Source: Candidatus Binatia bacterium
GTDB taxonomy: Bacteria; Desulfobacterota; Binatia; HRBIN30
NCBI GenBank assembly: GCA_023150935.1
Contig: JAKLJW010000003.1
Span: 1 to 64,000, forward strand
Length of the DNA stretch: 64,000 bases
Reading direction: 5' to 3'
Shown here: one piece after another, positions 1-64,000 of the stretch
Layout of the letters: each line of letters opens with the position of its first letter
Numbering within the stretch: position 1 is the stretch's first letter
Made by a program: the position numbers and the translations under genes
The notes under the pieces: generated by a model
Database searches by the model: none
What the model was told of the DNA's origin: nothing
What the model saw: only the letters and a program-made list of their open reading frames with translations

Positions 1-1241
1 CGGCTGCGCAGCAACGCATCTGCCCAGGCTGGCGCGCTCGTGGCGAGCCCCACGATGCCGAGCGCCGGTAGAGCCGGCGGCACGCAGAAGAGCGTCAACG
101 TGGCGGCCAGCCAGGCTGCCCGCAGGCGCGGAAAGCGCCCAACGCACACGGCCGCCCCGATACCGAGCAACATCGCCACCACCGCCCCGCCGCCGGCGTA
201 GAGGAAACTGTTCGCGACAGTCCGCCCAACTTCCGCGACTGCACCGAGGAGCACCAGCTCCGGGTGGTTCATCTGGAACGGATCGCGTGTCGTCCGCGCC
301 AACAGCTCTGGACCACCGGTCACCATCGGCAACAGTAGTCCGAGGGTCGGCAGGATAGTCGCGGCAACGGTCAGCACGGCCATCGCGCCGACCATGAGCA
401 GCGCCATGCGTTCATGCGTCACAGGGACCGCCTGGCGTGTCTGCTTGGCCAGGAGATCGTCTGCGAAGCGCGATGTGGCAAGGAGGGCGAGCGGCACCGC
501 GCTCACGAGGACGAGGCCTGCTAGAAAGGCGCACTGCCGTCCGGCGAGGCCGAAGTCGTAGAGAGCAGCAAAGCTCGTCAGAATCTCGGAGGCCGCCGTC
601 TGCACCCCGAAAATCTGCCCTGGCCCCGGGTCGGCGAGTGTTAAGACCCCGCCCAACGCTGCGGCAAGCAGCGCCGGTGCACTCGCGTTTCGACTCGCTT
701 GCCACACCACCTGCCGTTCTCCACCCGCGAGCCGCGCCGCGTCTACCTGCGATCCCGTGAGCGACGCCGTCGCAGCGTAGGCCGTGAGCAAGGCCAGCGG
801 CACAACCAACCCTGCGGCGAACACCAGGACGCACGCCGGCAGGCCGGAGAGCAGGAACGGCACGCCCAGTGCGGCCGCCAGAGACGACCAGCCGATCCCC
901 CACAGGAACGACGGAACAAGCAAGGGAAGCGTCACCAGCGCCAGAAGCAGGGCGCGGCCTGGAAATCGATAGAGGGCTGCACCGACTCCCAACGGCAGCC
1001 CGCACATCAGGCCGAGGAGCCCAGCACTGCCAGCAATGCAGGCGCTTCGCCCGATCGACCGGACGAACGACGATCCGATCGCGCCGGCCGCGCCATCACC
1101 CAGCGCTTGCCAGAGCAGCAGCACGTCCGGCACGGCAATCAAGCCCAGGAGCAATCCGATGCCACCGGCGCGCCACCGCCCCGGCCGCTCCAAAGCCAAG
1201 CTGCTGATCATCACCCAACCGGGGGCCTTCGCACTCGTCAT
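1..1241 (-). CDS. Iron(III)-type ABC transporter permease (partial, runs off the left edge)
   Basis: Inner-membrane permease of an iron/thiamine-type ABC importer (FbpB-like), 413 residues visible, C terminus outside the window. The start is the ATG at 1241, 14 bases after the stop of the binding-protein gene, which implies one transcript. The protein is rich in hydrophobic helices (e.g. LLLGLIAVPDVLLLW, LLALVTLPLLVPSFLWGIGW). It carries an EAA-type cytoplasmic loop (QVDAARLAGGERQVVWQASR, about residue 168) that contacts the ATPase. Two permease halves in one chain is typical of FbpB. The ATPase gene would lie beyond the left edge. Substrate is inferred from the partner protein. Confidence 0.85.
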   Translation of the reverse strand, partial: MTSAKAPGWVMISSLALERPGRWRAGGIGLLLGLIAVPDVLLLWQALGDGAAGAIGSSFVRSIGRSACIAGSAGLLGLMCGLPLGVGAALYRFPGRALLLALVTLPLLVPSFLWGIGWSSLAAALGVPFLLSGLPACVLVFAAGLVVPLALLTAYAATASLTGSQVDAARLAGGERQVVWQASRNASAPALLAAALGGVLTLADPGPGQIFGVQTAASEILTSFAALYDFGLAGRQCAFLAGLVLVSAVPLALLATSRFADDLLAKQTRQAVPVTHERMALLMVGAMAVLTVAATILPTLGLLLPMVTGGPELLARTTRDPFQMNHPELVLLGAVAEVGRTVANSFLYAGGGAVVAMLLGIGAAVCVGRFPRLRAAWLAATLTLFCVPPALPALGIVGLATSAPAWADALLRS

Positions 1242-1255
1242 CTGACGTAGCGCTC

Positions 1256-2278
1256 TCACATTCCCGAGCTGGCTCGATCGACCCAGTCTTTCAGGTAGTC
1301 GCGCGAGAGAGTTTCGAGAAGCTGAGCCAGGACGCCATAGTCCACCTGCATGGGCCGGAGCTGCGCGAGGGGCACGACACCCGCTGGCACAGGTACGCCG
1401 GCACGCAGCGGCATCTGCGCTGCCGCGCTCTCCGCCAGCGCCCGCTCGGTCTCCGGACGCAGGAGGTAGTCGATGAACCGCCGTGCGGTTGCCGGGTGCG
1501 GCGCGCCAGCAATCAGTACGGCGCAGTTCGGGATCACGAGCGTGCCGATGCCATCGGCGTCGGGGAACACGACGCCGATGGGCTTGCCCTCCAGGCGTGC
1601 AACGTTCGCATCATCCGTGTCGGTGATGCCCACGGCGCATTCGCCGTTGGCCACTCGCCGGCGCACCTCGCCGTTGGAAGACAGCATCCTTCCGCCGTTG
1701 ACGGTAAAGCCCTCGAAAAACGCCCGGGCTTTGTCGTCACCGAGCACGGCAAATAACGCCGCCGCGTGCATCGATGTTGTCCCGAAAAGGGGGTTGGCAA
1801 GGCATGCTTTGCCTCGAAAGCGCGGCGCGAGTAGATCCATCACCGAAGTGGGCGTTTGCCCCTCGGGCACCAGGGTGCGGTTGTAGATGAGCACCCGTGC
1901 CCGGGCCGAGAATCCGGTCCAGTGTCCGTTGGGGTCGGAGAACTGCGCTGGCAACCCGGCTGCTTGCGGAGATTGATACGACGCCGTAACGCCCTTGCCC
2001 GCGAGTACGGCAGCACGCACGGGATCGCCGCTCCAGAACACGTCTGCCTGCGGCCGCGCCCTTTCCGCGATCAGGCGATTCACCAGACCCGTGCTCTTGG
2101 TCTCCTCCGTGTCGGGCACGAGGCGGACGGTGATGCCGCTTTCCACCTCGAAGTCTCGCGCGATAGGCCGCGCGAAGATCTCGTCGACCGACGTGTAGAC
2201 CACGACCTCGTCCGCCGCGGCGATCCGGGCGGTGGTCATGAGCAGCACCGCCAGCGTCGCTTGCCACTTGCGTATCAT
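1256..2278 (-). CDS. Periplasmic iron(III)-type substrate-binding protein (FbpA/FutA family)
   Basis: 340 residues. The start at ATG 2278 is chosen because it is preceded by AAGGAG and begins a signal peptide (MIRKWQATLAVLLMTTARIAA) that ends before ADEVVVYTS, the usual mature N terminus of this family. The motifs VYTSVDE, ETKSTGLVNRL and QADVFWSGDP are characteristic of FbpA/FutA-like binding proteins, which capture ferric iron in the periplasm and hand it to the permease encoded next. A reading frame continues upstream of this start but encodes only Arg-rich sequence. Iron is the likely substrate by family; other metals or small organics are possible. Confidence 0.85.
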   Translation of the reverse strand: MIRKWQATLAVLLMTTARIAAADEVVVYTSVDEIFARPIARDFEVESGITVRLVPDTEETKSTGLVNRLIAERARPQADVFWSGDPVRAAVLAGKGVTASYQSPQAAGLPAQFSDPNGHWTGFSARARVLIYNRTLVPEGQTPTSVMDLLAPRFRGKACLANPLFGTTSMHAAALFAVLGDDKARAFFEGFTVNGGRMLSSNGEVRRRVANGECAVGITDTDDANVARLEGKPIGVVFPDADGIGTLVIPNCAVLIAGAPHPATARRFIDYLLRPETERALAESAAAQMPLRAGVPVPAGVVPLAQLRPMQVDYGVLAQLLETLSRDYLKDWVDRASSGM

Positions 2279-2391
2279 CGCTCTCGCTCCTTGATGCCTG
2301 CGAAGAATTCCGGGGTGCTGAAGCTCAACGTCAGCCCGAGCGTAAGCTCCCAGTCGAACGCAGCCGGTGTCAGGCGGCGCCGCTCGCCGCC
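2275..2391 (-). pseudogene. Remnant of an outer-membrane beta-barrel C terminus
   Basis: Between the YVTN gene and the binding-protein start an open frame with no usable start codon ends in FDWELTLGLTLSFS followed by TPEFFAGIKERER and a TGA that overlaps the downstream ATG (ATGA). Alternating hydrophobic residues and the aromatic ending look like the last strand of an outer-membrane porin or receptor. An in-frame stop lies at 2392-2394. I read it as the surviving 3' end of a deleted gene that was once translationally coupled to the binding protein. The family cannot be fixed from about 30 residues. Confidence 0.35.
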
Positions 2392-2399
2392 TCACGTGC

Positions 2400-3440
2400 C
2401 TACGGCCGTTCGCCACACCGACCTACCGCGAGCCGCTTCGGTTGACGGCCGACTTTGGTTACTGCCGTCACCTGCCGCGTCGTCACGTCGACGATCGATA
2501 CCGAATCGTCGTCTGTCGTGCTGACGACGGCGTAACGACCGTCCGGCGTCACCTCCACCCAATTTGGATTCCGTCCGACGTGCACGCGCCCCTCGAACGC
2601 GAGCGTCTTCGCATCGACGAATGTCAGCTCGTTGGTGATCTGCGTGGTGAGCAGCACCGTTTCGCCATCCGGGGTCAACGCCAGACCGTGCGCGTCCTTT
2701 CCTTCCGGCGCGAAGCGCGTCTCGCCAAGGGCGATGCGCTCACGCGGGCCGCGGCCCGAGAGGTCGACGACGAGCGCGCCGTTGATCCACCGAACGGTCA
2801 GATAGGCCGTATCGCCCGCGGGTGACACCGCCAGGACGCGAGGAAACGCGAACACGGGTATGTGTGAGAGCGGCTTCAAGGTCGTGAGGTCGAACACATC
2901 GAGGGCGCTATCGCCTTCCGACGTGACGACGGCGATGTTGCGGGCGGCGTTGGTCACGACCACATGTGGTGCTCGGCCAACCGGGATGGTTTGCTCGACC
3001 GCCAGGCCCTGCGTGTCGATTACGGAGACGGTCGAGTCGGAGTTATTCGTGACCCACAGGCGATCGCCCTTGGGCGCCAACGCCAGCTGATTCGGTGCCC
3101 GGCCCACGGCCACCTCCGCGGCAACGCGCATAGCTGAAGCATGGACAACCGCAACCGAATTCGCCCCCTCGTTCGAAACGTAGACTCGACGCCCGTCGGC
3201 CGCCACAGCCACCCCGTGCGGCTTCGCCCCTGTCCGCACGCAGCCCAGCGCCTTACCGCTCGGTACCTCGATCGCGCAGACATCCTCACCGCCGAAGCTC
3301 GTCACGTACGCGCAGGCCACGGTTGCAGGCGGCGAGTCCTGCGCGGCCACCTGTGAGACCAACACCAATGTACATGCGGCGAGCGCAACGGTTGCGGCAA
3401 CGCCCTCCCTTACGCTGCGAATCATAGCCCTCTTCATCAT
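2400..3440 (-). CDS. Secreted YVTN-type beta-propeller repeat protein
   Basis: 346 residues with an N-terminal signal peptide (hydrophobic ATVALAACTLVLVSQVAAQ). It then has repeated propeller blades with the signatures RRVYVSNEGANSVAVV, DRLWVTNNSDSTVSVID and GRYAVVSTTDDDSVSIVDV, which mark the YVTN/NHL-like seven-bladed family. Such proteins are periplasmic or extracellular scaffolds or metal-linked accessory proteins; no enzymatic residues are evident. The gene overlaps chrA by four bases (ATGA), so it is co-translated with the chromate transporter. Starts at 3440, 3437 and 3425 are all possible; the first is given. Confidence 0.75.
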   Translation of the reverse strand: MMKRAMIRSVREGVAATVALAACTLVLVSQVAAQDSPPATVACAYVTSFGGEDVCAIEVPSGKALGCVRTGAKPHGVAVAADGRRVYVSNEGANSVAVVHASAMRVAAEVAVGRAPNQLALAPKGDRLWVTNNSDSTVSVIDTQGLAVEQTIPVGRAPHVVVTNAARNIAVVTSEGDSALDVFDLTTLKPLSHIPVFAFPRVLAVSPAGDTAYLTVRWINGALVVDLSGRGPRERIALGETRFAPEGKDAHGLALTPDGETVLLTTQITNELTFVDAKTLAFEGRVHVGRNPNWVEVTPDGRYAVVSTTDDDSVSIVDVTTRQVTAVTKVGRQPKRLAVGRCGERP

Positions 3441-4615
3441 GGGGTGATGCCCCCTTTGAGCATCAATCCGGCCACCCCGGCGCTGGCGATCACCAGCGGC
3501 TCCGGGATCTTTTTGACCCGTGCTAGGACCACCAGCGTTACCAGCGCGATAAGCGCCGTCGGGATATCGAAGATCGCGCGACGGCCGAGTACGAATGCCG
3601 CCCCGGCGATCGCACCGGTCGCAGCTGCCGTCACCCCGTCAACGAAGGCTCTGACGTGGCGATTGTTGACCGACTGCCGGAAGTACTTCGCCGGGATGAT
3701 CACGAAGAGGTAGCACGGGAGAAACACGCCGATGGCGGCCACGGTGGCCCCGGCGGGGCCGGCGACCAGGTAGCCGATGAAGGCGACGGTAATGACCACG
3801 GGTCCGGGAGTGATCATGGCGACGGCGACTGCGTCGAGAAACTGCTGCTCGGTGAGCCAGTGAAACTCCTGCACGACACCACCGTACAGGAACGGCACGA
3901 TCGCCAGTCCGCTCCCGAAGACGAATGCGCCCGCTTCCGCGAAGTACCAGGCGATGGTGGCGAGCGTGCTGCTCGGTGCCGGGCCGTCGAGGCCGGTGAA
4001 GAACCACGGCACGAAGACGGCTGCGGCAGCGGGCCGCGGCGCAGCGCGTAGGACGAGCACGGCGAGGCCGGAGAGTACGAAGAGCCACACGATCTCCGAC
4101 TCGGTCCAGGCCGTAACGACGGCGCTCAGCCCGAAGATACCCCACAGAAGCGCGTCGCGGCTGAGCGTCATGCGCATGAGCTTGAAGGCGCTGCGCGCGA
4201 TGATGGCAATCACGGCCGCCCCGATCCCGTAGAAGAGACCCTGCATCCACCAGAGACCGCCGTAGCGCAGGTAGAGCCACGAAAGAGCCAGCACCATGAC
4301 AAACGACGGCAGGATGAAGGCGGCAGCGACGAGCGTGGCGCCGAGATTCCCGGCGCGGACCCAACCGAGGTAGATGGCGAGTTGGGCGGCGAGCGGGCCG
4401 GGCGCCAGCTGCGCCAGCGCGAGGCCCTCGACATAGTCCTGCTTCGAGATCCATCGTCGCTTCTCGACCAGGTCGCGTTGCATGTAACCGGCGAGCGCGA
4501 TCGGGCCGCCAAAGCCGAAGCTGCCGAGATGCAGAAAGTAGAATAGGAGCTGGTTCAGCGTGCAGGGCACGATGGCGGGTTGTTCGTCGTGACGGCCTGC
4601 AATCGCTTGGCTCAT
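3437..4615 (-). CDS. chrA: Chromate ion transporter, CHR family (ChrA)
   Basis: 392-residue inner-membrane protein with two homologous halves. The first half has FLHLGSFGFGGPIALAGYMQ and GLALAQLAPGPLAAQLAIYLG. The second has FAEAGAFVFGSGLAIVPFLY and AVAMITPGPVVITVAFIG. The paired FGGP and PGP motifs are diagnostic of long-chain CHR transporters, which expel chromate. It lies in one operon with chrB, separated only by a decayed gene, and its ATG overlaps the stop of that remnant. The downstream propeller gene overlaps by four bases. Many CHR proteins have unproven substrates, but the neighbouring chrB supports chromate. Confidence 0.92.
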   Translation of the reverse strand: MSQAIAGRHDEQPAIVPCTLNQLLFYFLHLGSFGFGGPIALAGYMQRDLVEKRRWISKQDYVEGLALAQLAPGPLAAQLAIYLGWVRAGNLGATLVAAAFILPSFVMVLALSWLYLRYGGLWWMQGLFYGIGAAVIAIIARSAFKLMRMTLSRDALLWGIFGLSAVVTAWTESEIVWLFVLSGLAVLVLRAAPRPAAAAVFVPWFFTGLDGPAPSSTLATIAWYFAEAGAFVFGSGLAIVPFLYGGVVQEFHWLTEQQFLDAVAVAMITPGPVVITVAFIGYLVAGPAGATVAAIGVFLPCYLFVIIPAKYFRQSVNNRHVRAFVDGVTAAATGAIAGAAFVLGRRAIFDIPTALIALVTLVVLARVKKIPEPLVIASAGVAGLMLKGGITP

Positions 4616-4794
4616 GGCTTCGCACTCTCAAGTGGCTCAATCGTGAAGTCGTCAAACGAGGTCACGCTGTCGGCCTTGGTCCAGAGACCAACTTTGCCGG
4701 CACTCGGGAAGGTCATGTCCTGGACGTCGAAGAGATGTTCGCCTTTTCAACCGGTCTGGCGGCGCGTGAGATCGGAACTGGATGGCTGCGTCAT
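4612..4794 (-). pseudogene. Collapsed gene between chrB and chrA (DUF1080/LamG-like C terminus)
   Basis: An ATG overlaps the chrB stop (ATGA) and opens 15 codons, then TGA. In the same frame the sequence continues through FPSAGKVGLWTKADSVTSFD and ends in DFTIEPLESAKP, whose TGA overlaps the chrA ATG. The ending matches the last strands of DUF1080/3-keto-disaccharide hydrolase or concanavalin-like proteins (VGLWTKADSVT, FDDF). Both coupling junctions are intact while the middle is missing, so this looks like a large internal deletion that preserved frame, followed by or including a nonsense codon. Confidence 0.6.
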
Positions 4795-5759
4795 GCGCGT
4801 TTCCTCCGGTAGTACTCGTACAGGTCGTCGAAGACTGCGCGTGCGCGTTCGAGGCGGTCTTCATCCTCTTTGTGCGCCATCGCGATGCCCGCGATGAGCT
4901 TGTCGATTCCGGTGGTCTCCGCGCGCCCGAACTTGCCGTCCTTGAGGTCTATATCGTGGACGATCTCGGCAATCGGTCGCAGCGCGGGGTCGGTGATGCC
5001 GCAGCGCGTGAGCAGCACTTCGAAAGTGCAGTGGTCGCCTTCGTGGGTGAAGTCGCCCTCGAACATGTCGAAGCGCAGTTCGCCGGCTGTGGGGTGGTAG
5101 TCGCGTGTGGCGACGTACTTGAAGCGCGCGGCAGCATCGATGAAGCGCTTGATGAGCCACCCGCTCGCCATGCGATCGACGTGGATGCCCCGACGCGTGA
5201 CCCATGTACGACCGCGAAGCTCTTTGGGATCTATGAGCACCCTCCCCCTGGGGGTGTCTGCGGTATGCACGCGCGCCTCCAGGGCTTGGAGCAGCCCGGC
5301 GGTAGCTTCCCTGCCGGGGGCATCGAAGAAGTCGAGTGCCGCCACCTCCGCGAACCGCTTCCGGAGCCGGGTTACCTGGGCGTGTAGCGTGGTGGCTTGA
5401 TCGTTACTGCTCGCGTCCTCGACCGGCAACTCGGCCGCGATCGTGCGGGCATCCTCGGCGATCTGGGCGTAGTCGGCGGCGCGGGCGGCGTGGAAGAGAG
5501 CCTCGATTTGCGCATCGGATAGACCATCGACAAAGCGAGCCGCACAGACGGAAGCCTCGCCGCCGCCCTCCGTGACCTCGCGGACGACCCATTGAAAGTC
5601 TTCCTGGGACTGATCGCTCCACGGCAGCACGTACACAGAGTTCTTGATTGCCACGGCCCCGAGCCGTTGCAGGCGGCGCCAGATCTTGACGCGGAAGTAA
5701 TCAGGCTTCGGCGGTAGCTGGTGGATCAGCAACAGCCAGCGGGCCTTGACGCGTGACAC
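4791..5759 (-). CDS. chrB: Chromate resistance protein ChrB
   Basis: 322 residues in the usual two-part layout. The N-terminal domain begins WLLLIHQLPPKPDYFRVKIW and resembles the regulatory domain of ChrB and PaaX. The C-terminal ChrB domain includes TWVTRRGIHVDRMASGWLIK, FDMFEGDFTHEGDHCTFE and VHDIDLKDGKFGR. ChrB senses chromate and regulates or assists ChrA. It is the first gene of the operon. An inverted repeat lies 63-107 bases upstream and could be an operator. Confidence 0.9.
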   Translation of the reverse strand: MSRVKARWLLLIHQLPPKPDYFRVKIWRRLQRLGAVAIKNSVYVLPWSDQSQEDFQWVVREVTEGGGEASVCAARFVDGLSDAQIEALFHAARAADYAQIAEDARTIAAELPVEDASSNDQATTLHAQVTRLRKRFAEVAALDFFDAPGREATAGLLQALEARVHTADTPRGRVLIDPKELRGRTWVTRRGIHVDRMASGWLIKRFIDAAARFKYVATRDYHPTAGELRFDMFEGDFTHEGDHCTFEVLLTRCGITDPALRPIAEIVHDIDLKDGKFGRAETTGIDKLIAGIAMAHKEDEDRLERARAVFDDLYEYYRRKRA

Positions 5760-5782
5760 GATGGGTATCTATCGCAACTGAA

Positions 5783-5947
5783 TCATACTGGCAACGGCTG
5801 AATCATCCCATCGCGAGCGATGGTGGTTTGACCATCGTAGCGCAACCTTGGCGTGGTCAGACCACCGGCGCACGTAGTCTGAATGATCGTCTTGCCGGCG
5901 CCGGGTTCGTCAGCGAGCAGGAAGCGCAACGGCTGGCGCTCCTTCAT
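5783..5947 (-). pseudogene. Walker A fragment of a helicase/ATPase directly after vapC
   Basis: The frame opens at an ATG overlapping the vapC stop and reads MKERQPLRFLLADEPGAGKT (then IIQ) before turning into unrelated sequence (GGLTTPRLRYDGQTTIARDG) and a stop; 54 codons in total. LLADEPGAGKT is the Walker A region of SNF2-like helicases (usual form LLADDPGAGKTIMAGL). Nothing else of a helicase remains, so this is a scrap of a larger gene joined to foreign sequence at an inverted repeat. It is probably not functional. Confidence 0.55.
5822..5866. repeat. 13-bp inverted repeat upstream of chrB
   Basis: GGTGGTTTGACCA at 5822-5834 and TGGTCAGACCACC at 5854-5866 pair in 12 of 13 positions, with a 19-base spacer. 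It lies between vapC and chrB, inside the helicase scrap. It could be a chrB operator, a terminator stem without a T-run, or a recombination site. No choice can be made from sequence alone. Confidence 0.5.
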
Positions 5948-6354
5948 TGCCGGTGGCCGCCGGTTTCGAGCGCCGAGACGATGTCGGTTTTCTTGAAGTC
6001 CTTGCCTTTGAAGAGCAGCGGCTCGCCGGTCGCCTTGGCGAGCGCGTAAGAGAAGCAGTCGCCGAAATTAAGCCCGGCGGGATGCCGGCCCTTGCCGAAG
6101 TCGGCGTAAGCCTGCCGGGCGATGTGGGCCTGCTCCTCCGTGACAGGTTCGATTGCGATTGCCGCCCGGCGAATGAAGGCGTCCAATTGCCGGCTGCCCT
6201 TGTCATTCGTCTGGGCATCGATGACCACGGCCGCCTCGACGAAGCTTGCGGCGGACATGCGGCATGAGTCGGCCTGCGTCAGGGCACGCGCGTAAAGCTC
6301 TGCGTCGCCTTCCTCGAAGAGAATCGCCAGTACGGCCGAAGTGTCGACGATCAT
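5944..6354 (-). CDS. vapC: PIN-domain toxin VapC
   Basis: 136 residues. The N terminus MIVDTSAVLAILFEE carries the first PIN acidic residue. Later acidic residues lie in SFVEAAVVIDAQ and in NFGDCFSYALAK, the conserved DCFSYA motif of VapC ribonucleases with the metal-binding aspartate. It overlaps the antitoxin stop by four bases (ATGA), as in most vapBC operons. Expected role: Mg-dependent RNase neutralised by the upstream antitoxin. Confidence 0.9.
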   Translation of the reverse strand: MIVDTSAVLAILFEEGDAELYARALTQADSCRMSAASFVEAAVVIDAQTNDKGSRQLDAFIRRAAIAIEPVTEEQAHIARQAYADFGKGRHPAGLNFGDCFSYALAKATGEPLLFKGKDFKKTDIVSALETGGHRQ

Positions 6355-6602
6355 TTCGGCAGCCCGCGCTCGTCGTACAGCATGTCGCCGTGATCGACCG
6401 GCTGGCCCTGCAGCGTGCTCGCGCAGCGATGCCCGATCGCAAGCAGCTCGGCGACGGTCGCCTCGGGCCTTCGCTGCCTGCGGACCCGCTCCAGGCGCTC
6501 CCGGATCGCTGCCGTGACCGCCCGGGTCATCGTCTCGCCGGTCTCCTTGGCAAGAGCCTGTGCGAGCGTGTGGGCGGCCGGGTCCTTAATGTTGAGACTC
6601 AT
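6351..6602 (-). CDS. vapB: VapB-type antitoxin (Rv0623/PSK family)
   Basis: 83 residues from the ATG at 6602, chosen because GGAGG sits six bases upstream and the protein then begins MSLNIKDPAAHTLAQALA, the standard start of PSK-type VapB antitoxins. An upstream in-frame ATG at 6641 would add 13 residues without a better ribosome site. The N-terminal ribbon-helix-helix-like part binds the operator and the C-terminal part (RRPEATVAELLAIG) should wrap the toxin. Confidence 0.88.
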   Translation of the reverse strand: MSLNIKDPAAHTLAQALAKETGETMTRAVTAAIRERLERVRRQRRPEATVAELLAIGHRCASTLQGQPVDHGDMLYDERGLPK

Positions 6603-6664
6603 CTGGTCCTCCAGGGTAGACTGATTTCTACCCTTCGCCAATATGACCCGGAAGCCGGTCCGGC

Positions 6665-6707
6665 CGCAAGGAAGACCGCCCGGTCAGGCCGGCCCGTCCT
6701 CCTTGCG
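6665..6707. repeat. Inverted repeat between lptD end and vapB start
   Basis: CGCAAGGA (6665-6672) and TCCTTGCG (6700-6707) are perfectly complementary with a 27-base spacer. The position, 63 bases upstream of vapB and 88 bases past the lptD stop, suits either a vapBC autoregulatory operator or a weak terminator for the minus-strand operon. No T-run follows on the minus strand. Confidence 0.3.
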
Positions 6708-6794
6708 TGGGTGCCGGACCTCGGCGTGGACGTGTACACGGTAAGCCGCGCCAACGGCGCTCGCAAACGCCGGCCGGGACACCGCGGCCCGTTC

Positions 6795-9086
6795 TTACGG
6801 GCCGCTGGCCACGCGCGTGCGCGGACCGCTGGCGCCCAGCCCGACCAGGACGAACTGGGCCCGCACCTCCGTTTCCGACGGACTGGTGCGCTGGTTAACC
6901 GCGATATCCACCGACCAGCAATCGCACGTCGAAATAAAACGTACCCCCCAGTAGTTGCCGAGGAAGTTGGACGTCACCGCGTCGTAACGGCCGGCGTAGA
7001 ACAGGCCGAACCAGTCCGTAACCCGCAACACGACGTTGCCGTTGACCTCGCGCAACTGGTTCCCGCTGATGAACCGATAGGTAATGCCGGCACTCGTGCG
7101 CGTCTCCAGGAATCGCTCGCCCCGCGCCGTCCACGGATCCTCGACGAACAACCCCACCCGCGTCGCCGTCAGATCGTTGTTGGACACGTCGTAGTTCGCC
7201 GCAAAGCGGAACGACAACGCGCGCGCGGGATTGACCCGACCTGCAAAATCGATGTCCGAGAAATGATCCGCCGCTCGCCCCGGCTGCAAAGGCTCGATCT
7301 CGCGCAGCACGTCGGCGCTCTGCATTAACGATAACCGCGCCAGCTCGCGGTAACGCTCGTCCGCGGGACCCAGATCGCCCCCGCCAAGAAAGCTCTCCGT
7401 CTCCGGTGCCGGAGCCGGCGACAGGCCGGGGTCGGCAAATCGCCCCACCAGGCGGGTCGTGGCCCCGTACGTGAACAGACTGCGCTGATCCACGCGGTCG
7501 ACACCGTCCCAGAACGGCAGACTCTCCTGCGATACGAACGGCACATAGAGATATTCGAGCATCGGCTCGATCGAATGCTTCACCTTGTCGACCCCGAGCA
7601 GATCGAAGTCGAACACCCGCGCGATCGACGTGCCCACGCCGGCGTGGACGATCGGCAACGCGCGGTTTGCGGTGGCCGGCAGCACGGCGGGCGCACCCGC
7701 GTAACGCGGCCCGACCACGTCCGGATCGGTAACGTAATAGGCCGTCTCCCGGAACGCGGCGCGCACGGCACCGAAGGCGTACCGCCCCACCGGCAGCGGC
7801 ACGGTCACCCCCGGCACGACGTCGAGGCGCATGCCGTCCGTGCCCTGTCCGCGCTGGTATAACATGCCCCCCAGATCGAGCTCGCCGAGGGCCCAGCGGC
7901 CGAAGCTCATCTGCGCATCGGCGTCGAGCTCCGGCACCCGCTGGAGCACCTGCGACTCGGGACCGAGCAGGTTCTGGTAATACACGCCCTGCCCGCGCAC
8001 CGCGACACGATCCCATCCCGCCCCGAGCCCTCCCCAGGTGCGCGTGTACGGCAACGTCCGCACCGCAACCTCGCGACCGTAGGTAAAGGCATAAGTGTTG
8101 ATCTCGCGCAGGAACAGATCGTCGCTGACCACCAGCGAGTCGGCGTAGAGCTGCAGCGGCCCCGCGACAGGCTGCCGGTGCTGGTTGACCACGCTCCAGC
8201 GGTTCTCGGGAATCACCGGCTCGAATGACGTACCGGTCGCCTGCCCGCGGAAGAACTCGTTGAAGTACGAGGTCTCGATGACTCCGGCCGCGTCCCGGGG
8301 CCAGAAGTAGCGGTACTCCCCGACCACTCCGATGCGCGCACTCGTCTCGACGTCGCCGGCGATCGTTAAGTCCTGACTGCGGTCGATCGCCCAGTAGAAC
8401 GGCAGCAGCGTCTGAAAGCCGCGGCGGTTGGAGAACCCGAACTGCGGCACCAGAAAACCCGTCTGTCGATCCAGCTCCACGGGGAAGATCGCGCGCGGCA
8501 CGTACAGCACGGGCACGTCGAGGATGTTGAAGGTTCCTCCCTTCAACCGGCCGTAACCCCCGAGGGTTACCTCGAGGTCTTCGCCGCTGATGCTCCAGCT
8601 CGGAGGCCCCTCCGCGCAGCGGCATGTGGTGAAACGGCCGTCGCGAATACGAAAACTCTGGCCGAGCCCCTTTTCGACCCGCGCGCCTTGCAGCGAATAC
8701 TGGTTGAGGCGCGAGGTGATATTGGCGCCTTCGATGATGCCGGTTTCCTCCTCGAGATTGAGCGAAAGCGCATCGGCCGTCAGCAGCCCTTGCGGGTCGC
8801 TCAGCAGGACCCGGCCACTGGCATCGGCGATGTTAGTGATACGGTTGAAGCGCACCTCGTCGGCGTGCAACTCGGTGTCGCCCCGTTTTACCACGACGTT
8901 GCCGCGCGCCGAGACGGTATCGGTGCGCCGGTCGTAGGTCACCTCGTCGGCGTCGATGGTAACCTGCTCGCTCTCGAAGACGGGGCGGATCTGCGCCCCC
9001 GCCCCACCGGCAACCGCGGCGAGGACGAAAACGAGCAGCGCCCAGCGGACTCGCCGCGCCGCCGCCTCACGAAACCCGCACCGCAT
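6795..9086 (-). CDS. lptD: LPS-assembly protein LptD (outer-membrane LPS translocon)
   Basis: 763 residues. A signal peptide (WALLVFVLAAVAGGAGAQ) is followed by an OstA/LptA-like jellyroll (ESEQVTIDADEVTYDRRTDT, VSARGNVVVKRGDTELHADE) and a long beta-barrel region. Cys pairs CRC (FTTCRCAEG) and CDC (FISTCDCWSV) sit on either side of the barrel, as expected if jellyroll and barrel are joined by disulfides as in E. coli LptD. The predicted start overlaps the folC end by 20 bases. It is the last gene of the trp-containing cluster. Its presence shows the host makes LPS. Confidence 0.92.
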   Translation of the reverse strand: MRCGFREAAARRVRWALLVFVLAAVAGGAGAQIRPVFESEQVTIDADEVTYDRRTDTVSARGNVVVKRGDTELHADEVRFNRITNIADASGRVLLSDPQGLLTADALSLNLEEETGIIEGANITSRLNQYSLQGARVEKGLGQSFRIRDGRFTTCRCAEGPPSWSISGEDLEVTLGGYGRLKGGTFNILDVPVLYVPRAIFPVELDRQTGFLVPQFGFSNRRGFQTLLPFYWAIDRSQDLTIAGDVETSARIGVVGEYRYFWPRDAAGVIETSYFNEFFRGQATGTSFEPVIPENRWSVVNQHRQPVAGPLQLYADSLVVSDDLFLREINTYAFTYGREVAVRTLPYTRTWGGLGAGWDRVAVRGQGVYYQNLLGPESQVLQRVPELDADAQMSFGRWALGELDLGGMLYQRGQGTDGMRLDVVPGVTVPLPVGRYAFGAVRAAFRETAYYVTDPDVVGPRYAGAPAVLPATANRALPIVHAGVGTSIARVFDFDLLGVDKVKHSIEPMLEYLYVPFVSQESLPFWDGVDRVDQRSLFTYGATTRLVGRFADPGLSPAPAPETESFLGGGDLGPADERYRELARLSLMQSADVLREIEPLQPGRAADHFSDIDFAGRVNPARALSFRFAANYDVSNNDLTATRVGLFVEDPWTARGERFLETRTSAGITYRFISGNQLREVNGNVVLRVTDWFGLFYAGRYDAVTSNFLGNYWGVRFISTCDCWSVDIAVNQRTSPSETEVRAQFVLVGLGASGPRTRVASGP

Positions 9087-10383
9087 CGGAGGGGTCGAAG
9101 AGCGACCGTACGCCCCGCCTGTCGAGAAAGTAAGGATAGACGGCCCCGATCAAGAACAACGATCCGCACACCAGCACCGCATCGTCGGAGCCGGCCTGCG
9201 CGCACACGCACTCCAGCGCCGACTCCGGACTATCGACCGCACGCGCCGGACAGAACGCCCTGAAAGCCCGCGCTACCGGCTCCGGGTCCGCGCCTCGCGG
9301 CGGCAACACGCGGGTCACCGTTGCCGACGCCGCGATCGGTCCCAGCACCGCGACCATGTCCTCCCAACGCTTGTCTCGCATAACCGCAAAGAGCACGTGC
9401 ACCCGCCGCCCGCCGGTTACACGCGGCACCTCGGCCACCAGCGCCGCGAGGCCGTCGGTGTTGTGGGCGCCATCCAGTACCACAAGCGGCTGCGTCTGCA
9501 CCACCTCGAGCCGTCCGGGCCATCGCACCTCGGCAAGGCCGCGCCTGACGGCTACTTCCGACACCGGGAATCGCGGCTGAGCCCAGACGATCGCCGCCAG
9601 CGCCAGCGCCGCGTTCGTCCGCTGATACGAGCCTCGCAGACCGACAGTGAGCCCCTCGATCCTCGCTCCCAGCCCGTCGAAGCGAAACGGCACGTCGTCG
9701 CTCACCGAAAAATCGCGGCCGTACCAGTAAGTCGGCGCCTGCACCTGTGCCGCCCTCTCCGCAATGGCCCCGGCCGCCTCCTCGGTCATGGGCCCGACGA
9801 TCGCCGGCCGTCCGGCCTTGACGATCCCGGCCTTCTCCCGCGCGATCGCCGCCAGCGCCTCGCCCAGGTACTCCTCGTGGTCCCGTCCGATGTTGGTGAC
9901 GATCGCAACCTCCGGCAGCACCACGTTGGTGGCGTCGAGCCGCCCCCCCAACCCGACTTCGATCACGGCGAGATCGACCTCGGCGCGCGCGAAGTGCAGC
10001 AGGCCCATCACGGTGACCAGCTCGAAGAACGTCAGCTCGATGCCGCGAGCCAACACCGCCGACTGGATTTCCCGGGTGAGCGCCACCACCGTCTCCGGCG
10101 GAATTGTCGAACCGCCGACCCGGATTCGCTCTCCGAAACTCACGAGGTGCGGCGAGGTGTACAGGCCAACGCGATACCCGGCGGCGCCGTACACGGCATC
10201 GAGCATCGCCGCCACGGAACCCTTGCCGTTGGTCCCAGCCACGTGCAGCACCGGATAGCGCCGGTGCGGATCGCCGAGATGCCGCAGTGCAAGCTCGACC
10301 CTCTCGAGCTTGAAGTCCATGCCCCTGGCGGCCTCGAGACCGTAGAGCCACGCCAGGACCTCGGCATATTCGTTGTGGACCAT
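9067..10383 (-). CDS. folC: Bifunctional folylpolyglutamate synthase/dihydrofolate synthase
   Basis: 438 residues, normal for the family. HVAGTNGKGSVAAMLD (about residues 47-62) is the P-loop, followed by GLYTSPHLVSFGERIRV. GLGGRLDATNVV and NIGRDHEEYLGEALAAIARE are the Mur-ligase-like signatures, and VVLDGAHNTDGLAAL lies in the C-terminal domain. It adds glutamate to dihydropteroate or folates in the cytoplasm. The gap to trpA is only 15 bases, so the two are co-transcribed. Many bacteria have accD between trpA and folC; it is missing here. Confidence 0.95.
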   Translation of the reverse strand: MVHNEYAEVLAWLYGLEAARGMDFKLERVELALRHLGDPHRRYPVLHVAGTNGKGSVAAMLDAVYGAAGYRVGLYTSPHLVSFGERIRVGGSTIPPETVVALTREIQSAVLARGIELTFFELVTVMGLLHFARAEVDLAVIEVGLGGRLDATNVVLPEVAIVTNIGRDHEEYLGEALAAIAREKAGIVKAGRPAIVGPMTEEAAGAIAERAAQVQAPTYWYGRDFSVSDDVPFRFDGLGARIEGLTVGLRGSYQRTNAALALAAIVWAQPRFPVSEVAVRRGLAEVRWPGRLEVVQTQPLVVLDGAHNTDGLAALVAEVPRVTGGRRVHVLFAVMRDKRWEDMVAVLGPIAASATVTRVLPPRGADPEPVARAFRAFCPARAVDSPESALECVCAQAGSDDAVLVCGSLFLIGAVYPYFLDRRGVRSLFDPSDAVRVS

Positions 10384-10398
10384 CCGGCGCTCCGGAAC

Positions 10399-11208
10399 TC
10401 AGCCACTGCGCGCCGCTCGCATGGCGGCCTTGAGGCTACGGAGAAAGGCGCCCACCTCGGACAGCAGGTCCGGGGCGCCACGGTGCGCGTCGACGATGCG
10501 CATGATGGCGCTGCCGACCACGGCCGCATCGGCGAAGCGCGCCACGGCGGCGGCCTGCGCCGGGGTCGAAATGCCGAAGCCCACGCCGATCGGCAGCCCG
10601 GTCGCCTCCCGCAGCCGCGCGATCGCGGGTTCGACGGCCTCGGCAAGCATCGGCCGCACACCCGTGACGCCGGTGACCGAGACGTAATACACGAAGCCGG
10701 CGGCGTGCCGCAGCACCGCGCGCACGCGCCCCGGTCCGCTCGTCGGCGCCAGCAAGAAAATGATGTGCACTTCTTGCGCCCGGGCCGGCACCAGCAACTC
10801 GCGCGCCTCCTCGGGCGGCAAATCCACCACCAACAGGCCGTCGACGCCCGCCCCGTGCGCGTCGGCGGCGAAACGCTCCGGCCCGTAGTGCAGGATCGGG
10901 TTGTAGTACCCGTAGAGAATGACCGGCACATCCGATTCGCGCCGGAACGTCGCCACCAGTTCGAGCACGCGCCCCAGCGAAGCGCCGGCGCGCAAGCCGA
11001 TCTCCAGCGACCGTTGCAGCACCGGCCCGTCCGCCGAGGGATCGGAAAACGGCACCCCGAGCTCGATCAGGTCGGCCCCGCTGTCGACCGCAACGCGCAT
11101 GAGCTCGAGCGTGGTCGGGACATCGGGGTCGCCCGCGGTAAGGAACGGAATCAGCGCGGCGGTATTCGCTGCGCGCAGCGCTTCGAAGGTCCGATCGATG
11201 CGATTCAT
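10399..11208 (-). CDS. trpA: Tryptophan synthase alpha subunit
   Basis: 269 residues. Catalytic Glu and Asp lie in LIELGVPFSDPSADGP and GVDGLLVVDLPPEE. The phosphate-binding region is VGFGISTPAQAAAVARFADA, and the loop VYYVSVTGVTGVR is present. It cleaves indole-3-glycerol phosphate to indole and glyceraldehyde-3-phosphate, passing indole to TrpB. It is separated from trpB by 134 bases of repeat-rich sequence, unlike the tight overlaps elsewhere in this operon. Confidence 0.97.
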   Translation of the reverse strand: MNRIDRTFEALRAANTAALIPFLTAGDPDVPTTLELMRVAVDSGADLIELGVPFSDPSADGPVLQRSLEIGLRAGASLGRVLELVATFRRESDVPVILYGYYNPILHYGPERFAADAHGAGVDGLLVVDLPPEEARELLVPARAQEVHIIFLLAPTSGPGRVRAVLRHAAGFVYYVSVTGVTGVRPMLAEAVEPAIARLREATGLPIGVGFGISTPAQAAAVARFADAAVVGSAIMRIVDAHRGAPDLLSEVGAFLRSLKAAMRAARSG

Positions 11209-11239
11209 GCCGCCTCAGCGCGGGCTTCGCCCGCAACCC

Positions 11240-11301
11240 ATTGCGGATTGCGGATTGCGGAACTCATGAATCCGTCGTCCGCAATCCGAAATCCGCATTC
11301 C
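11240..11301. repeat. Heptamer TTGCGGA repeats in inverted array between trpB and trpA
   Basis: TTGCGGATTGCGGATTGCGG (11241-11260) is three copies of a seven-base word. After a short loop the complementary words TCCGCAATCCGAAATCCGCA (11278-11297) follow. The transcript could fold into a stem of roughly 20 base pairs inside the trp operon, possibly affecting trpA expression relative to trpB. It may equally be a neutral dispersed repeat. Confidence 0.7.
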
Positions 11302-11342
11302 AAAATTATTCGCACCATGCAATCAAACGCGGAATTCGTAAA

Positions 11343-12536
11343 TCAGAGGGTCACGCCGAGATGACGTGCGACGGTGATCATGTCCTTGTCGCCGCGCCCG
11401 GACAGGTTGAGCACGAGGATCCGATCCCGGGGCATCGCCGGCGCCGCGCGCACCGCGTAGGCCACCGCGTGCGCCGTCTCCAGAGCCGGAATAATGCCTT
11501 CGGTGCGCGTCAGCAGCTCCAAGCCGGCGAGCGCCTCGTCGTCGTTCACCGTGCAGTACTCGGCGCGTCCGGTGTCGTGCAGGTAACTGTGCTCCGGACC
11601 CACGCCCGGATAGTCGAGCCCGGCCGAGATCGAGTGCGCCGGCCGCACCTGCCCGAGCTCGTCCTGCAAGATGTACGTACGCTTGCCGTGCAACACACCG
11701 ACCGAGCCGGCACTGATCGAGGCCGCATGCTGCCCGGTGTCCACGCCGCTACCGCCCGCCTCGACACCTACCATGCGCACCCCGGCGTCCCCGACGAACG
11801 GATAAAACAACCCCATGGCGTTGCTGCCACCGCCGACACAGGCGACCAAAAGGTCCGGCAGCCGCCCTTCCGCCTTCAGGATCTGGCGCCGCACCTCGCG
11901 GCCGATCACCGACTGAAAGTCGCGCACCATCATCGGGTACGGATGCGCCGACATCGTCGAGCCAACCAGATAGTGTGTCGTCTCGACGTACGTCACCCAA
12001 TCGCGTAGCGCCTCGTTGATGGCATCTTTCAGCGTCTGGCTGCCGCTGGTGACCGGGCGCACCGTGGCACCGAGCAGCTTCATGCGAAACACGTTGAGCG
12101 ACTGCCGCTGCACGTCCTCGGCGCCCATGAACACCTCGCACTCGAGGCCGAACAGCGCGCACACGGTCGCCGTCGCCACCCCGTGCTGCCCGGCACCGGT
12201 TTCGGCGATGATGCGCCGCTTGCCCATGTGCCGCGCCAGTAGCGCCTGCCCGAGCGCGTTGTTGATCTTGTGCGAGCCGGTGTGACAGAGGTCCTCGCGT
12301 TTCAGGTAGATCTTCGCCCCGCCCAGCTTCGCGGTGAGCTGGGCGGCAAAATACAGCGGCGTGGGCCGGCCGGCGTAATCGCGGAGATAGGCGCCGAGTT
12401 CGCGCTTGAACGCCGCGTCGCGCCGGATCCGCCGGTAAGCGGTCTCGAGGTCGAGCAGCGCCGGCATGAGCGTCTCGGCCACGAAGCGCCCGCCAAAACG
12501 ACCGAAATGACCCTGACGATCAGGCAGATTGTACAT
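11343..12536 (-). CDS. trpB: Tryptophan synthase beta subunit
   Basis: 397 residues. The PLP lysine lies in [20 protein letters not shown] and catalytic Glu in [16 protein letters not shown]. The phosphate-binding glycine loop is [17 protein letters not shown]. It joins indole and serine to give tryptophan. The start overlaps the trpF end by 17 bases. It is a TrpB1-type sequence with no unusual insertions. Confidence 0.97.
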
Positions 12537-13137
12537 GGTCGATGAACCGCCTCATTTTCTCGTGGTCCTTCTTCCCCGGCGCCGACTCGACCCCGCTGGC
12601 AACGTCGACGGCAAAAGGTTGCACGGCCCGCACGGCCGCCCGCACGTTTTCCGGCGTCAGCCCCCCGGCAAGAATCAACCGGCGACGGTCGAACCCCTCG
12701 ATCAGCTCCGGGGGAACGGACGCCCCTGTGCCCCCGTGCCGCCCCGCTACGTACGCATCGGCAAGCACGAAGTCCACCGCGTATCGCTGCGCCAGTGCGG
12801 CGGCACCGCGGTCCCGAACCCGCAGCGCCTTGATCGTCTTCCGCGACCAACCCGCGCATTCCGGCGGCTCTTCGTCGCCGTGGAATTGCAGCGCCTGCAA
12901 ACCGACCTGCGCCGCAATCCGCTCGATCTCGGCGCGCGCGGCGTTGACGAATACCCCCACCGTACACACCGCCTTCGGCAACTGCGCCGCGATGGCCGCG
13001 GCCGCGTCGGGAGAAACGTAGCGCACGCTGCCCGTATAGAAGTTGAATCCGAGCGCGTCGGCCCCCGCCCCTGCGGCGGCGAGCGCGTCGGCGACGTTGG
13101 TGATCCCGCAGATCTTGACGCGAACCCGTTCGCCCAT
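12520..13137 (-). CDS. trpF: Phosphoribosylanthranilate isomerase
   Basis: 205 residues from ATG 13137, chosen because [14 protein letters not shown] gives the normal family N terminus; a 13-residue upstream extension exists but overlaps trpC. KICGITN holds the catalytic Cys. DFVLADAY and [10 protein letters not shown] match the later conserved strands, with the phosphate-binding region [19 protein letters not shown]. It catalyses the third step from anthranilate to tryptophan. It overlaps trpB. Confidence 0.95.
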
Positions 13138-13141
13138 GAAC

Positions 13142-13918
13142 TCATCCGTCGCGCAGCAACTCGCCGAGTTTCGCACCCGGATCCGGGGCGCGCATCAGGG
13201 TCTCGCCGATCAGAAACGCGTGCACCCCGCAGCGTTCGAGCCGTCTCATGTCCGCCGCCGTCTCGATGCCGCTCTCGGCAACGACCTGAACGCCGGCGGG
13301 CACGGATGCCATCAGCGCCTCCGTCGTCTCCAGGGAGGTGCGAAACGTGCGCAGGTCGCGATTGTTGATGCCGATGAGCGTCGCACCGGCCGCCAGCGCA
13401 CGCCGCAGCTCGCCTGCGTCGTGCACTTCCACCAGCGCGGTCAGGTTCAGCTCCTGCGCGAGAAACAGCAACTCGCGCAACGCTTCGTCGTCGAGAATCG
13501 CCACGATCAGCAACGCCGCGTCGGCGCCGTAGGCGCGCGCCTCGTAGAGCTGGTAAGGGTCGATCGTGAAGTCCTTGCGCAACAGTGGCACCGTCACGTG
13601 CGCGCGCACGCTTTCGAGGTACTCGAGTCGGCCCTGGAAATACCGCTCCTCGGTGAGCACGGAAATCGCAGCCGCACCGGCGGCATCGTACGCCGTCGCA
13701 ATCGCCACCGGATCGAACTCGGCGCGGATGACGCCCCGAGACGGCGACGCCTTCTTGACTTCGGCGACGATGGCGCGCGGCCGGTGCGCCAGCGCGGCGG
13801 CGAAGTCCCGGCGGGCGGCGATAAACGACGGCCGCTGCCGGAGCGCCGCCAACGGTACCGCCGCACGCGTCCGGTCCAGATCCGCACGCCGGTCACGCAC
13901 AATGTCGTCGAGAATCAT
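13142..13918 (-). CDS. trpC: Indole-3-glycerol phosphate synthase
   Basis: 258 residues. It starts [19 protein letters not shown] and has AEVKKASPSRGVIR with the substrate-binding Lys and Ser. LRKDFTIDPYQLYEARAYGA carries the catalytic Lys, LVEVHDAGELRRAL a catalytic Glu, and INNRDLRTF, VAESGIETAADM and FLIGETLMR complete the TIM-barrel signatures. Its start overlaps the trpD stop by four bases and its stop lies four bases before trpF. Confidence 0.96.
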   Translation of the reverse strand: MILDDIVRDRRADLDRTRAAVPLAALRQRPSFIAARRDFAAALAHRPRAIVAEVKKASPSRGVIRAEFDPVAIATAYDAAGAAAISVLTEERYFQGRLEYLESVRAHVTVPLLRKDFTIDPYQLYEARAYGADAALLIVAILDDEALRELLFLAQELNLTALVEVHDAGELRRALAAGATLIGINNRDLRTFRTSLETTEALMASVPAGVQVVAESGIETAADMRRLERCGVHAFLIGETLMRAPDPGAKLGELLRDG

Positions 13919-14931
13919 CGGTTCGCGATCTCTACCAGCCGGGCAAGCTTCTGCGCCGCACGGCCGCTGCGAATGGCGTCCTCTGCCAGTCGAATGCCGG
14001 CTGCAATCGACGGCGCCATGCCGGCAACGTACAGCGCCGCGGCGGCGTTGAGGACGGTAACGTCACGCCGGGGCCCGGTCGCCCCGCCCAGAATGCCGCG
14101 CAAGATCGCCGCGCACGTTTCCCGGTCCCCGCCAGCGAGATCGCCCTCCCGGCTACGCGCCAGCCCGAAGTCCTCGGGGACGATACGATACGAACGCACG
14201 GCCCCGTCCTTCCATTCCGACACCTGCGTTGGAGCGGCGGTGGAGATCTCGTCGAGCCCGTCCTCCCCACTCACCACCAGAGCATGAACGCTGCCGAGAC
14301 GACCGAGCACGGCCGCCAGGGGCTCGGTCCACGACGCCGCGAAGACGCCGACGACCTGATGGCGCGCGCCGGCGGGGTTGGAAAGCGGGCCAAGGAGGTT
14401 GAAGATCGTACGCACGCCAAGCTCGCGACGCGGCCCGGCCGCGTGTCGGGTCGCGGGATGGAAGTTGGGTGCGAAGAGGAAACCGAACCCGACCTCGTCG
14501 ATACACTCGGTCACTCGTTCCGGCGGTAAGTCGATGCGGACACCGAGAGCTTCGAGCACGTCGGCCCCACCCACTGTCCCCGACGCGGCGCGGTTACCGT
14601 GCTTGGCGATGGTAACGCCGGCACCGGCGGCAATGAAGGCGGCGGCGGTCGAGATGTTGAACGTCCCGCGCATGTCGCCACCCGTACCGCAGGTGTCGAC
14701 CACGACCGACGCGCGCGGGCGAATACGCGTCGCGTGCGCCCGCAGCGCGCGCGCCGCACCCGCCAGCTCCTCGACCGTTTCGCCGCGCATGCGCAGCCCC
14801 ACCAGCAACCCACCGATCTGCGCCGGCGTCGCCACGCCCGTCATGAGCTGCGTCATGACGTTCTCCATCTCCGCCTCGCTCAGAACCTCGCCGGCGACGA
14901 TCCGCGCCAGCGCCGCGCGCACGTCGGTCAT
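13915..14931 (-). CDS. trpD: Anthranilate phosphoribosyltransferase
   Basis: 338 residues from ATG 14931 ([20 protein letters not shown]). A longer frame runs upstream through trpG but encodes Arg/Gly-rich antisense-like sequence and was not used. [20 protein letters not shown] binds the PRPP diphosphate; [10 protein letters not shown] and [13 protein letters not shown] are conserved. It transfers phosphoribose to anthranilate. Four-base overlaps with trpG and trpC indicate translational coupling. Confidence 0.95.
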
Positions 14932-15530
14932 CGCGCCGCCTCCACGCGTCGTCCGCCCCCGCCCCGCGTCAAATCGAGGAAGTTGCGCAGCAGATGTTTG
15001 CCCTCGACCGTGAGGATCGACTCCGGGTGGAACTGAATTCCCTCGACAAGGAACTCGCGATGGCGCGCTCCCATGATCTCCCCTTCGGCCGTCCACGCAC
15101 TCAGCTCGAGACACGCCGGCAGGGTCGCACGCTCGATGAGTAGCGAGTGGTAGCGAGTCGCCTCGAACGGATTCGACAGGCCTCGAAAGATGGTGCGGCC
15201 GTCGTGCAGGATCGGCGACGTCTTGCCGTGCATCAGGCGCGCGGCGCGCACGATGTGTCCGCCGAAGGCCACCCCCATGCTCTGATGCCCCAGACACACC
15301 CCGAGGATCGGGATCTCGCCGGCGAAGCGCTCGATGACCGCCACCGAGATCCCCGCCTCCGCCGGCGTGCACGGCCCGGGCGAAATGACGATCTGGGTCG
15401 GACGCAGGGCCACTATATCGTCCACCGCGAGCGCGTCGTTCCGGTACACGCGCACGTCCGCCCCCAACTCGCCCAGGTACTGGACCAGGTTGTAGGTGAA
15501 GGAGTCGTAGTTATCGATCATCAGCAACAT
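14928..15530 (-). CDS. trpG: Anthranilate synthase component II (glutamine amidotransferase)
   Basis: 200 residues, a class I amidotransferase. The nucleophile Cys lies in [17 protein letters not shown] and the His/Glu pair in [32 protein letters not shown] is the normal N terminus. It supplies ammonia to TrpE. In some bacteria this subunit is shared with folate synthesis (PabA); folC lies in the same operon, but no pabB is seen here. It lies 76 bases after trpE. Confidence 0.95.
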
Positions 15531-15540
15531 CGTTGGCCGT

Positions 15541-15605
15541 CGTTCGTCGTTCGTTACTGGCTATCGGCCACTGCACACTGTCCACTGCCCACTGTCCACT
15601 GCCCC
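15541..15605. repeat. Short direct words CACTGTC/CACTGCC in the trpE-trpG gap
   Basis: The gap consists mostly of near-identical words: CACTGCACACTGTCCACTGC (15570-15589) and then CCACTGTCCACTGCC, preceded by a CGTTCGTCGTTCGTT triplication. These are simple direct repeats rather than a hairpin. They occupy nearly all of the 76-base gap. No leader peptide or attenuator was recognised. Confidence 0.65.
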
Positions 15606-15606
15606 C

Positions 15607-17085
15607 TCACCGCATGCCTTCCGCCAGGCGCAACGCCTGTACCATCGCTCTGGCCTTGTTGATGCACTCGGCATACTCGCGCTCCGGAACCGAATCGGCA
15701 ACGATGCCGGCGCCGGCGCCGATGTAAACCTGGCCGCCCTTGACCAGGATCGTACGGATGGCGATGCACGTGTCCATATTGCCCGAAAACGAGAAATAGC
15801 CGACCGCCCCGCCGTAGACACCCCGGCGCACCGGCTCGAGCTCCTCGATGATCTCCATGGCTCGGATCTTCGGCGCTCCGCTGAGCGTGCCGGCAGGAAA
15901 CGTCGCCCGGAACACATCGAAGCAATCGCGCCCCGGCTGCAGCTCGCCGCGCACGTTGGAGACCAGGTGCATGACGTGCGAGTAGCGCTCGACGATCAGT
16001 CTTTCGGTCACTTCGACGCTGCCGACGGTCGCGACGCGGCCGACGTCGTTGCGCCCCAGATCGACGAGCATGATGTGTTCGGCAATCTCCTTCGGATCGG
16101 TTACCAGCTCCCGCTCGAGTTCGGCATCGCCCCGCTCCGACGTGCCGCGCGGGCGCGTGCCGGCGATTGGCCGCACGGTGATTTCACGCCCTTCGAGGCG
16201 GGCCATGACCTCCGGCGACGAGCCGATGAGCTGCACGTCGCCGAGGCGCAGGTAAAACATGTACGGAGCCGGGTTGACGGTCCGCAGGCAGCGGTAGATG
16301 TCGAACGGCCGCACCCGCAGCGGGCAGGAAAACCGCTGCGCCAGCACCACCTGAATGATGTCGCCAGCGACGATGTAGTCCTTGGCGCGGCGGACCACGT
16401 TCTCGTACTGCTCCTGCGTCGTGTTGGAGCTGACCGCCGGCCCCGCGCCTTCGGGATGCAAGCGCGTCGGCGCCGCCAACGGCCGGTCGAGCCGCGCGAT
16501 CAACTCTTCGATGCGCGCGCAGGCGGCATCGTAAGCGGCGTGCAGGTCGATGTCGGGACCGACGGCGGCATGGGCAACGACCCGGATCGTTTGCGCCGTG
16601 TTGTCGAAGATCAGCAGCGTGTCGACCAGCATCAGGTACTGGTCGGGCAGCTCGAGGTCGTCGCGGGCGGTGGCCGGCAAACGTTCGAAGTGGCGCACGA
16701 CGTCGTAGCCCAGGTACCCGACCAGCCCGCCGGAAAACCGCGGCAGCCCGGGCACGGGCACCTGCCTGTAGCGCCCGAGGAACTCGCGCAGCGCCACGAA
16801 CGGATCGGCGACCTCGGCAGGGATGCCAGGTTGTCCGGGCGGCGCAATCTCGACCCTCCCGCCCCGGCTCCGAAACACGACCTGCGGGGCGACTCCCAGG
16901 AAGCTGTAGCGACCCCACTTCTCCGCACCCTCCACGCTCTCCAGCAGGAAGGCGTCACCGCCGTCGTCAATCTTGAGGAAAGCCGACACCGGGGTTTCGA
17001 GGTCCGCGAGGATCTGGCGCGACACCGGCACCAGGTTGCCCGCGCGCGCCAGCGCACAGAACTCGTCGAAGTTTGGGGTGTACAT
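15607..17085 (-). CDS. trpE: Anthranilate synthase component I
   Basis: 492 residues, full length. The feedback-binding region near residue 30 reads LETPVSAFLKIDD. The chorismate-binding core has RPIAGTRPRGTSERGDAELE, MLVDLGRNDVGRVA, FRATFPAGTLSGAPKIRAME and VGYFSFSGNMDTCIAIRT. With TrpG it makes anthranilate from chorismate. It is the first trp gene; the SPOR-domain gene ends 52 bases upstream on the same strand. Confidence 0.96.
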   Translation of the reverse strand: MYTPNFDEFCALARAGNLVPVSRQILADLETPVSAFLKIDDGGDAFLLESVEGAEKWGRYSFLGVAPQVVFRSRGGRVEIAPPGQPGIPAEVADPFVALREFLGRYRQVPVPGLPRFSGGLVGYLGYDVVRHFERLPATARDDLELPDQYLMLVDTLLIFDNTAQTIRVVAHAAVGPDIDLHAAYDAACARIEELIARLDRPLAAPTRLHPEGAGPAVSSNTTQEQYENVVRRAKDYIVAGDIIQVVLAQRFSCPLRVRPFDIYRCLRTVNPAPYMFYLRLGDVQLIGSSPEVMARLEGREITVRPIAGTRPRGTSERGDAELERELVTDPKEIAEHIMLVDLGRNDVGRVATVGSVEVTERLIVERYSHVMHLVSNVRGELQPGRDCFDVFRATFPAGTLSGAPKIRAMEIIEELEPVRRGVYGGAVGYFSFSGNMDTCIAIRTILVKGGQVYIGAGAGIVADSVPEREYAECINKARAMVQALRLAEGMR

Positions 17086-17137
17086 GGTCTCGTCTGCCGC
17101 CGGTCTTGCCGCTCGCCGCCGCGGTCTCCGGCCGATC

Positions 17138-17833
17138 TTACTGCGGCGTCACGTGCGCGTTCTCCAGGCCCTCGCGCCGCTTCAGGCGGCTTTCGAGTTC
17201 GGCTGCCTTGTCGCGCGACCCGAAACGGCCCACCCGCACCCGATACCAGGTCTGGCCGCGCACCGGTGCCTGGACCGTATACGCATCGTAGCCCTTGGCC
17301 CGCAGCGAGCGGGCCAGGTCCTGCGCCTGCTGTGGATTGGTGGTCGCGTTGACCTGCACGGTCCACCCGGCATCGGCCCACTCGTCACGTCCGCTCGGCG
17401 GCGTCGGTCGCGGCGCCGGGGTGCGGGTGGGCCGCGGCGTCACGGCCGCCGGCGTGTCGCGTACCGTCGGCCGCCGCGTCGGCGTTCCCGCCGCGGCCGG
17501 CGCCGCGGGCGTCCGGGCAGCCGCCGGCGGCGCCGTGTACTGCGCCGCCACCGCCACCTCTGCGACCTGCGTCTCCTGCATGCGCCGATACGCCTTGCCC
17601 TTCATCGATTCGAAGAACTGCTGGTCGGCGGGCCCGAGCGCCTCGGCCGGGGTCGGCGCCGCGGGCATCTCGCGCTTCACCACCCGCTCCTCTTTCGCCA
17701 TCAGGAATTCGGTCTGTCGCTTGCCGATGACGAAACCGAGGAAGAAGATCACCACGGATGCCAGAACAAAGCCGCTCAGCAGCAGGAAGACCTGCACGTA
17801 CGTGAAACCTGCCGTACCCGCCCGCCGTCGCAT
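17138..17833 (-). CDS. Membrane-anchored SPOR-domain protein
   Basis: 231 residues. It has a short basic N terminus and one transmembrane helix (YVQVFLLLSGFVLASVVIFFLG). A low-complexity Pro/Ala/Thr linker (about residues 95-150) leads to a C-terminal SPOR domain (GWTVQVNATTNPQQAQDLAR through RVRVGRFGSRDKAAELESRL). SPOR domains bind denuded peptidoglycan at the division septum, as in FtsN and DedD. It sits between argS (10-base gap) and trpE, so it is transcribed with them. A role in cell division is likely; which SPOR protein it replaces is unknown. Confidence 0.85.
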   Translation of the reverse strand: MRRRAGTAGFTYVQVFLLLSGFVLASVVIFFLGFVIGKRQTEFLMAKEERVVKREMPAAPTPAEALGPADQQFFESMKGKAYRRMQETQVAEVAVAAQYTAPPAAARTPAAPAAAGTPTRRPTVRDTPAAVTPRPTRTPAPRPTPPSGRDEWADAGWTVQVNATTNPQQAQDLARSLRAKGYDAYTVQAPVRGQTWYRVRVGRFGSRDKAAELESRLKRREGLENAHVTPQ

Positions 17834-17842
17834 CGCTTCCCC

Positions 17843-19492
17843 TCACATCGTCTCGGGCGCCGTCACGCCCAGCACGTTCAACCCGCAGCGAATCGCACGC
17901 CCGACCGCAAACGCCAGATAGAGCCGCGCCGCGGTACGGACGGCATCGTCGGTGACGATGCGGTGGCGATTGTAGAACCTATGGAACTCGCCCGCGAGGT
18001 CGATGAGGAAAAAGACCACCCGGTGCGGCTCGAGCAGCCGTGCGGCATCCTCGACCACGTCGGTATACTGCGCCAGCAGCTTTACGACCGCCACCTCCTC
18101 GGGCTCGACCAGACTCTCCAGATGCGAGACCGCCGCCGGCGCCCGCGTGCTCCCCGCGGCCGCCGCCTGCCGAAAAAGGCTGCACACCCGCGCGTGCGCG
18201 TACTGCACGTAGAAGACCGGATTCTCCGCCGACTGTTTCCGGGCGAGGTCGAGGTCGAACTCGAGATGACTGTCGGCCTTGCGCAACAGGAAGAAGAAGC
18301 GCACGGCGTCGGCGCCGACCTCGTCGAGCAACTCGTCGACGGTGACGTACTCGGCGCGGCGCGTCGACATCTTCACCTGTACGCCCCCGCGCGTCAGCGT
18401 GACGAACTGATAAATGATCGGCTTGATCTTCTCCGCATCGAGCCCGAGCGCCGCAATCGCCGCCCGTACCTCGACGTTTTCGTCGATATGGTCGGCACCG
18501 AGCACGTCGACAAGCAGATCGAAACCGCGACGCAACTTGTCCTGGTGATAGGCAATGTCGGGCAACCTATAGGCGGGCTCGCCCGAGGACTTCACGAGCA
18601 CGCGGTCCTTCGGCAACCCCAGCGGCTCGCCACGCAGCCACACCGCGCCGTCTTGCTCGAACGCCAGTTCCCGCTCGCGCAGCGCCCCCAGAGCAGCCTC
18701 GATCCGACCGTCCCGGTAAAGCGAATCCTCGTTGAAGTAAGCGTCGAAGCGCACCCCAAGGCGCTTCAGCGTGGCTTCGATATCGGCGAGAATAGCTCGT
18801 TCCGCGGCATCCTTGAACGGCCCGGTCGCCGGCGCATCGCGCAGCGCCGTGCCGTGCGCCGTCACCAGTTCGTCGGCGATCGCACCGATGTACGCACCGC
18901 GATACCCGTCTTCGGGAAAAGCAACCGGCGCACCGATGGCTTCGAGATACCGCGCCTGCACCGAGGCGCCAAGCAACGTCATCTGCCGCCCGGCATTATT
19001 GAAGTAGTACTCGCGTTCGACGGTATGACCGGTCTGTTCGAGAATCCGCGCGATGGCGTCGCCGAGCACGGCGTTGCGGCCGTGGCCGACGGTGAGCGGG
19101 CCTGTCGGGTTGGCACTGACGAACTCGACCAGCACGCGTCTCCCGCGCCCGATCGGTGCGGGGCCGAATCCGTCGGCCTCGATCTCCGCCAGACACTGCG
19201 CCCAGAACCGCGGCGAGAAGCGGAAGTTGATGTACCCGGGGCCCTCGACCTCGACCCCCGCGAGCAGGCCCTCCGAGTCCTCGATGTAACCGGCGATGGC
19301 CTCGGCCAACTTGCGCGGCGACGTCCGCTCCGCACGCGCAAGGCCAAGCGCCACGGTCGACGCGAGGTCGCCGAACTTTGGGTCTTTCGGGACCTCAAAA
19401 ACCAGAGGGGGGAGGCTGGCGGACCGCAGCGCTCCCCCCTCTATGGCTCGGGTCAACGCCTGCTGAAGCAGTCCCTCAAGACGCTTTTTCAT
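17843..19492 (-). CDS. argS: Arginyl-tRNA synthetase
   Basis: 549 residues. The class I HIGH signature is ANPTGPLTVGHGRNAVLGD and the KMSKS counterpart is VKMSTRRAEYVTVDEL. The C-terminal DALR anticodon domain includes YVQYAHARVCSLFRQ and VVFFLIDLAGEFHRFYNRH. It charges tRNA-Arg in the cytoplasm. A good minus-strand promoter sits 69-97 bases upstream of the ATG, so argS is probably the first gene of the transcript that continues through the trp genes. Confidence 0.96.
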   Translation of the reverse strand: MKKRLEGLLQQALTRAIEGGALRSASLPPLVFEVPKDPKFGDLASTVALGLARAERTSPRKLAEAIAGYIEDSEGLLAGVEVEGPGYINFRFSPRFWAQCLAEIEADGFGPAPIGRGRRVLVEFVSANPTGPLTVGHGRNAVLGDAIARILEQTGHTVEREYYFNNAGRQMTLLGASVQARYLEAIGAPVAFPEDGYRGAYIGAIADELVTAHGTALRDAPATGPFKDAAERAILADIEATLKRLGVRFDAYFNEDSLYRDGRIEAALGALRERELAFEQDGAVWLRGEPLGLPKDRVLVKSSGEPAYRLPDIAYHQDKLRRGFDLLVDVLGADHIDENVEVRAAIAALGLDAEKIKPIIYQFVTLTRGGVQVKMSTRRAEYVTVDELLDEVGADAVRFFFLLRKADSHLEFDLDLARKQSAENPVFYVQYAHARVCSLFRQAAAAGSTRAPAAVSHLESLVEPEEVAVVKLLAQYTDVVEDAARLLEPHRVVFFLIDLAGEFHRFYNRHRIVTDDAVRTAARLYLAFAVGRAIRCGLNVLGVTAPETM

Positions 19493-19560
19493 CCTCCGTT
19501 CGCCAACGGTCGCTCGACGATGACATGTTGTCGTGTCTGCGCGGAACGCAGCTTGCGCGG

Positions 19561-19589
19561 CCTATATCGTTGGCCCAAGGTTCAGTCAA
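19561..19589 (-). promoter_or_regulatory. Sigma-70-type promoter for argS-SPOR-trp
   Basis: On the minus strand TTGACT (19589-19584) is followed after exactly 17 bases by TATAGG (19566-19561), close to the -35 and -10 consensus. It lies in the only sizeable gap (107 bases) of the minus-strand block between rimI and argS, directly upstream of argS. Confidence 0.55.
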
Positions 19590-19599
19590 GAACGCGCGC

Positions 19600-20079
19600 T
19601 CACACGTTCGTCGTCGCGGCGTCCTCCGCGGCCCGCGTAAGGCTCATCACAAGGGCGTCTTCACCACGGCCGTAGTAATTCCGGCGCACACCGGTTTGCC
19701 TGAACCCGAAGCGGCCGTACAACCCCACCGCGGCTTCGTTGCCGCGCCGCACCTCGAGGGTGATCAGGCGCACGGCGTTTACCGCGGCCTCCTCGAGGAT
19801 GTGCTCGACGAGCAGACGGCCGATGCCGGCACGCCGATGGTCGGGATCGACGGCCAGGTTGAGGATGTGCATCTCGTCGCCAACCAGCCAGCGGCACACG
19901 TACCCGACCACACGGCTCGCGCCGTTGCCGAGTCGCGCCAGCGTCGTTCGCGAGAACGGGATCTTCAACTCGTGCAGGAACAACCCCGGACTCCACGGCG
20001 TGGGAAAGGATCGGCGCTCGATCTCGACGACGGCATCGAGGTCGGCGCTCTCCATCGGCGACAACCGCACCGCGGGCAT
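19600..20079 (-). CDS. rimI: Ribosomal-protein alanine N-acetyltransferase (RimI-type GNAT)
   Basis: 159 residues from the ATG at 20079, which overlaps the fabH stop (TGATG). The frame extends upstream through fabH antisense-like sequence and was not used. GNAT motifs: MHILNLAVDPDHRRAGIGRL (acetyl-CoA loop RRAGIG), ITLEVRRGNEAAVGLYGRFG and FRQTGVRRNYYGRGEDALVM, the last being typical of RimI. It acetylates the N-terminal Ala of S18 and possibly other proteins. Confidence 0.9.
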   Translation of the reverse strand: MPAVRLSPMESADLDAVVEIERRSFPTPWSPGLFLHELKIPFSRTTLARLGNGASRVVGYVCRWLVGDEMHILNLAVDPDHRRAGIGRLLVEHILEEAAVNAVRLITLEVRRGNEAAVGLYGRFGFRQTGVRRNYYGRGEDALVMSLTRAAEDAATTNV

Positions 20080-21080
20080 CACCACCGAATTAGCGCCGAC
20101 GCCCACGTGAAACCAGCACCGAATGCCGCAAGACACACCAGCTTGCCCGACTGCACCAACCCGGCCTCCATCGCCTCGTAGAGGGCGATCGGGATCGATC
20201 CCGCGGTCGTGTTGCCGTAACGATCGATGTTGTTGAACATCTTCTCTTCCGGCAGTTCGAGCGACATCGCCACCATCTGGCTGATGCGCAGGTTCGCCTG
20301 ATGCGGAATGAGCAAGTCGAGATCGGCCGGGGTATACCCGCAGGTATCGAGCGCCTCGCGGACGACTTCGGGAAATCGCGTCACCGCATGGCGGAACACG
20401 TACTTCCCTTCCATGCGCGGAAAGACCCGCGGCGGGTCCCCGGCGATCATCTCCTCGGTCAAGCGCGGCCGCTCTCGGGAGCCCGGGCTCTCGATCCACA
20501 GCTTTTCGGCAAACTTGCCGTCGGCATGCAGGTGCGTCGCGAGAATGCCACGGTCGGGCCCCGCGGCCGGACCCACCACTACCGCCCCGGCACCGTCGCC
20601 GAAGATGACCGCGACCTCGCGCCCGCGGGTGGTCAGGTCGATGCCGGTCGAGTGCACTTCGCCGCCGACGAGGAGTACATGGTCGTAAAGGCCGGTCTTC
20701 ACGAACGTGTCGGCAATGGCGAGACCGTAGAGGAAGCCCGAGCACTGATTGCGCACGTCGAACGCGGGAATGCCCTGCAAACCGAGCTTTTCCTGCAGCA
20801 GGCAAGCTGACGCGGGCATGTCGATGTCCGGACTCAAGGTCGCATAGATCAGGCAGCCGATCTGTGCCGGCGACACGCCGGCGCGGTCCAACGCCTCGCG
20901 TGCGGCGATCAGGCCCATGTCGGTACCGCCGGTGTGGTCATCGCTGAACCGGCGTTCGCGAATCCCGGTGCGCTGCTGAATCCATTCGTCGCTGGTGTCC
21001 ATAAGCTTCGACAGGTCGTCGTTGGTGACGACACGGTCGGGCAGGAAGCGGCCGACGCCGAGAATCGTCGCGTTTCGCAT
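20079..21080 (-). CDS. fabH: 3-oxoacyl-ACP synthase III (FabH)
   Basis: 333 residues with a complete catalytic triad: Cys in FDVRNQCSGFLYGLA, His in LLIPHQANLRISQ and Asn in IDRYGNTTAGSIPIAL. The family N terminus ILGVGRFLPDRVVTN and DEWIQQRTGIRERR are present. It condenses acyl-CoA with malonyl-ACP to start fatty acid synthesis. A GGAGG-like site precedes the start. It lies 15 bases after a second KAS III-like gene and overlaps rimI. Confidence 0.95.
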   Translation of the reverse strand: MRNATILGVGRFLPDRVVTNDDLSKLMDTSDEWIQQRTGIRERRFSDDHTGGTDMGLIAAREALDRAGVSPAQIGCLIYATLSPDIDMPASACLLQEKLGLQGIPAFDVRNQCSGFLYGLAIADTFVKTGLYDHVLLVGGEVHSTGIDLTTRGREVAVIFGDGAGAVVVGPAAGPDRGILATHLHADGKFAEKLWIESPGSRERPRLTEEMIAGDPPRVFPRMEGKYVFRHAVTRFPEVVREALDTCGYTPADLDLLIPHQANLRISQMVAMSLELPEEKMFNNIDRYGNTTAGSIPIALYEAMEAGLVQSGKLVCLAAFGAGFTWASALIRW

Positions 21081-21095
21081 GCGTCTGGTTCCCTC

Positions 21096-22031
21096 CTACA
21101 GTCGGATCACCGCGGCGCCCCAAGCGGCACCGGCGCCAGAAGCCGCCAGGCACACGACCGCGCCGCCGCCGAGCGTACCGGCCGCGATCTCCTCGCTGAG
21201 GGCAACCGGCAGCGCCGCCGCGGAGAGATGCCCGTACCGGGCGGCGGGTATGTTGAGTTGCGACGCGCGCGCACCGATGCTGCGGCCGACGGCTTCGCCC
21301 ACCTCGGACAGTACGTGTCCGACGACGAAGCGGTCGACCGCCTCGGCGCGCAACCCGGCTGCCGCCAGCACTTCCCCGATAACGGCCGGCAAGGACGCTT
21401 CGCCGAACCGGCGTACCGCTGCCTTGTCGAGCTTCGGGAAATGCCCTCCGGCGCGGAAGTTTTCCACGCTGACGCGTAGCGGGTGCTGGCGGCTCGCCGG
21501 ATACTCGCACCAGAAATCGCGATAGCGGCTGCCGTCGGTGTGTACCGCCGTGGCCAGAATGCCGGCACTGCCCGCCGATGGTCCGACGATCGCCACACCG
21601 GCACCGTCACCGTAAAGCCGCGCCACATCCGCCCCCGTCGGCGAGTAGTCCAACCCGGCGGAGTGAACCTCCGCGCCAGCCACCAGCACGCGGCGGTACT
21701 TACCGGCCTGCACTAACCGATCGGCAACGACGAGCCCGAAAACGAAGCCGGCGCACTGGGCGCGGACGTCGAGAGCGCCGATCTTCCGCGCGCCCAGTTG
21801 CGGCTGCAGGTAGCAGGCCGAGCCCGGAAAGGTCACGTCCGGCGTCATCGTCGCAAACACGATGAAGTCGACGTCCTCCGCCGTGAGTGCGGCGCGGGAA
21901 AGCGCGGCCTCGGCCGCCGGGACCGCGAGCGTCGACGGGCCGCCGGGTTCGAGCGCGCGCGGACGCCGCACGCCGGCGCAGTCGGCAAGCGATGGCAGGT
22001 AATGGCCCACGCCGAGCAATGCGCCGCTCAT
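21096..22031 (-). CDS. Divergent KAS III-like ketoacyl synthase
   Basis: 311 residues, shorter than FabH. The Cys is kept (LDVRAQCAGFVFGLVVADRL) and a His lies in FVVGHVLSEVGEAVGRS, but the HQAN motif is absent. The triad Asn is replaced by His (ARYGHLSAAALPVAL versus GNTTAGSIPIAL in the neighbouring FabH). The N-terminal region that recognises substrate is shortened. It may be a specialised condensing enzyme, acyltransferase or thiolase-like protein. Its start overlaps the ferredoxin-fusion stop by four bases, so the two are translated together. Confidence 0.8.
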   Translation of the reverse strand: MSGALLGVGHYLPSLADCAGVRRPRALEPGGPSTLAVPAAEAALSRAALTAEDVDFIVFATMTPDVTFPGSACYLQPQLGARKIGALDVRAQCAGFVFGLVVADRLVQAGKYRRVLVAGAEVHSAGLDYSPTGADVARLYGDGAGVAIVGPSAGSAGILATAVHTDGSRYRDFWCEYPASRQHPLRVSVENFRAGGHFPKLDKAAVRRFGEASLPAVIGEVLAAAGLRAEAVDRFVVGHVLSEVGEAVGRSIGARASQLNIPAARYGHLSAAALPVALSEEIAAGTLGGGAVVCLAASGAGAAWGAAVIRL

Positions 22032-23377
22032 GCGGGGTGCTCCATGGCCTCGACATCTTTCAGCAAGACGACCTCCAAGGTCTTGTTCCGGAGGCGGTGT
22101 TTGAAGCCGCGCACCGGAACGGGCAGTTCGACGTTGGTCGTGAAGTCTGGCGGAAACGCCGGCGACACCGCGGCCAGCCGCCTTAGGGTATGGTCGGTCA
22201 CGTGCCCGTGGACGACGAAGAAGCCGCTCTCCAATGACAGCTCGTACCGGTAGTCGGGCATGGCGTCCGGCACGCCGAAGATCTCCTTCTGCGCCGAAGG
22301 CGGTACGCGACGCGGCAATTCGACTTCGAGCAGAAAACCGCTGCCCAGCTCTTTCAATGTGTAGACCTCTCCGTAGCGACGTTCGCGCTCGATGCGATCT
22401 TCGAACGCGCTACCGCGGAAGCCTTCCCATCCCACGCTCCCGCGGCGCTCCAATCGACGCAGGGTACGCGTCCACGGCCAGAACGTCAGCGCCACCAACG
22501 GGCCGTACCAGGCGCCAAGGTAGATCGCGGACCGCCCCGTTTCGGCCCGGCGCGCCATCGCCCCGACGCGCAGGGCCCCCTCGACCAGGGCGAGCAGCAA
22601 TCCGGCGGCGATGCACGCCAGCAGGCGCGGCCCGGGAAACGTCCCTGACGCGAACAGGACGGCGACGACCAGGGCCGATACCGGGTAGACGATGGCGTTG
22701 TAGAGCAGGTTCAGCACGGTAGCGCCGGCGGCGGTGAAGAACCGGGCATCTCCGACCGCGGCTTCGATGGCGCGTTTGCGGGGATCGGACAGGGCGCCGA
22801 GAAAAGGCTGCATCAGAGCGGCGAACCATTTCCGTCGCGCCGGCGCGTCCGCGCGCACGGCCTCGAGCCGCGCGACGGCATCCTCGAAGGTCCCCGGCAA
22901 TTCGCCGGGGAAGGCCGCGCCGGTTGGCGGTCCGCCGGCGGACGGCGGGGTTTGCGGCGGCGGTGCCACCGGCGGTGGCGGCGGTGGGGGCGACGGCGGC
23001 TCGACTGGCGGCGGCGCCGCGACCGCTGCGGTGGGTGCGCCGTTGGCTTTACGGAAGCGGGAGGGGAAGTTGGCCGGGAACTCACGTCCGGGGTGCAACT
23101 GCCGCGCCCGATCGAGGAGGACGGCTTCGTTTTCGGGGCGTTGCGGGTCGGGAATGCAGCAGTCCACCGGGCAGACAGCGGCACAGGCTTCCCGGTCGTG
23201 GAAACCGACACACTCGGTGCACTTTTCGGGGACGATATAAAAGACGTCCTGTGCCAGAGCGGGGTGTTTGACCGCGTTCAGTTCGTACTCGACGCCGCCC
23301 TGGTAGATAGCCGCGTTAGGGCATTCGGGCTCGCACGCACCGCAGTTGATGCACTGAGACGTGATGACGGTCGCCAT
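22028..23377 (-). CDS. Two-cluster ferredoxin fused to a membrane domain and an Hsp20-like C terminus
   Basis: 449 residues. Residues 1-85 form a YfhL-type 2[4Fe-4S] ferredoxin: CINCGACEPECP near residue 9 and CTECVGFHDREACAAVCP, i.e. C-x2-C-x8-C-x3-C-P. A Pro/Ala-rich linker (about 120-160) follows, then about three transmembrane segments (LLYNAIVYPVSALVVAVLF, LLACIAAGLLLALVEGALRV, AIYLGAWYGPLVALTFWPW). The C-terminal soluble part (YELSLESGFFVVHGHVTD ... LRNKTLEVVLLK) has the hydrophobic pattern of an alpha-crystallin/Hsp20 fold. YfhL proteins normally stop after the ferredoxin. A GGAG site precedes the ATG. Function unknown; redox at the membrane is inferred. Confidence 0.75.
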   Translation of the reverse strand: MATVITSQCINCGACEPECPNAAIYQGGVEYELNAVKHPALAQDVFYIVPEKCTECVGFHDREACAAVCPVDCCIPDPQRPENEAVLLDRARQLHPGREFPANFPSRFRKANGAPTAAVAAPPPVEPPSPPPPPPPVAPPPQTPPSAGGPPTGAAFPGELPGTFEDAVARLEAVRADAPARRKWFAALMQPFLGALSDPRKRAIEAAVGDARFFTAAGATVLNLLYNAIVYPVSALVVAVLFASGTFPGPRLLACIAAGLLLALVEGALRVGAMARRAETGRSAIYLGAWYGPLVALTFWPWTRTLRRLERRGSVGWEGFRGSAFEDRIERERRYGEVYTLKELGSGFLLEVELPRRVPPSAQKEIFGVPDAMPDYRYELSLESGFFVVHGHVTDHTLRRLAAVSPAFPPDFTTNVELPVPVRGFKHRLRNKTLEVVLLKDVEAMEHPA

Positions 23378-23681
23378 GCGGTGATCTCCTGGCCGAGCCT
23401 CGACCGCCGGAGCCTACCGGAGCGGGGCCGGTCGATCAACGCAGCCACCGCCCGGCAAAGCGTGGCGAGCACCCGACACACACTCGCGACGCTACGGATA
23501 AATCAGATGGCCGATCGGACCATTGGGTTGCGGGCGACAGGTCGTGGCCGCCCGCCCCGGCGGTGGCGATCGCCGACCCGGAACCGACTCACGGCTCGCG
23601 AGGAATTGAACTCTGCGGGGTCGACTTCCCGGGGGGGGGTTGGGACTTGCCTGGTCATCGACGTCTGACTATTCCGGTTTT
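23378..23681. other. Gene-free stretch with one copy of the dispersed hairpin repeat
   Basis: 304 bases between the ferredoxin fusion and the antitoxin gene. The only structure seen is at 23509-23556: CCATTGGGTTGCGGGC followed by a pairing GCCCGC. It matches the 3' half of the repeat found near 31.2 and 52.6 kb. The upstream part is non-coding, and promoters for the divergent genes on both sides must lie here. Confidence 0.55.
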
Positions 23682-23969
23682 ATGGTCAAGACCGCGGCTG
23701 TCGCCGAGCTCAAGGCGCATCTCAGTCGGTTTCTTCGCCGCGTGAAGGCGGGCGATGAGATCCTGGTCACCGAGCGCGACGTTCCGGTGGCTCGCATCGT
23801 TCCGGTGGCGCCCGTGGGCGACGAGCGCCTGCGTGGACTCGAGCGACAGGGTCTCGTCAAGATCGGAAGCGGGAAGCTCCCGAAGGACTTCTGGACGCGC
23901 CCGCGGGGTGAGGATCCTCGGGGCCTTGTGCGCGCGGCGGTTGGCGAAGAACGCGAGGAGGGATGGTGA
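23682..23969 (+). CDS. Phd/YefM-type antitoxin
   Basis: 95 residues from the ATG at 23682; an upstream in-frame ATG at 23640 would only add repeat-derived sequence. MVKTAAVAELKAHLSRFLRR, VKAGDEILVTERDVPVARIV is the classic Phd/YefM N-terminal fold that binds DNA. The C-terminal half (KIGSGKLPKDFWTRPRGEDP) should bind the toxin. It overlaps the PIN toxin gene by seven bases. Confidence 0.88.
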   Translation: MVKTAAVAELKAHLSRFLRRVKAGDEILVTERDVPVARIVPVAPVGDERLRGLERQGLVKIGSGKLPKDFWTRPRGEDPRGLVRAAVGEEREEGW

Positions 23970-24391
23970 GGTTCTGGGACACCTCCGCCATCGTACCGCT
24001 GTGCGTCACGGAGCCGGCGACCGCCGCGGTCAGGGAGCTGACCGACTCTGACTCATCGTTCGTCGTCTGGTGGGCCAGCCGCACCGAATGCGTATCGGCC
24101 TTTGCGTGCCGTCGCCGTGACGGGGTGCTGAGCCCGTCAAGCGAGCGCTACGCCGGCGAGGCGCTCGATGCACTGTCGGCGGCGTGGTCGGAGATCCAAC
24201 CCAGCGCGGCGCTGCGCCGTCGCGCGGAACGACTTCTCGGCGCGCATGCGCTACGGGCCGCCGACGCCTTCCAACTCGCAGCCGCGCTGCTGTGGACACA
24301 GGGGGAAACCCGCGGACGCGAGTTCGTCTCGTTCGACCAGCGTTTGCGCGAGGCCGCGGCGCGAGAAGGGTTCTCGATCCTGCCCGAGTAA
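23963..24391 (+). CDS. vapC: PIN-domain toxin (VapC-like)
   Basis: 142 residues. MVRFWDTSAIVPLCVTEPAT carries the first catalytic Asp, WWASRTECVSAFAC the Glu, and ALRAADAFQLAAALLW the central Asp (RAADAFQLAAA). FVSFDQRLREAA provides the last acidic residue. It is a probable RNase toxin paired with the overlapping Phd-type antitoxin. Confidence 0.9.
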   Translation: MVRFWDTSAIVPLCVTEPATAAVRELTDSDSSFVVWWASRTECVSAFACRRRDGVLSPSSERYAGEALDALSAAWSEIQPSAALRRRAERLLGAHALRAADAFQLAAALLWTQGETRGREFVSFDQRLREAAAREGFSILPE

Positions 24392-24701
24392 GGCAACGGC
24401 TCGGCATCGCTTTCGCCTTCGGCATCGATCCCCGCACTCCTGGCGGATCGTTCGCTCGCCCCACCAGCTCTGGTCGAGTACCGAGAACAAGCACCGCCTT
24501 GCGAAGCAACCACGAGCGAATATCGATTCACGCGAGGAAACCAATGACCTGCACCGCATCGTCGCGCCGGCTGTGGGTGCCCGTCCCACCGGCGGCTTTA
24601 TTGCGCTTCCACGTCTCACCTCAACCCGCGATTGCCTGGCCCTGCGAGGGGCCTTTCGCCACCGGGAACAAGTCGAGGTGGAGTGAATGGTCCGAGCGAT
24701 C
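24392..24701. other. Gene-free stretch between a toxin gene and the anti-sigma gene
   Basis: 310 bases between two convergent genes. No credible coding sequence was found on either strand. A short hairpin GGCCC-TGCGAG-GGGCC (24638-24653) followed by TTT on the plus strand could act as a weak terminator for the toxin operon. Confidence 0.45.
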
Positions 24702-24983
24702 CTAGCGCTCATGGTGCGCGAGTCGCTCGCGGAGCGCTGCTCTGACCCGCCTTCGTACCTCGTCCGGAATGTCGGCCGCGGCCAGCTCGCCGGTCAGCCG
24801 AATCGTCTCGCCGTAGGTCCTGGAGAAGGCACGGCAGTCGGGACAGTGGCGGAAGTGTCGTTCGATCGCCGCGGCGAGCCCGGGGGCGAGGGTTCCGTCG
24901 AAGTAACCCTGCAGGACGGAGACGACGTCCTCGCAGGTGCGGTGTCCCATCAAGCGCATCAGCAAGGCCATCGGCCGCTTCAT
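24702..24983 (-). CDS. Zinc-finger anti-sigma factor
   Basis: 93 residues. The ZAS-type motif HFRHCPDCRAF gives H-x3-C-x2-C, preceded by CEDVVSVLQGYFDGTL, the usual N-terminal helix of anti-ECF-sigma zinc domains. No transmembrane segment follows, so it is a soluble anti-sigma. Its start overlaps the sigma gene stop by four bases, as expected for a cognate pair. Confidence 0.85.
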   Translation of the reverse strand: MKRPMALLMRLMGHRTCEDVVSVLQGYFDGTLAPGLAAAIERHFRHCPDCRAFSRTYGETIRLTGELAAADIPDEVRRRVRAALRERLAHHER

Positions 24984-25567
24984 CGGTCACCCCCGAAAAG
25001 CCCCGCCAGCCGTTCGCGCAGGCGAAGGCGAGCACGGTGCAGCCGGCTGCGCACGGCGAGGACGGTCGAATCGGTCGCCATTGCGATTTCGTCGTGACTG
25101 AGACCGAGGGCGTCCTTCAGCCACACCACGGTTCGATCGGGGTGCGGCAGTTGGTCCAGAGCGGCGCTGAGTTCCTTACGCAACTGCGATCGATACACCC
25201 GGTCCTCCGCCGATTCGCTCCAGTCCTGCACAGGACGCGCGTAACCGCCCATCCAGTTGAAGCGCGGGAGATCTGCTTCGGCAGTCGTCGGATTGCGCTG
25301 CGCGGATCGCCGGTGCATCAGCGCGGCGTTGACGCCAATCTGGTGCAGCCAGGTGCCAAAGGCGGCATCGCCGCGAAAGCCGTCGAGGTTCTCGAATGCT
25401 CTCATGATCGCGCCCTGATACACGTCGGCGGCGTCAGCCTCGTTGCGGACGATCCGGAGCACGGTCTGGTAGACGCGTCCTTCGTACGGGCGGATCAGGT
25501 CCTCGAATGCCACGGCGTCGCCGGACCGCACGGCGGCAACGAGGGCTGCTTCGTCGCGTTCCTCCAT
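24980..25567 (-). CDS. ECF RNA polymerase sigma factor
   Basis: 195 residues from the ATG at 25567 (MEERDEAALVAAVRSGDAVA). The upstream frame to 25762 encodes repeat-derived EYVNEYEY residues and is rejected. Region 2 reads FEDLIRPYEGRVYQTVLRIV and DAADVYQGAIMRAFENLDGF; region 4 reads DRTVVWLKDALGLSHDEIAM followed by RSRLHRARLRLRERL. It directs transcription of a stress regulon and is held by the downstream zinc anti-sigma. Its own promoter probably lies in the 430-base gap shared with the DUF3047 gene. Confidence 0.92.
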   Translation of the reverse strand: MEERDEAALVAAVRSGDAVAFEDLIRPYEGRVYQTVLRIVRNEADAADVYQGAIMRAFENLDGFRGDAAFGTWLHQIGVNAALMHRRSAQRNPTTAEADLPRFNWMGGYARPVQDWSESAEDRVYRSQLRKELSAALDQLPHPDRTVVWLKDALGLSHDEIAMATDSTVLAVRSRLHRARLRLRERLAGLFGGDR

Positions 25568-25687
25568 GACTTTGCGCCCGACGGTACACGATTTGACCGT
25601 TTCCAGCCACGGCTTCGCTTCAGCAATGGCGTGCCGTGACTGGTTCGGCCCTCCATCTGCCGGCGCCGCCGAGCCGGCCTCTCCTCC

Positions 25688-25822
25688 GTACTCGTACTCG
25701 TTCACGTACTCGTACACGGCCACTTCCTCGCAGACGTGCCGTCGTTCGTGGTCCAACTTCATCGCTGCGTACCCTCAGTCCGGGTACGAGTACGTGTACC
25801 GCTTCGCCGAGTACGTGTACGG
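25688..25822. repeat. GTACGAGTACGTGTAC words in inverted arrangement upstream of the sigma gene
   Basis: GTACTCGTACTCGTTCACGT (25688-25707) with CGTACTCGTACAC next to it is repeated in reverse complement as GTACGAGTACGTGTACC (25784-25800) and again as GAGTACGTGTACGG (25809-25822). The six-base word alternation reads as EYEYVYEY in an overlapping open frame, but there is no gene here. The two arms could form a long stem in the sigma 5' region. Confidence 0.7.
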
Positions 25823-26000
25823 AGCAGAAGCCGAACCCAACCATGAGATGCGCGACGCACAGCCGGCGTTGCAGAAGGCACAGACCGCACGCGACCCGCG
25901 CCGATGGCGCCCGACTGCCACGCCCCACGCCCGGCCGGCATCAATAACGGCAACGAGATCGATCCCGGGCCGACTGTCGGCAGGAACGAGAAGGAAGGAA

Positions 26001-26705
26001 ATGGCAAGAATACAGGTCATGGCGAAATCGCTGCTCGCAGCGGTTGTATTGACGGGGCTGGCAGACACGGGCATCGCGCAGAATGTCCTCGTGCGAGAAG
26101 ATTTCGAATCGGGGCTCTCGGACCGCTGGGTCGAGCGCGGCTTTCCGAGCATAGAGAGAACCAACCGCTTCTCCCTCGTGTCCGATCCGGACGGCAACCG
26201 ATATCTGGAGGCGATCAGCGATCGCTCCACATCCGGCAAGGGTCTGTGGCTGGAATTCGATCCCCTCCGTTGCGCCGCAGTGAGCTGGCGGTGGAAGATC
26301 TCGAACGTAATCGCCACCGCGGATCTCGAGCGCAAGGAAGGCGACGATTCGGCGGCCAAGCTCTACGTCGTCTTCGACGGACCGTCCCGGTGGAACCCCG
26401 TCGACAAGCGTCTTCTTATCTATGTCTGGGACAACCGGCTGCCCAGAGGCACCGTCCTTCCCAACGCCTGGGAACCGGAGAAGGCACGGATGGTCGTCCT
26501 CCAAAGCGGTGCGGAGAGAGTCGGGCAGTGGGTGAACGAGCGGGTGGACCTGGCAAACGACTTCCGCCGCGCGTTCCCGGGCGAAGAATCGCTCCAGGTC
26601 GAGGCCCTGGCGTTCATGGCCGATACGGACAACACCGGCACGCGGGTAACGGCAGGATTCGACGATCTGTCCGTTCGCTGCGATTCCACCGGATCGAGCC
26701 GCTGA
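26001..26705 (+). CDS. Exported DUF3047 protein
   Basis: 234 residues. The start at 26001 follows AGAAGGAAGGAA and begins a signal peptide (MAKSLLAAVVLTGLADTGIA within it). DUF3047 signatures: LVREDFESGLSDRWVERGFP, WLEFDPLRCAAVSWRWKISN, EGDDSAAKLYVVFDG, YVWDNRLPRGTVLPNAW and ALAFMADTDNTGTRVTAGFD. The fold is probably a jellyroll; biochemical role unknown. It is divergent from the ECF sigma gene and could belong to its regulon. Confidence 0.85.
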   Translation: MARIQVMAKSLLAAVVLTGLADTGIAQNVLVREDFESGLSDRWVERGFPSIERTNRFSLVSDPDGNRYLEAISDRSTSGKGLWLEFDPLRCAAVSWRWKISNVIATADLERKEGDDSAAKLYVVFDGPSRWNPVDKRLLIYVWDNRLPRGTVLPNAWEPEKARMVVLQSGAERVGQWVNERVDLANDFRRAFPGEESLQVEALAFMADTDNTGTRVTAGFDDLSVRCDSTGSSR

Positions 26706-26817
26706 CCGTGGGACTTTCGCTGCGCCCGGGGGTCGGTCCTGCCGCTCTGCGCCGGGTCCGTTTTCGCTGCGCGCCACCGTCGCGCCGGCGCGGCGTGAGC
26801 CCGACACCCGATCCGTT

Positions 26818-27591
26818 CTAGCCGCGAGCGGCGCCGTCGGTCGCCTCGGCGAGGGCCCGGCGGGCGATGTGCGTGACGTAGACGCTGACGACGACCGTGG
26901 CGGCAAGCCCGGAAAAGTAGAAGAGCTGCTGCGTGCTGCCGCCCGAGGCGCGGCCAGCGGCAAGCTCGCTCACGCTGGTGATCAGCGAGCCAAGGTACAC
27001 GTACATCAACGTTCCCGGCAGCATGCCGATCAGGGACCCCAACACGTAATCGCGGGTGCTAACTCCCGTCACGCCGAAAGCGTAGTTCAATAGATTGAAC
27101 GGGAAGATCGGCGACAGCCGAGTCAATAACACGATCTTCAGTCCGGCCCGGCCAACAGCGCGGTCGATGGCCGCGAAACGGGGGTTGCCCTGAACCCTGG
27201 CTGCCACCCAGCCGCGAGCCACGGTCCGTCCGAGAAAGAACGCCACGACCGCACCGAGGTTCGCCGCCACGACCACCGCCGCCGTACCAAGCCCGACTCC
27301 GTATGCGAATCCAGCCCCCAGAGTGAGCACCGAACCGGGCAAGAACAGAACGGTCGCGGCCACGTAGACCAGCCCGAAAAGGGCGAGCCCGGGCCAGCCG
27401 GCGTCGCGAATCCAGCCGACGAGGGCGAGCAGTTGTTCCTGAACATTCAGGGTCCTTGCCAAACCCAGCAGTACAGCCCCCACAGCCCCCGCCACGATTA
27501 CGGCAACTAACCTCAGCCGCCGGGCGGCAACCCCTCGAGGTCCGGGCCGCGTCTCTCGTTTTTGCTCCGCGGCCATCGTATCCACCTCCAT
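26818..27591 (-). CDS. VTT-domain (DedA/TVP38-TMEM64) membrane protein
   Basis: About 257 residues. GGAGG precedes both the ATG at 27591 and a second one at 27576, so the start is ambiguous by five codons. It has several transmembrane segments, and the VTT motif includes GSVLTLGAGFAYGVGLGTAA, AAVVVAANLGAVVAFFLGR, LTRLSPIFPFNLLNYAFGVT and GSLIGMLPGTLMYVYLGS. VTT proteins act as lipid scramblases or DedA-type transporters. Divergent position next to arsM-arsS suggests a link to arsenic or lipid handling (inference). Confidence 0.85.
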   Translation of the reverse strand: MEVDTMAAEQKRETRPGPRGVAARRLRLVAVIVAGAVGAVLLGLARTLNVQEQLLALVGWIRDAGWPGLALFGLVYVAATVLFLPGSVLTLGAGFAYGVGLGTAAVVVAANLGAVVAFFLGRTVARGWVAARVQGNPRFAAIDRAVGRAGLKIVLLTRLSPIFPFNLLNYAFGVTGVSTRDYVLGSLIGMLPGTLMYVYLGSLITSVSELAAGRASGGSTQQLFYFSGLAATVVVSVYVTHIARRALAEATDGAARG

Positions 27592-27848
27592 CGTTCCTCC
27601 ATAGATGTGTCGTTGTGCTCTGAGATGTCGGTCGCACGCAAGTGTTGCGGAAGCACCGCAGCGTCGGGGCCGGAAGCACATTTCGGCGCAACGTCTTCCG
27701 TGTAGCTGCATCTCAGGAGCCAGGGGGTGTAAGAAGGTGAACATAAATGAACCCGATGGCCGCGTCGTCGCACGCCGGCGCCGTCGTCTGAACCGCAGAT
27801 CATGGCTGATCGAACAGGGCAACCAGATCAGAAGTGAGAGGTGAGATC

Positions 27849-29003
27849 GTGTTGAAAGTCGAAGCGTCAGTCCTGGAGCGCTATTCGCGCGGCGCCGCAA
27901 GGCGCGAAGCGAGCCTCTGCTGCCCGGTGGACTACAACGAGAAATACCTCGAGATCATCCCGGCCGAAGTGATCGAACGGGACTACGGCTGTGGGGACCC
28001 GTCCGCTCACGTGCGCCCCGGAGACGTCGTACTCGATCTCGGCTCCGGAAGCGGCAAGGTCTGCTTCATCGCGGCGCAGGTGGTCGGACCCACAGGGCGG
28101 GTCGTCGGCGTGGACATGAATCCGGACATGCTGGCCCTGGCGCGCCGCCACGCACCCGACATCGCCGCGAAGCTCGGTTACGGTAACGTCCAGTTCGTCC
28201 GTGGGCGAATCCAGGATCTGCGCACCGACCTCGATGCCGTGGACCGCTACCTGTCGCGGCATCCGATCGCCTCGCAGGACGACCTGTGGGCCTTCGAGGC
28301 TACCCGCGAGGAACAACGCGAGACGCGCCCGCTGGTCGCCGACGAGTCCATCGACGTCGTCGTGTCGAACTGCGTCTTGAATCTCGTCCGCGACGACGAC
28401 AAGCAGATACTGCTCAACGAGATCTTTCGCGTCCTGCGAATCGGGGGACGGGCGGCGATCTCCGATATCGTCTCGGACGAACCGGTGCCGGAGACGCTCA
28501 AACAAGACCCGGAGTTGTGGTCAGGGTGCATCTCGGGAGCGTTCCAGGAAAAGGCCTTTCTCGACGCGTTCGCCGCCGCCGGGTTCTACGGCATCGAGAT
28601 TCTGAAGCGTGACGCCGAACCGTGGCGGACGGTGCAGGGCATCGAGTTCCGTTCGGTCACGGTGCGGGCGTGGAAGGGAAAGCAGGGGCCGTGCTGGGAA
28701 CACAATCAGGCCGTCATCTACCGCGGTCCCTGGAGCGAGGTCCGCGACGACGATGGACACACCCTCACGCGCGGCGTACCGGTGGCCGTTTGCGAGAAGA
28801 CGTTCCGTCTCTATGGGCAGGAACCCTACGCCGCCGACATCATACCGGTGCCTCCGCGGACTCCCGTGGCGCCCGAGGCGGCGCAACCTTTCGATTGTTC
28901 GCGCGCCACGGTGCGCGCTCCGCGCGAGACCAAGGGGCTGGAGTACGATCTGACCAGCGGGGCAGAGACCGGGGCTTGCGGCGGTAACGGGAGCTGTTGC
29001 TGA
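27849..29003 (+). CDS. arsM: SAM-dependent arsenite methyltransferase-like protein (ArsM type, arsS-linked)
   Basis: About 384 residues. GTG at 27849 follows GAGAGGTGAG; GTG 27834 is an alternative. The SAM motif is VVLDLGSGSGKVCFIAAQVV, then VVGVDMNPDMLALARR. Cys residues in SLCCPVDYN, VVSNCVLNL and WSGCISGAFQ match the three arsenite-binding cysteines of ArsM. The C terminus ends GACGGNGSCC, a possible extra thiol site. It overlaps arsS (TGATG), the radical-SAM partner of arsenosugar synthesis. A tiny reading frame of 14 codons (27747-27791) upstream could be a leader. Substrate arsenite is inferred from family and context. Confidence 0.85.
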   Translation: MLKVEASVLERYSRGAARREASLCCPVDYNEKYLEIIPAEVIERDYGCGDPSAHVRPGDVVLDLGSGSGKVCFIAAQVVGPTGRVVGVDMNPDMLALARRHAPDIAAKLGYGNVQFVRGRIQDLRTDLDAVDRYLSRHPIASQDDLWAFEATREEQRETRPLVADESIDVVVSNCVLNLVRDDDKQILLNEIFRVLRIGGRAAISDIVSDEPVPETLKQDPELWSGCISGAFQEKAFLDAFAAAGFYGIEILKRDAEPWRTVQGIEFRSVTVRAWKGKQGPCWEHNQAVIYRGPWSEVRDDDGHTLTRGVPVAVCEKTFRLYGQEPYAADIIPVPPRTPVAPEAAQPFDCSRATVRAPRETKGLEYDLTSGAETGACGGNGSCC

Positions 29004-30013
29004 TGGCCCGTTCAGGCGGGGCCCTGCCACAACCGGAGAACGCCGAGTCGTTTCCGGATTTCTCCGCGGCTGCCCGGGCCGTTTCACCGGAGGGCTTGCG
29101 GCGCGAGCGCGTGACCACACTCCAGGTCAACGTCGGCAAGCTCTGCAACATGGCGTGCCATCACTGCCATGTCGACGCGGGGCCGAAGCGGCGCGAGATC
29201 ATGCCCCGCAAGGTTGCCGAGCGGGTGATCGAGCTGCTGGCGGCGAACCCTGCCGTCGCTACCCTCGACCTCACCGGCGGCGCCCCGGAGCTCAATCCGA
29301 GCTTTCGCCGGCTGGTCACCGAAGCGCGCCGTCTCGGGCGGGAGGTGATCGACCGGTGCAACCTCTCGGTGCTCTTCGAGCGCGGGCAGGAGGATCTCGC
29401 CGAGTTCCTGGCCGCCAACGAAGCTCACGTGGTGGCCAGCCTCCCTTGCTACAGCGCAGCCAACGTCGATCGGCAGCGCGGCAATCGGGCGTTCGAGACC
29501 AGCATCGGCGGGTTGCGCCGTCTCAACCAGCTCGGCTACGGCTGCGACGATCCCTCGCGGCGGCTGGATCTCGTCTACAATCCCGTCGGCGCCTTCCTCC
29601 CGCCCGCGCAGGCTGAACTCGAAGGGCGCTACAAGGACGAACTGCGACGCGGATTCGGCGTCGAATTCGATCGGCTGCTCACGATTACGAACATGCCCAT
29701 CAAGCGGTTCGCCGCCTGGCTGGAGAAGGCCGGTCAGCTCGACGCCTACATGGGCCTGCTGGTCAACCATTTCAACCCCGCGACCCTGCCGGGGCTCATG
29801 TGCCGCTCCCTGGTGAGCGTCGCCTGGGACGGCACCGTGTACGACTGCGATTTCAACCAGATGCTCGGTCTCGCTCTCGGCGCCGGGGAGGAGCGAACCG
29901 TCTGGAATCTGTCCGATTTCGAGGCGCTGGCCCAACGGGACGTCGCTACGGGCTCGCACTGTTTCGGCTGCACGGCGGGGGCGGGGTCGAGCTGCTCGGG
30001 GGCGCTGCAATGA
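29003..30013 (+). CDS. arsS: Arsenosugar biosynthesis radical SAM protein ArsS
   Basis: 336 residues from ATG 29003, which overlaps the arsM stop. The radical SAM cluster motif is KLCNMACHHCHVDAGPKR (C-x3-C-x2-C). LDLTGGAPELNPSFRRLV is the glycine-rich SAM-binding strand. The C-terminal ArsS domain (DUF3641) contains NHFNPATLPGLMCRSLVSVA, TVYDCDFNQMLGL and HCFGCTAGAGSSCSGAL. In family members this step installs the deoxyadenosyl group on dimethylarsenate. All the cysteines appear as ordinary Cys codons; no in-frame UGA/Sec is seen. Confidence 0.92.
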   Translation: MARSGGALPQPENAESFPDFSAAARAVSPEGLRRERVTTLQVNVGKLCNMACHHCHVDAGPKRREIMPRKVAERVIELLAANPAVATLDLTGGAPELNPSFRRLVTEARRLGREVIDRCNLSVLFERGQEDLAEFLAANEAHVVASLPCYSAANVDRQRGNRAFETSIGGLRRLNQLGYGCDDPSRRLDLVYNPVGAFLPPAQAELEGRYKDELRRGFGVEFDRLLTITNMPIKRFAAWLEKAGQLDAYMGLLVNHFNPATLPGLMCRSLVSVAWDGTVYDCDFNQMLGLALGAGEERTVWNLSDFEALAQRDVATGSHCFGCTAGAGSSCSGALQ

Positions 30014-31107
30014 TCTGGATGCTCGCCGGCGCCGTCGTTCTGCTCGCCTACTCGAACGGCGCCAACGACAACTTCAAGGGCGTCGCCACGCTCTACGGCA
30101 GCAAGGTGCTGAGTTACCGCTCGGCATTGCTGCTGGCGACCGGCGCAACCATGCTGGGATCGTTTTCGGCCCTGGCCTTTGGCTCCGCACTGCTCCAAAA
30201 CTTCAGCGGCAAGGGACTGGTACCGGACGCGCTCGCCGCCGATCCGCGCTTTCTCGCCGCCGTCGGGCTGGGCGCCGCACTGACGGTGCTGTTGGCCACC
30301 CGCCTGGGCTTTCCCATATCGAGCACTCACGCCCTGATCGGCGCGCTCGTCGGCGCGGGTTTTGCCCGCGCCGGTGCGGACGTCAACGTCGCGCGGCTTG
30401 GTTCGGTGTTCATCGCACCCTTGATTGCCAGCCCGCTGGTTGCGTCCGTGCTGGCGGGCGGGCAGTACCCTGTGTTGCAGACGATGCGCCGGAGGTTGGG
30501 GATCGAGGCCAACACCTGCGCTTGCGTAGGTGCGGAGTTGGTGCCGCTGCCGAACGGCATCGGCACGGCGGCGGCATTGTCGGCGATCACCGCAAGCGTC
30601 GGAACGCGGCACGAATGCGCGGCGCGCTACGGAGGCACAATCCTCGGGATCGAAGCCTCGCGGGCGCTGAACGTATTGCACGGCCTGTCGGCGGCGGCGG
30701 TAAGCTTCGCGCGTGGAGTCAACGACACCCCTAAGATCGCCGCTCTGCTTCTCGCCGCGCCGTTTCTGGCGCCGCAGCACGAGGTGGCGATCGTGGGCCT
30801 GGTAATCGCCGCCGGTGGGCTCCTCCACGCCAGAGGGGTGGCCGAGACGATGAGTCACCGCATCACGGCCATGAACCCCGGCCAGGCTTTCACGGGAAAC
30901 CTTACCGCCGCCTTGCTCGTACTGCTGGCCAGCCGCCTCGGCTTCTCCGTATCGACGACTCACGTCGCCTGCGGGGCGCTGTTCGGTATCGGCTCGATCT
31001 CCGGGCAGGCGCGCTGGGGAATGATCGGCCGGATTCTGTCGGCGTGGGCGATCACCGTGCCGGTGGCAGCGGTCCTGGCGGGCATCGCGGCGACTCTCAT
31101 GAAGTGA
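30010..31107 (+). CDS. PiT-family phosphate (possibly arsenate) permease
   Basis: 365 residues from ATG 30010, overlapping the arsS stop; longer upstream frames run inside arsS. About ten transmembrane helices. The duplicated PiT signatures are LAYSNGANDNFKGVATLYGS and SFARGVNDTPKIAALLLAA, together with GFPISSTHALIGALVGAGF and GFSVSTTHVACGALFG. These transporters move phosphate with cations and also carry arsenate. Tight coupling to arsM-arsS suggests a role in taking in or exporting an arsenic compound (inference). Confidence 0.9.
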   Translation: MIWMLAGAVVLLAYSNGANDNFKGVATLYGSKVLSYRSALLLATGATMLGSFSALAFGSALLQNFSGKGLVPDALAADPRFLAAVGLGAALTVLLATRLGFPISSTHALIGALVGAGFARAGADVNVARLGSVFIAPLIASPLVASVLAGGQYPVLQTMRRRLGIEANTCACVGAELVPLPNGIGTAAALSAITASVGTRHECAARYGGTILGIEASRALNVLHGLSAAAVSFARGVNDTPKIAALLLAAPFLAPQHEVAIVGLVIAAGGLLHARGVAETMSHRITAMNPGQAFTGNLTAALLVLLASRLGFSVSTTHVACGALFGIGSISGQARWGMIGRILSAWAITVPVAAVLAGIAATLMK

Positions 31108-31177
31108 ACGATAATTGGGCTCGGAGGTCCGGGCGCCGGAAACTCCCGGGGCCGATCACGGGTTCCCCCCCGAGATA

Positions 31178-31275
31178 CCCGATTTGCGAGTTCCGAGTTT
31201 GCGCGCACGGAGCGAAGAAACCGTATGGGAGGCGCGGTTGATCAGGCCATTGGGTTGCGGGCGCCAGCCCGCGCC
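31178..31275. repeat. Dispersed hairpin repeat, copy A
   Basis: The element starts CGATTTGCGAGTTCCGAG, continues GTTTGCGCGCACGGAGCGAA, and ends with TTGATCAGGCCATTGGGTTG and the stem GCGGGC-GCCA-GCCCGC. The whole order reappears at 52485-52650 and its 3' half at 23509-23556. It lies between the PiT permease and the flavoprotein gene. In places it reads through as protein, which makes the upstream extension of the flavoprotein frame a false one. Confidence 0.75.
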
Positions 31276-31342
31276 AGTGAGGAGAACAAAATCACCCCTT
31301 CCGGGCAGGTTTCGGAGCACCGCCGGAATGAAAGGACCTCGG

Positions 31343-32869
31343 ATGAGAAGCGACATCCCCGCGGCACTGCTGCCGCTCGACGAACACAACGCTCGACTGG
31401 CCGCCAATGTGCGCCCCGACGATTGGGTGAACCCGACGCCGCGCGGGCGCTACAACCTGGTTGTCGTCGGGGCGGGCGCCGCCGGCCTCGTCTCGGCGGC
31501 AGGTGCGGCGGGTCTCGGTGCTCGGGTGGCGATCGTCGAACGCGAATTGATGGGCGGCGACTGCCTCAACGTCGGCTGTGTTCCTTCGAAAGGCATCGTC
31601 AGCGCCGCGCGAGTCGCCGCCACGGCACGCCACGGCAGCGACTTCGGCATCGCCGGAAACGAGCGGGTGACGGTTGACTTCGGCCGCGCCATGGAGCGGA
31701 TGCGGCGGCTGCGCGCCGACCTCAGCAAGGTCGACTCGGTCGCGCGCTTTCGCGATCTCGGGGTCGACGTCTTCCTTGGTCAGGCCACCTTTACCGGCCC
31801 CGACCGCTTGGGCGTCGGCGGTCGCGAACTGCAGTTCAGTCGCGCGGTTATCGCCACCGGGGCCCGGGCCGCCGCACCGCCGATCCCCGGACTCGATCAG
31901 GTGCCCTATCTGACCAACGAGACCGTGTTCTCGCTAACCGAACTACCCGGGCGGCTGGGCATCGTCGGCGCCGGACCGATCGGTTGCGAGATGGCACAGT
32001 CCTTTGCGCGCTTCGGCAGCGAGGTCCATCTGATCGAGGCGCTGCACGGCGTTCTGCCCCGCGAGGAGACCGACGCAGCCGAGATCGTGCGCCGGGCGCT
32101 CGATCGGGACGGGGTTCGGCTCCGCTGCTGCGGCAAGGATCTTCGCATCGAGCAACGCGGCAACGGGATTCGCATCCTCGTGGAGTCGCACGGCAGCAGT
32201 CTCGACGTCGTCGTCGATCGGCTTCTCGTCTCCGTGGGGCGCGCACCCAACGTCGATGGGCTCGGCCTCGAAGCCGCCGGCGTCGCGTACGATGGGAAAA
32301 AGGGCGTGCTCGTCGACGATCGTTTGCGAACTTCCAACAAGCGCATCTTTGCCGCCGGCGACATCTGCTCGCGCTACCAGTTCACGCACGCCGCCGACTT
32401 CATGGCGCGAATCGTGATCCAGAACGCGCTCTTTTTCGGCCGCCGGAGCGCCGGCGCATTGACGATCCCGTGGTGTACATACACGTCACCCGAGCTGGCG
32501 CACGTGGGTCTGTATCCCGCCGAAGCGGAGGCGCGGGGGATCGAGATCGACACGTTCGATCAGAAGCTCGACGAAGTCGATCGCGCCGTCCTCGAAGGCG
32601 AAGCGGAGGGCTTCGTCCGTGTCCACGTCGCCAGAGGGACCGACCGCATTGTCGGCGCGACCATCGTGGCCGCCAACGCCGGCAATCTGATCGGCACGAT
32701 GTCTCTGGCGATGACGCAAAAGATCGGCCTCGGTGCGATCGCGTCGACGATCTATCCCTACCCGACGCAGGGCGAGGCGATCCGCAAGGTGGGAGACCGG
32801 TACAACCGCACAAGGCTCACGCCAACGGTGAAACGCCTCTTCGACCGCTGGTTTTCGTGGCGGCGCTGA
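31343..32869 (+). CDS. Mercuric reductase-like FAD-dependent disulfide oxidoreductase
   Basis: 508 residues; ATG 31343 follows AAAGGA, and the frame further upstream is repeat-derived. The FAD site is NLVVVGAGAAGLVSAAGAAG, and the redox pair is GGDCLNVGCVPSK (C-x4-C). NAD(P)H binding is RLGIVGAGPIGCEMAQSFAR, and the second FAD strand is KRIFAAGDICSRYQFTHAAD. The dimerisation domain ends IYPYPTQGEAIRKVGDRYN and lacks the vicinal C-terminal Cys pair of true MerA. Such proteins often travel with VTT proteins. Likely role is reduction of a thiol or metalloid substrate in the arsenic locus (inference). Confidence 0.85.
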   Translation: MRSDIPAALLPLDEHNARLAANVRPDDWVNPTPRGRYNLVVVGAGAAGLVSAAGAAGLGARVAIVERELMGGDCLNVGCVPSKGIVSAARVAATARHGSDFGIAGNERVTVDFGRAMERMRRLRADLSKVDSVARFRDLGVDVFLGQATFTGPDRLGVGGRELQFSRAVIATGARAAAPPIPGLDQVPYLTNETVFSLTELPGRLGIVGAGPIGCEMAQSFARFGSEVHLIEALHGVLPREETDAAEIVRRALDRDGVRLRCCGKDLRIEQRGNGIRILVESHGSSLDVVVDRLLVSVGRAPNVDGLGLEAAGVAYDGKKGVLVDDRLRTSNKRIFAAGDICSRYQFTHAADFMARIVIQNALFFGRRSAGALTIPWCTYTSPELAHVGLYPAEAEARGIEIDTFDQKLDEVDRAVLEGEAEGFVRVHVARGTDRIVGATIVAANAGNLIGTMSLAMTQKIGLGAIASTIYPYPTQGEAIRKVGDRYNRTRLTPTVKRLFDRWFSWRR

Positions 32870-33017
32870 GAGCAGCCATTCCCACGTTCCCCCTGTTCCG
32901 AGTATGAGCAAGGGCCGCAACAACCGCAGGGCGGAGGAAGTGCCTGGGGCAAGCAGCCGCAAGTCGTTCCCAGGCGACAGCGTCGGTCCGCAGGGAAGAC
33001 AGCACTTGCCCCAGCGA

Positions 33018-33197
33018 TCAGTCGCCCTTTGCCTTGAACATCTCGGCCGCGTTGCGGGTGTTGCCGCCGTACCGCACACCTGCCGTGGCATCTGCCATGC
33101 GAGGGCGAAAAGTATTCTCCCCGCGCGACCAGACCGGCTCGCGCCCTTCCGTCACCTGTTTGTCGAAGTGACCGGGCACCGCCATCAGGATGCCCAT
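33018..33197 (-). CDS. Unrecognised small protein or gene end, antisense to its neighbours
   Basis: 59 residues on the minus strand: MGILMAVPGHFDKQVTEGRE, then PVWSRGENTFRPRMADATAG and VRYGGNTRNAAEMFKAKGD. Amino acid composition is protein-like, unlike the Arg/Ala-rich shadow frames around it. The frame is open further upstream, so it may be the C-terminal end of a lost gene. Just past the stop, CTGGGGCAAG (32944-32953) and CTTGCCCCAG (33005-33014) form a 10-bp inverted repeat that could terminate it. I do not recognise the family. Apart from this, the 470-base gap 32870-33340 holds nothing clear. Confidence 0.35.
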   Translation of the reverse strand: MGILMAVPGHFDKQVTEGREPVWSRGENTFRPRMADATAGVRYGGNTRNAAEMFKAKGD

Positions 33198-33340
33198 CGG
33201 TAACGCGTGCGCTGCCGTTCCAAGCCCGGCCCGGGATCGTGAGCGCGCGGCATGGAATATGCGTTGCCCTCTGTCACCTCACGGCGCTCGAACGAGCTGT
33301 CCGCGCGGATACTCGCGTGTCTTACACGGAGGTCACTTCG

Positions 33341-36300
33341 ATGCGGCATCTGTTCCGGCTCTCGGCGACGGTTTCCCGTCCGCTCGGCCTGGTTGCTTTG
33401 TTCGTCACGCTGACCCATTGCTCCGACGGCGGTTCGCCGCCATCGTCAGCGAGCCCCTCGGAGGTCCCGCCCTACCCTTACATCGCCGGCACGTCGGCCC
33501 CACCCGTGCCGCCTGCGGACCGGCTCGGGGCTCCGGCGGTGACTGCGCCGGCCATCGACACCTCTCAGTACAAGCTTCCCGGCAGCGGCGGGGGCGACGA
33601 GAGCAACTGCAGTCAATGGAAGACGGTCAACCAGACATTCTTCCAGTGGTGCACCGCGTACGAGGACGCCACCGTCATGCAGGTGGTCAACCTGGCCAAC
33701 GCCTTCCACGAGGCCACCGGAGAGGAGTACAACTTCACGGGGGCGTTCAACTTCTACATCGTCGACGAGAGCGGATTGCTGGTGCGCCCCGACGACTTCA
33801 CGCGCCCCTCGGCGGCGCTGAAGCAGAGCCTGGTCGGCATGTTCGACGCCCTCAAGACCGCCGACCTGAACTGGGGATCGCGGCTCGAGTTCCCGCTCGC
33901 CGGACAGAGCCATTTCAGTCCCTACCCGGCGCCGCCCTCGTTCGACCCGCAGTCGCGGCCGAGCAGCACGGCACTCGATTTCGCCTATCCGCAGTTCAAG
34001 TTGTTCTACGACCTGCCGGAAGTCTCCGCTGCGGTATTGAGTCGTAATCCGCTGGCGTTGTCGGCGGAGTTCGGCGGAGGCGGGGGCTTCGGGTGTTATG
34101 TCGGAACAGTCGACGCATCGGGAACAGCCATCGATCCGCCGTTGATTCAGTTCGGCGGCGGTTTTGGATTCGGCCTTGCCGAATTCGACGGTGTCGATAG
34201 CGGATACGGCGGCGGAGTGAACCTGTGCTCCCCGCCGGCAGGGTCCTTCCTTGCGGCCTGCGTAGAGGACGGCACTGCGTGGTGGGGTGGCGGCGGTGGC
34301 GTGAACAACTCGGAGGTCTGCGGCACGGGCGGCCCGTGCGAACAGACCGACACCGACCTCAGCGGTGACATGCAGGTGTTCAACAGTCAGTTGCGGTCGG
34401 GCAAAGCGTACAACGATCTGATCACGGCCGATCCGCGGACGATCTACGTCGAGTGCGGTTTCGGCGGCGGCATGGGCTATCAGAGCCGCAACAACGCCGA
34501 CCCCGCGGACCGCTTCCTCGTGCAGACGTTCGGTTTCGGGGGCGGCGGGTGGTCGTTCTTCCAGCTCTGCCGCTCGAGACCGGATTCCTGTCCGGCCTTC
34601 GACGTAAGCGACTTCGCCGACCAGACCGCGAGCTTCTTTGCCGGTGCGTCGGGCACCGCGGCAACGAAAGACCGGAGCGTTCGGCGGGATTCGCAGGCCG
34701 TTGTGGACGTCCCCCCCGGTCTGGCAACTCGCGGCGTGTTCACGTGCGATAGCACCGCTCCGGCGAAGTTCGCAGTCGCGCGCGGGTTGCAGTTCGTCTA
34801 CGAGCCGTACCACTTCTTTCCGACTACGGGTGCGAACCCGAGCTGCGCGCCGGCGTCGACGCAGGGGGATCCGGAGACCACTTACATCCCCGGGAGCACG
34901 AGCCCGGCATCGCTCTTCCTTGCCGCCAACCTGACCAACTACCCGGCGAAGACGCTCCTGGAAGCCGACCTCGCCGCCATCCGCGAGGTCGACGTCGGAG
35001 GTGTCGTCTACGCCATCAATCTCAACCCGGTGTGGGTCGATTACACCGGCGCACCGGCGGGCTTGACCACGAACATCAACGACATGGTGCTGGCGACGCT
35101 CGCCGGCGAGGGCGGCGAGCCGATACCGACGACGTTGCTCGTCCCGCTCTTCCTGACTCCCGACGACACCAGCGTCGCGGGCCAGTCTCCCATCGTCACC
35201 GCCAACAAGGAGCTGCTCGATTACGCGATCCAGGCCGCGAAGACGTACCCGCACGTGACCGGAATTATGCTCGGCACGGCCACGCAGGGCGTCATCCGCG
35301 GCTTCGCCGCTGCGTGCAACGGTTACAACTTCAACACCGACGCGATGCGCGCTCGGTGCGGCGCGTACATGCAGTCGCTCACCTTCCAGAACTACTACGA
35401 TCTGATCGCCTACCTCACCGGCGCCATCGAGGACGCCGCGGTGGGAAGAACGCTCGCGGTCGGCATCGACCAATCCGCGACCAATTGGCTGTTGCAGACC
35501 AGTGTCAGCAACAGCGCGACCCTGCCGAAGCAGAGCCTGCTGGAATACTGGACAGCGACGATCCCGAACGCGGTTGCCGCGGGGAGTTCGGTCGATCTGC
35601 AGCCGATGGTGACGATCGAACTCGTACCCGAGCTGCTCGGGACCCCCCCGGTGTCGCTGACGTTCCGCGATGCGCTCGCTTATCTGAAGGAGACGTGGGA
35701 ACCGCTCGTCAGCGGCGGCATCACGGCGTTCGGCCGGCCGCTGGTGCAGACGGGCTGGTACGGCGACGACGCGGCAGCCTTCTACGAGGCGTTTGCGAAT
35801 TGCCCGGGTGCCGATCCGTATTCCATCTGCGATGTGCAGACCGCGGCAGATCTCGTCTTCGACGAGCTTTTCGATCAACCATGGAAGGGCCTCGATCCGA
35901 AGAGCCCGGGCATGCCCGAAGCGCAGTGCGGTTTCGCGTTTCCCGTCGATCACCAGGTGCCGGACAACCCGCCCGGACCGCCGCTACCGGCGGCGCTGCC
36001 TAACGTGTGTGCGCCCGACTTCTACAACTTCGACTACGCCGCCGGCGGCCAGCCGGAGCCGCCTTGCCTTTGCCTCGTCAATTCGACCAGTTACCCGGTG
36101 TCCTTCTTCGGTCTGGTGAGCGATGTGGCAACGCCCGATCCGTCCGCGATAAAGACCGTTCCCGCCAACCGCGTGCTCGCGTACCCGAAGGATGCGAGCG
36201 ACGACTTTTACCGGAAGTACGTCCAGGGCAAGGACGGGGCGTGGAATCTCGGCGTGACGTGGAAGCAGTTCCCGCTGAACATCTCGTTCTTGATGGACCC

Positions 36301-37525
36301 CGACGATCCCGGCAAGTACGAGGGTGCTCCGGTGCCGAGCGCGGCGTCGCTAACGGTGAACGAGTCGCTGCGCTGCGTTGGCGTTTCCGACGCCCAGAAC
36401 GGCGCCGCGAGTGCGAATGCCGGATTCTACTGTCCGAAGGTCTGGTTCGCACAGCCCGATACGCTGACTCGCGCGTATGTCGACGCCGACGGGTGCGCGA
36501 ATCTGACGTGGGCGTTGCAAGGTTCCGGGTACGAGCTGATCACCGGATGGTTGATCAAGACCGTCGAAGCGCCGGCGCCGACCGCGGTCAACCCGAACAT
36601 CCCGACCCCTGCGTACGCACCCATCGTCATGATCCCGCGGGAGGATCAGCGACTGGAGCCGGCGAACAAGATGGTGAGCGCCGGGTTCCGCTTCTGTCCC
36701 GACCCGAACAATCCGGACCCGTACTATCCGTTCCCCACCGGGCTGACCACCGGGAGTTACTACTTCGAGGTGAAGCCGCTTGCCGGCGTTCCATCGACGC
36801 AGGCGATCGATTTCGGCTACCTTGCGATCTACGGGCTGAAGGTCGAGAAGACGGCGCAGAATCCGGGACCGACCGACTGGACGACGCTCGGCAAGTTCAC
36901 CTTCGAATACCCGGGATCGGGTAGCGCCGACATGCCGAACGTCGGCTCGATCGTCTTCACGCTGCCCAACAAGAAGACGCTGACCTTTACGCCCTGCGTG
37001 GACAACTGCGCCGCGGACTTCACCCTGCCCGGAAAGAAAGCGACGGGTTCCGACGCCGCCGGGCTCAGCTACGTAACCAACATGAGAATGAACTTCCTGC
37101 AGCCGGTGACGGTCACGTTGCCGGACGGGACGGACGGGCAGGTGACAGCGTGCAGTGTGGATCTCGATATAACGGCGGGCAAGAACAGCGGCGACGACGG
37201 CGGCAAGGCGCAGGTCGTCGGCAGCGTCCCGCTCGCGCCCAGCTACGAGAATTGCTGGCTCGAGCTGCAATCCGGCGGGTTCGTGAACGGCGGGGCGTTT
37301 TCCTTCACGTTGCCGGCGTCGGTCCTCACGGCCCCGACCGCCGTGTGCGTGCTCGATGCCCGGGCCGGCGACACCGAAGCGTGCGCCAACGGGATCGTGA
37401 CCGGGCGGTACGACACGTCGGGCAAGTGCACCACTGCAACCGCCTGCGCGGCGGCGCCATGCAGCGGCTTATGGTGCAACGTCGTCGACGCGCTCGTCCC
37501 GCAACCGCCACCGCCGCCGCAATGA
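33341..37525 (+). CDS. Very large exported protein with GH17-like motif, function unknown
   Basis: 1,394 residues. ATG 33341 follows GGAGG at the right distance. A signal peptide (PLGLVALFVTLTHCSDGG) ends near Cys 27; LTHC is a poor lipobox, so lipidation is uncertain. Next come an N-terminal Cys-containing region, a Gly-rich stretch (about 240-400; e.g. FGGGFGFGLAEFDG, WWGGGGGVNN), and a possible TIM barrel with VVYAINLNPVWVDYTG. The barrel ends LVFDELFDQPWKGLD, which resembles the E-x-F-D-E-P-W-K end of GH17-like barrels. A C-terminal beta-rich part has many Cys and a final Pro run. No close family is recognised. It stands alone, between the arsenic and efflux loci. Confidence 0.8.
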   Translation: MRHLFRLSATVSRPLGLVALFVTLTHCSDGGSPPSSASPSEVPPYPYIAGTSAPPVPPADRLGAPAVTAPAIDTSQYKLPGSGGGDESNCSQWKTVNQTFFQWCTAYEDATVMQVVNLANAFHEATGEEYNFTGAFNFYIVDESGLLVRPDDFTRPSAALKQSLVGMFDALKTADLNWGSRLEFPLAGQSHFSPYPAPPSFDPQSRPSSTALDFAYPQFKLFYDLPEVSAAVLSRNPLALSAEFGGGGGFGCYVGTVDASGTAIDPPLIQFGGGFGFGLAEFDGVDSGYGGGVNLCSPPAGSFLAACVEDGTAWWGGGGGVNNSEVCGTGGPCEQTDTDLSGDMQVFNSQLRSGKAYNDLITADPRTIYVECGFGGGMGYQSRNNADPADRFLVQTFGFGGGGWSFFQLCRSRPDSCPAFDVSDFADQTASFFAGASGTAATKDRSVRRDSQAVVDVPPGLATRGVFTCDSTAPAKFAVARGLQFVYEPYHFFPTTGANPSCAPASTQGDPETTYIPGSTSPASLFLAANLTNYPAKTLLEADLAAIREVDVGGVVYAINLNPVWVDYTGAPAGLTTNINDMVLATLAGEGGEPIPTTLLVPLFLTPDDTSVAGQSPIVTANKELLDYAIQAAKTYPHVTGIMLGTATQGVIRGFAAACNGYNFNTDAMRARCGAYMQSLTFQNYYDLIAYLTGAIEDAAVGRTLAVGIDQSATNWLLQTSVSNSATLPKQSLLEYWTATIPNAVAAGSSVDLQPMVTIELVPELLGTPPVSLTFRDALAYLKETWEPLVSGGITAFGRPLVQTGWYGDDAAAFYEAFANCPGADPYSICDVQTAADLVFDELFDQPWKGLDPKSPGMPEAQCGFAFPVDHQVPDNPPGPPLPAALPNVCAPDFYNFDYAAGGQPEPPCLCLVNSTSYPVSFFGLVSDVATPDPSAIKTVPANRVLAYPKDASDDFYRKYVQGKDGAWNLGVTWKQFPLNISFLMDPDDPGKYEGAPVPSAASLTVNESLRCVGVSDAQNGAASANAGFYCPKVWFAQPDTLTRAYVDADGCANLTWALQGSGYELITGWLIKTVEAPAPTAVNPNIPTPAYAPIVMIPREDQRLEPANKMVSAGFRFCPDPNNPDPYYPFPTGLTTGSYYFEVKPLAGVPSTQAIDFGYLAIYGLKVEKTAQNPGPTDWTTLGKFTFEYPGSGSADMPNVGSIVFTLPNKKTLTFTPCVDNCAADFTLPGKKATGSDAAGLSYVTNMRMNFLQPVTVTLPDGTDGQVTACSVDLDITAGKNSGDDGGKAQVVGSVPLAPSYENCWLELQSGGFVNGGAFSFTLPASVLTAPTAVCVLDARAGDTEACANGIVTGRYDTSGKCTTATACAAAPCSGLWCNVVDALVPQPPPPPQ

Positions 37526-37649
37526 CCTGGCCCGATCGCGCCGGGCGCTGAGCCCGCCCCTGAGGGCGTGCGTCTCCCGGGCGCCCAAGGACGCCCCGCC
37601 GCCAGACCCTCGCCTGACGGCGGCCCCGGCTTCCCCATTGCACCAAGTC

Positions 37650-37686
37650 AAACGTTCGTTTAAAACCTCCGTTCATGGGAACGGAG
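37650..37686. promoter_or_regulatory. Candidate TetR operators overlapping the tetR start
   Basis: AAACG-TT-CGTTT (37650-37661) is an inverted repeat with a two-base centre. It is followed by a perfect 8-bp inverted repeat CTCCGTTC-ATGG-GAACGGAG (37667-37686), whose loop contains the first tetR ATG and whose right arm holds the GGAG before the second ATG. Both are natural sites for autoregulation by the adjacent TetR protein; the second could also fold in mRNA. Confidence 0.5.
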
Positions 37687-38403
37687 ATGAACGGAACCAA
37701 GCAGCGGTTGCTGGCGGCGGCGGGGGAGCTCTTTGCCGGGCGTGGGTTTGCGGCCACGACGATGCGTGAGATCGCAGACCGGGCCGGCGTCAACCTGGCG
37801 GCGGCCAATTATCACTTCGGTTCGAAGAAGGACCTGTACATCGCCGTGCTGCGAGACCAGTTCGCGATGATACGCCAGGAGCTCGATCGGCGGGGCGGCA
37901 TGCCGCCGCCGGGCGCCCGGCACAGGCTCTCCCGCGCGGATCTCGAAGCTACGCTCGCAAGGCGCTGCCGCATTCTGCTCGATTTCGTGCTCGGTCCGCC
38001 GCCCAGCCTGCACGGCGTTCTCATGCAGCGCGAGTTCACCGACCCTACCGAGGCCCTGCCCGTCGTCCTCGACGAGTTCGTACGCCCCATGTTCCAGGAA
38101 ATGGCCGCCATCATCGCGCGCATGGAGCCGTCGCTGGACGCCGAGGCGGTGCGCCGCTGCACCTTCAGTTGCGTCGGTCAGGTGGTTTTCTTCCGCTTCG
38201 CCATGCCCGCCGTGCTCGGCGTGCTCGGCGCCGAAGCCTATCCGCCGGACTTCGCAGCCCGCACCGCCGAGCACATCGGCGAGTTCTCCCTCGGCGGCCT
38301 TGCCCGCATCGGCCGCCGGTCTCGAACCGAACGCCAGGGTCACGCGGCCCCCTCCCGTCGAGGCCGGCCGAGGAAGCAGGTGTCTTATGCCGCCCAGAGC
38401 TAG
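37675..38403 (+). CDS. TetR-family regulator (CecR/DUF1956 type) with an AT-hook-like tail
   Basis: 242 residues from 37675; ATG 37687 is the alternative. The helix-turn-helix is LFAGRGFAATTMREIADRAG and VNLAAANYHFGSKKDLYIAV. The C-terminal half (LHGVLMQREFTDPTEALPVV, RCTFSCVGQVVFFRFAMPAV) fits the CecR-type ligand domain seen upstream of ybhGFSR-like exporters. The tail ends APSRRGRPRKQVSY, an RGRP AT-hook core, unusual for TetR proteins. Its 3' end overlaps the HlyD gene. Confidence 0.88.
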   Translation: MGTEMNGTKQRLLAAAGELFAGRGFAATTMREIADRAGVNLAAANYHFGSKKDLYIAVLRDQFAMIRQELDRRGGMPPPGARHRLSRADLEATLARRCRILLDFVLGPPPSLHGVLMQREFTDPTEALPVVLDEFVRPMFQEMAAIIARMEPSLDAEAVRRCTFSCVGQVVFFRFAMPAVLGVLGAEAYPPDFAARTAEHIGEFSLGGLARIGRRSRTERQGHAAPSRRGRPRKQVSYAAQS

Positions 38404-39433
38404 ACGCATCGTCCCGCTGGCCGTCGCCGTCGCCGTCGCCGTCGTCGCCGTGTGGTACGTGCGGCGCACCGACGGCCCGGCACACTTCACCGGCTTCGTC
38501 GAAGGCGAAGAGCGCGTCATCCGCAGCGAGGTCAGCGCCCGCATCGTCGACGTCCCCTTTGCCGAAGGTGTCGCCGTACCTGCCGACGCCATCGTCGCTC
38601 GCCTCGACGACCGCGACATCCAGGCCCGCCTCGCCTCCAAACGCGAAGAGATCGCCGTCCTCGATCACGAGATCGCGACCCAGATTGAACGCATCGCGCT
38701 CGTCGAAAGCACCTGGCAGCGCGAACGCGAGGCCAGCGCCGCCGATCTGCGCAGCGCCGAGGCGGCCGCCGAACTCGCCGACAAGACCTTCGCGCGCGAA
38801 CGCGAACTCGTCGCCCGCGGCATCAGCTCCGCACAACGCCTCGACGACACCTCCGCCCAACGCGACACGACCCGCGGCATCGCCGACAAGACGCGGCAGG
38901 TGCTCGCCCGGGTCGAGGCCGAGGAACGCCAGATCGCCCTCGCCCGGCGCGAGCTCGACACCCTGCGCGGCAAACGCGATCTGGCCCGGGCCCAGCTCGG
39001 CGAGATCGATGTGCTCGCCGCGAAGTACGTCGTGCGCGCCCCGTCGACGCCTACCGTCGTACAGACGCAGTTCGCCTGGCCGGGCGAGCTGGCGCAGCCC
39101 GGCACCGCCGTGGTCGCCGTTATCGACCCGGCCGACAAGTACGTCCAGATTTACGTGCCGGTTGCCGATGTGGCCGCGGTTCCGCTCGGTCGCAAGGTCT
39201 CCATCGAACTCGACAGTCAACCTGGCCGCCGCATTCCCGGGGAGGTCAGCTTCGTGGCCGATACCGCTAACTTCACCCCGGAGAAGATCGAGACCCGCAG
39301 CGATCGCCTCGGTCAGGTGTACCGGGTCAAGGTGCGCGTCCTCGATGGTGTCGCCGGCCTGCAACCCGGCACCGAGGGCAACGTCTACCTCGAAGACGAC
39401 CCCGCCGCCCTGAGCACCACGCATGCACGCTGA
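38387..39433 (+). CDS. HlyD/YbhG-type membrane fusion protein
   Basis: 348 residues from ATG 38387, inside the tetR end. A signal anchor (RIVPLAVAVAVAVVAVWYV) is followed by a biotinyl-lipoyl-like strand pair (GFVEGEERVIRSEVSARIVD) and a long coiled-coil hairpin (about residues 85-200). The barrel domain includes APSTPTVVQTQFAWPGELAQ and VAAVPLGRKVSIELDSQPG. It links the inner-membrane exporter to an outer-membrane channel not encoded here. It overlaps the first ATPase gene by 11 bases. Confidence 0.88.
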   Translation: MPPRARRIVPLAVAVAVAVVAVWYVRRTDGPAHFTGFVEGEERVIRSEVSARIVDVPFAEGVAVPADAIVARLDDRDIQARLASKREEIAVLDHEIATQIERIALVESTWQREREASAADLRSAEAAAELADKTFARERELVARGISSAQRLDDTSAQRDTTRGIADKTRQVLARVEAEERQIALARRELDTLRGKRDLARAQLGEIDVLAAKYVVRAPSTPTVVQTQFAWPGELAQPGTAVVAVIDPADKYVQIYVPVADVAAVPLGRKVSIELDSQPGRRIPGEVSFVADTANFTPEKIETRSDRLGQVYRVKVRVLDGVAGLQPGTEGNVYLEDDPAALSTTHAR

Positions 39434-40355
39434 TCCGGTCATCTCCCTGCGCGGCCTGCGCAAACGCTACGGCCGGCGCGTCGCGTTGCACGGCGTCGAC
39501 CTCGAGCTGCACGGCGGGCAGATCGTCGGCGTCGTCGGCCCGGACGGCGCCGGCAAGACCACGCTGATGCGCACGCTTGCCGGCCTGCTCGACGTCGAGG
39601 CGGAGCGCGCCGTCGTCCTCGGCCATGACCTGCGCGCCGACGTTACCGCCCTCAAGGCGCGCATCGGCTACGTGCCGCAGGTCTTCAGTCTCAACCGCGA
39701 TCTGTCGATCTTCGAGAACCTCAACTTCACCGGACGCGTTCACCGCCTGCCGGCCGCCGTCTTCGCCTCGCGGACCGAGGCCCTGCTTGCACGCACCGGG
39801 CTGGCACCGTTTGCCGACCGTGCCGCCGGGGCGCTCTCCGGAGGCATGAAGCAGAAACTGGCCGTGGCCAACGCACTGCTCGCGGAGCCGGCGCTGCTCC
39901 TGCTCGACGAGCCGACCGCCGGCGTCGACGTGGTCGCCCGGGCCGAGATCTGGGCGCTGCTGGAGGCGGAACGCGAACGGGCGCTGGTGCTCATCAGCAC
40001 CAGCTACCTTGACGAGGCCGCCGGGTGCGATCGTCTCGTCTACCTCGACGCCGGGCGTGCCGTCGCCGTCGGCACGCCCGCCGAGCTGGAAGCGTCGATT
40101 CCGCTCGATGCCTACGTCGCCTGGGCCGACGATCCGCGCGCCGCCGCCGCAGCGGCAAGGCAACTTCCCTATGCCGCCGGCGCCCGCGTCAGCGGTCTCA
40201 TGACCCGCGTCGAGGTACACCGCACCGCCTCGCCCGGCCGCGAGCGAGTTCTCGCCGACCTGCGCGCCCTGCCCGGGGTGAACGTGCAGCTTGCCAGCGC
40301 GGTGCCGATCGACATGGAGACCACCCTGCTGGCGCTGGCGCGGGGGGTCGCATGA
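39423..40355 (+). CDS. ABC-2 exporter ATPase, first half (YbhF N-terminal type)
   Basis: 310 residues. Walker A is GVVGPDGAGKTTLMRTLAGL, signature LSGGMKQKLAVANAL, and Walker B LLLLDEPTAGVDVVARAEIW. In E. coli the two ATPase modules are one protein, YbhF; here they are two genes. It hydrolyses ATP to drive drug or toxic compound export with the two permeases. Its stop overlaps the next start (ATGA). Confidence 0.9.
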   Translation: MHADPVISLRGLRKRYGRRVALHGVDLELHGGQIVGVVGPDGAGKTTLMRTLAGLLDVEAERAVVLGHDLRADVTALKARIGYVPQVFSLNRDLSIFENLNFTGRVHRLPAAVFASRTEALLARTGLAPFADRAAGALSGGMKQKLAVANALLAEPALLLLDEPTAGVDVVARAEIWALLEAERERALVLISTSYLDEAAGCDRLVYLDAGRAVAVGTPAELEASIPLDAYVAWADDPRAAAAAARQLPYAAGARVSGLMTRVEVHRTASPGRERVLADLRALPGVNVQLASAVPIDMETTLLALARGVA

Positions 40356-41269
40356 CGCCGATCATCCGCGCTCGGGGGCTGACCAGGCGCTTCGGCGAGT
40401 TTACCGCCGTCGATGGCCTAGACCTCGAAGTGATGCCGGGGCAGGTATTCGCCTTTCTCGGCGCTAACGGCTCGGGCAAGAGCACGACGATCCGCATGCT
40501 CATCGGGCTGCTGCGACCGACCGCCGGCACGGTCGAAGTCGACGGCATCAACGTGATCGAGCGGCCGCGCAAGGTTCGCGACCACATCGGCTACATGGGC
40601 CAGAAGGTCAGCCTCTACGCCGGCCTGTCGTTGCGCGAGAACGTCGAGTTCTACGCCGGGCTCTACGGCCTCGCCGGGGCCGCCCTCACCCGGCGCTGGG
40701 GAGCGCTACGCGAGCGCTTCTCGCTCGGCGAGGCGGAAGAAGAGAAGGTCGAGGACCTACCCGCCGGGGTGCGGCAACGCGCGGGGCTGGCGCTCAGCAC
40801 GCTGCACGAACCGCGCTTGCTGTTTCTCGACGAACCGACCGCCGGCGTCGACGTCTACAACCGCGGCCGGTTCTGGGACCTGATCGCCGAGGAGGCCGCC
40901 GCCGGGGTCACGGTGTTCGTGACGACCCACTTCCTCGAAGAGGTCGACTACTGCGACTGGGTGTCTTTCATCCACGCCGGCCGGCTGATTGCCAACGCCG
41001 CGCCGGAGACGTTGCGGCGCGAGCACTCCCAGGGCTACGCCGTGCACGTCGCCCTGCCGCCGCCGGCGCGAGCGGCGGCCCGCGAACGGTTGTCGCGATT
41101 CGGGGCCGTGGACGACACCGACACCGGCTTGCGGTTGACGGTGGCGGGCATCGAGGCAGAGGTGCTGGCGATGGTCGAGGCACTGGAAGCCGCCGACGTG
41201 CGCATCGAGCCGCCGCAGATGACCGACATCTTCCGGCGGCTGCTCGGCGAATCGGGGGTAGGGTCATGA
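40352..41269 (+). CDS. ABC-2 exporter ATPase, second half (YbhF C-terminal type)
   Basis: 305 residues from ATG 40352, overlapping the previous stop; the longer upstream frame is antisense-like Arg-rich sequence. Walker A is AFLGANGSGKSTTIRMLIGL and Walker B LLFLDEPTAGVDVYNRGRFW. The signature loop reads EDLPAGVRQRAGLALS in place of LSGGxxQR, a degenerate form also known from the second module of YbhF. This implies an asymmetric ATPase dimer with one weak site. Confidence 0.9.
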   Translation: MTPIIRARGLTRRFGEFTAVDGLDLEVMPGQVFAFLGANGSGKSTTIRMLIGLLRPTAGTVEVDGINVIERPRKVRDHIGYMGQKVSLYAGLSLRENVEFYAGLYGLAGAALTRRWGALRERFSLGEAEEEKVEDLPAGVRQRAGLALSTLHEPRLLFLDEPTAGVDVYNRGRFWDLIAEEAAAGVTVFVTTHFLEEVDYCDWVSFIHAGRLIANAAPETLRREHSQGYAVHVALPPPARAAARERLSRFGAVDDTDTGLRLTVAGIEAEVLAMVEALEAADVRIEPPQMTDIFRRLLGESGVGS

Positions 41270-42405
41270 GTTGGCGGCGGGTGCGCACCCTCGTCCGACG
41301 CGAGGTGCTGGCCACGTTCCGCGATCCGTTCACGCTCCTCGTGCTGGTGTGCGTGCCGCTGGGAGCGCTACTGGCATTCGGTTCGCTGCTGTCGGTCGAC
41401 GTGCACGGCATGCCGCTCGGTGTACACGACGCCGACGGCAGTGCCGCCAGCCGCCGGTTGGTCGCCGAGCTGGTGGCGCAAGGTAACTTCGTTGTGCGGC
41501 CGTACGCCACCCGGCAGGAGCTCGACCGGGCCTTGATCGGCGGCGACCTCGGTGCGGCGCTGGTCATCCCTCCCGATTTTTCCCGCGATCTCGCCAATGT
41601 CGCGCGCGGCGGGGCGCGCCCGCAGGTGCAGGCTCAGTACGACGGCGGCGAGGCGGTGTTGGCGGGCAACGCCGAGGCGTTCCTGCTCGGCCTCGTATCC
41701 GCAACGGGGGCGGAGCTGGTGGGCTCCCATCTGCCGGTTGCGGAGCGCGGCGCGCCGGCGGACGGCGGGATCGAGGTGGTGTCCCGAGCGGCGTTCAATC
41801 CGACCCTCGACGGCAGGCCGTTCATGGTCGCCGGAACTTTCGGGTTCGTGCTGTCGTTCGTCACCGTGCTGATCACGGCCGTGTCGATCGTCAACGAACG
41901 GCTCACCGGCACCTTCGAGCAACTGCAGGTAACGCCGGCGACGGCCTTCGAGATCCTGCTGGGGAAGATCCTGCCTTACGGCGCGGTGTTCGCTGTCGAC
42001 GTGGTGCTGATGACCCTGGTGGCCGGGTTTGTCCTCGGCGTCTGGCCGGCGGGCAGTCTCGTGTTCTTCATTGTGGTGTCGGCGTTCTACGTGCTGGTGT
42101 CGCTGGCGCTCGGGCTGATTATCTCCGCGACCTCCGCCACGGCCGGCGAGGCGGTGCAGAAGACGGTATTGCTGAGCATCCCGCTGGTGCAGTTGAGCGG
42201 CTTTGCGTTTGCGATTCGGAACATGCCCACACCCGTACAGTGGGTGGCGGAGGTATTTCCGGCGACTCACTACATCCGCATCTGTCGGGCCATCTACTTG
42301 CGTGCCGAGGGGCCGTTGTCGCTGGCACCGGAGCTGGCGATGCTGGCATTGTTCGGCGCGGTTCTGATGGCCATCGCGCTGCGTTCGATCGAGGCGCGAG
42401 CATGA
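41266..42405 (+). CDS. ABC-2 permease (YbhS type)
   Basis: 379 residues. An N-terminal transmembrane helix (PFTLLVLVCVPLGALLAFGS) leads to a large periplasmic domain, then five C-terminal helices (e.g. FVLSFVTVLITAVSIVNERL, LVFFIVVSAFYVLVSLALGL). ERLTGTFEQLQVTP is the ABC-2 family motif (RE.GT.E.L..TP). It pairs with the next permease. Four-base overlap with both neighbours. Confidence 0.9.
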   Translation: MSWRRVRTLVRREVLATFRDPFTLLVLVCVPLGALLAFGSLLSVDVHGMPLGVHDADGSAASRRLVAELVAQGNFVVRPYATRQELDRALIGGDLGAALVIPPDFSRDLANVARGGARPQVQAQYDGGEAVLAGNAEAFLLGLVSATGAELVGSHLPVAERGAPADGGIEVVSRAAFNPTLDGRPFMVAGTFGFVLSFVTVLITAVSIVNERLTGTFEQLQVTPATAFEILLGKILPYGAVFAVDVVLMTLVAGFVLGVWPAGSLVFFIVVSAFYVLVSLALGLIISATSATAGEAVQKTVLLSIPLVQLSGFAFAIRNMPTPVQWVAEVFPATHYIRICRAIYLRAEGPLSLAPELAMLALFGAVLMAIALRSIEARA

Positions 42406-43553
42406 GCGCGGTCGCGCGTCCCCCCGGATTCTGGTCGAACGTCGCGGCGGTGGCCTACAAGGAAGCGTCGGTGTTGCGGCACGACCGGGCGTTGCTGGTG
42501 ATGGTGTTCGCGCAGCCCCTGATTATGCTGCTGCTGTTCGGTCTGGCGTTGTCCACGAAACCGCGCAACGTGCCGTGGGTGGTGCTCGATCGCAGCAACA
42601 CGGTCCTTTCGCGCCGGTTGATTCAGGAGGTCGACGCCAGCGGCTACTTCCTGCCTGGCGCGCGCGTGGGAAGTTATGAGGAAGGGCTGGCGCGGCTGCA
42701 ACGCGGCGCGGCTGCGGCCTTTGTGGTCATTCCCGCGGACTTCCGTCGCGCCGTCGAGCGGGAGCGGCCGCGGGTACAGGCGATGGTCGACGGCAGCGAT
42801 CCGCTGACCGCAGCGCGGGTCAGCGGCTACCTCGTGCAGTTGGCGCGGGGACTGGATACGAGCGCCCGGCCCGCGGTGCGCGACGTAACGGCGCCGCCCG
42901 GCCGGGACGAGCCGATCGACGTGCGGCAGAGGTTCTGGTTCAACCCGACGCTGCGCGACCGCGAGTTCTTCCTCGCGGCCATTGCCGGCATCCTGCTGAC
43001 CAACCTGTGCCTGTCGGTGATGAGTCTCGGACTGGTCGCCGAGCGCGAGCTGGGGACCTTCGAACAGACGCTGTCGTTGCCCACCACGCCGATTCAGATC
43101 GTGCTGGGCAAGCTGGTCCCGTACGGCGTGGTAGCGTACTTCGTGCTGTTCTTTGCGACCGCGATGGCGGGGCTGCTGTTCGGCGTATGGCCGCGGGGAA
43201 GCTGGTTAGACCTGGCCATCGTCACCCTGCCCTTCGTGCTTGCCTCGCTGGGTCTCGGGGTGTTCGTGTCGGCGGTGGTGCGGACTTCGGCGCAGGCGGT
43301 ATTCATTTCGGTGTTTTTCATTCTGCCGTCGATCGTGTTGTCGGGAGTGGTGTTGCCCTACCAGTTGATGCCGGCGGGAATCCGCGAGCTGGGGGGCATC
43401 TTCCCGTTGCGCTGGTACCAGATCGCGTTACGCCGTGTCGTCACCCGCGGCGCCGGCCTCGGCGACGTCTGGGAGCCGATGCTGGTGCTCGGCGTCATGT
43501 TCGCGGTGGTACTGCTGGCGATCCGCTGGCGATTGAAGGCAAGGTTGGATTAG
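42402..43553 (+). CDS. ABC-2 permease (YbhR type)
   Basis: 383 residues from ATG 42402. It begins like its partner (HDRALLVMVFAQPLIMLLLF), carries a periplasmic domain of about 150 residues and then ABC-2 helices. LVAERELGTFEQTLSLPTTP is the signature. QPGRDEPIDVRQRFWFNP-like motifs are shared with YbhR. It is the last gene of the efflux operon. Substrate unknown; related systems export drugs or metal-stress compounds. Confidence 0.9.
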   Translation: MSAVARPPGFWSNVAAVAYKEASVLRHDRALLVMVFAQPLIMLLLFGLALSTKPRNVPWVVLDRSNTVLSRRLIQEVDASGYFLPGARVGSYEEGLARLQRGAAAAFVVIPADFRRAVERERPRVQAMVDGSDPLTAARVSGYLVQLARGLDTSARPAVRDVTAPPGRDEPIDVRQRFWFNPTLRDREFFLAAIAGILLTNLCLSVMSLGLVAERELGTFEQTLSLPTTPIQIVLGKLVPYGVVAYFVLFFATAMAGLLFGVWPRGSWLDLAIVTLPFVLASLGLGVFVSAVVRTSAQAVFISVFFILPSIVLSGVVLPYQLMPAGIRELGGIFPLRWYQIALRRVVTRGAGLGDVWEPMLVLGVMFAVVLLAIRWRLKARLD

Positions 43554-43581
43554 GGCGGGCTGAACGCATCGACATGATCCA

Positions 43582-43618
43582 TTAACTCCCATATGATGGC
43601 TTGGGCTATTATATGGAG
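43582..43618 (+). promoter_or_regulatory. AT-rich promoter and ribosome site for the AbrB/PIN operon
   Basis: TTAACT (43582-43587) and TATTAT (43607-43612) are separated by 19 bases in a locally AT-rich patch. GGAG (43615-43618) lies five bases before the ATG at 43624. CTCCCATAT and ATATGGAG on either side pair with one bulge, so an operator for the AbrB-type antitoxin may overlap the promoter. Confidence 0.5.
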
Positions 43619-43623
43619 ACATC

Positions 43624-43878
43624 ATGCAACGTACGACAATCGCGAGGGTGACCACCAGCGGCCAGGTGTCCCTGCCGGCCCCGGTCCGCAAGCGCTGGAG
43701 GACGGCGCAGGTGCTCATTGACGACGAAGGAGATCGCGTGGTGGTCCGGCCGTTGCCAGACGATCCGATCGCGGCGGCCTGCGGCTCGCTGGCCCGGCGC
43801 GGCCCCTCGTCGGAAGTGGTCCGAGCCCGCCAGCGCGATGCTGCCGCAGCGCGGCAGCGACAACGCGCCGCGCGATGA
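43624..43878 (+). CDS. AbrB-type antitoxin
   Basis: 84 residues. TTIARVTTSGQVSLPAPVRK is the swapped-hairpin DNA-binding motif of AbrB/SpoVT antitoxins. The rest is basic (RARQRDAAAARQRQRAAR), which is unusual for a toxin-binding tail and may be partly degenerate. It overlaps the PIN gene by four bases. Confidence 0.8.
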   Translation: MQRTTIARVTTSGQVSLPAPVRKRWRTAQVLIDDEGDRVVVRPLPDDPIAAACGSLARRGPSSEVVRARQRDAAAARQRQRAAR

Positions 43879-44303
43879 ACGCCGTGCTCGATGCCTACGC
43901 GGTGATCGCGGCGCTGGTCGGGGAACGGGCGCGTGCCGACGTCGAGCCACTGCTGCGGGACGGTGTCCTGTGTGCGCCCAATCTGGCCGAGGTGCTCGAC
44001 GTGTGCGTCCGCGTCCACGGCAACGACGAGTTCGTCGTACGCGAGCGCGTCCGCTGGCTCCTCAGCGGCGGGTTGACGGTTGTCCCTCTTGAATCGGGAG
44101 TGGCCCTGGATGCGGGAGCGCTGCGCGCCAGGCACTATCGCCGGCGCCACTGCGAGGTCAGTCAAGGCGACTGCTTCGCCCTGGCACTTGCCCGGCAACG
44201 GGGCCTCGCCCTTGCAACCGCGGACCCCGACCTGGCCACCGTCGCCCGCACCGAAAAGGTCCGGCTCGTCAGCCTGCCAGACTCCAGCGGCCGACGGCCG
44301 TAA
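43875..44303 (+). CDS. vapC: PIN-domain toxin (VapC-like)
   Basis: 142 residues. MNAVLDAYAVIAALVGERAR has the first Asp, CAPNLAEVLDVCVRV the Glu, and CEVSQGDCFALALARQRGLA the conserved DCFALA with the central Asp; ATADPDLATVA carries the last. It is partnered by the upstream AbrB-type antitoxin. Third PIN toxin of the window. Confidence 0.9.
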   Translation: MNAVLDAYAVIAALVGERARADVEPLLRDGVLCAPNLAEVLDVCVRVHGNDEFVVRERVRWLLSGGLTVVPLESGVALDAGALRARHYRRRHCEVSQGDCFALALARQRGLALATADPDLATVARTEKVRLVSLPDSSGRRP

Positions 44304-44391
44304 CGAAGAAATCGGCGGGCCCGAATCCGCCGCACCCGGAAAGCACGCCAGAAATCCGCGCGGGTGGACTTCCCCGCGCCGGCGGCCGGCG

Positions 44392-45030
44392 TCAGTCGAT
44401 CTGCCGGGCGAGCTGGTTTAGCAGGCGCTCGACGCCGAGGTGGGCGAATTCCGCCGCCGTGAACCAGCGCGGGCCGCCCTCCCAGAACTGCCACCAGTTG
44501 AACAGGTTGGTCGATAGCGCTTCCTGCTGCTGATCGAAGGAACCCTGCCAGAGAACTTTGCCGGTCGCGGTCGACACCAGAAGCAGCTCGAACGACACTG
44601 CCGCCGGCTGCCGCGCTCCGTACTGCCGGCCCACGCGCTCGACAAAACGCGATACTGTTCCACACAAGACCGCGTCGACGTCCAGCAGCTTGCCAAGCTC
44701 TACTGCGCGCTCGCGCAGGGGAGCCGTCTTCGACACCTTCTCCAGCGCCTGCGATACGGTCAGGTCGGGTACGAACCGCCACTTCGGCGAACTCGACAGC
44801 ACTTCGTAGACCTGCGCCGTGATCACCTCCTCGGCGCCCGGGGCAAGCTGCCCCGCGTCGGCCTGCGCCAGCGGCAGGTCGCTCTTGCGCTCCTCGCGCT
44901 CGATCGGCAGCACCGCGACGCGGCCAACGCGCTCCTCGAGCCCGGGGGCGGAACTGAACCAGCCACAGCCGGTGGCGGCGAGCAGCGCCGCCGCCGTCGC
45001 CCACGCCCGCACGCGTATCGCCCTACACAT
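44392..45030 (-). CDS. Lipoprotein of the GNA1162/DUF799-like group
   Basis: 212 residues from ATG 45030. The signal peptide is MCRAIRVRAWATAAALLAAT with lipobox ATGC at about residue 22. The mature part has VGRVAVLPIE, LDVDAVLCGTVSRFVERVGR, AVSFELLLVSTATGKVLWQG and FDQQQEALSTNLF. These strands resemble secretion-system or cell-wall helper lipoproteins that fold like TolB N-terminal domains. Its start overlaps the aspS stop. Function unknown. Confidence 0.75.
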   Translation of the reverse strand: MCRAIRVRAWATAAALLAATGCGWFSSAPGLEERVGRVAVLPIEREERKSDLPLAQADAGQLAPGAEEVITAQVYEVLSSSPKWRFVPDLTVSQALEKVSKTAPLRERAVELGKLLDVDAVLCGTVSRFVERVGRQYGARQPAAVSFELLLVSTATGKVLWQGSFDQQQEALSTNLFNWWQFWEGGPRWFTAAEFAHLGVERLLNQLARQID

Positions 45031-46797
45031 CGAGCTTAAGCCCCAGCTCGCGCAACTGGCGCGCATCCACCGGGCTCGGCGCTTCCGTCATCAGGCACAC
45101 CGCCTTCTGCGTCTTGGGAAAGGCGATCACGTCGCGTATCGACGTCGCCCCGCTCAGCAACATCGCGATGCGATCCAGACCGAGTGCGATGCCCCCGTGC
45201 GGCGGCGCCCCGTGCGCCAACGCATCGAGCAGAAACCCGAACTTGTTCCGCGCCTCGGTCTCGCCGATCCCCAGAAGCGCAAACACCCGCGATTGCACGT
45301 CGGGACGATGGATACGAATGCTGCCGCCGCCCAGCTCGGTGCCGTTCAGCACGATATCGTACGCACACGCACGCACGGCCTGCGGCGCGGTCTCCAGACG
45401 ATCGATGTCGTCGTCGTGCGGCGACGTGAACGGATGGTGCACGGCGACGTAGCGCTTCGCCTCGGCGTCGTATTCGACCAGCGGAAAGTCGGTGACCCAC
45501 ACGAAGGCATGTCGGTCGGCCGGAATCATGTCGAGCCGCTCCGCGAGCTTTAGCCGCAGGTTGGCCAGAGCGTCGTTGACCACCTTCGGGGTATCGGCCA
45601 CGAACATGAGCAGGTCGCCGACCCCGGCCCCGCAGGCGCCCTCGATCGCGGTTCGCGTTTCGGCCGCGATGAACTTCGCGATCGGCGACTGCCAGCCGTC
45701 CGGCGTGATCCGCACGTAGGCCACCCCCCTGGCCCCGTACGGCGCCACCAGCTCGGGCAGGCCGTCGAGGTCCTTGCGCGACAGGCGATCCCCTTCCGGC
45801 AGACAGATCATCTTCACGATGCCGCCGCGGGCTACGGCCTCGCGGAACACCTTGAAGTCGGTCGCCGCAACCAGTTCGGTCACCTCGACCAGCTCGAGGC
45901 CGAAGCGCAGATCGGGCCGATCGATGCCGAACCGCCGCATCGCCTCGGCGTAGGTGAGGCGCGGGATCGGTTGCGGCACGGCGATGTCGCGCAGAGCGCA
46001 CACGCGCGTCAGCAGCCCTTCGGTGACCGCCATGACTTCGTCGGGACCGACAAAGGACATCTCGAGGTCGATCTGCGTGAACTCCGGCTGCCGGTCGGCG
46101 CGCAGGTCCTCGTCGCGGAAGCAGCGCACAATCTGGAAGTAGCGGTCGAAGCCCGCCACCATGAGGATCTGCTTGAAGAGCTGGGGCGACTGCGGCAGGG
46201 CGTAAAACTCGCCCGGCGAGACGCGGCTCGGCACGAGATAGTCGCGCGCTCCCTCGGGCGTACTGCGCGTCAGGATCGGGGTTTCGATCTCGAGGAAGCC
46301 GGCGCCGTCGAGGTAGTCGCGCACGACCTTGCCGAGCCGGTGGCGGAAGACGATGCGCTCCTGCATCTCGGGCCGCCGCAGGTCGAGGTAGCGGTACTTC
46401 AGCCGAGTGCTCTCCGCGATCGCGGCGCCGGCATCGAGAGGGAACGGGATCGTGCGCGCCCGGTTGAGCACGGCGGCCGACTCGGCCATGACCTCGATAT
46501 CGCCGGTCGGCAGGTTGGGGTTAACGGTCTCCGGCGTGCGGCGCACGACGCGACCGCGCACCGCGACGACGAATTCGCCGCGCATCTCCTCCGCGAGCGC
46601 GAAGGCTGCCTGCTCCACTTCCGGGTTGAACACCACCTGCACGATTCCGCCGCGATCGCGCAGGTCCACGAAGATCAAACCGCCATGGTCGCGCCGGCCG
46701 TCGACCCATCCCATCACGGTGACCGTGTGGCCCTCGTCGGTGACGCGCAGATCTCCACAATAGGCGCTGCGGCGCCACTCTCCCAGTCCGGTTGTAC

Positions 46798-46801
<4 letters not shown>
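45023..46801 (-). CDS. aspS: Aspartyl-tRNA synthetase
   Basis: 592 residues. The start is the GTG at 46801, which overlaps the hisS stop (GTGA); an upstream in-frame extension would lie inside hisS. The OB anticodon domain (VMGWVDGRRDHGGLIFVDLR) is followed by class II motifs: FLEIETPILTRSTPEGARDY, FRDEDLRADRQPEFTQIDLE and GGIALGLDRIAMLLSG. The bacterial GAD insertion is present (about 300-400). The motif HHPFTSPHDDD suggests a bacterial-type enzyme; discriminating or non-discriminating cannot be told. Confidence 0.96.
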
Positions 46802-48105
<1,304 letters not shown>

Positions 48106-48177
48106 TGCTGAAGCTTGCGCCGGAAATGGGCGAGAGGTATCAAAGCGAACATTTCGAGTCAACGAAGCACCCGCGCC

Positions 48178-51039
48178 GTGGCTCCCCTTGTATTCACCGC
48201 TGGTAGCGCCCGGTGCGGCGCGTACCCCGAGCGCAGCCGTCATTATCGTGCTGGCCGTGCCCGTAGCGCGTATCTCGCGTTCCTCGTCGTCCTGCTTTCG
48301 TGTCTCGCACCGGCGCGCGGCGCCGCCCAGGACGATTGTTGCGAGTGCGGCGTCGAGCCGGGCCCGATCACCTGCGGTCCGGCGATCGGCGGCGCCTGCG
48401 ATCCCGCGTGTACGCTGGTGCCGAACGCCGTCTGCGACGGGACCTGCGTCGCGTTTACGCCGACACCCACACCGACCGACACCGCAACGCCAGTGCCGAC
48501 CGACACCGCCAGCCCGTCGCCGACGCCGAGCGCTTCGCCGACGCCGGCCTACACCCCGACGCCGACTCCCGACGACGCCCGCGACTGCTGCCAGTGCGGC
48601 ACAACCTTTCCCTCCTGCGGCGCCCCCGTCCTCGGCACCTGCGGGGTCGGGTGCGAACCGGTCTACAACGCCGTCTGCGTCGGCGCGCTCGGTCGCTGCG
48701 CGACGCTCACCCCGACCCCTACGCCGACCTATACTTCGACCCCGTCGCCGACGGGAACCGTGACGCCGACGGCAACGGAGATCCCGACCGATACCGCAAC
48801 CCCCACGGCGACGCCGAGCGCGTCGTCCACGCCGACCCCTTCGGTTACGGAAACGCCGAGCGGCACTCCGACCGCGACCGCCACCTCGAGCCCGACGGTC
48901 ACCGCATCGCCAAGCCCCACCCCGACTTTGTTTACGCCGACGCCCTCGCCAACCCCCTCGGCAACGGCGACCGCAACCCCGGGCCCCGGCGACTGCTGTC
49001 AGTGCGATCAGCCGACCTGCGGCCCTCCCGTCGACGGGCAGTGCGCCGAAGGCTGCGTGGCCGTGTTCGGTGCGGTCTGCGAAGCGTCCGGTTTCTGTGT
49101 CGCCTACACTGCGACGGCGACATCGACGTCCGCGCCCCCGGCAACGCCAACGCCGACCTTCGCGCCGACTTGCGTCGAACTGGCGGCCGCCGGCCCGGGC
49201 GACGGGGTCCCGGACAACATTCCCGTCGGTTGCAGCGCCAACTGGGAATGCGCGCAGAGCGACGACGGCGATACGTCTTATGTCTTCAGCGGCGTCCCGC
49301 CCGCCGATCGCATCGATCTGTACAAGGTTGCCTCGCCGACGCCGAGGCAGGAGCCGATCGCGGAGGTGCGAGTCGTGGTCGTGGCGCGGGCGGTGAACGG
49401 CACCGGCACGGTCCGCCCGACACTGTGGTTGCCGGTTCTCGGATTTCGATCGCCGCGCACCTTTACGCCGGCGCTCGACTACGACACGTTCCGCACGACC
49501 TTCGCAATCAATCCGCAGACCGCGCTGGCGTGGACGTGGGCCGACCTCGTCGATGTCCAGGCCGGTGTCCGCCAGGAGGTGAGCACAGCGACCCAGATCC
49601 GCACCACCAGAGTCGCCCTGGAAGTCTGCTGGCATCCGCCGACACCCAGCCCGACAATCACGACCACGGCTACAGCCACCGGTACCGCGACCGATAGCGC
49701 CACGCCGACACCAACCGCCACCGAGACCCCGACTCCGGAGCCGACCCCGACGGCAGGCGCAACCGACACGGCGACCGCGTCCCCCGCACCGACCGCATCT
49801 CCCAGTGCCACCGAGTCTGCGACCCGGACGAACACGGCATCGCCCACGGAAACGGCGACGCCGACCCCCGCGGCAACCGACGCGGAGTCGCCGACGCCGA
49901 CCCTGACCGCGACCGAGTCGGCGTTGCCGGCGGCAACGCCTACCCCAACGCCGCCGACGCCGTCGGTCACCGGCACTTCGACGGCGACCGCGACCGCGAC
50001 CGTCCCGTCACCAACGCCCACGTACACACCAACCCGGTCGCCGACACCCACCCGCACGGGCACGCCGCCGACGGCAACCCCCACCCCGCGCCCACGCATC
50101 GAGTACGTCATCCCGCGCGGCGAAAACCAGTGGAACGCCGCATTCGAGTTTCAGGCGGGGCCTCCTCTCCTCATGTCGAGCAGTACGATCCCGATCGCGA
50201 CCCTGGCCGCGTCCGATACGGACCGGCTGCGCACTCTGTACCAGGCGATCTACGTCGCCCCGGACCTCGGGGCGGGCGACTACGCGATGCTACAGCAAAT
50301 GTCGGCGGTCGGTGGGGTCATCGAGCAGTTCGTCGCCAGCGGCGGCGCCGTCGTCATCAACGTTGCCGGCGAGCTCGGCGATTGGCTCGACGTCGCTCCG
50401 GGCGGCGTGGATTTCATCGGCGGGAAAACGCATGACAGCCAAACGGTGCTGCTGCCGTCTCACCCCTACATCACCGGGCTCGGATACGGCGGGGAACCCC
50501 TGGCCGAAGGCGACTTCACCGACTGGTTTCCTTCCGACTACGGCACGCTCGCCGAACTGCCGGTCGGCGCGGCCGTGGTATTGAGTAACGACGACGGACC
50601 GACGTGGGCGGAATACAACTACGGCGCGGGACGCGTCATCGTGACCACTCTCGCCTACTGTTACGCGGATCGGCCGGCAACTCAGGGCGTGGCGACGCGC
50701 AACCTCTTCCGCTACGGCCGCTTCTACTCCGGTTCGGCCCAGACCCCGGCCCCCACCCTGACCACGACGCCGACTTTCACCGCTACCGCCAGCCGCACCC
50801 CGACCCGTTCGCGTACCCCAACCTCCCCCCCGACCGTGACGCGCACCCCGACCCCGACGCCGGAAATCCCGCGCGGCGACGTCAACCGCGACGGCGTCGT
50901 CGACGACCTCGACCTCGAAACCCTGATCGCCGCTTTGTTCGGAGACGCGGAAGTGGAACTCGCCGACGGCGATCTCAACGAGGACGGTTCACTGTCCGCC
51001 GCGGATGTCGCGGCCTGGGTGCTGGTGCGCGGGAACTGA
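48178..51039 (+). CDS. Surface protein with three Cys modules, Thr/Pro linkers and a dockerin-like end
   Basis: About 953 residues. The start is uncertain (TTG 48115 or GTG 48178; neither has a clear ribosome site). The signal helix is [20 protein letters not shown]. Three homologous modules follow: [33 protein letters not shown] and [20 protein letters not shown], each ending VxNAVC or VFGAVC. They are spaced by long Thr-Pro-Ala linkers. A globular region (about 330-480) and a second ([20 protein letters not shown] onward; probably a GATase-like or lectin fold) are present. The end reads [40 protein letters not shown], two calcium-type loops as in dockerins. Confidence 0.8.
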
Positions 51040-51069
51040 AGCGGTTCGGCGTGGCGCCGCCCGCGGTGC

Positions 51070-52305
51070 TCAACGGCAGGCGATTTCCACCCGGCGATTC
51101 AGGGATCGACCCGCCTCGGTGGCGTTGTCCGCGATCGGTTCCTTCTCGCCGCGACCCACCGCGAGCAGGCGCTTCGCCGCGATGCCGCGAGCGACGAGCG
51201 CGGCGACGACGGCCTCGGCACGGCGCCTCGACAGGTCGTCGTTGTATGCCTCGGAACCCTCGCTCGAAGTGTGGCCGACGATGCTGACCTCGGTGGCAGT
51301 AGAGGTCTTCAACCCCTCGGCCAGCGCGTCCAGGATTTCGCGCGACTCGGGCCGAACGTTAGCGGAGTCGAAATCGAAGTTGATGCCGTGGACCACGGAG
51401 CCGCAACCGAGGGCGGGCACGGCACGAGTGGAGCATTCCGTCGCGAGGTTCGGTGCCGGCGCCCCGGCGTAAAGGCTGAACGGCGCCCCGTTGGTCGAGC
51501 GCACGCCGGTAATCGCGCCGTCGGGCGTCACCGTGAGCACGAAGGTGCTCGGCACCCCGCTGTCGCGGGTCTTTCCCGTGGCGTGCAGCAGATTGCCGCC
51601 GACGGTACCGGCAAGGTCGCCGACGCCGTCGTAACACCCCGTCACGCGAACACCCTCCTGCTTGAGCTCGAGGAGAACGCCGCGCCCCTTCCATTTACCC
51701 GTGAATGCTTCCAGCAGGGGTACGGGCTCCTGACGGCCGTGTCCGACGATCTCGCTGAACTCGAAAAACGTCTTGTCGCGTTGCACATCGAGACCGCCGC
51801 CGAGAGTGACCCGGACCCAGCGCACGGGTTTGTCGCCGGTTGCCGACAAGACCGTCTTCTCCCCTTTTTTCGCATGCCTGGCGAGCGTGGCACTGGCGAG
51901 CGTCTGGAACGGGCCGTCAGGACCGCTGTCGGAGCCGGCGACTTCGATGGTTCTAACAAACGTCTGTGACGGGCTCGGCGTTTCGAGAATGTTGGGAACG
52001 ACAAATTCGGTAAACGTTGTCCTGGCCGGGAGGCGATACACGAAAGCTATCCTGGTGTCGGCTGCGCCGGGCTTTCTATCCAGGGCGTAAACGTCGTCGC
52101 TGCCGTCGATGGCAAGAAGCGCCTGTTCCATTCCGACCTGCAACGCCGTGGCGTCTCCCTCGACGGCTACCGGAACGGCACCCCGGGCGAAGCCAAGGTA
52201 ATCGATCTGCGGGCTGTCGTCGGTCGCACCCGCCGGCACGACGATAGTCGCCAGCGCGAGCAACGCGGAAAATGCCGACCTGAGGCGCGCGCTCCAACCT
52301 GTCAT
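51070..52305 (-). CDS. Exported protein with OmpA-like C-terminal domain
   Basis: 411 residues from ATG 52305 (GGAG upstream). The signal peptide is SAFSALLALATIVVPAGA. The N-terminal half (VYRLPARTTFTEFVVPNILE, VRWVRVTLGGG) resembles a discoidin-like beta-sandwich. The C-terminal OmpA domain has INFDFDSANVRPESREILDA, VSIVGHTSSEGSEAYNDDLS and RRRAEAVVAALVARG, the set that binds diaminopimelate in peptidoglycan. Convergent with the Cys-module gene. Confidence 0.85.
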   Translation of the reverse strand: MTGWSARLRSAFSALLALATIVVPAGATDDSPQIDYLGFARGAVPVAVEGDATALQVGMEQALLAIDGSDDVYALDRKPGAADTRIAFVYRLPARTTFTEFVVPNILETPSPSQTFVRTIEVAGSDSGPDGPFQTLASATLARHAKKGEKTVLSATGDKPVRWVRVTLGGGLDVQRDKTFFEFSEIVGHGRQEPVPLLEAFTGKWKGRGVLLELKQEGVRVTGCYDGVGDLAGTVGGNLLHATGKTRDSGVPSTFVLTVTPDGAITGVRSTNGAPFSLYAGAPAPNLATECSTRAVPALGCGSVVHGINFDFDSANVRPESREILDALAEGLKTSTATEVSIVGHTSSEGSEAYNDDLSRRRAEAVVAALVARGIAAKRLLAVGRGEKEPIADNATEAGRSLNRRVEIACR

Positions 52306-52434
52306 TCGAGCTCCTTCACCGCGCAAAGTCGCCGGTGCATATCGCGAGTCCACCGCATCGAAAAAACCGCTCCAACCCTGAAGCCGGCGTCCCGGTGTAC
52401 GTCGAATTCGTGGGCAATGTGTGGCTGACTCAGC

Positions 52435-52464
52435 ACTCTGGTTCATAAATTCGCCAACGTATTC
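52435..52464. repeat. 30-bp repeat edge shared with 58839-58868
   Basis: ACTCTGGTTCATAAATTCGC followed by CAACGTATTC. The same sequence with a few changes (ACTCCGGTTCATTAGTCCGG, CGACGTATTC) starts the palindromic element at 58.8 kb. Here the partner inverted end is missing. It lies upstream of the OmpA-domain gene. Confidence 0.65.
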
Positions 52465-52484
52465 TATATGATGCGACCCGCTCA

Positions 52485-52650
52485 CCCCGATTTACGATTT
52501 CCGTGTTTGCGCGCACGGCGCGAAGAAATCGGATGGGGAGGGCGAGGCTCCCGCCGAGCCGCCGTCAGACCGTCGCGGCTCGACGGGAGCCTCGCCCTCC
52601 CAAAGGCATGGCTGATCGGGCCATTGGGTTGCGGGCGCCAGCCCGCGCTG
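52485..52650. repeat. Dispersed hairpin repeat, copy B, carrying a nested 27-bp palindrome
   Basis: Same order as copy A at 31.2 kb: CGATTTCCGTGTTTGCGCGC, ACGGCGCGAAGAAATCGGAT, and at the far end CTGATCGGGCCATTGGGTTG with GCGGGCGCCAGCCCGC. Between them lies an extra inverted repeat. The left arm is 52536-52562 (GGGAGGGCGAGGCTCCCG then CCGAGCCGC) and the right arm 52575-52601, complementary at 26 of 27 positions with a 12-base loop. Copy A lacks this insert. Together with 52306-52434 it fills the gap upstream of the OmpA gene. Confidence 0.8.
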
Positions 52651-52750
52651 TACTTGTCGAAGGGTGAGCGGGTGCGGATACGTTGCCATACTTATGCCGA
52701 CGAGTGCTTAGCGAACTCTCATCGAGCTAACAAATAGGCGCGACTCGGAC

Positions 52751-53777
52751 CTACGGATAGCCCATCATCGAATAGGGGAACTCTCGGTCGACGATCTCCG
52801 GCAGTGTCGGACGCTGGTACTCGACCTCGATGCGTATGTCGGGGGGGGCTCCCGAACTCGGAGAGGGAATGGGACAGGGGCTTCGGCGGAATCGGGTCGC
52901 CGTTGGGGACGAAATCGCGGAAGGCCTTGTACAGCGTGTAAATATCGTCCGCGAGGAACAGCACCGCCACCGGAGTCGAAAGAGTAATGGGCAAGCCTTT
53001 GGCAATGAACCCGCCACACTTGGTCCCGTGGCGCACCGCAAACTCCGTCGCCTTCGCCAGATCTTTCCGAAGTTGCTTTTCCGCCACTCTCTTCACTCCC
53101 TGGCCCGCAATACGCGACTCTGCCGCGCGTGCGCCTTTGATGGCTATCTCGGTGTTCTGCGGCGACACCTTCAGCGCGGCCAGTCTGGCCGCATACGCCT
53201 CCAGTGACTCGCCGGCTTCCCTCAGCGGCCAGAGCGGATCGTTGCCGAGCGGATCGACGAGATCGATAGGATCGTTGTTGGCGTAGGCGTACAGGTTCGG
53301 CCCACTCGCCAGCCCTGCCGGGTACCATCGGCGTCGGAGACGACGCTGCCCTGAGCCACCTGCACCGGGATGTTGCCGATTAGATCGATGGCTGTGACCT
53401 GAGCATCCAGGGGGATCATCGCGACATCCGGGAGGAGGTCGAAGTCCTGCCATGGCACGCTGACCTGGCGCTGCGCGAGCAAGACGCCGGTTTTCTCGTA
53501 GCGCACGGTCACGGTTTCGCCGCCGTTGACGGCGAGATCGAACATGCCGTCGGTGTGGCTGAGGGTCTCTCCGAATTCGGGGCGGTCGAGGACCGTGATC
53601 ATCACGCCGGGGAGAGGCGCCCCCTCACGGGTCAGCACCTGTCCGCGCACGACGGCGGCGCGGAGTGGCTCGATGGTTCCGGGGGCGACGCCAGTCTGGA
53701 TAGGATTGGTGCCGGTGTAGAGGAAGCCGGTGGTGTCGTAGACGGTTGTCGGTACGCTGCGATCCGGTCGGTCGGTC
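52751..53777 (-). pseudogene. Collapsed rhs gene: N-terminal region joined to C-terminal tip
   Basis: Two pieces in different frames. Upstream piece (about 53330-53777): TVYDTTGFLYTGTNPIQTGV, GQVLTREGAPLPGVMITVLD and GSVVSDADGTRQ, the region that precedes the YD repeats in many Rhs proteins. It then switches frame into GLASGPNLYAYANNDPIDLV and DPLG, the Rhs core end. All YD repeats are missing. The tip (TLSTPVAVLFLADDIYTLYK) shifts frame again at a run of eight G (52841-52848 on the plus strand) into PPDIRIEVEYQRPTLPEIVD and FPYSMMGYP. Intact Rhs proteins are over 1,000 residues. The variable tip would have been a toxin; its family is not recognised. Confidence 0.75.
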
Positions 53778-53905
53778 GATGAGCAGCCGCACCCGGGCAA
53801 AGGCAGCCACGCGGTGCATGGTGTTGCTGCCCGGCCCTCGGGTAGCGTTCCAGACCGGCACGATAATGTCTTTGGTGGCGAGGTGATGTAGCGCCGCTCG
53901 CGCAG
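53775..53905 (-). pseudogene. Fragment resembling the end of a Tad-pilus (TadG-like) protein
   Basis: One frame reads KDIIVPVWNATRGPGSNTMH, RVAAFARVRLLID, similar in pattern to the conserved end of Tad-domain proteins (VPVYDxxxGxGxNxxYRIVGFAxVRL). It runs directly into the rhs fragment in another frame. No other tad gene is in the window. A decayed leftover is the simplest reading; support is by pattern only. Confidence 0.4.
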
Positions 53906-54258
53906 CCGACGACGGCGAGGCGGCACAACCATTTGCGGCGCGCACCGCAGGTGCCCGTGCGCGATCGTCCGACACGTACAGAAGACGCCGGGCGCCGCCA
54001 TCCCTATCCTTGAGAGGCAGGGTCGTGGTTCCACCTGGGCCCCAGGCGGAACGTGACCAGTACAGCAACCGGAGGTGAATAGGTCATGATCGACGGACTA
54101 ACGGAACATGACCGATGTCATGATTCCGGCGTGGCAATGTGCGATGCCCGAAGTCCTGGGTCCCAGGTCAAACGTCGAGAGCCGATAGAAACATGGCAGC
54201 GCCCATTGACCGGCTTCCGTTATCCCGCTCCCGGTTTCTCATTTCTCTTCAGGTTTGC

Positions 54259-56061
54259 TCAACCCTGCCTCGCCGGTCCGCTTCCTCCGGTGGTGAGGAA
54301 CGGGATGATCGGCATCGGGGGCATTTCCACGCTGGACCCTACGGCGGGGAGGCGGAACTCCTCGACGCCGGCGGGGCCCCAGGCGAGCCAGCGGAACGCG
54401 GGGTTATCGAGCGGGGCGCGGAAGTGAAATGCGACGCGGGCCGGTCGTCCGTCCGGCGTGACCTCGCGCACCTCGGCCGCGAAGTCCGGCCGCTGGATGA
54501 TCTCACCGGCACGAAACGGGGCACTCGGGCTACGCAACAGTTGATCCGTCGGCTGGCGCAGGAACCCGTCGCGTGCGGTGATGACCAGCGTATCGTCGTC
54601 CTCGCGGTAGACCTCGTTGTGGTTCGAAAGCGAGCTCAACACGGCGACCCGGCCGGGCGCCGTGGTGGGGGTTTCGAGATGGCGGATGACGGCGAGGTAC
54701 ACCACCGGGAATTCGTGCCCGGTCACAAAAACGTAAGTCTGCCGCGGCGCATCGTCGTCTGCCGGTGCGGCCACGACGCCGACCTCGATCGCGGCGGCAA
54801 ACAGCGGCAGGGCGGCGACACGCGCAACCAGCAACGCCGCGGCCAGTGGCCCGTGGATTAGCAGCAGGGCCCAGGTGACCAGGCGCCGCCGGCCCGTTGC
54901 CGCCGCGCTCTTCGGGCCGGGCAGGATGCCAACCTGCTCAGCCAGTACGGCCAGCAAGCCGCAGGCACCGACACCGCTGAAGAGCAGGAGGCGGTCCATC
55001 GGAAAGGCGGCGCACAGCGGTACCAGCGAAAGCACCATGCCGGCCGCCCAGAAGCGTGCCTCACGGCGTGCTATCACAAGCGGCGCAAACAGCCACGCCA
55101 GCGCGAGACAGACCGCGACCGACACGGCGGTGAGCGCGAGCTGGCCGGCACGCGGCAGGAAGATGAACAGATCGATGGGAACCTGGGTCCACTGCCCGAG
55201 TTGCAGGACCGGCCACCGCTCGCCAAGGGCGACGAGGAAGTCGAGGGGATGGTGACCGGGATCGACGTAGAGATCCGATCCGCTCGCGCCGTAGCCGAGC
55301 GCCTGGTAGATGAGCCGCCAGCCGATCACGAGCAGGCCATAAGGCAGCAGCGCAGCCGCCCGGTTGACCGACGGGCGCTCGTCCATCGTCAGCTCCCAGG
55401 CAACGAGGTAGGCCGCCGCCCCGATCCCCGCTTCGCTGGCGAGGAGAGCGACGGTCAGCGTAATGGCGGCGGTAACGAACCACCAAGTACCGCCGTCGCG
55501 CCGCCAGCGCACGTGCGCAAGCATGGCCACCGTTCCGAAGGTCAGGGCAACCAGCGCGTGGCGGTTTGCCAGCCAGCCGGCGCACATGGCGTGCGCGTCG
55601 TCGACGGCGAAGAGCACCGTGGCCAGGCCTGCCGCCGCCGTGGCCCCGTGGACCCGGCGGTACAGGAGTCCCACCAGTCCGACCGCGGCCGCATACCAGA
55701 GCAGACTCTGCAGGTGCTGTGCGGCGATGGCGTCGGGCCAGATTGCGTAGTCGAGCACGTGGGTCAACGCCGTGACCGGACGGAAGAGGCTGAGGTTGAG
55801 GTCCGGATGCGCCCACCACGTGAGCGTGCCGAGCGCCAGGGCCGCCTCGCGGCGCGGACCACGCTGCACAAAGGCGAAGAGGTCGAAGACCGGGTTACCG
55901 CCGGCGGCGACGGCACCCTTGCCCAGCAAGATCGAGCGGTGGATGTAGTCGTCCGCGAGGAGCCCGGCGCGGAGCGCTGGCAGGGTCAGCACAACGCCGA
56001 GCAGCGCAGCCGCTACCGGCATCCACGGTCTGGCCAACAGTGTCGCAACCCACGTTCGCAT
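54259..56061 (-). CDS. Polytopic membrane protein, GT-C glycosyltransferase-like
   Basis: 600 residues from ATG 56061, preceded by AAGGAGAG. Ten or more transmembrane helices. The first extracytoplasmic loop has LRAGLLADDYIHRSILLGKG, an acidic pair (ADDY) where GT-C enzymes carry their catalytic acid. A soluble C-terminal domain of about 150 residues follows (QTYVFVTGHEFPVVYLAVIR, ...). GT-C proteins use lipid-linked sugars. No partner glycan genes are nearby. Family assignment is by topology and the DD motif. Confidence 0.7.
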   Translation of the reverse strand: MRTWVATLLARPWMPVAAALLGVVLTLPALRAGLLADDYIHRSILLGKGAVAAGGNPVFDLFAFVQRGPRREAALALGTLTWWAHPDLNLSLFRPVTALTHVLDYAIWPDAIAAQHLQSLLWYAAAVGLVGLLYRRVHGATAAAGLATVLFAVDDAHAMCAGWLANRHALVALTFGTVAMLAHVRWRRDGGTWWFVTAAITLTVALLASEAGIGAAAYLVAWELTMDERPSVNRAAALLPYGLLVIGWRLIYQALGYGASGSDLYVDPGHHPLDFLVALGERWPVLQLGQWTQVPIDLFIFLPRAGQLALTAVSVAVCLALAWLFAPLVIARREARFWAAGMVLSLVPLCAAFPMDRLLLFSGVGACGLLAVLAEQVGILPGPKSAAATGRRRLVTWALLLIHGPLAAALLVARVAALPLFAAAIEVGVVAAPADDDAPRQTYVFVTGHEFPVVYLAVIRHLETPTTAPGRVAVLSSLSNHNEVYREDDDTLVITARDGFLRQPTDQLLRSPSAPFRAGEIIQRPDFAAEVREVTPDGRPARVAFHFRAPLDNPAFRWLAWGPAGVEEFRLPAVGSSVEMPPMPIIPFLTTGGSGPARQG

Positions 56062-56100
56062 AGCTCTCCTTGCGGCCGCGGCGGGAGGCCGAAGCTGCAC

Positions 56101-56438
56101 CCTGGCGCCGCCAGTGGCGAACGGTCAAGACGCGAGACGTACCCGCAATCCGGCGCTAACGGCTGTCCGCATGCCCGTAGGCCGTACCCCCCGGTCCAGA
56201 AAACCACAGCCCGCCCGGATTCCCCCTTTCGAGTCTGTCAATAAACGGCCAAACCCGGCTTCGACAAGCTCAGCCTGAGCGGTGGTGGAATTGATTTCAT
56301 TGGGTTTTTCCGCGCTCACCCTGAACTCGCCGAAGGGTGAACGGGAGTTTATCGACAGTCTCTTTCCGGAACTTACCCACAGACTTGACGCACCCCCCGG
56401 GGCGTCCCGGTATCGAGGTTAACCGACCGGCGTCGGAG
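56101..56438. repeat. Gene-free stretch with CTTCGACAAGCTCAG-type words
   Basis: The 338 bases upstream of the membrane protein hold no gene. GCTTCGACAAGCTCAGCCTG (56260-56279) and, about 40 bases on, the stem TTCACCCTGAACTCGCCGAA with GGGTGAACGGG match a well-known short dispersed repeat of high-GC genomes. The same word (TTGTCGAAGGGTGAGCGGG) ends copy B at 52655-52671. Otherwise I see nothing here. Confidence 0.55.
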
Positions 56439-57023
56439 TCAGCGCCGTTGCGCCCACTCGATCGCAGCCTCGAGCCGGTCGTTCCCCCAGAACAGCTCGG
56501 TGCCGACGACGAACGTCGGAGCGCCGAAGATGCCGAGGGCCTGAGCCTGTTCCGTTGTCGTTCGCAGTTGTGCCCTGGCATCCGCAGACTCCGCCGCGCC
56601 CAGGACATCGGCCGGTTGCCGGCCCAGCGATTCGAGGATGCCGGCTATGACGCTTCGATCGGCAATATCGCGATCCTCGGCGAAGTTGGCGGCATACACC
56701 CGCCGGACGAACTCGGAGACCCACGGCTGCGCGGCGAATCGGCATGCCACTCGCGCCGCCAGCAGACCGTTGCGCGGAAAGCTCGATGGGCGTTGCCAGG
56801 GGATGCCCTGCGCCGCACACACCCGCTCGAGATCGCGCCACATATAACGACCCTTGACAGGATAGATATTGAACGGCGAGTCGTTCCATCCCTGGGCCTT
56901 GAAGATCGGCCCGAGCAGGAACGGCCGCCAGGTTAGTGCGACCTCCGCCGCCCGCGCCGCCGCTTCGATGCGCATGGCTGCGGGGTAGGAGTATGTGCTC
57001 GCGAACTCGAACCAGAATTCCAG
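56439..57023 (-). CDS. DsbA-fold 2-hydroxychromene-2-carboxylate isomerase-like protein
   Basis: 194 residues if the CTG at 57023 starts the gene. GGGAGG lies five bases before it and the protein then begins like the family (xEFWFEFASTYSYPAAMRIE). No ATG, GTG or TTG lies between the upstream stop (57043) and this point; the ATG at 57110 would overlap the protease gene by 68 bases. ALTWRPFLLGPIFKAQGWND, GIPWQRPSSFPRNGLLAARV and LGIFGAPTFVVGTELFWGND match HCCA isomerases, glutathione-dependent enzymes of aromatic degradation. Ser/Tyr in STYSY replaces the DsbA CxxC. Confidence 0.85.
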   Translation of the reverse strand: MEFWFEFASTYSYPAAMRIEAAARAAEVALTWRPFLLGPIFKAQGWNDSPFNIYPVKGRYMWRDLERVCAAQGIPWQRPSSFPRNGLLAARVACRFAAQPWVSEFVRRVYAANFAEDRDIADRSVIAGILESLGRQPADVLGAAESADARAQLRTTTEQAQALGIFGAPTFVVGTELFWGNDRLEAAIEWAQRR

Positions 57024-57042
57024 ATGGGCCTCCCGGAACCGA

Positions 57043-58698
57043 TCAGTTATCGTCCAGCGGCGCGGGGTTGGTGCACTCGATGGTGCGCTGCAGCATGGGG
57101 ACGGCCCCATCCCCTCCCAGGATGCCGAAGAATCCCAACCGCGCCCAATCGTTGTGATCGCGCAGTTCCGTCAGTGTTCCGCGGCACCACACATCTTCCT
57201 CAGGATCGAACGGATTGACGTTGTAGCTCACATCCGTCTCGATGACGCTATTGCCGTTCCAGTCCCAGCCCGGCGCACCGCAGGTGCCCTTGCTCTCGTC
57301 GAGATGCGCTTCGTTCAACACGATGCGGTCGCCGACCGAGTAACTCAGCAGCCCGTCGCCGATCGGATCGCAGTCGGTGTCGATGCCAGGGAATTGATAG
57401 AGGTAGTTCATCACCGAGTTGTAGTTGGGCTTGTAATTGCAACTGTCGGAGCCGCCGTGCATGAGGGCCAGATTGTGGCCAAGCTCGTGCACGATCGTTG
57501 TCGCCACATTCCAGTCCGAGTTCGCGCAGTATAGCGACACGATCATGTCGTCGCCGAACAGCTCCGCATACCCCGAGCTGTAGCTGTTGAAGTTGTAGCG
57601 GTGGGGCAGGATTGCGTAGTGGAAATAGCCGTGGCGGTTGGACGCGAAGTTGGCCGACTTGTAGGCGAGGAACTCCGCACCGTTCACGTCGCCCATGAAC
57701 ACCCCGTCGGCATCGTAGATCAGGTTGCCGCCGTCGAACACGCCGCCCTGACCGTAGTCGTTAATGACGTTGATCCCCGTGCTGCCGTCGGGGTTGCTCA
57801 CCGGGCCCGCGGCCAGGGCGGCCGTCACCGTCGCCGCGACCGTCGCCGTGGGTCGATGCGAGTGCGCGCCGCACTCCAGGCTGTCGTCGAACCAGTCGTA
57901 CTCGATCAGGATATCCTTGCGCAGCGGATTGGTGCCCAGCGCCGGCAGGTCGAGGCCCGCTGTCGTGCCCAGCAACTCGTCGCCGTCGTTCAACGAATCC
58001 CCGTCGGTGTCGTCTTCGAACGGGTCGGTGCCGATATCCGTGAGGCTGACGAAGACGCCGGTGTCGGTCTCGTAGCAGTCGTCCAGGCGGTCGCCGTCTG
58101 TATCGGCACCCACCAGGCAAGGCGGACAAGCGGCGGGGGGCGGCTGATCCTTCGATTGCACCTTCGCCCCGTCGGATTCCCTGACGTACGGCGGCACGGC
58201 GGCAGCGCAGTAGGTCTGGTCGTCGAGAACTATGACCGTCTGCGTGGTGCCGTTGGGTGCCGTCGGCGCGGGCAGTGTGCCGGTGCCTTTGGTGACCACC
58301 CTGATGGCGCGCGGGGTGACGATCAGCAGGCTGACCGAACCGCCGGCGGGAGCGTCCCTGTTCCTGTATTTCCACCCGCCGGAGCCCGCCGGCCGGCCCA
58401 GTCCCGTCCACGTTCCCGCCGTGAGCGGGTCGCGGAGCGCCCCGCCGTCGCGCCCCACCGCCACGGTTCCGCCTTGCGACTCCGGGTCGGTGGGAAGTGG
58501 GAGGGTGGCGGGATTACCGTCTTCTCCGGCCTTGATCTTGATCCTGTATTGCACGCCGGTGCCGGTCCGCGGGCTGAAGCGCGTAACGCTGCTGTCGTGA
58601 CCGACCGGGTTGTCGGCCGCGTACGCCCCCTGCGCACCCCCCAGAACCAGAATCGCCACCGCGATCGGTTGCACTCGGCAAAGCGATCGATTGCGCAT
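57043..58698 (-). CDS. Secreted metzincin-type zinc metalloprotease with calcium-repeat region
   Basis: 551 residues from ATG 58698 (GGAGG upstream). The signal peptide is PIAVAILVLGGAQGAYA. A thrombospondin-3-like Asp-rich stretch (about 200-255) reads GADTDGDRLDDCYETDTGVF, DDTDGDSLNDGDELLG. The zinc site is TTIVHELGHNLALMHGG (HExxHxxxxxH), followed by YNSVMNYLYQFPG with the Met-turn SVMNY. It should cleave extracellular protein. It lies 19 bases before the isomerase gene, an odd partner. Confidence 0.88.
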   Translation of the reverse strand: MRNRSLCRVQPIAVAILVLGGAQGAYAADNPVGHDSSVTRFSPRTGTGVQYRIKIKAGEDGNPATLPLPTDPESQGGTVAVGRDGGALRDPLTAGTWTGLGRPAGSGGWKYRNRDAPAGGSVSLLIVTPRAIRVVTKGTGTLPAPTAPNGTTQTVIVLDDQTYCAAAVPPYVRESDGAKVQSKDQPPPAACPPCLVGADTDGDRLDDCYETDTGVFVSLTDIGTDPFEDDTDGDSLNDGDELLGTTAGLDLPALGTNPLRKDILIEYDWFDDSLECGAHSHRPTATVAATVTAALAAGPVSNPDGSTGINVINDYGQGGVFDGGNLIYDADGVFMGDVNGAEFLAYKSANFASNRHGYFHYAILPHRYNFNSYSSGYAELFGDDMIVSLYCANSDWNVATTIVHELGHNLALMHGGSDSCNYKPNYNSVMNYLYQFPGIDTDCDPIGDGLLSYSVGDRIVLNEAHLDESKGTCGAPGWDWNGNSVIETDVSYNVNPFDPEEDVWCRGTLTELRDHNDWARLGFFGILGGDGAVPMLQRTIECTNPAPLDDN

Positions 58699-58856
58699 GA
58701 CACCCTCCGTTCGCCACCGCGACCGGCCGCGAGGTTCGTTTAACACGGACATAATCGCTATACGAAGCCGGACTACGGAGAGTCAAATTAAGAATTGTCA
58801 GCAGCCTTCTCCGCCCCGCGCCCGGCGCCGGGCTAAGTACTCCGGTTCATTAGTCC

Positions 58857-59012
58857 GGCGACGTATTCCGTTCGTCCCGAGTAGCGCCATCTTTTCGGCG
58901 GCGTATCGAGGGGCGGGGCCGCAAAGCCGCTCGCCAGGCTGCCCCTCGATACGCCCCTGAGAAAACGGGGCTACTCGGGGCGAACGGGAAGCGTCGTACG
59001 GAATACGTCGCC
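58857..59012. repeat. 156-bp palindromic element bounded by perfect 14-bp inverted repeats
   Basis: Ends: GGCGACGTATTCCG (58857-58870) and CGGAATACGTCGCC (58999-59012). Inside, the unit CCGTTCGTCCCGAGTAGC ... GTATCGAGGGGC (58868-58914) is followed by its reverse copy (GCCCCTCGATACG ... GCTACTCGGGGCGAACGG, 58941-58987). Each copy has its own short hairpin. It has the build of a REPIN or small non-autonomous element. It sits upstream of the protease gene and near the TPR gene end, and no target-site duplication was found by eye. Confidence 0.75.
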
Positions 59013-59031
59013 GTAATTGTGCCCATCACTA

Positions 59032-59580
59032 CTAAGGTGCCCACCCCGCTTCGTCCATTTTCGCCTGCAATCTGTCGATGCTCGCGGACAATCCCGACAT
59101 GGAGGGCGCGAGGCGCTGCGCCTCCCGGCACCGCGCCAACGCATCGGCGAACCGCCCGAGCAGCTCCAGGCCGAGGCAGAGGTTGTACTGCGCGACTGCG
59201 TAGGTCGGCCTGATCTCCACCGCTTCGCGGAACTGGGCGACCGCACCGGTAACGTCGCTCGCCTCCAGCAGCGCCACGCCGAGATTGTTGCGCGCCTCCG
59301 CAAACGACGGCCGGTACCTCAGGGCCAATTCGTATTCGTCGATCGCCTCGTCGCGCTCCCCGACATCGTACAGCGCCTTGCCGAGCGCATTGTGCGCTTC
59401 TGCCGACTGCGGATAAGCCGCCAGCGCCGCCCGGAACTCCTCGATCGCCTCGCGCCGCTCGTCGGCGTGGTAAGCGTCCCACCCTCTCCGGTAGTGCTTC
59501 TCGTAGCGCTCGGCCGCGGCGGCCGCACACCCGCCCAGCAGCATTAGCAGCGCCAGCACGATCCGTCGCGCGCGTCGCAT
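59032..59580 (-). CDS. TPR-repeat lipoprotein
   Basis: 182 residues from ATG 59580; the lipoprotein signal MRRARRIVLALLMLLGGC has a good lipobox LGGC. Three to four TPR units follow: GWDAYHADERREAIEEFRAA, SAEAHNALGKALYDVGERDE and AEARNNLGVALLEASDVTGA. It is a periplasmic scaffold of the type found in envelope complexes. Partners unknown. Confidence 0.85.
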   Translation of the reverse strand: MRRARRIVLALLMLLGGCAAAAAERYEKHYRRGWDAYHADERREAIEEFRAALAAYPQSAEAHNALGKALYDVGERDEAIDEYELALRYRPSFAEARNNLGVALLEASDVTGAVAQFREAVEIRPTYAVAQYNLCLGLELLGRFADALARCREAQRLAPSMSGLSASIDRLQAKMDEAGWAP

Positions 59581-59768
59581 CGGCGCATTGGTTACCACAT
59601 CGATGTCGGTCCGATCTACTATCGCCGAAAGACGTCGCGCAACGCGCAGAAGTCATCGGTCTTTCCGGGGCGCCGGAGTATACGCCGCGCCGTTGACCCG
59701 GCGGGCGCGGTGGCGCGCGTGATCCGGCCTGACCGACCGAGTCGATACCGCGCCTGGGGGGGGACACC

Positions 59769-60590
59769 ATGGCTGAACGAGAAGCGAGTATACGGACGCT
59801 GCGGGGACTGCCGGTACTGCTGGTCGTGATGGCAGTGCTGGGAACGAGTGTCCGTGCGCAGGAGCCGACCCCGACCGAGGTACCCACGACCGCCAGTCGT
59901 ACCCCGACCCCGACACATACGGCCACGGCCTCCGTGACACCCTCGGCGACGGAACACATGCCGCCCCCGATGCCACCTACCGTCTGACCGCAGCCGCCAC
60001 CGGTACCTACACGATCCGGATTACCGCCCAGTACTCTGCCATTCTCTCCGTGCGGGACAGCACATGCACAGGAGCGGAGCTCACCTGTGTCGGCAGTCAG
60101 AGCGAGGTTCCGGAGGTGTCCCTCGACCTCAATGCCAACCAGACGGCCATCATCGCCGTGGACGGATGGGGGAGCGAGGAGGGATCGTTCTCGCTATCGA
60201 TCGCCGGTCCGCCCACGCCGACCCCAACGCCGGGCGATTGCTGCACCGCGACGGAGACAGCCAGCTGCAACGAGGCGAGCTGCAGTGAGTGCGTATGCAC
60301 ACTCGACGTCTTCTGCTGCGCCGTACGCTGGGATGCGTTGTGCGCTGTCGAGGCGGCCAGTGGCTGTATGGCCAGCTGCTCATGCGCGTTTGCGGCGACC
60401 GCGACACCGACCCCTACCGGCACCCTGCTCCCGAGCCCGACCGCAACGGGATCGCCCTCGCTGGCGCCGATCACGATCGACACTCCGGCGGACAACAGTT
60501 TCGTTAACGCCTCGCCGATTACCGTGGGCGGCTCGGCCCCGGGGCGAGCGGTGTCACCGTAAACGGCATTGTTGTCGATGTGTGTTACAA
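59769..60590 (+). pseudogene. Decayed paralogue of the Cys-module/Thr-Pro surface proteins
   Basis: The N-terminal piece has a signal peptide (LPVLLVVMAVLGTSVRAQ) and a Thr/Pro linker to a stop at 59987. The frame changes near 59950 to THAAPDATYRLTAAATGTYT and a PPC-like beta domain (VSLDLNANQTAIIAVDGWGS). A Cys module follows: GDCCTATETASCNEASCSEC and VCTLDVFCCAVRWDALC. A second shift at CCCCGGGG (60537-60544) is needed to continue VGGSAPGASGVTVNGIVVDV. Two frame breaks and no proper end make it a pseudogene unless sequencing errors are present. Confidence 0.65.
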
Positions 60591-60627
60591 AACGATCCCT
60601 TCAGACGGCGTGAAGGAGGCAAAGGAT

Positions 60628-60813
60628 ATGAAAGGGCAGAACGAAAGCGCGTCGAGAAAGGTCGCGCGAGAGATCCGCAAGGAGGCTGTTCGCCAGGTCG
60701 GTGGTTTCCCCAAAGAGGAACTCCGCCAGCAACTGGCCCGTGGCTGGGGCAGGGAGTTCGCGCATCAGCTGTTCGGAACCCCACGGTACCGCCGGCGGAC
60801 CGGATCTAGATGA
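60628..60813 (+). CDS. Small basic protein ending in GWGREFAHQLF
   Basis: 61 residues. GGAGG lies eight bases before the ATG. MKGQNESASRKVAREIRKEA is amphipathic; VGGFPKEELRQQLARGWGRE, FAHQLFGTPRYRRRTGSR ends in a basic tail. The last part is repeated in diverged form by a small frame at 61515-61607 (IGWGNELAHQLFRVARKCRR). No family is recognised; it may be part of a toxin-antitoxin remnant. Confidence 0.5.
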   Translation: MKGQNESASRKVAREIRKEAVRQVGGFPKEELRQQLARGWGREFAHQLFGTPRYRRRTGSR

Positions 60814-60910
60814 GTGCCGCGAGTGCGGCGCGAACGCCCTCGAAAATGGCTTTCGCCGCGGGTATGATCACTGGCCGGATGGCAGGGACGCAGGACTGAA
60901 CGAGGTGGCC

Positions 60911-61162
60911 ATGACGGTGACGCACAGGATCGAAACCAATCCGAAGGTGATGATGGGGAAGCCGGTGATCCGTGGAACGCGGATCCCAGTCGAGTTGATC
61001 CTCCGCAAGTTGAGCGAAGGGGCTCTGGAGAAGGATCTCCTCGATGCGTACCCGCGCCTCACTGCCGACGACATCAAGGCCGCCATCGGCTACGCGGCGG
61101 ACACACTCGCTCATGAAGAAACCGTGCTTCTTGAACCGCCACGTAAGCGCGCAAGCCGCTGA
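60911..61162 (+). CDS. DUF433 antitoxin
   Basis: 83 residues from ATG 60911. RIETNPKVMMGKPVIRGTRI and PVELILRKLSEGALEKDLLD, AYPRLTADDIKAAIGYAAD are the full DUF433 signature, a winged-helix antitoxin. The partner DUF5615 gene starts five bases downstream. Confidence 0.93.
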   Translation: MTVTHRIETNPKVMMGKPVIRGTRIPVELILRKLSEGALEKDLLDAYPRLTADDIKAAIGYAADTLAHEETVLLEPPRKRASR

Positions 61163-61167
61163 GTCCG

Positions 61168-61518
61168 ATGCGTTTTGTGGCCGACGAGAGCTGCGACTTC
61201 TCGGTCGTCCGCGGTCTGCGTAACTCCGGACACAACGTCGCAGCGATCGCAGAAATAGCTCCCCGAGCCGTAGACGAGGAGGTGCTGAAGCTCGCTCTTC
61301 AAAGGGGAACGATTCTGATCACAGAAGACAAGGATTTCGGGCAGCTCGTATTTGCGAGCATGAAGGCTACCGAAGGTGTCCTGCTGCTACGTTTCCCCGC
61401 GCGAGCGCGGTCTGGCCTCGCATCGGCGGTTCTCGATCTGGTTGCGAAACGGGGAGACGAACTGCCGGGTTGTTTCGCGGTTTTGCAGCCCGGCCGTGTC
61501 CGAATAAGGCGCCGATGA
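61168..61518 (+). CDS. DUF5615 PIN-like toxin
   Basis: 116 residues. MRFVADESCDFSVVRGLRNS carries the first acidic site, VDEEVLKLALQRGTILITED, KDFGQLVFASMKATEGVLLL the second (TEDKDFG). It is the standard partner of DUF433 and a probable RNase. The last codon overlaps the start of a small frame. Confidence 0.92.
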   Translation: MRFVADESCDFSVVRGLRNSGHNVAAIAEIAPRAVDEEVLKLALQRGTILITEDKDFGQLVFASMKATEGVLLLRFPARARSGLASAVLDLVAKRGDELPGCFAVLQPGRVRIRRR

Positions 61519-61607
61519 GCAGGAGGAAGATTGGATGGGGCAACGAGCTGGCTCACCAGCTGTTCAGAGTTGCGAGAAAGTGCCGGCGCCACAGTCGGGG
61601 TCGCTGA
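61515..61607 (+). CDS. 30-residue frame similar to the end of the 60.6-kb protein
   Basis: MSRRKIGWGNELAHQLFRVA, RKCRRHSRGR. The ATG overlaps the toxin stop (ATGA). GWG-x-E-x-AHQLF and an Arg-rich end are shared with the protein at 60628-60813, while the DNA on both sides differs. Either a truncated duplicate or a small peptide; translation is unproven. Confidence 0.35.
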   Translation: MSRRKIGWGNELAHQLFRVARKCRRHSRGR

Positions 61608-61747
61608 GGATGGCGGTGTCCGATCCGGCTAGCCCGGCAGAATGGCGAACCGGAAGCATCGTGTCGAACAGCGATCCTCGAAGAGGCCGCGCCGGTGTCG
61701 TGGTGGCCGCATTGCGATAGGGTTTGAAGATAGTGGCGGTGATAGGT

Positions 61748-61894
61748 ATGGCGTCCGAGCGGATCGAAGCACGGCTCTCCGCGCTCGAAAAGGAGATGGC
61801 CCAGATCAAGCGGCTGTCGCAGGGAAAGCCCGGTCCGTATAAATGGGCTGTCCGAAATTTCCACGTGGCCGGTCGCAGGGGTGGGAACGTCTAA
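61748..61894 (+). CDS. Small coiled-coil frame, possible antitoxin remnant
   Basis: 48 residues: MASERIEARLSALEKEMAQI, KRLSQGKPGPYKWAVRNFHV, then AGRRGGNV. The first 25 residues form a strong heptad coiled coil like the short partner proteins often found next to PIN toxins. The end looks unrelated, so the gene may have been cut. No toxin follows. Confidence 0.4.
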   Translation: MASERIEARLSALEKEMAQIKRLSQGKPGPYKWAVRNFHVAGRRGGNV

Positions 61895-62071
61895 GTATGG
61901 GGATTATGGAAAACAGGGCGTTTATGCCGGCTAACGCGGACCTGCGGCCGCAACCAACGAGGGTGGCGATTGCGGGGAGCCGCGAGGGGAAGTGATGCGT
62001 CGCGGGTCACTGTGAAACAGGTTGTGTCGGGCGCGCCTGCATCCACACCGTGTGCGCCGCCCCGGAGTCGC

Positions 62072-62179
62072 CCACAAGCGGGCGGGGGCGGTGTGCCACG
62101 ATGATCGCTCCCCGCCCCGCCACGGGCCTCGTGGGGAGCCCGCACCCCGCCGCCCCGCGCTCGGTCCGTCCGCTTGTGG
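62072..62179. repeat. Very GC-rich structured leader upstream of the truncated mobile-type gene
   Basis: CCACAAGCGG (62072-62081) and CCGCTTGTGG (62170-62179) are perfect 10-bp inverted ends around a G/C-rich, nested hairpin stretch, 73 bases before the ATG. The stretch 61895-62251 otherwise holds nothing coding. It may be a structured untranslated region or the end of a mobile element. Confidence 0.55.
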
Positions 62180-62251
62180 ACAACCCCCCCCCCGCCCCCA
62201 TTGGGTCGGCGTCGCTTGCGTGGAGACGGCGGCTGGGGTTCGATCGGCGCC

Positions 62252-62680
62252 ATGGATGCCTTTGTCGCCAAGCATGAGAAGTCGATCCGTGGCGTGCTGT
62301 CGTGCTTCGATCGGGTGCTGTTCCGCGGCTACATTCCTCTCATGAGCGGCTACACCATGGCGGAGTTCCTCAAGCTCAAGCAGGTTCACCGCTGGACGCT
62401 GAAGACCTTCTTGATCACCCAGGCCGAGAGGGTCAAGAAGCAGGCGCTCGCCATGGCCAGCGCGGCAGGTCGCCCGCATCAGTATCTGACGGCGCCGACC
62501 CGCAAGGAGGAGCTGGCGCGGCAGATCGCCGCGCGCGACGGGATCACCGAGGGTCTGGTGTGCGTGTTCTCCGTGCTCGAGCCGTGCCGGACGTTCTCGC
62601 TGGTCTGGAAGGAGGCGCACCCGTTCGTGCAACCCGCCTGGCACAAATGCCTGCACCTCTACTTCTACTTCGTCGACCGC
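62252..62680 (+). pseudogene. Truncated gene of a multicopy, mobile-type protein family
   Basis: From ATG 62252: [60 protein letters not shown] and [20 protein letters not shown]. This N-terminal part belongs to a family of about 400-residue proteins that I recall as multicopy in many genomes, with no settled function. The match ends at [12 protein letters not shown], where the frame runs into reversed comM sequence. The frame stays open to 62845, but that part is an artefact of the fusion. Confidence 0.65.
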
Positions 62681-62835
62681 CAGCTCGCGGTAGCGCACCG
62701 CCGGCACCTCGATCTGAATGTCGATACGGTCGAGCAGCGGCCCGGAGATGCGCGCGCGGTAGCGCTGAATCTGTACGGGGCTGCACGAGCATTCCTTCTG
62801 GGCATCGCCGTGGTAGCCGCAGGGGCATCCGTTCG
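62679..62835 (-). pseudogene. Fragment of comM (Mg-chelatase-like ATPase)
   Basis: On the minus strand: [52 protein letters not shown]. This is the central part of ComM/YifB (usual form NPCPCGY..., [15 protein letters not shown]). It starts exactly at a dispersed repeat (62829) and ends at the fusion with the mobile-type gene. About 50 of some 500 residues remain. Confidence 0.8.
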
Positions 62836-62952
62836 GCCTGAGTAGGGCCCGTCTTTTCAGGGCCCGTATCGAAGGCCCCCAACTTCGGAGAGCGCGCCGG
62901 TTCATTGGTAGGAGCCGCCCTTCTCTGGCGGCGTCTCGAAGGGCCTGTCCTG
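62829..62952. repeat. Two more copies of the CCGTTCG..GAGTAG..GTATCGA element
   Basis: Copy 1 (62829-62879): CCGTTCGGCCTGAGTAG, GTCTTTTCAGGGCCCGTATC, GAAGGCC. Copy 2 (about 62911-62952): GGTAGGAGCCGCCCTTCTCT, GGCGGCGTCTCGAAGGGCC. Both match the arms of the 58.9-kb palindrome. Copy 1 interrupts comM. Confidence 0.7.
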
Positions 62953-62963
62953 TATCGCTGTCG

Positions 62964-62995
62964 CCGAATTTCTGCGCGGGGCGCGCAGAATTCGG
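62964..62995. repeat. Hairpin repeat, copy D (minimal)
   Basis: CCGAATTTCTGCGCG and CGCGCAGAATTCGG (62964-62995) pair almost perfectly around GG, followed by ATGGGG and TGGGGTTGCGGGCCGC. This is the hairpin-plus-ATGGG layout of copies A and B, compressed. It lies just downstream of the gyrB/parE stop and could act as its terminator. Confidence 0.5.
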
Positions 62996-63033
62996 ATGGG
63001 GTACGTCCGGTCATATCCTGGGGTTGCGGGCCG

Positions 63034-64000
<967 letters not shown>

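Follow-up and report, generated by a model that had tools for sequence, protein, structure and literature searches.

What is a 1,394-residue exported protein of no recognised family, standing alone in its genome, and could it be an enzyme that acts on a beta-glucan or similar polymer, as a first-pass annotation had guessed from a motif resembling the FDEPWK end of GH17-type barrels? The gene lies in the 64,000-nucleotide stretch of Candidatus Binatia bacterium DNA analysed here (the window; contig JAKLJW010000003.1), and its features, all on the forward strand, are as follows:

33328..33332, +: Shine-Dalgarno-like GGAGG, 8 nt 5' of the ATG at 33341 (read in the sequence)
33341..37525, +: coding sequence for the 1,394-residue protein, including its stop (translation, codon usage)
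33341..33421, +: putative export signal, residues 1–27, with a weak lipobox LTHC and Cys27 at its end (translation)
33572..34735, +: N-terminal region, residues 78–465, with Gly-rich, Cys-containing stretches at ~244–410, no known family (translation, family searches, codon usage)
34781..35896, +: predicted degenerate GH17-like (beta/alpha)8 barrel, residues 481–852, with insertions relative to GH17 (profile comparison, guided model)
35270..35290, +: beta-4 proton-donor site LGTATQG, residues 644–650, (V/I)GNE in GH17, with Ala647 replacing Glu (profile alignments)
35747..35749, +: beta-7 nucleophile site, Gln803 in VQTGW, (G/S)ETGWPS in GH17 (profile alignments)
35858..35890, +: beta-8 motif FDELFDQPWKG, residues 840–850, with GH17 counterparts EAFDQPWK and EMFDEPWKG
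35948..37522, +: C-terminal region, residues 870–1394, rich in Pro and Cys, no known family (family searches, codon usage)

The frame translates as had been described, into 1,394 residues and a stop, and the RBS-like GGAGG and the coding-like codon usage agree with it: GC at codon positions 1, 2 and 3 is 0.605, 0.518 and 0.842, and the codon log-likelihood per codon, with seven other genes of the window as reference, is 0.14 to 0.29 across all seven segments of the frame. Because this value is ≤0.06 in the other five frames, an 835-aa antisense frame is regarded as a by-product. The N-terminus, MRHLFRLSATVSRPLGLVALFVTLTHC-SDGG, looks, by eye in the translation, like an export signal whose lipobox is weak. 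The lipobox consensus is [LVI][ASTVI][GAS]C after a hydrophobic signal, and His at −1 is unusual in lipoproteins; LTHC matches at positions −3 and −2 and has the misfit His at −1, and the protein perhaps carries a lipid anchor. The poor lipobox had been noted before, as had a Gly-rich Cys stretch, which we locate at residues about 244–410; the whole protein has 35 Cys. The gene does stand alone, with 471 bp between it and an oxidoreductase frame upstream and 149 bp between it and a TetR gene downstream, beyond which lie HlyD and ABC efflux genes. The scan of neighbouring genes, the nearest of which are the oxidoreductase and the efflux operon, showed none for glycan metabolism. In genome G001 this operon and the oxidoreductase are on different contigs, so the synteny is of little weight.

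The absence of a recognised family is borne out by searches of Pfam (E ≤ 1), NCBIfam (E ≤ 5) and PDB sequences (E ≤ 5), all of which were empty for the whole protein, and by Pfam searches with three parts of it, which gave no match at E ≤ 10; a PDB match to a bacteriophytochrome in the search by parts (E 0.68) is regarded as chance. The GH17 family PF00332 gave no reported match to residues 466–886 at E ≤ 10, a silence to be read in the light of the HMMER filters, which discard most matches above E ~0.1, and none in the source organism's own genome at E ≤ 1. The whole protein is an orphan, with no credible relatives in the collections searched. At E ≤ 1e-3 it matched one of 58 near genomes, its own, and two of 395 phylum genomes (sampled evenly from a larger set), its own included; the non-self match (E 8.6e-4) is a 110-aa frame with three stops and is regarded as chance, as is a weak match within its own genome (L002) that sits on GroEL-like DNA. 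At E ≤ 1 there were matches in 16 of 148 class genomes, its own included, with the best site outside the gene at E 0.03, and the barrel region used by itself matched 42 of the 395 phylum genomes, again its own included, with the best other at E 0.009. Six exact 8-residue peptide patterns, which can detect only near relatives, matched eight stretches of the genome contigs, none of them confirmed, and no viral contigs; plasmids gave no match with tblastn at E ≤ 10.

Profile-profile comparison aligned residues 519–864 over 233 columns (score 51.3, probability 89.8, P 1.8e-6) with profile A1, which comprises 11 GH17 proteins of the same phylum chosen from 30 GH17 loci (L018, L057–L085), L068 having been omitted because its selected range contains a stop and the remaining loci for convenience. 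Against A1, 200 shuffles scored at most 25.2 and the window's remaining 95 open frames of ≥250 aa at most 23.4, and the two terminal parts of the protein itself scored 15.8 (N) and 12.0 (C). With the wider profile A4 the domain scored 36.7 (probability 42) and the full protein 56.0, and the maxima were 23.4 for 100 shuffles and 27.8 for 50 decoys, which were the longest frames at 50 of the 55 loci L002–L056 (five were excluded as GH17 matches or the studied gene). The rows of A4, like those of A3, are the 37 that a 62% identity filter left of 80, themselves the best 80 of at least 581 confirmed GH17 loci.

Most of the GH17 signal in residues ~481–852 is carried by the C-terminal motif. The FDEPWK-like end that had been reported, F-D-E/Q-P-W-K in GH17, is indeed present as FDELFDQPWKG from residue 840, and its Glu842 aligns with a Glu that is invariant in the A1 GH17s. 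When residues 837–852 were masked the score fell to 21.9 (A1) or 27.8 (A4), which is noise level, though the register was correct, and the score of the masked remainder was reached by two of 100 shuffles with A1 and one of 100 with A4. When the motif was kept and the remainder shuffled, none of 100 sequences reached the observed A1 score; the corresponding A4 scores averaged 37.7, and 50 of 100 were at or above the domain's 36.7. Pairwise BLASTP against one GH17 protein (L058) aligned ELFDQPWKG with EMFDEPWKG (E 0.005) and YEPYH with YQPYH (E 1.2, weak alone), which are the two ends of the barrel, in order. To judge from these comparisons, the resemblance to GH17 appears to extend past a single motif, though not by much.

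Other barrel families were also considered. The domain scores 16.8 against a GH5 profile built from 12 domains of related genomes, which is within noise, and those 12 GH5 domains score at most 27.4 against two GH17 profiles; these values argue that the match is GH17-specific, and GH5 was rejected. A further GH17 profile, A2, weakly matched frames mostly 850 to 1,175 aa long in many genomes of the class. Seven of these loci were examined: in six, a barrel with GNE intact precedes what by eye is a glycosyltransferase-like part, and at the seventh (L191) only the opposite-strand frame was displayed. These frames look like a separate clan-A group and were rejected as relatives.

AlphaFold supplied with 37 GH17 rows arranged eight strands in barrel order (mean pLDDT 64, pTM 0.69), a model that, being guided by those rows, is not independent of the GH17 hypothesis. 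VIA-align of this model placed first 6fcg, an endo-laminarinase that we assign to GH17 by its name (Z 19.2 over 284 residues; next Z 17.6), and further GH17 chains are present in its list. Foldseek placed other TIM barrels on top; among the 50 rows listed the query-length TM-scores are 0.17 to 0.44 and none is titled GH17, and 6zb8 and 6zb9 are exo-beta-1,3-glucanases whose titles give no family. The check proposed earlier, for a TIM barrel with two catalytic Glu in residues 520–900, thus had a divided outcome: the guided model is a barrel with a GH17 laminarinase neighbour, but the domain folded alone and unguided reached a pLDDT of only 36, and the two Glu are absent (below). The guided model predicts, with modest confidence, a (beta/alpha)8 barrel for residues ~481–852.

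Catalysis by GH17 is described, in passages of PMC11005184 and PMC13188888, as dependent on two Glu, and the studied protein has neither. At and around the proton-donor site, residues 643–654 (MLGTATQGVIRG), there is neither Glu nor Asp; which residue fills the proton-donor column depends on the alignment, Ala647 in two profile alignments and Gln649 in a third alignment, which has 51 rows, and neither is acidic. The nucleophile position is Gln803. In the 51-row alignment Glu occupies the proton-donor column in 48 rows and the nucleophile column in 49, a conservation biased by the use of nucleophile- or beta-8-motif patterns in collecting GH17 rows; the 51 rows represent 49 distinct proteins (L018/L178 and L020/L184 are identical) and do not include the partial class matches L187 and L188. 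The earlier description of the protein as GH17-like therefore stands for the ordered profile match over 519–864 and the guided TIM barrel but not for the catalytic Glu pair, whose loss had been named in advance as the finding that would tell against the proposal. Since proton-donor and nucleophile Glu are both absent, enzymatic action on glucan, the activity guessed at the outset, is unlikely.

Our preferred explanation, held with moderate confidence, is that the protein is exported and perhaps lipid-anchored, and that its middle third (~481–852) derives from a beta-1,3-glucanase-type barrel of bacterial GH17 (clan A) and has lost both catalytic glutamates, for which reason it is most likely non-catalytic. 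Held in the periplasm or at the outer surface, the protein would bind a polysaccharide, which by descent might be beta-1,3-glucan-like, through the former sugar cleft and perhaps also through its two family-less terminal regions, or failing that would serve as a surface scaffold. A GH17 active-site mutant with Ala at the nucleophile position, 4wtr, was crystallised with laminaribiose (described in part of PMC11005184), and a GH17 cleft without its nucleophile Glu can therefore still hold sugar. Glycan binding is by this analogy the best reading of the protein's role, and glucan or a similar polymer as its ligand is a guess.

An active GH17-descended glycosidase or transglycosylase that makes up for the lost pair with carboxylates at other positions (Glu760 on beta-6, say, or Glu764 immediately beyond that strand) seems to us quite improbable. 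Acidic residues do persist on and just after the predicted beta-6 strand, the beta-8 motif is intact, and export and the many Cys would fit an extracellular enzyme; both canonical positions are nonetheless non-acidic in a family described, in the passages cited above, as using two Glu, and Glu842 offers no replacement, since it is invariant in the A1 GH17s too. More deserving of attention, although still unlikely, is that the protein has no kinship with GH17: it would be an exported orphan, whether or not it contains a TIM barrel of another sort, and its ELFDQPWKG and loosely ordered remainder would match GH17 by chance. The noise-level scores after masking, an A4 domain score no better than that of the motif alone, the silence of PF00332, the failure of the unguided fold and the dependence of the barrel model on GH17 rows are all as this reading would have it. 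Against it, the A1 score is reached by no motif-kept shuffle and by no decoy, the masked remainder is equalled by very few shuffles and lies in the expected register, and the two ends of the barrel align in order with its beta-4 and beta-7 segments between them. It is in our judgement rather unlikely that the protein has a structural or adhesive task at the surface, its relic barrel acting purely as a scaffold without any bound glycan, a reading that overlaps the fallback of the preferred explanation; this reading is favoured by neighbours that are an oxidoreductase and an efflux operon with no glycan-metabolism gene seen among those scanned, and by the large Gly-rich, Cys-containing flanking regions that have no family.

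The protein resembles GH17 beta-1,3-glucanases and glucanosyltransferases (PF00332; RmBgt17A, 4wtp, and FbGH17A, 6fcg) in its ordered barrel match, its FDxPWK end and its predicted (beta/alpha)8 fold, and differs from them in having no catalytic Glu pair, long insertions, a 1,394-residue context with two family-less regions, and no Pfam match. Heparanase 2 is a GH79-like clan-A protein. It has lost a catalytic Glu and kept one, and binds heparan sulfate without cutting it, according to part of PMC12406646; the likeness is in manner of working rather than family, a glycosidase-type fold (here predicted) minus catalytic Glu, whereas heparanase 2 is an animal protein of another family and the studied protein keeps neither Glu and would bind by analogy. 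Bacterial surface glycan-binding proteins are described in a portion of PMC7157763 as belonging to polysaccharide utilisation loci; by its proposed role the studied protein would share with them export, a possible lipid anchor and a hold on beta-glucan at the surface, but no such locus was seen around its gene. Literature searches for a GH17 pseudoenzyme and for GH17 in Binatota found no paper in the library searched, and one on catalytically inactive GH17 proteins and laminarin gave a single plant review.

Should the barrel prove to be of GH17 type and non-catalytic, the reuse of glycosidase folds for binding may be commoner in bacteria than family counts suggest, and glucan degradation predicted from such barrels would be wrong. 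A second protein of the same class, of 375 aa and by eye also secreted (genome G021; L208:6467–7594), has VGSGGL and GASGL at the catalytic sites and has thus lost both Glu. Pfam misses it too, as Pfam and NCBIfam wholly miss the studied protein, and such proteins are consequently counted as unknown. We suggest, very tentatively, that the class contains a new kind of large surface pseudo-glycosidase, in which GH17-type barrels lost both Glu, it seems on more than one occasion (in this protein and in that of G021), and now serve as glycan-binding or sensing modules, in the present case between two family-less regions. The G021 protein is like the studied one in class, apparent secretion, GH17 likeness and the absence of both Glu, and differs from it in its size, in being without large flanking regions and in its much clearer match to a GH17 profile (probability 98.2).

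The protein proved to be as the first-pass annotation had described it with respect to frame, export signal, Gly-rich region, Cys content and isolated position, and its parts are as follows:

33341-37525, + strand: coding frame, 1,394 residues by translation
Residues 78-465: N-terminal region, Gly-rich around residues 244-410
Residues ~481-852: candidate barrel domain
Residues 870-1394: C-terminal region, Pro- and Cys-rich

A GGAGG stands 8 nt 5' of the ATG, third-position GC of the codons is 0.84, and codon usage is coding-like in 7/7 tested segments of the frame. The putative export signal closes with LTHC, which reads as a poor lipobox, and the protein contains 35 Cys. On one side of this solitary gene lies a pyridine-nucleotide oxidoreductase and on the other a TetR gene heading an efflux operon. 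Genes for a methyltransferase, a radical-SAM protein whose tail is DUF3641 (which we take to be ArsS-like), a PHO4 phosphate transporter and the oxidoreductase follow one another at positions 27834-32869 and possibly form an arsenic or arsenosugar cluster.

Neither the whole protein nor its tested parts gave a Pfam, NCBIfam or PDB sequence match, except for a single PDB match (E 0.68) put down to chance. Credible whole-length relatives numbered zero among 58 near genomes (its own included), 148 class genomes and 395 phylum genomes, none were found in plasmids or viral contigs, and exact peptide patterns, the only search made of named species genomes, found none there; the protein is an orphan at the depth searched. 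PF00332 gave no match at E ≤ 1 in the orphan's own genome and matched in 25 of the 395 phylum genomes at E ≤ 1e-3 (16/395 above the curated cut-off).

Three GH17 proteins from the phylum genomes (L057, L058 and L060) were read full-length, and five segments of the orphan's middle align by eye, in order, with L058:

Segments aligned by eye, orphan versus L058
beta-1: YEPYH, YQPYH
between the beta-1 and beta-4 pairs: LLEADLAAIRE, EVEADMLLIAR
beta-4: KELLDYAIQAAKTYPHVTGIMLGTA, AEIDKGIQLAGQHPNTVKALIVGNE
beta-7: GRPLVQTGW, KTIIVGETGW
beta-8: DELFDQPWKG, FEMFDEPWKG

Two-sequence BLASTP between the same proteins detected only the two ends, the first weakly. Profile-profile comparison with A1, built from 11 same-phylum GH17 proteins, matched residues 519-864 at a score of 51.3 (probability 89.8, P 1.8e-6), against a maximum of 25.2 in 200 shuffles, 23.4 for the best of 95 other frames in the window (96 in all), and 15.8 and 12.0 for the orphan's own N- and C-terminal parts. 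With A4, a wider GH17 profile of 41 rows, the candidate barrel domain scored 36.7 (probability 42) and the full orphan 56.0 (probability 89), where 100 shuffles and 50 decoy frames reached at most 23.4 and 27.8. Twelve GH5 domains scored no higher than 27.4 with either GH17 profile, and the barrel domain only 16.8 with a GH5 profile.

Masking residues 837-852, which hold FDELFDQPWKG (840-850), lowered the domain score to 21.9 (A1) and 27.8 (A4), values reached by 2/100 and 1/100 shuffles with the same mask, respectively, and the masked alignments retained the expected register. When these residues were kept and the remainder shuffled, the mean score was ~38 with either profile, and the observed score was reached in 0/100 (A1) and 50/100 (A4) cases. 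Thus, this stretch is the source of most of the GH17 signal, and the remainder lends modest support.

AlphaFold was uninformative for residues 466-886 alone (pLDDT 36); residues 470-880 supplied with 37 GH17 rows gave eight strands ordered as a barrel (pLDDT 64, pTM 0.69). The closest VIA-align neighbour of this guided model is the GH17 endo-laminarinase 6fcg (Z 19.2, rmsd 3.6, 284 aligned), followed by a glucuronidase (Z 17.6), with GH17 4wtp at Z 17.0; in Foldseek other TIM barrels lead, with query-length TM-scores of 0.17-0.44 and no GH17 title among the 50 rows shown. Because the model leans on the supplied GH17 rows, it is compatible with a GH17 barrel and not proof of one. The GH17-type barrel proposed in the annotation is plausible and has partial support in the ordered profile match.

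In GH17 enzymes the proton donor is the Glu after beta-4 and the nucleophile the Glu ending beta-7, as described in PMC11005184; PMC13188888 likewise names two catalytic Glu. The orphan's proton-donor site is LGTATQG (residues 644-650), where two alignments place Ala647 at the Glu position and no acidic residue was found nearby; its nucleophile position is Gln803. The annotation's guess at an enzyme acting on a beta-glucan or similar polymer, which it had tied to a catalytic Glu pair, fails on these two residues. In the joint alignment the proton-donor Glu is present in 48/51 rows (46/49 distinct proteins) and the nucleophile in 49/51 (47/49), figures biased upwards because some rows were fetched by motifs containing the nucleophile Glu; only the orphan and one protein of G021, a genome of the same class, lack both.

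The orphan is an exported protein with a probable degenerate GH17-like domain, most simply read as a GH17-derived barrel that would have lost the ability to cut. It might still bind glycan, by analogy with two proteins that bind after catalytic loss: an active-site mutant of RmBgt17A whose nucleophile position is occupied by Ala and which was crystallised together with laminaribiose (4wtr), and heparanase 2, a natural pseudo-glycosidase that binds without cleaving (PMC12406646). The scanned neighbours gave no hint of a glycan ligand.

The orphan's interest rests chiefly on the second double-Glu-loss protein, that of G021 (L208:6467-7594). It has 375 residues, appears secreted by eye, carries VGSGGL and GASGL where the two Glu are lost, and resembles GH17 by profile (probability 98.2), with no Pfam match at E ≤ 1. 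Near its gene, L208:10147-12351 encodes a 734-aa protein with, by eye, a PhoD-type phosphatase look. A protein of another class genome (G010; L022/L186) keeps the nucleophile Glu, and its proton-donor column is aligned without Glu; its GH17-like domain leads into a long tail of Thr/Pro repeats. Six further loci (L189, L193, L194, L196, L197 and L204) hold frames of ~860-990 residues with a GNE-keeping barrel and then, by eye, a family-2-like glycosyltransferase part, and weak matches of a similar kind occur in many genomes across the class.
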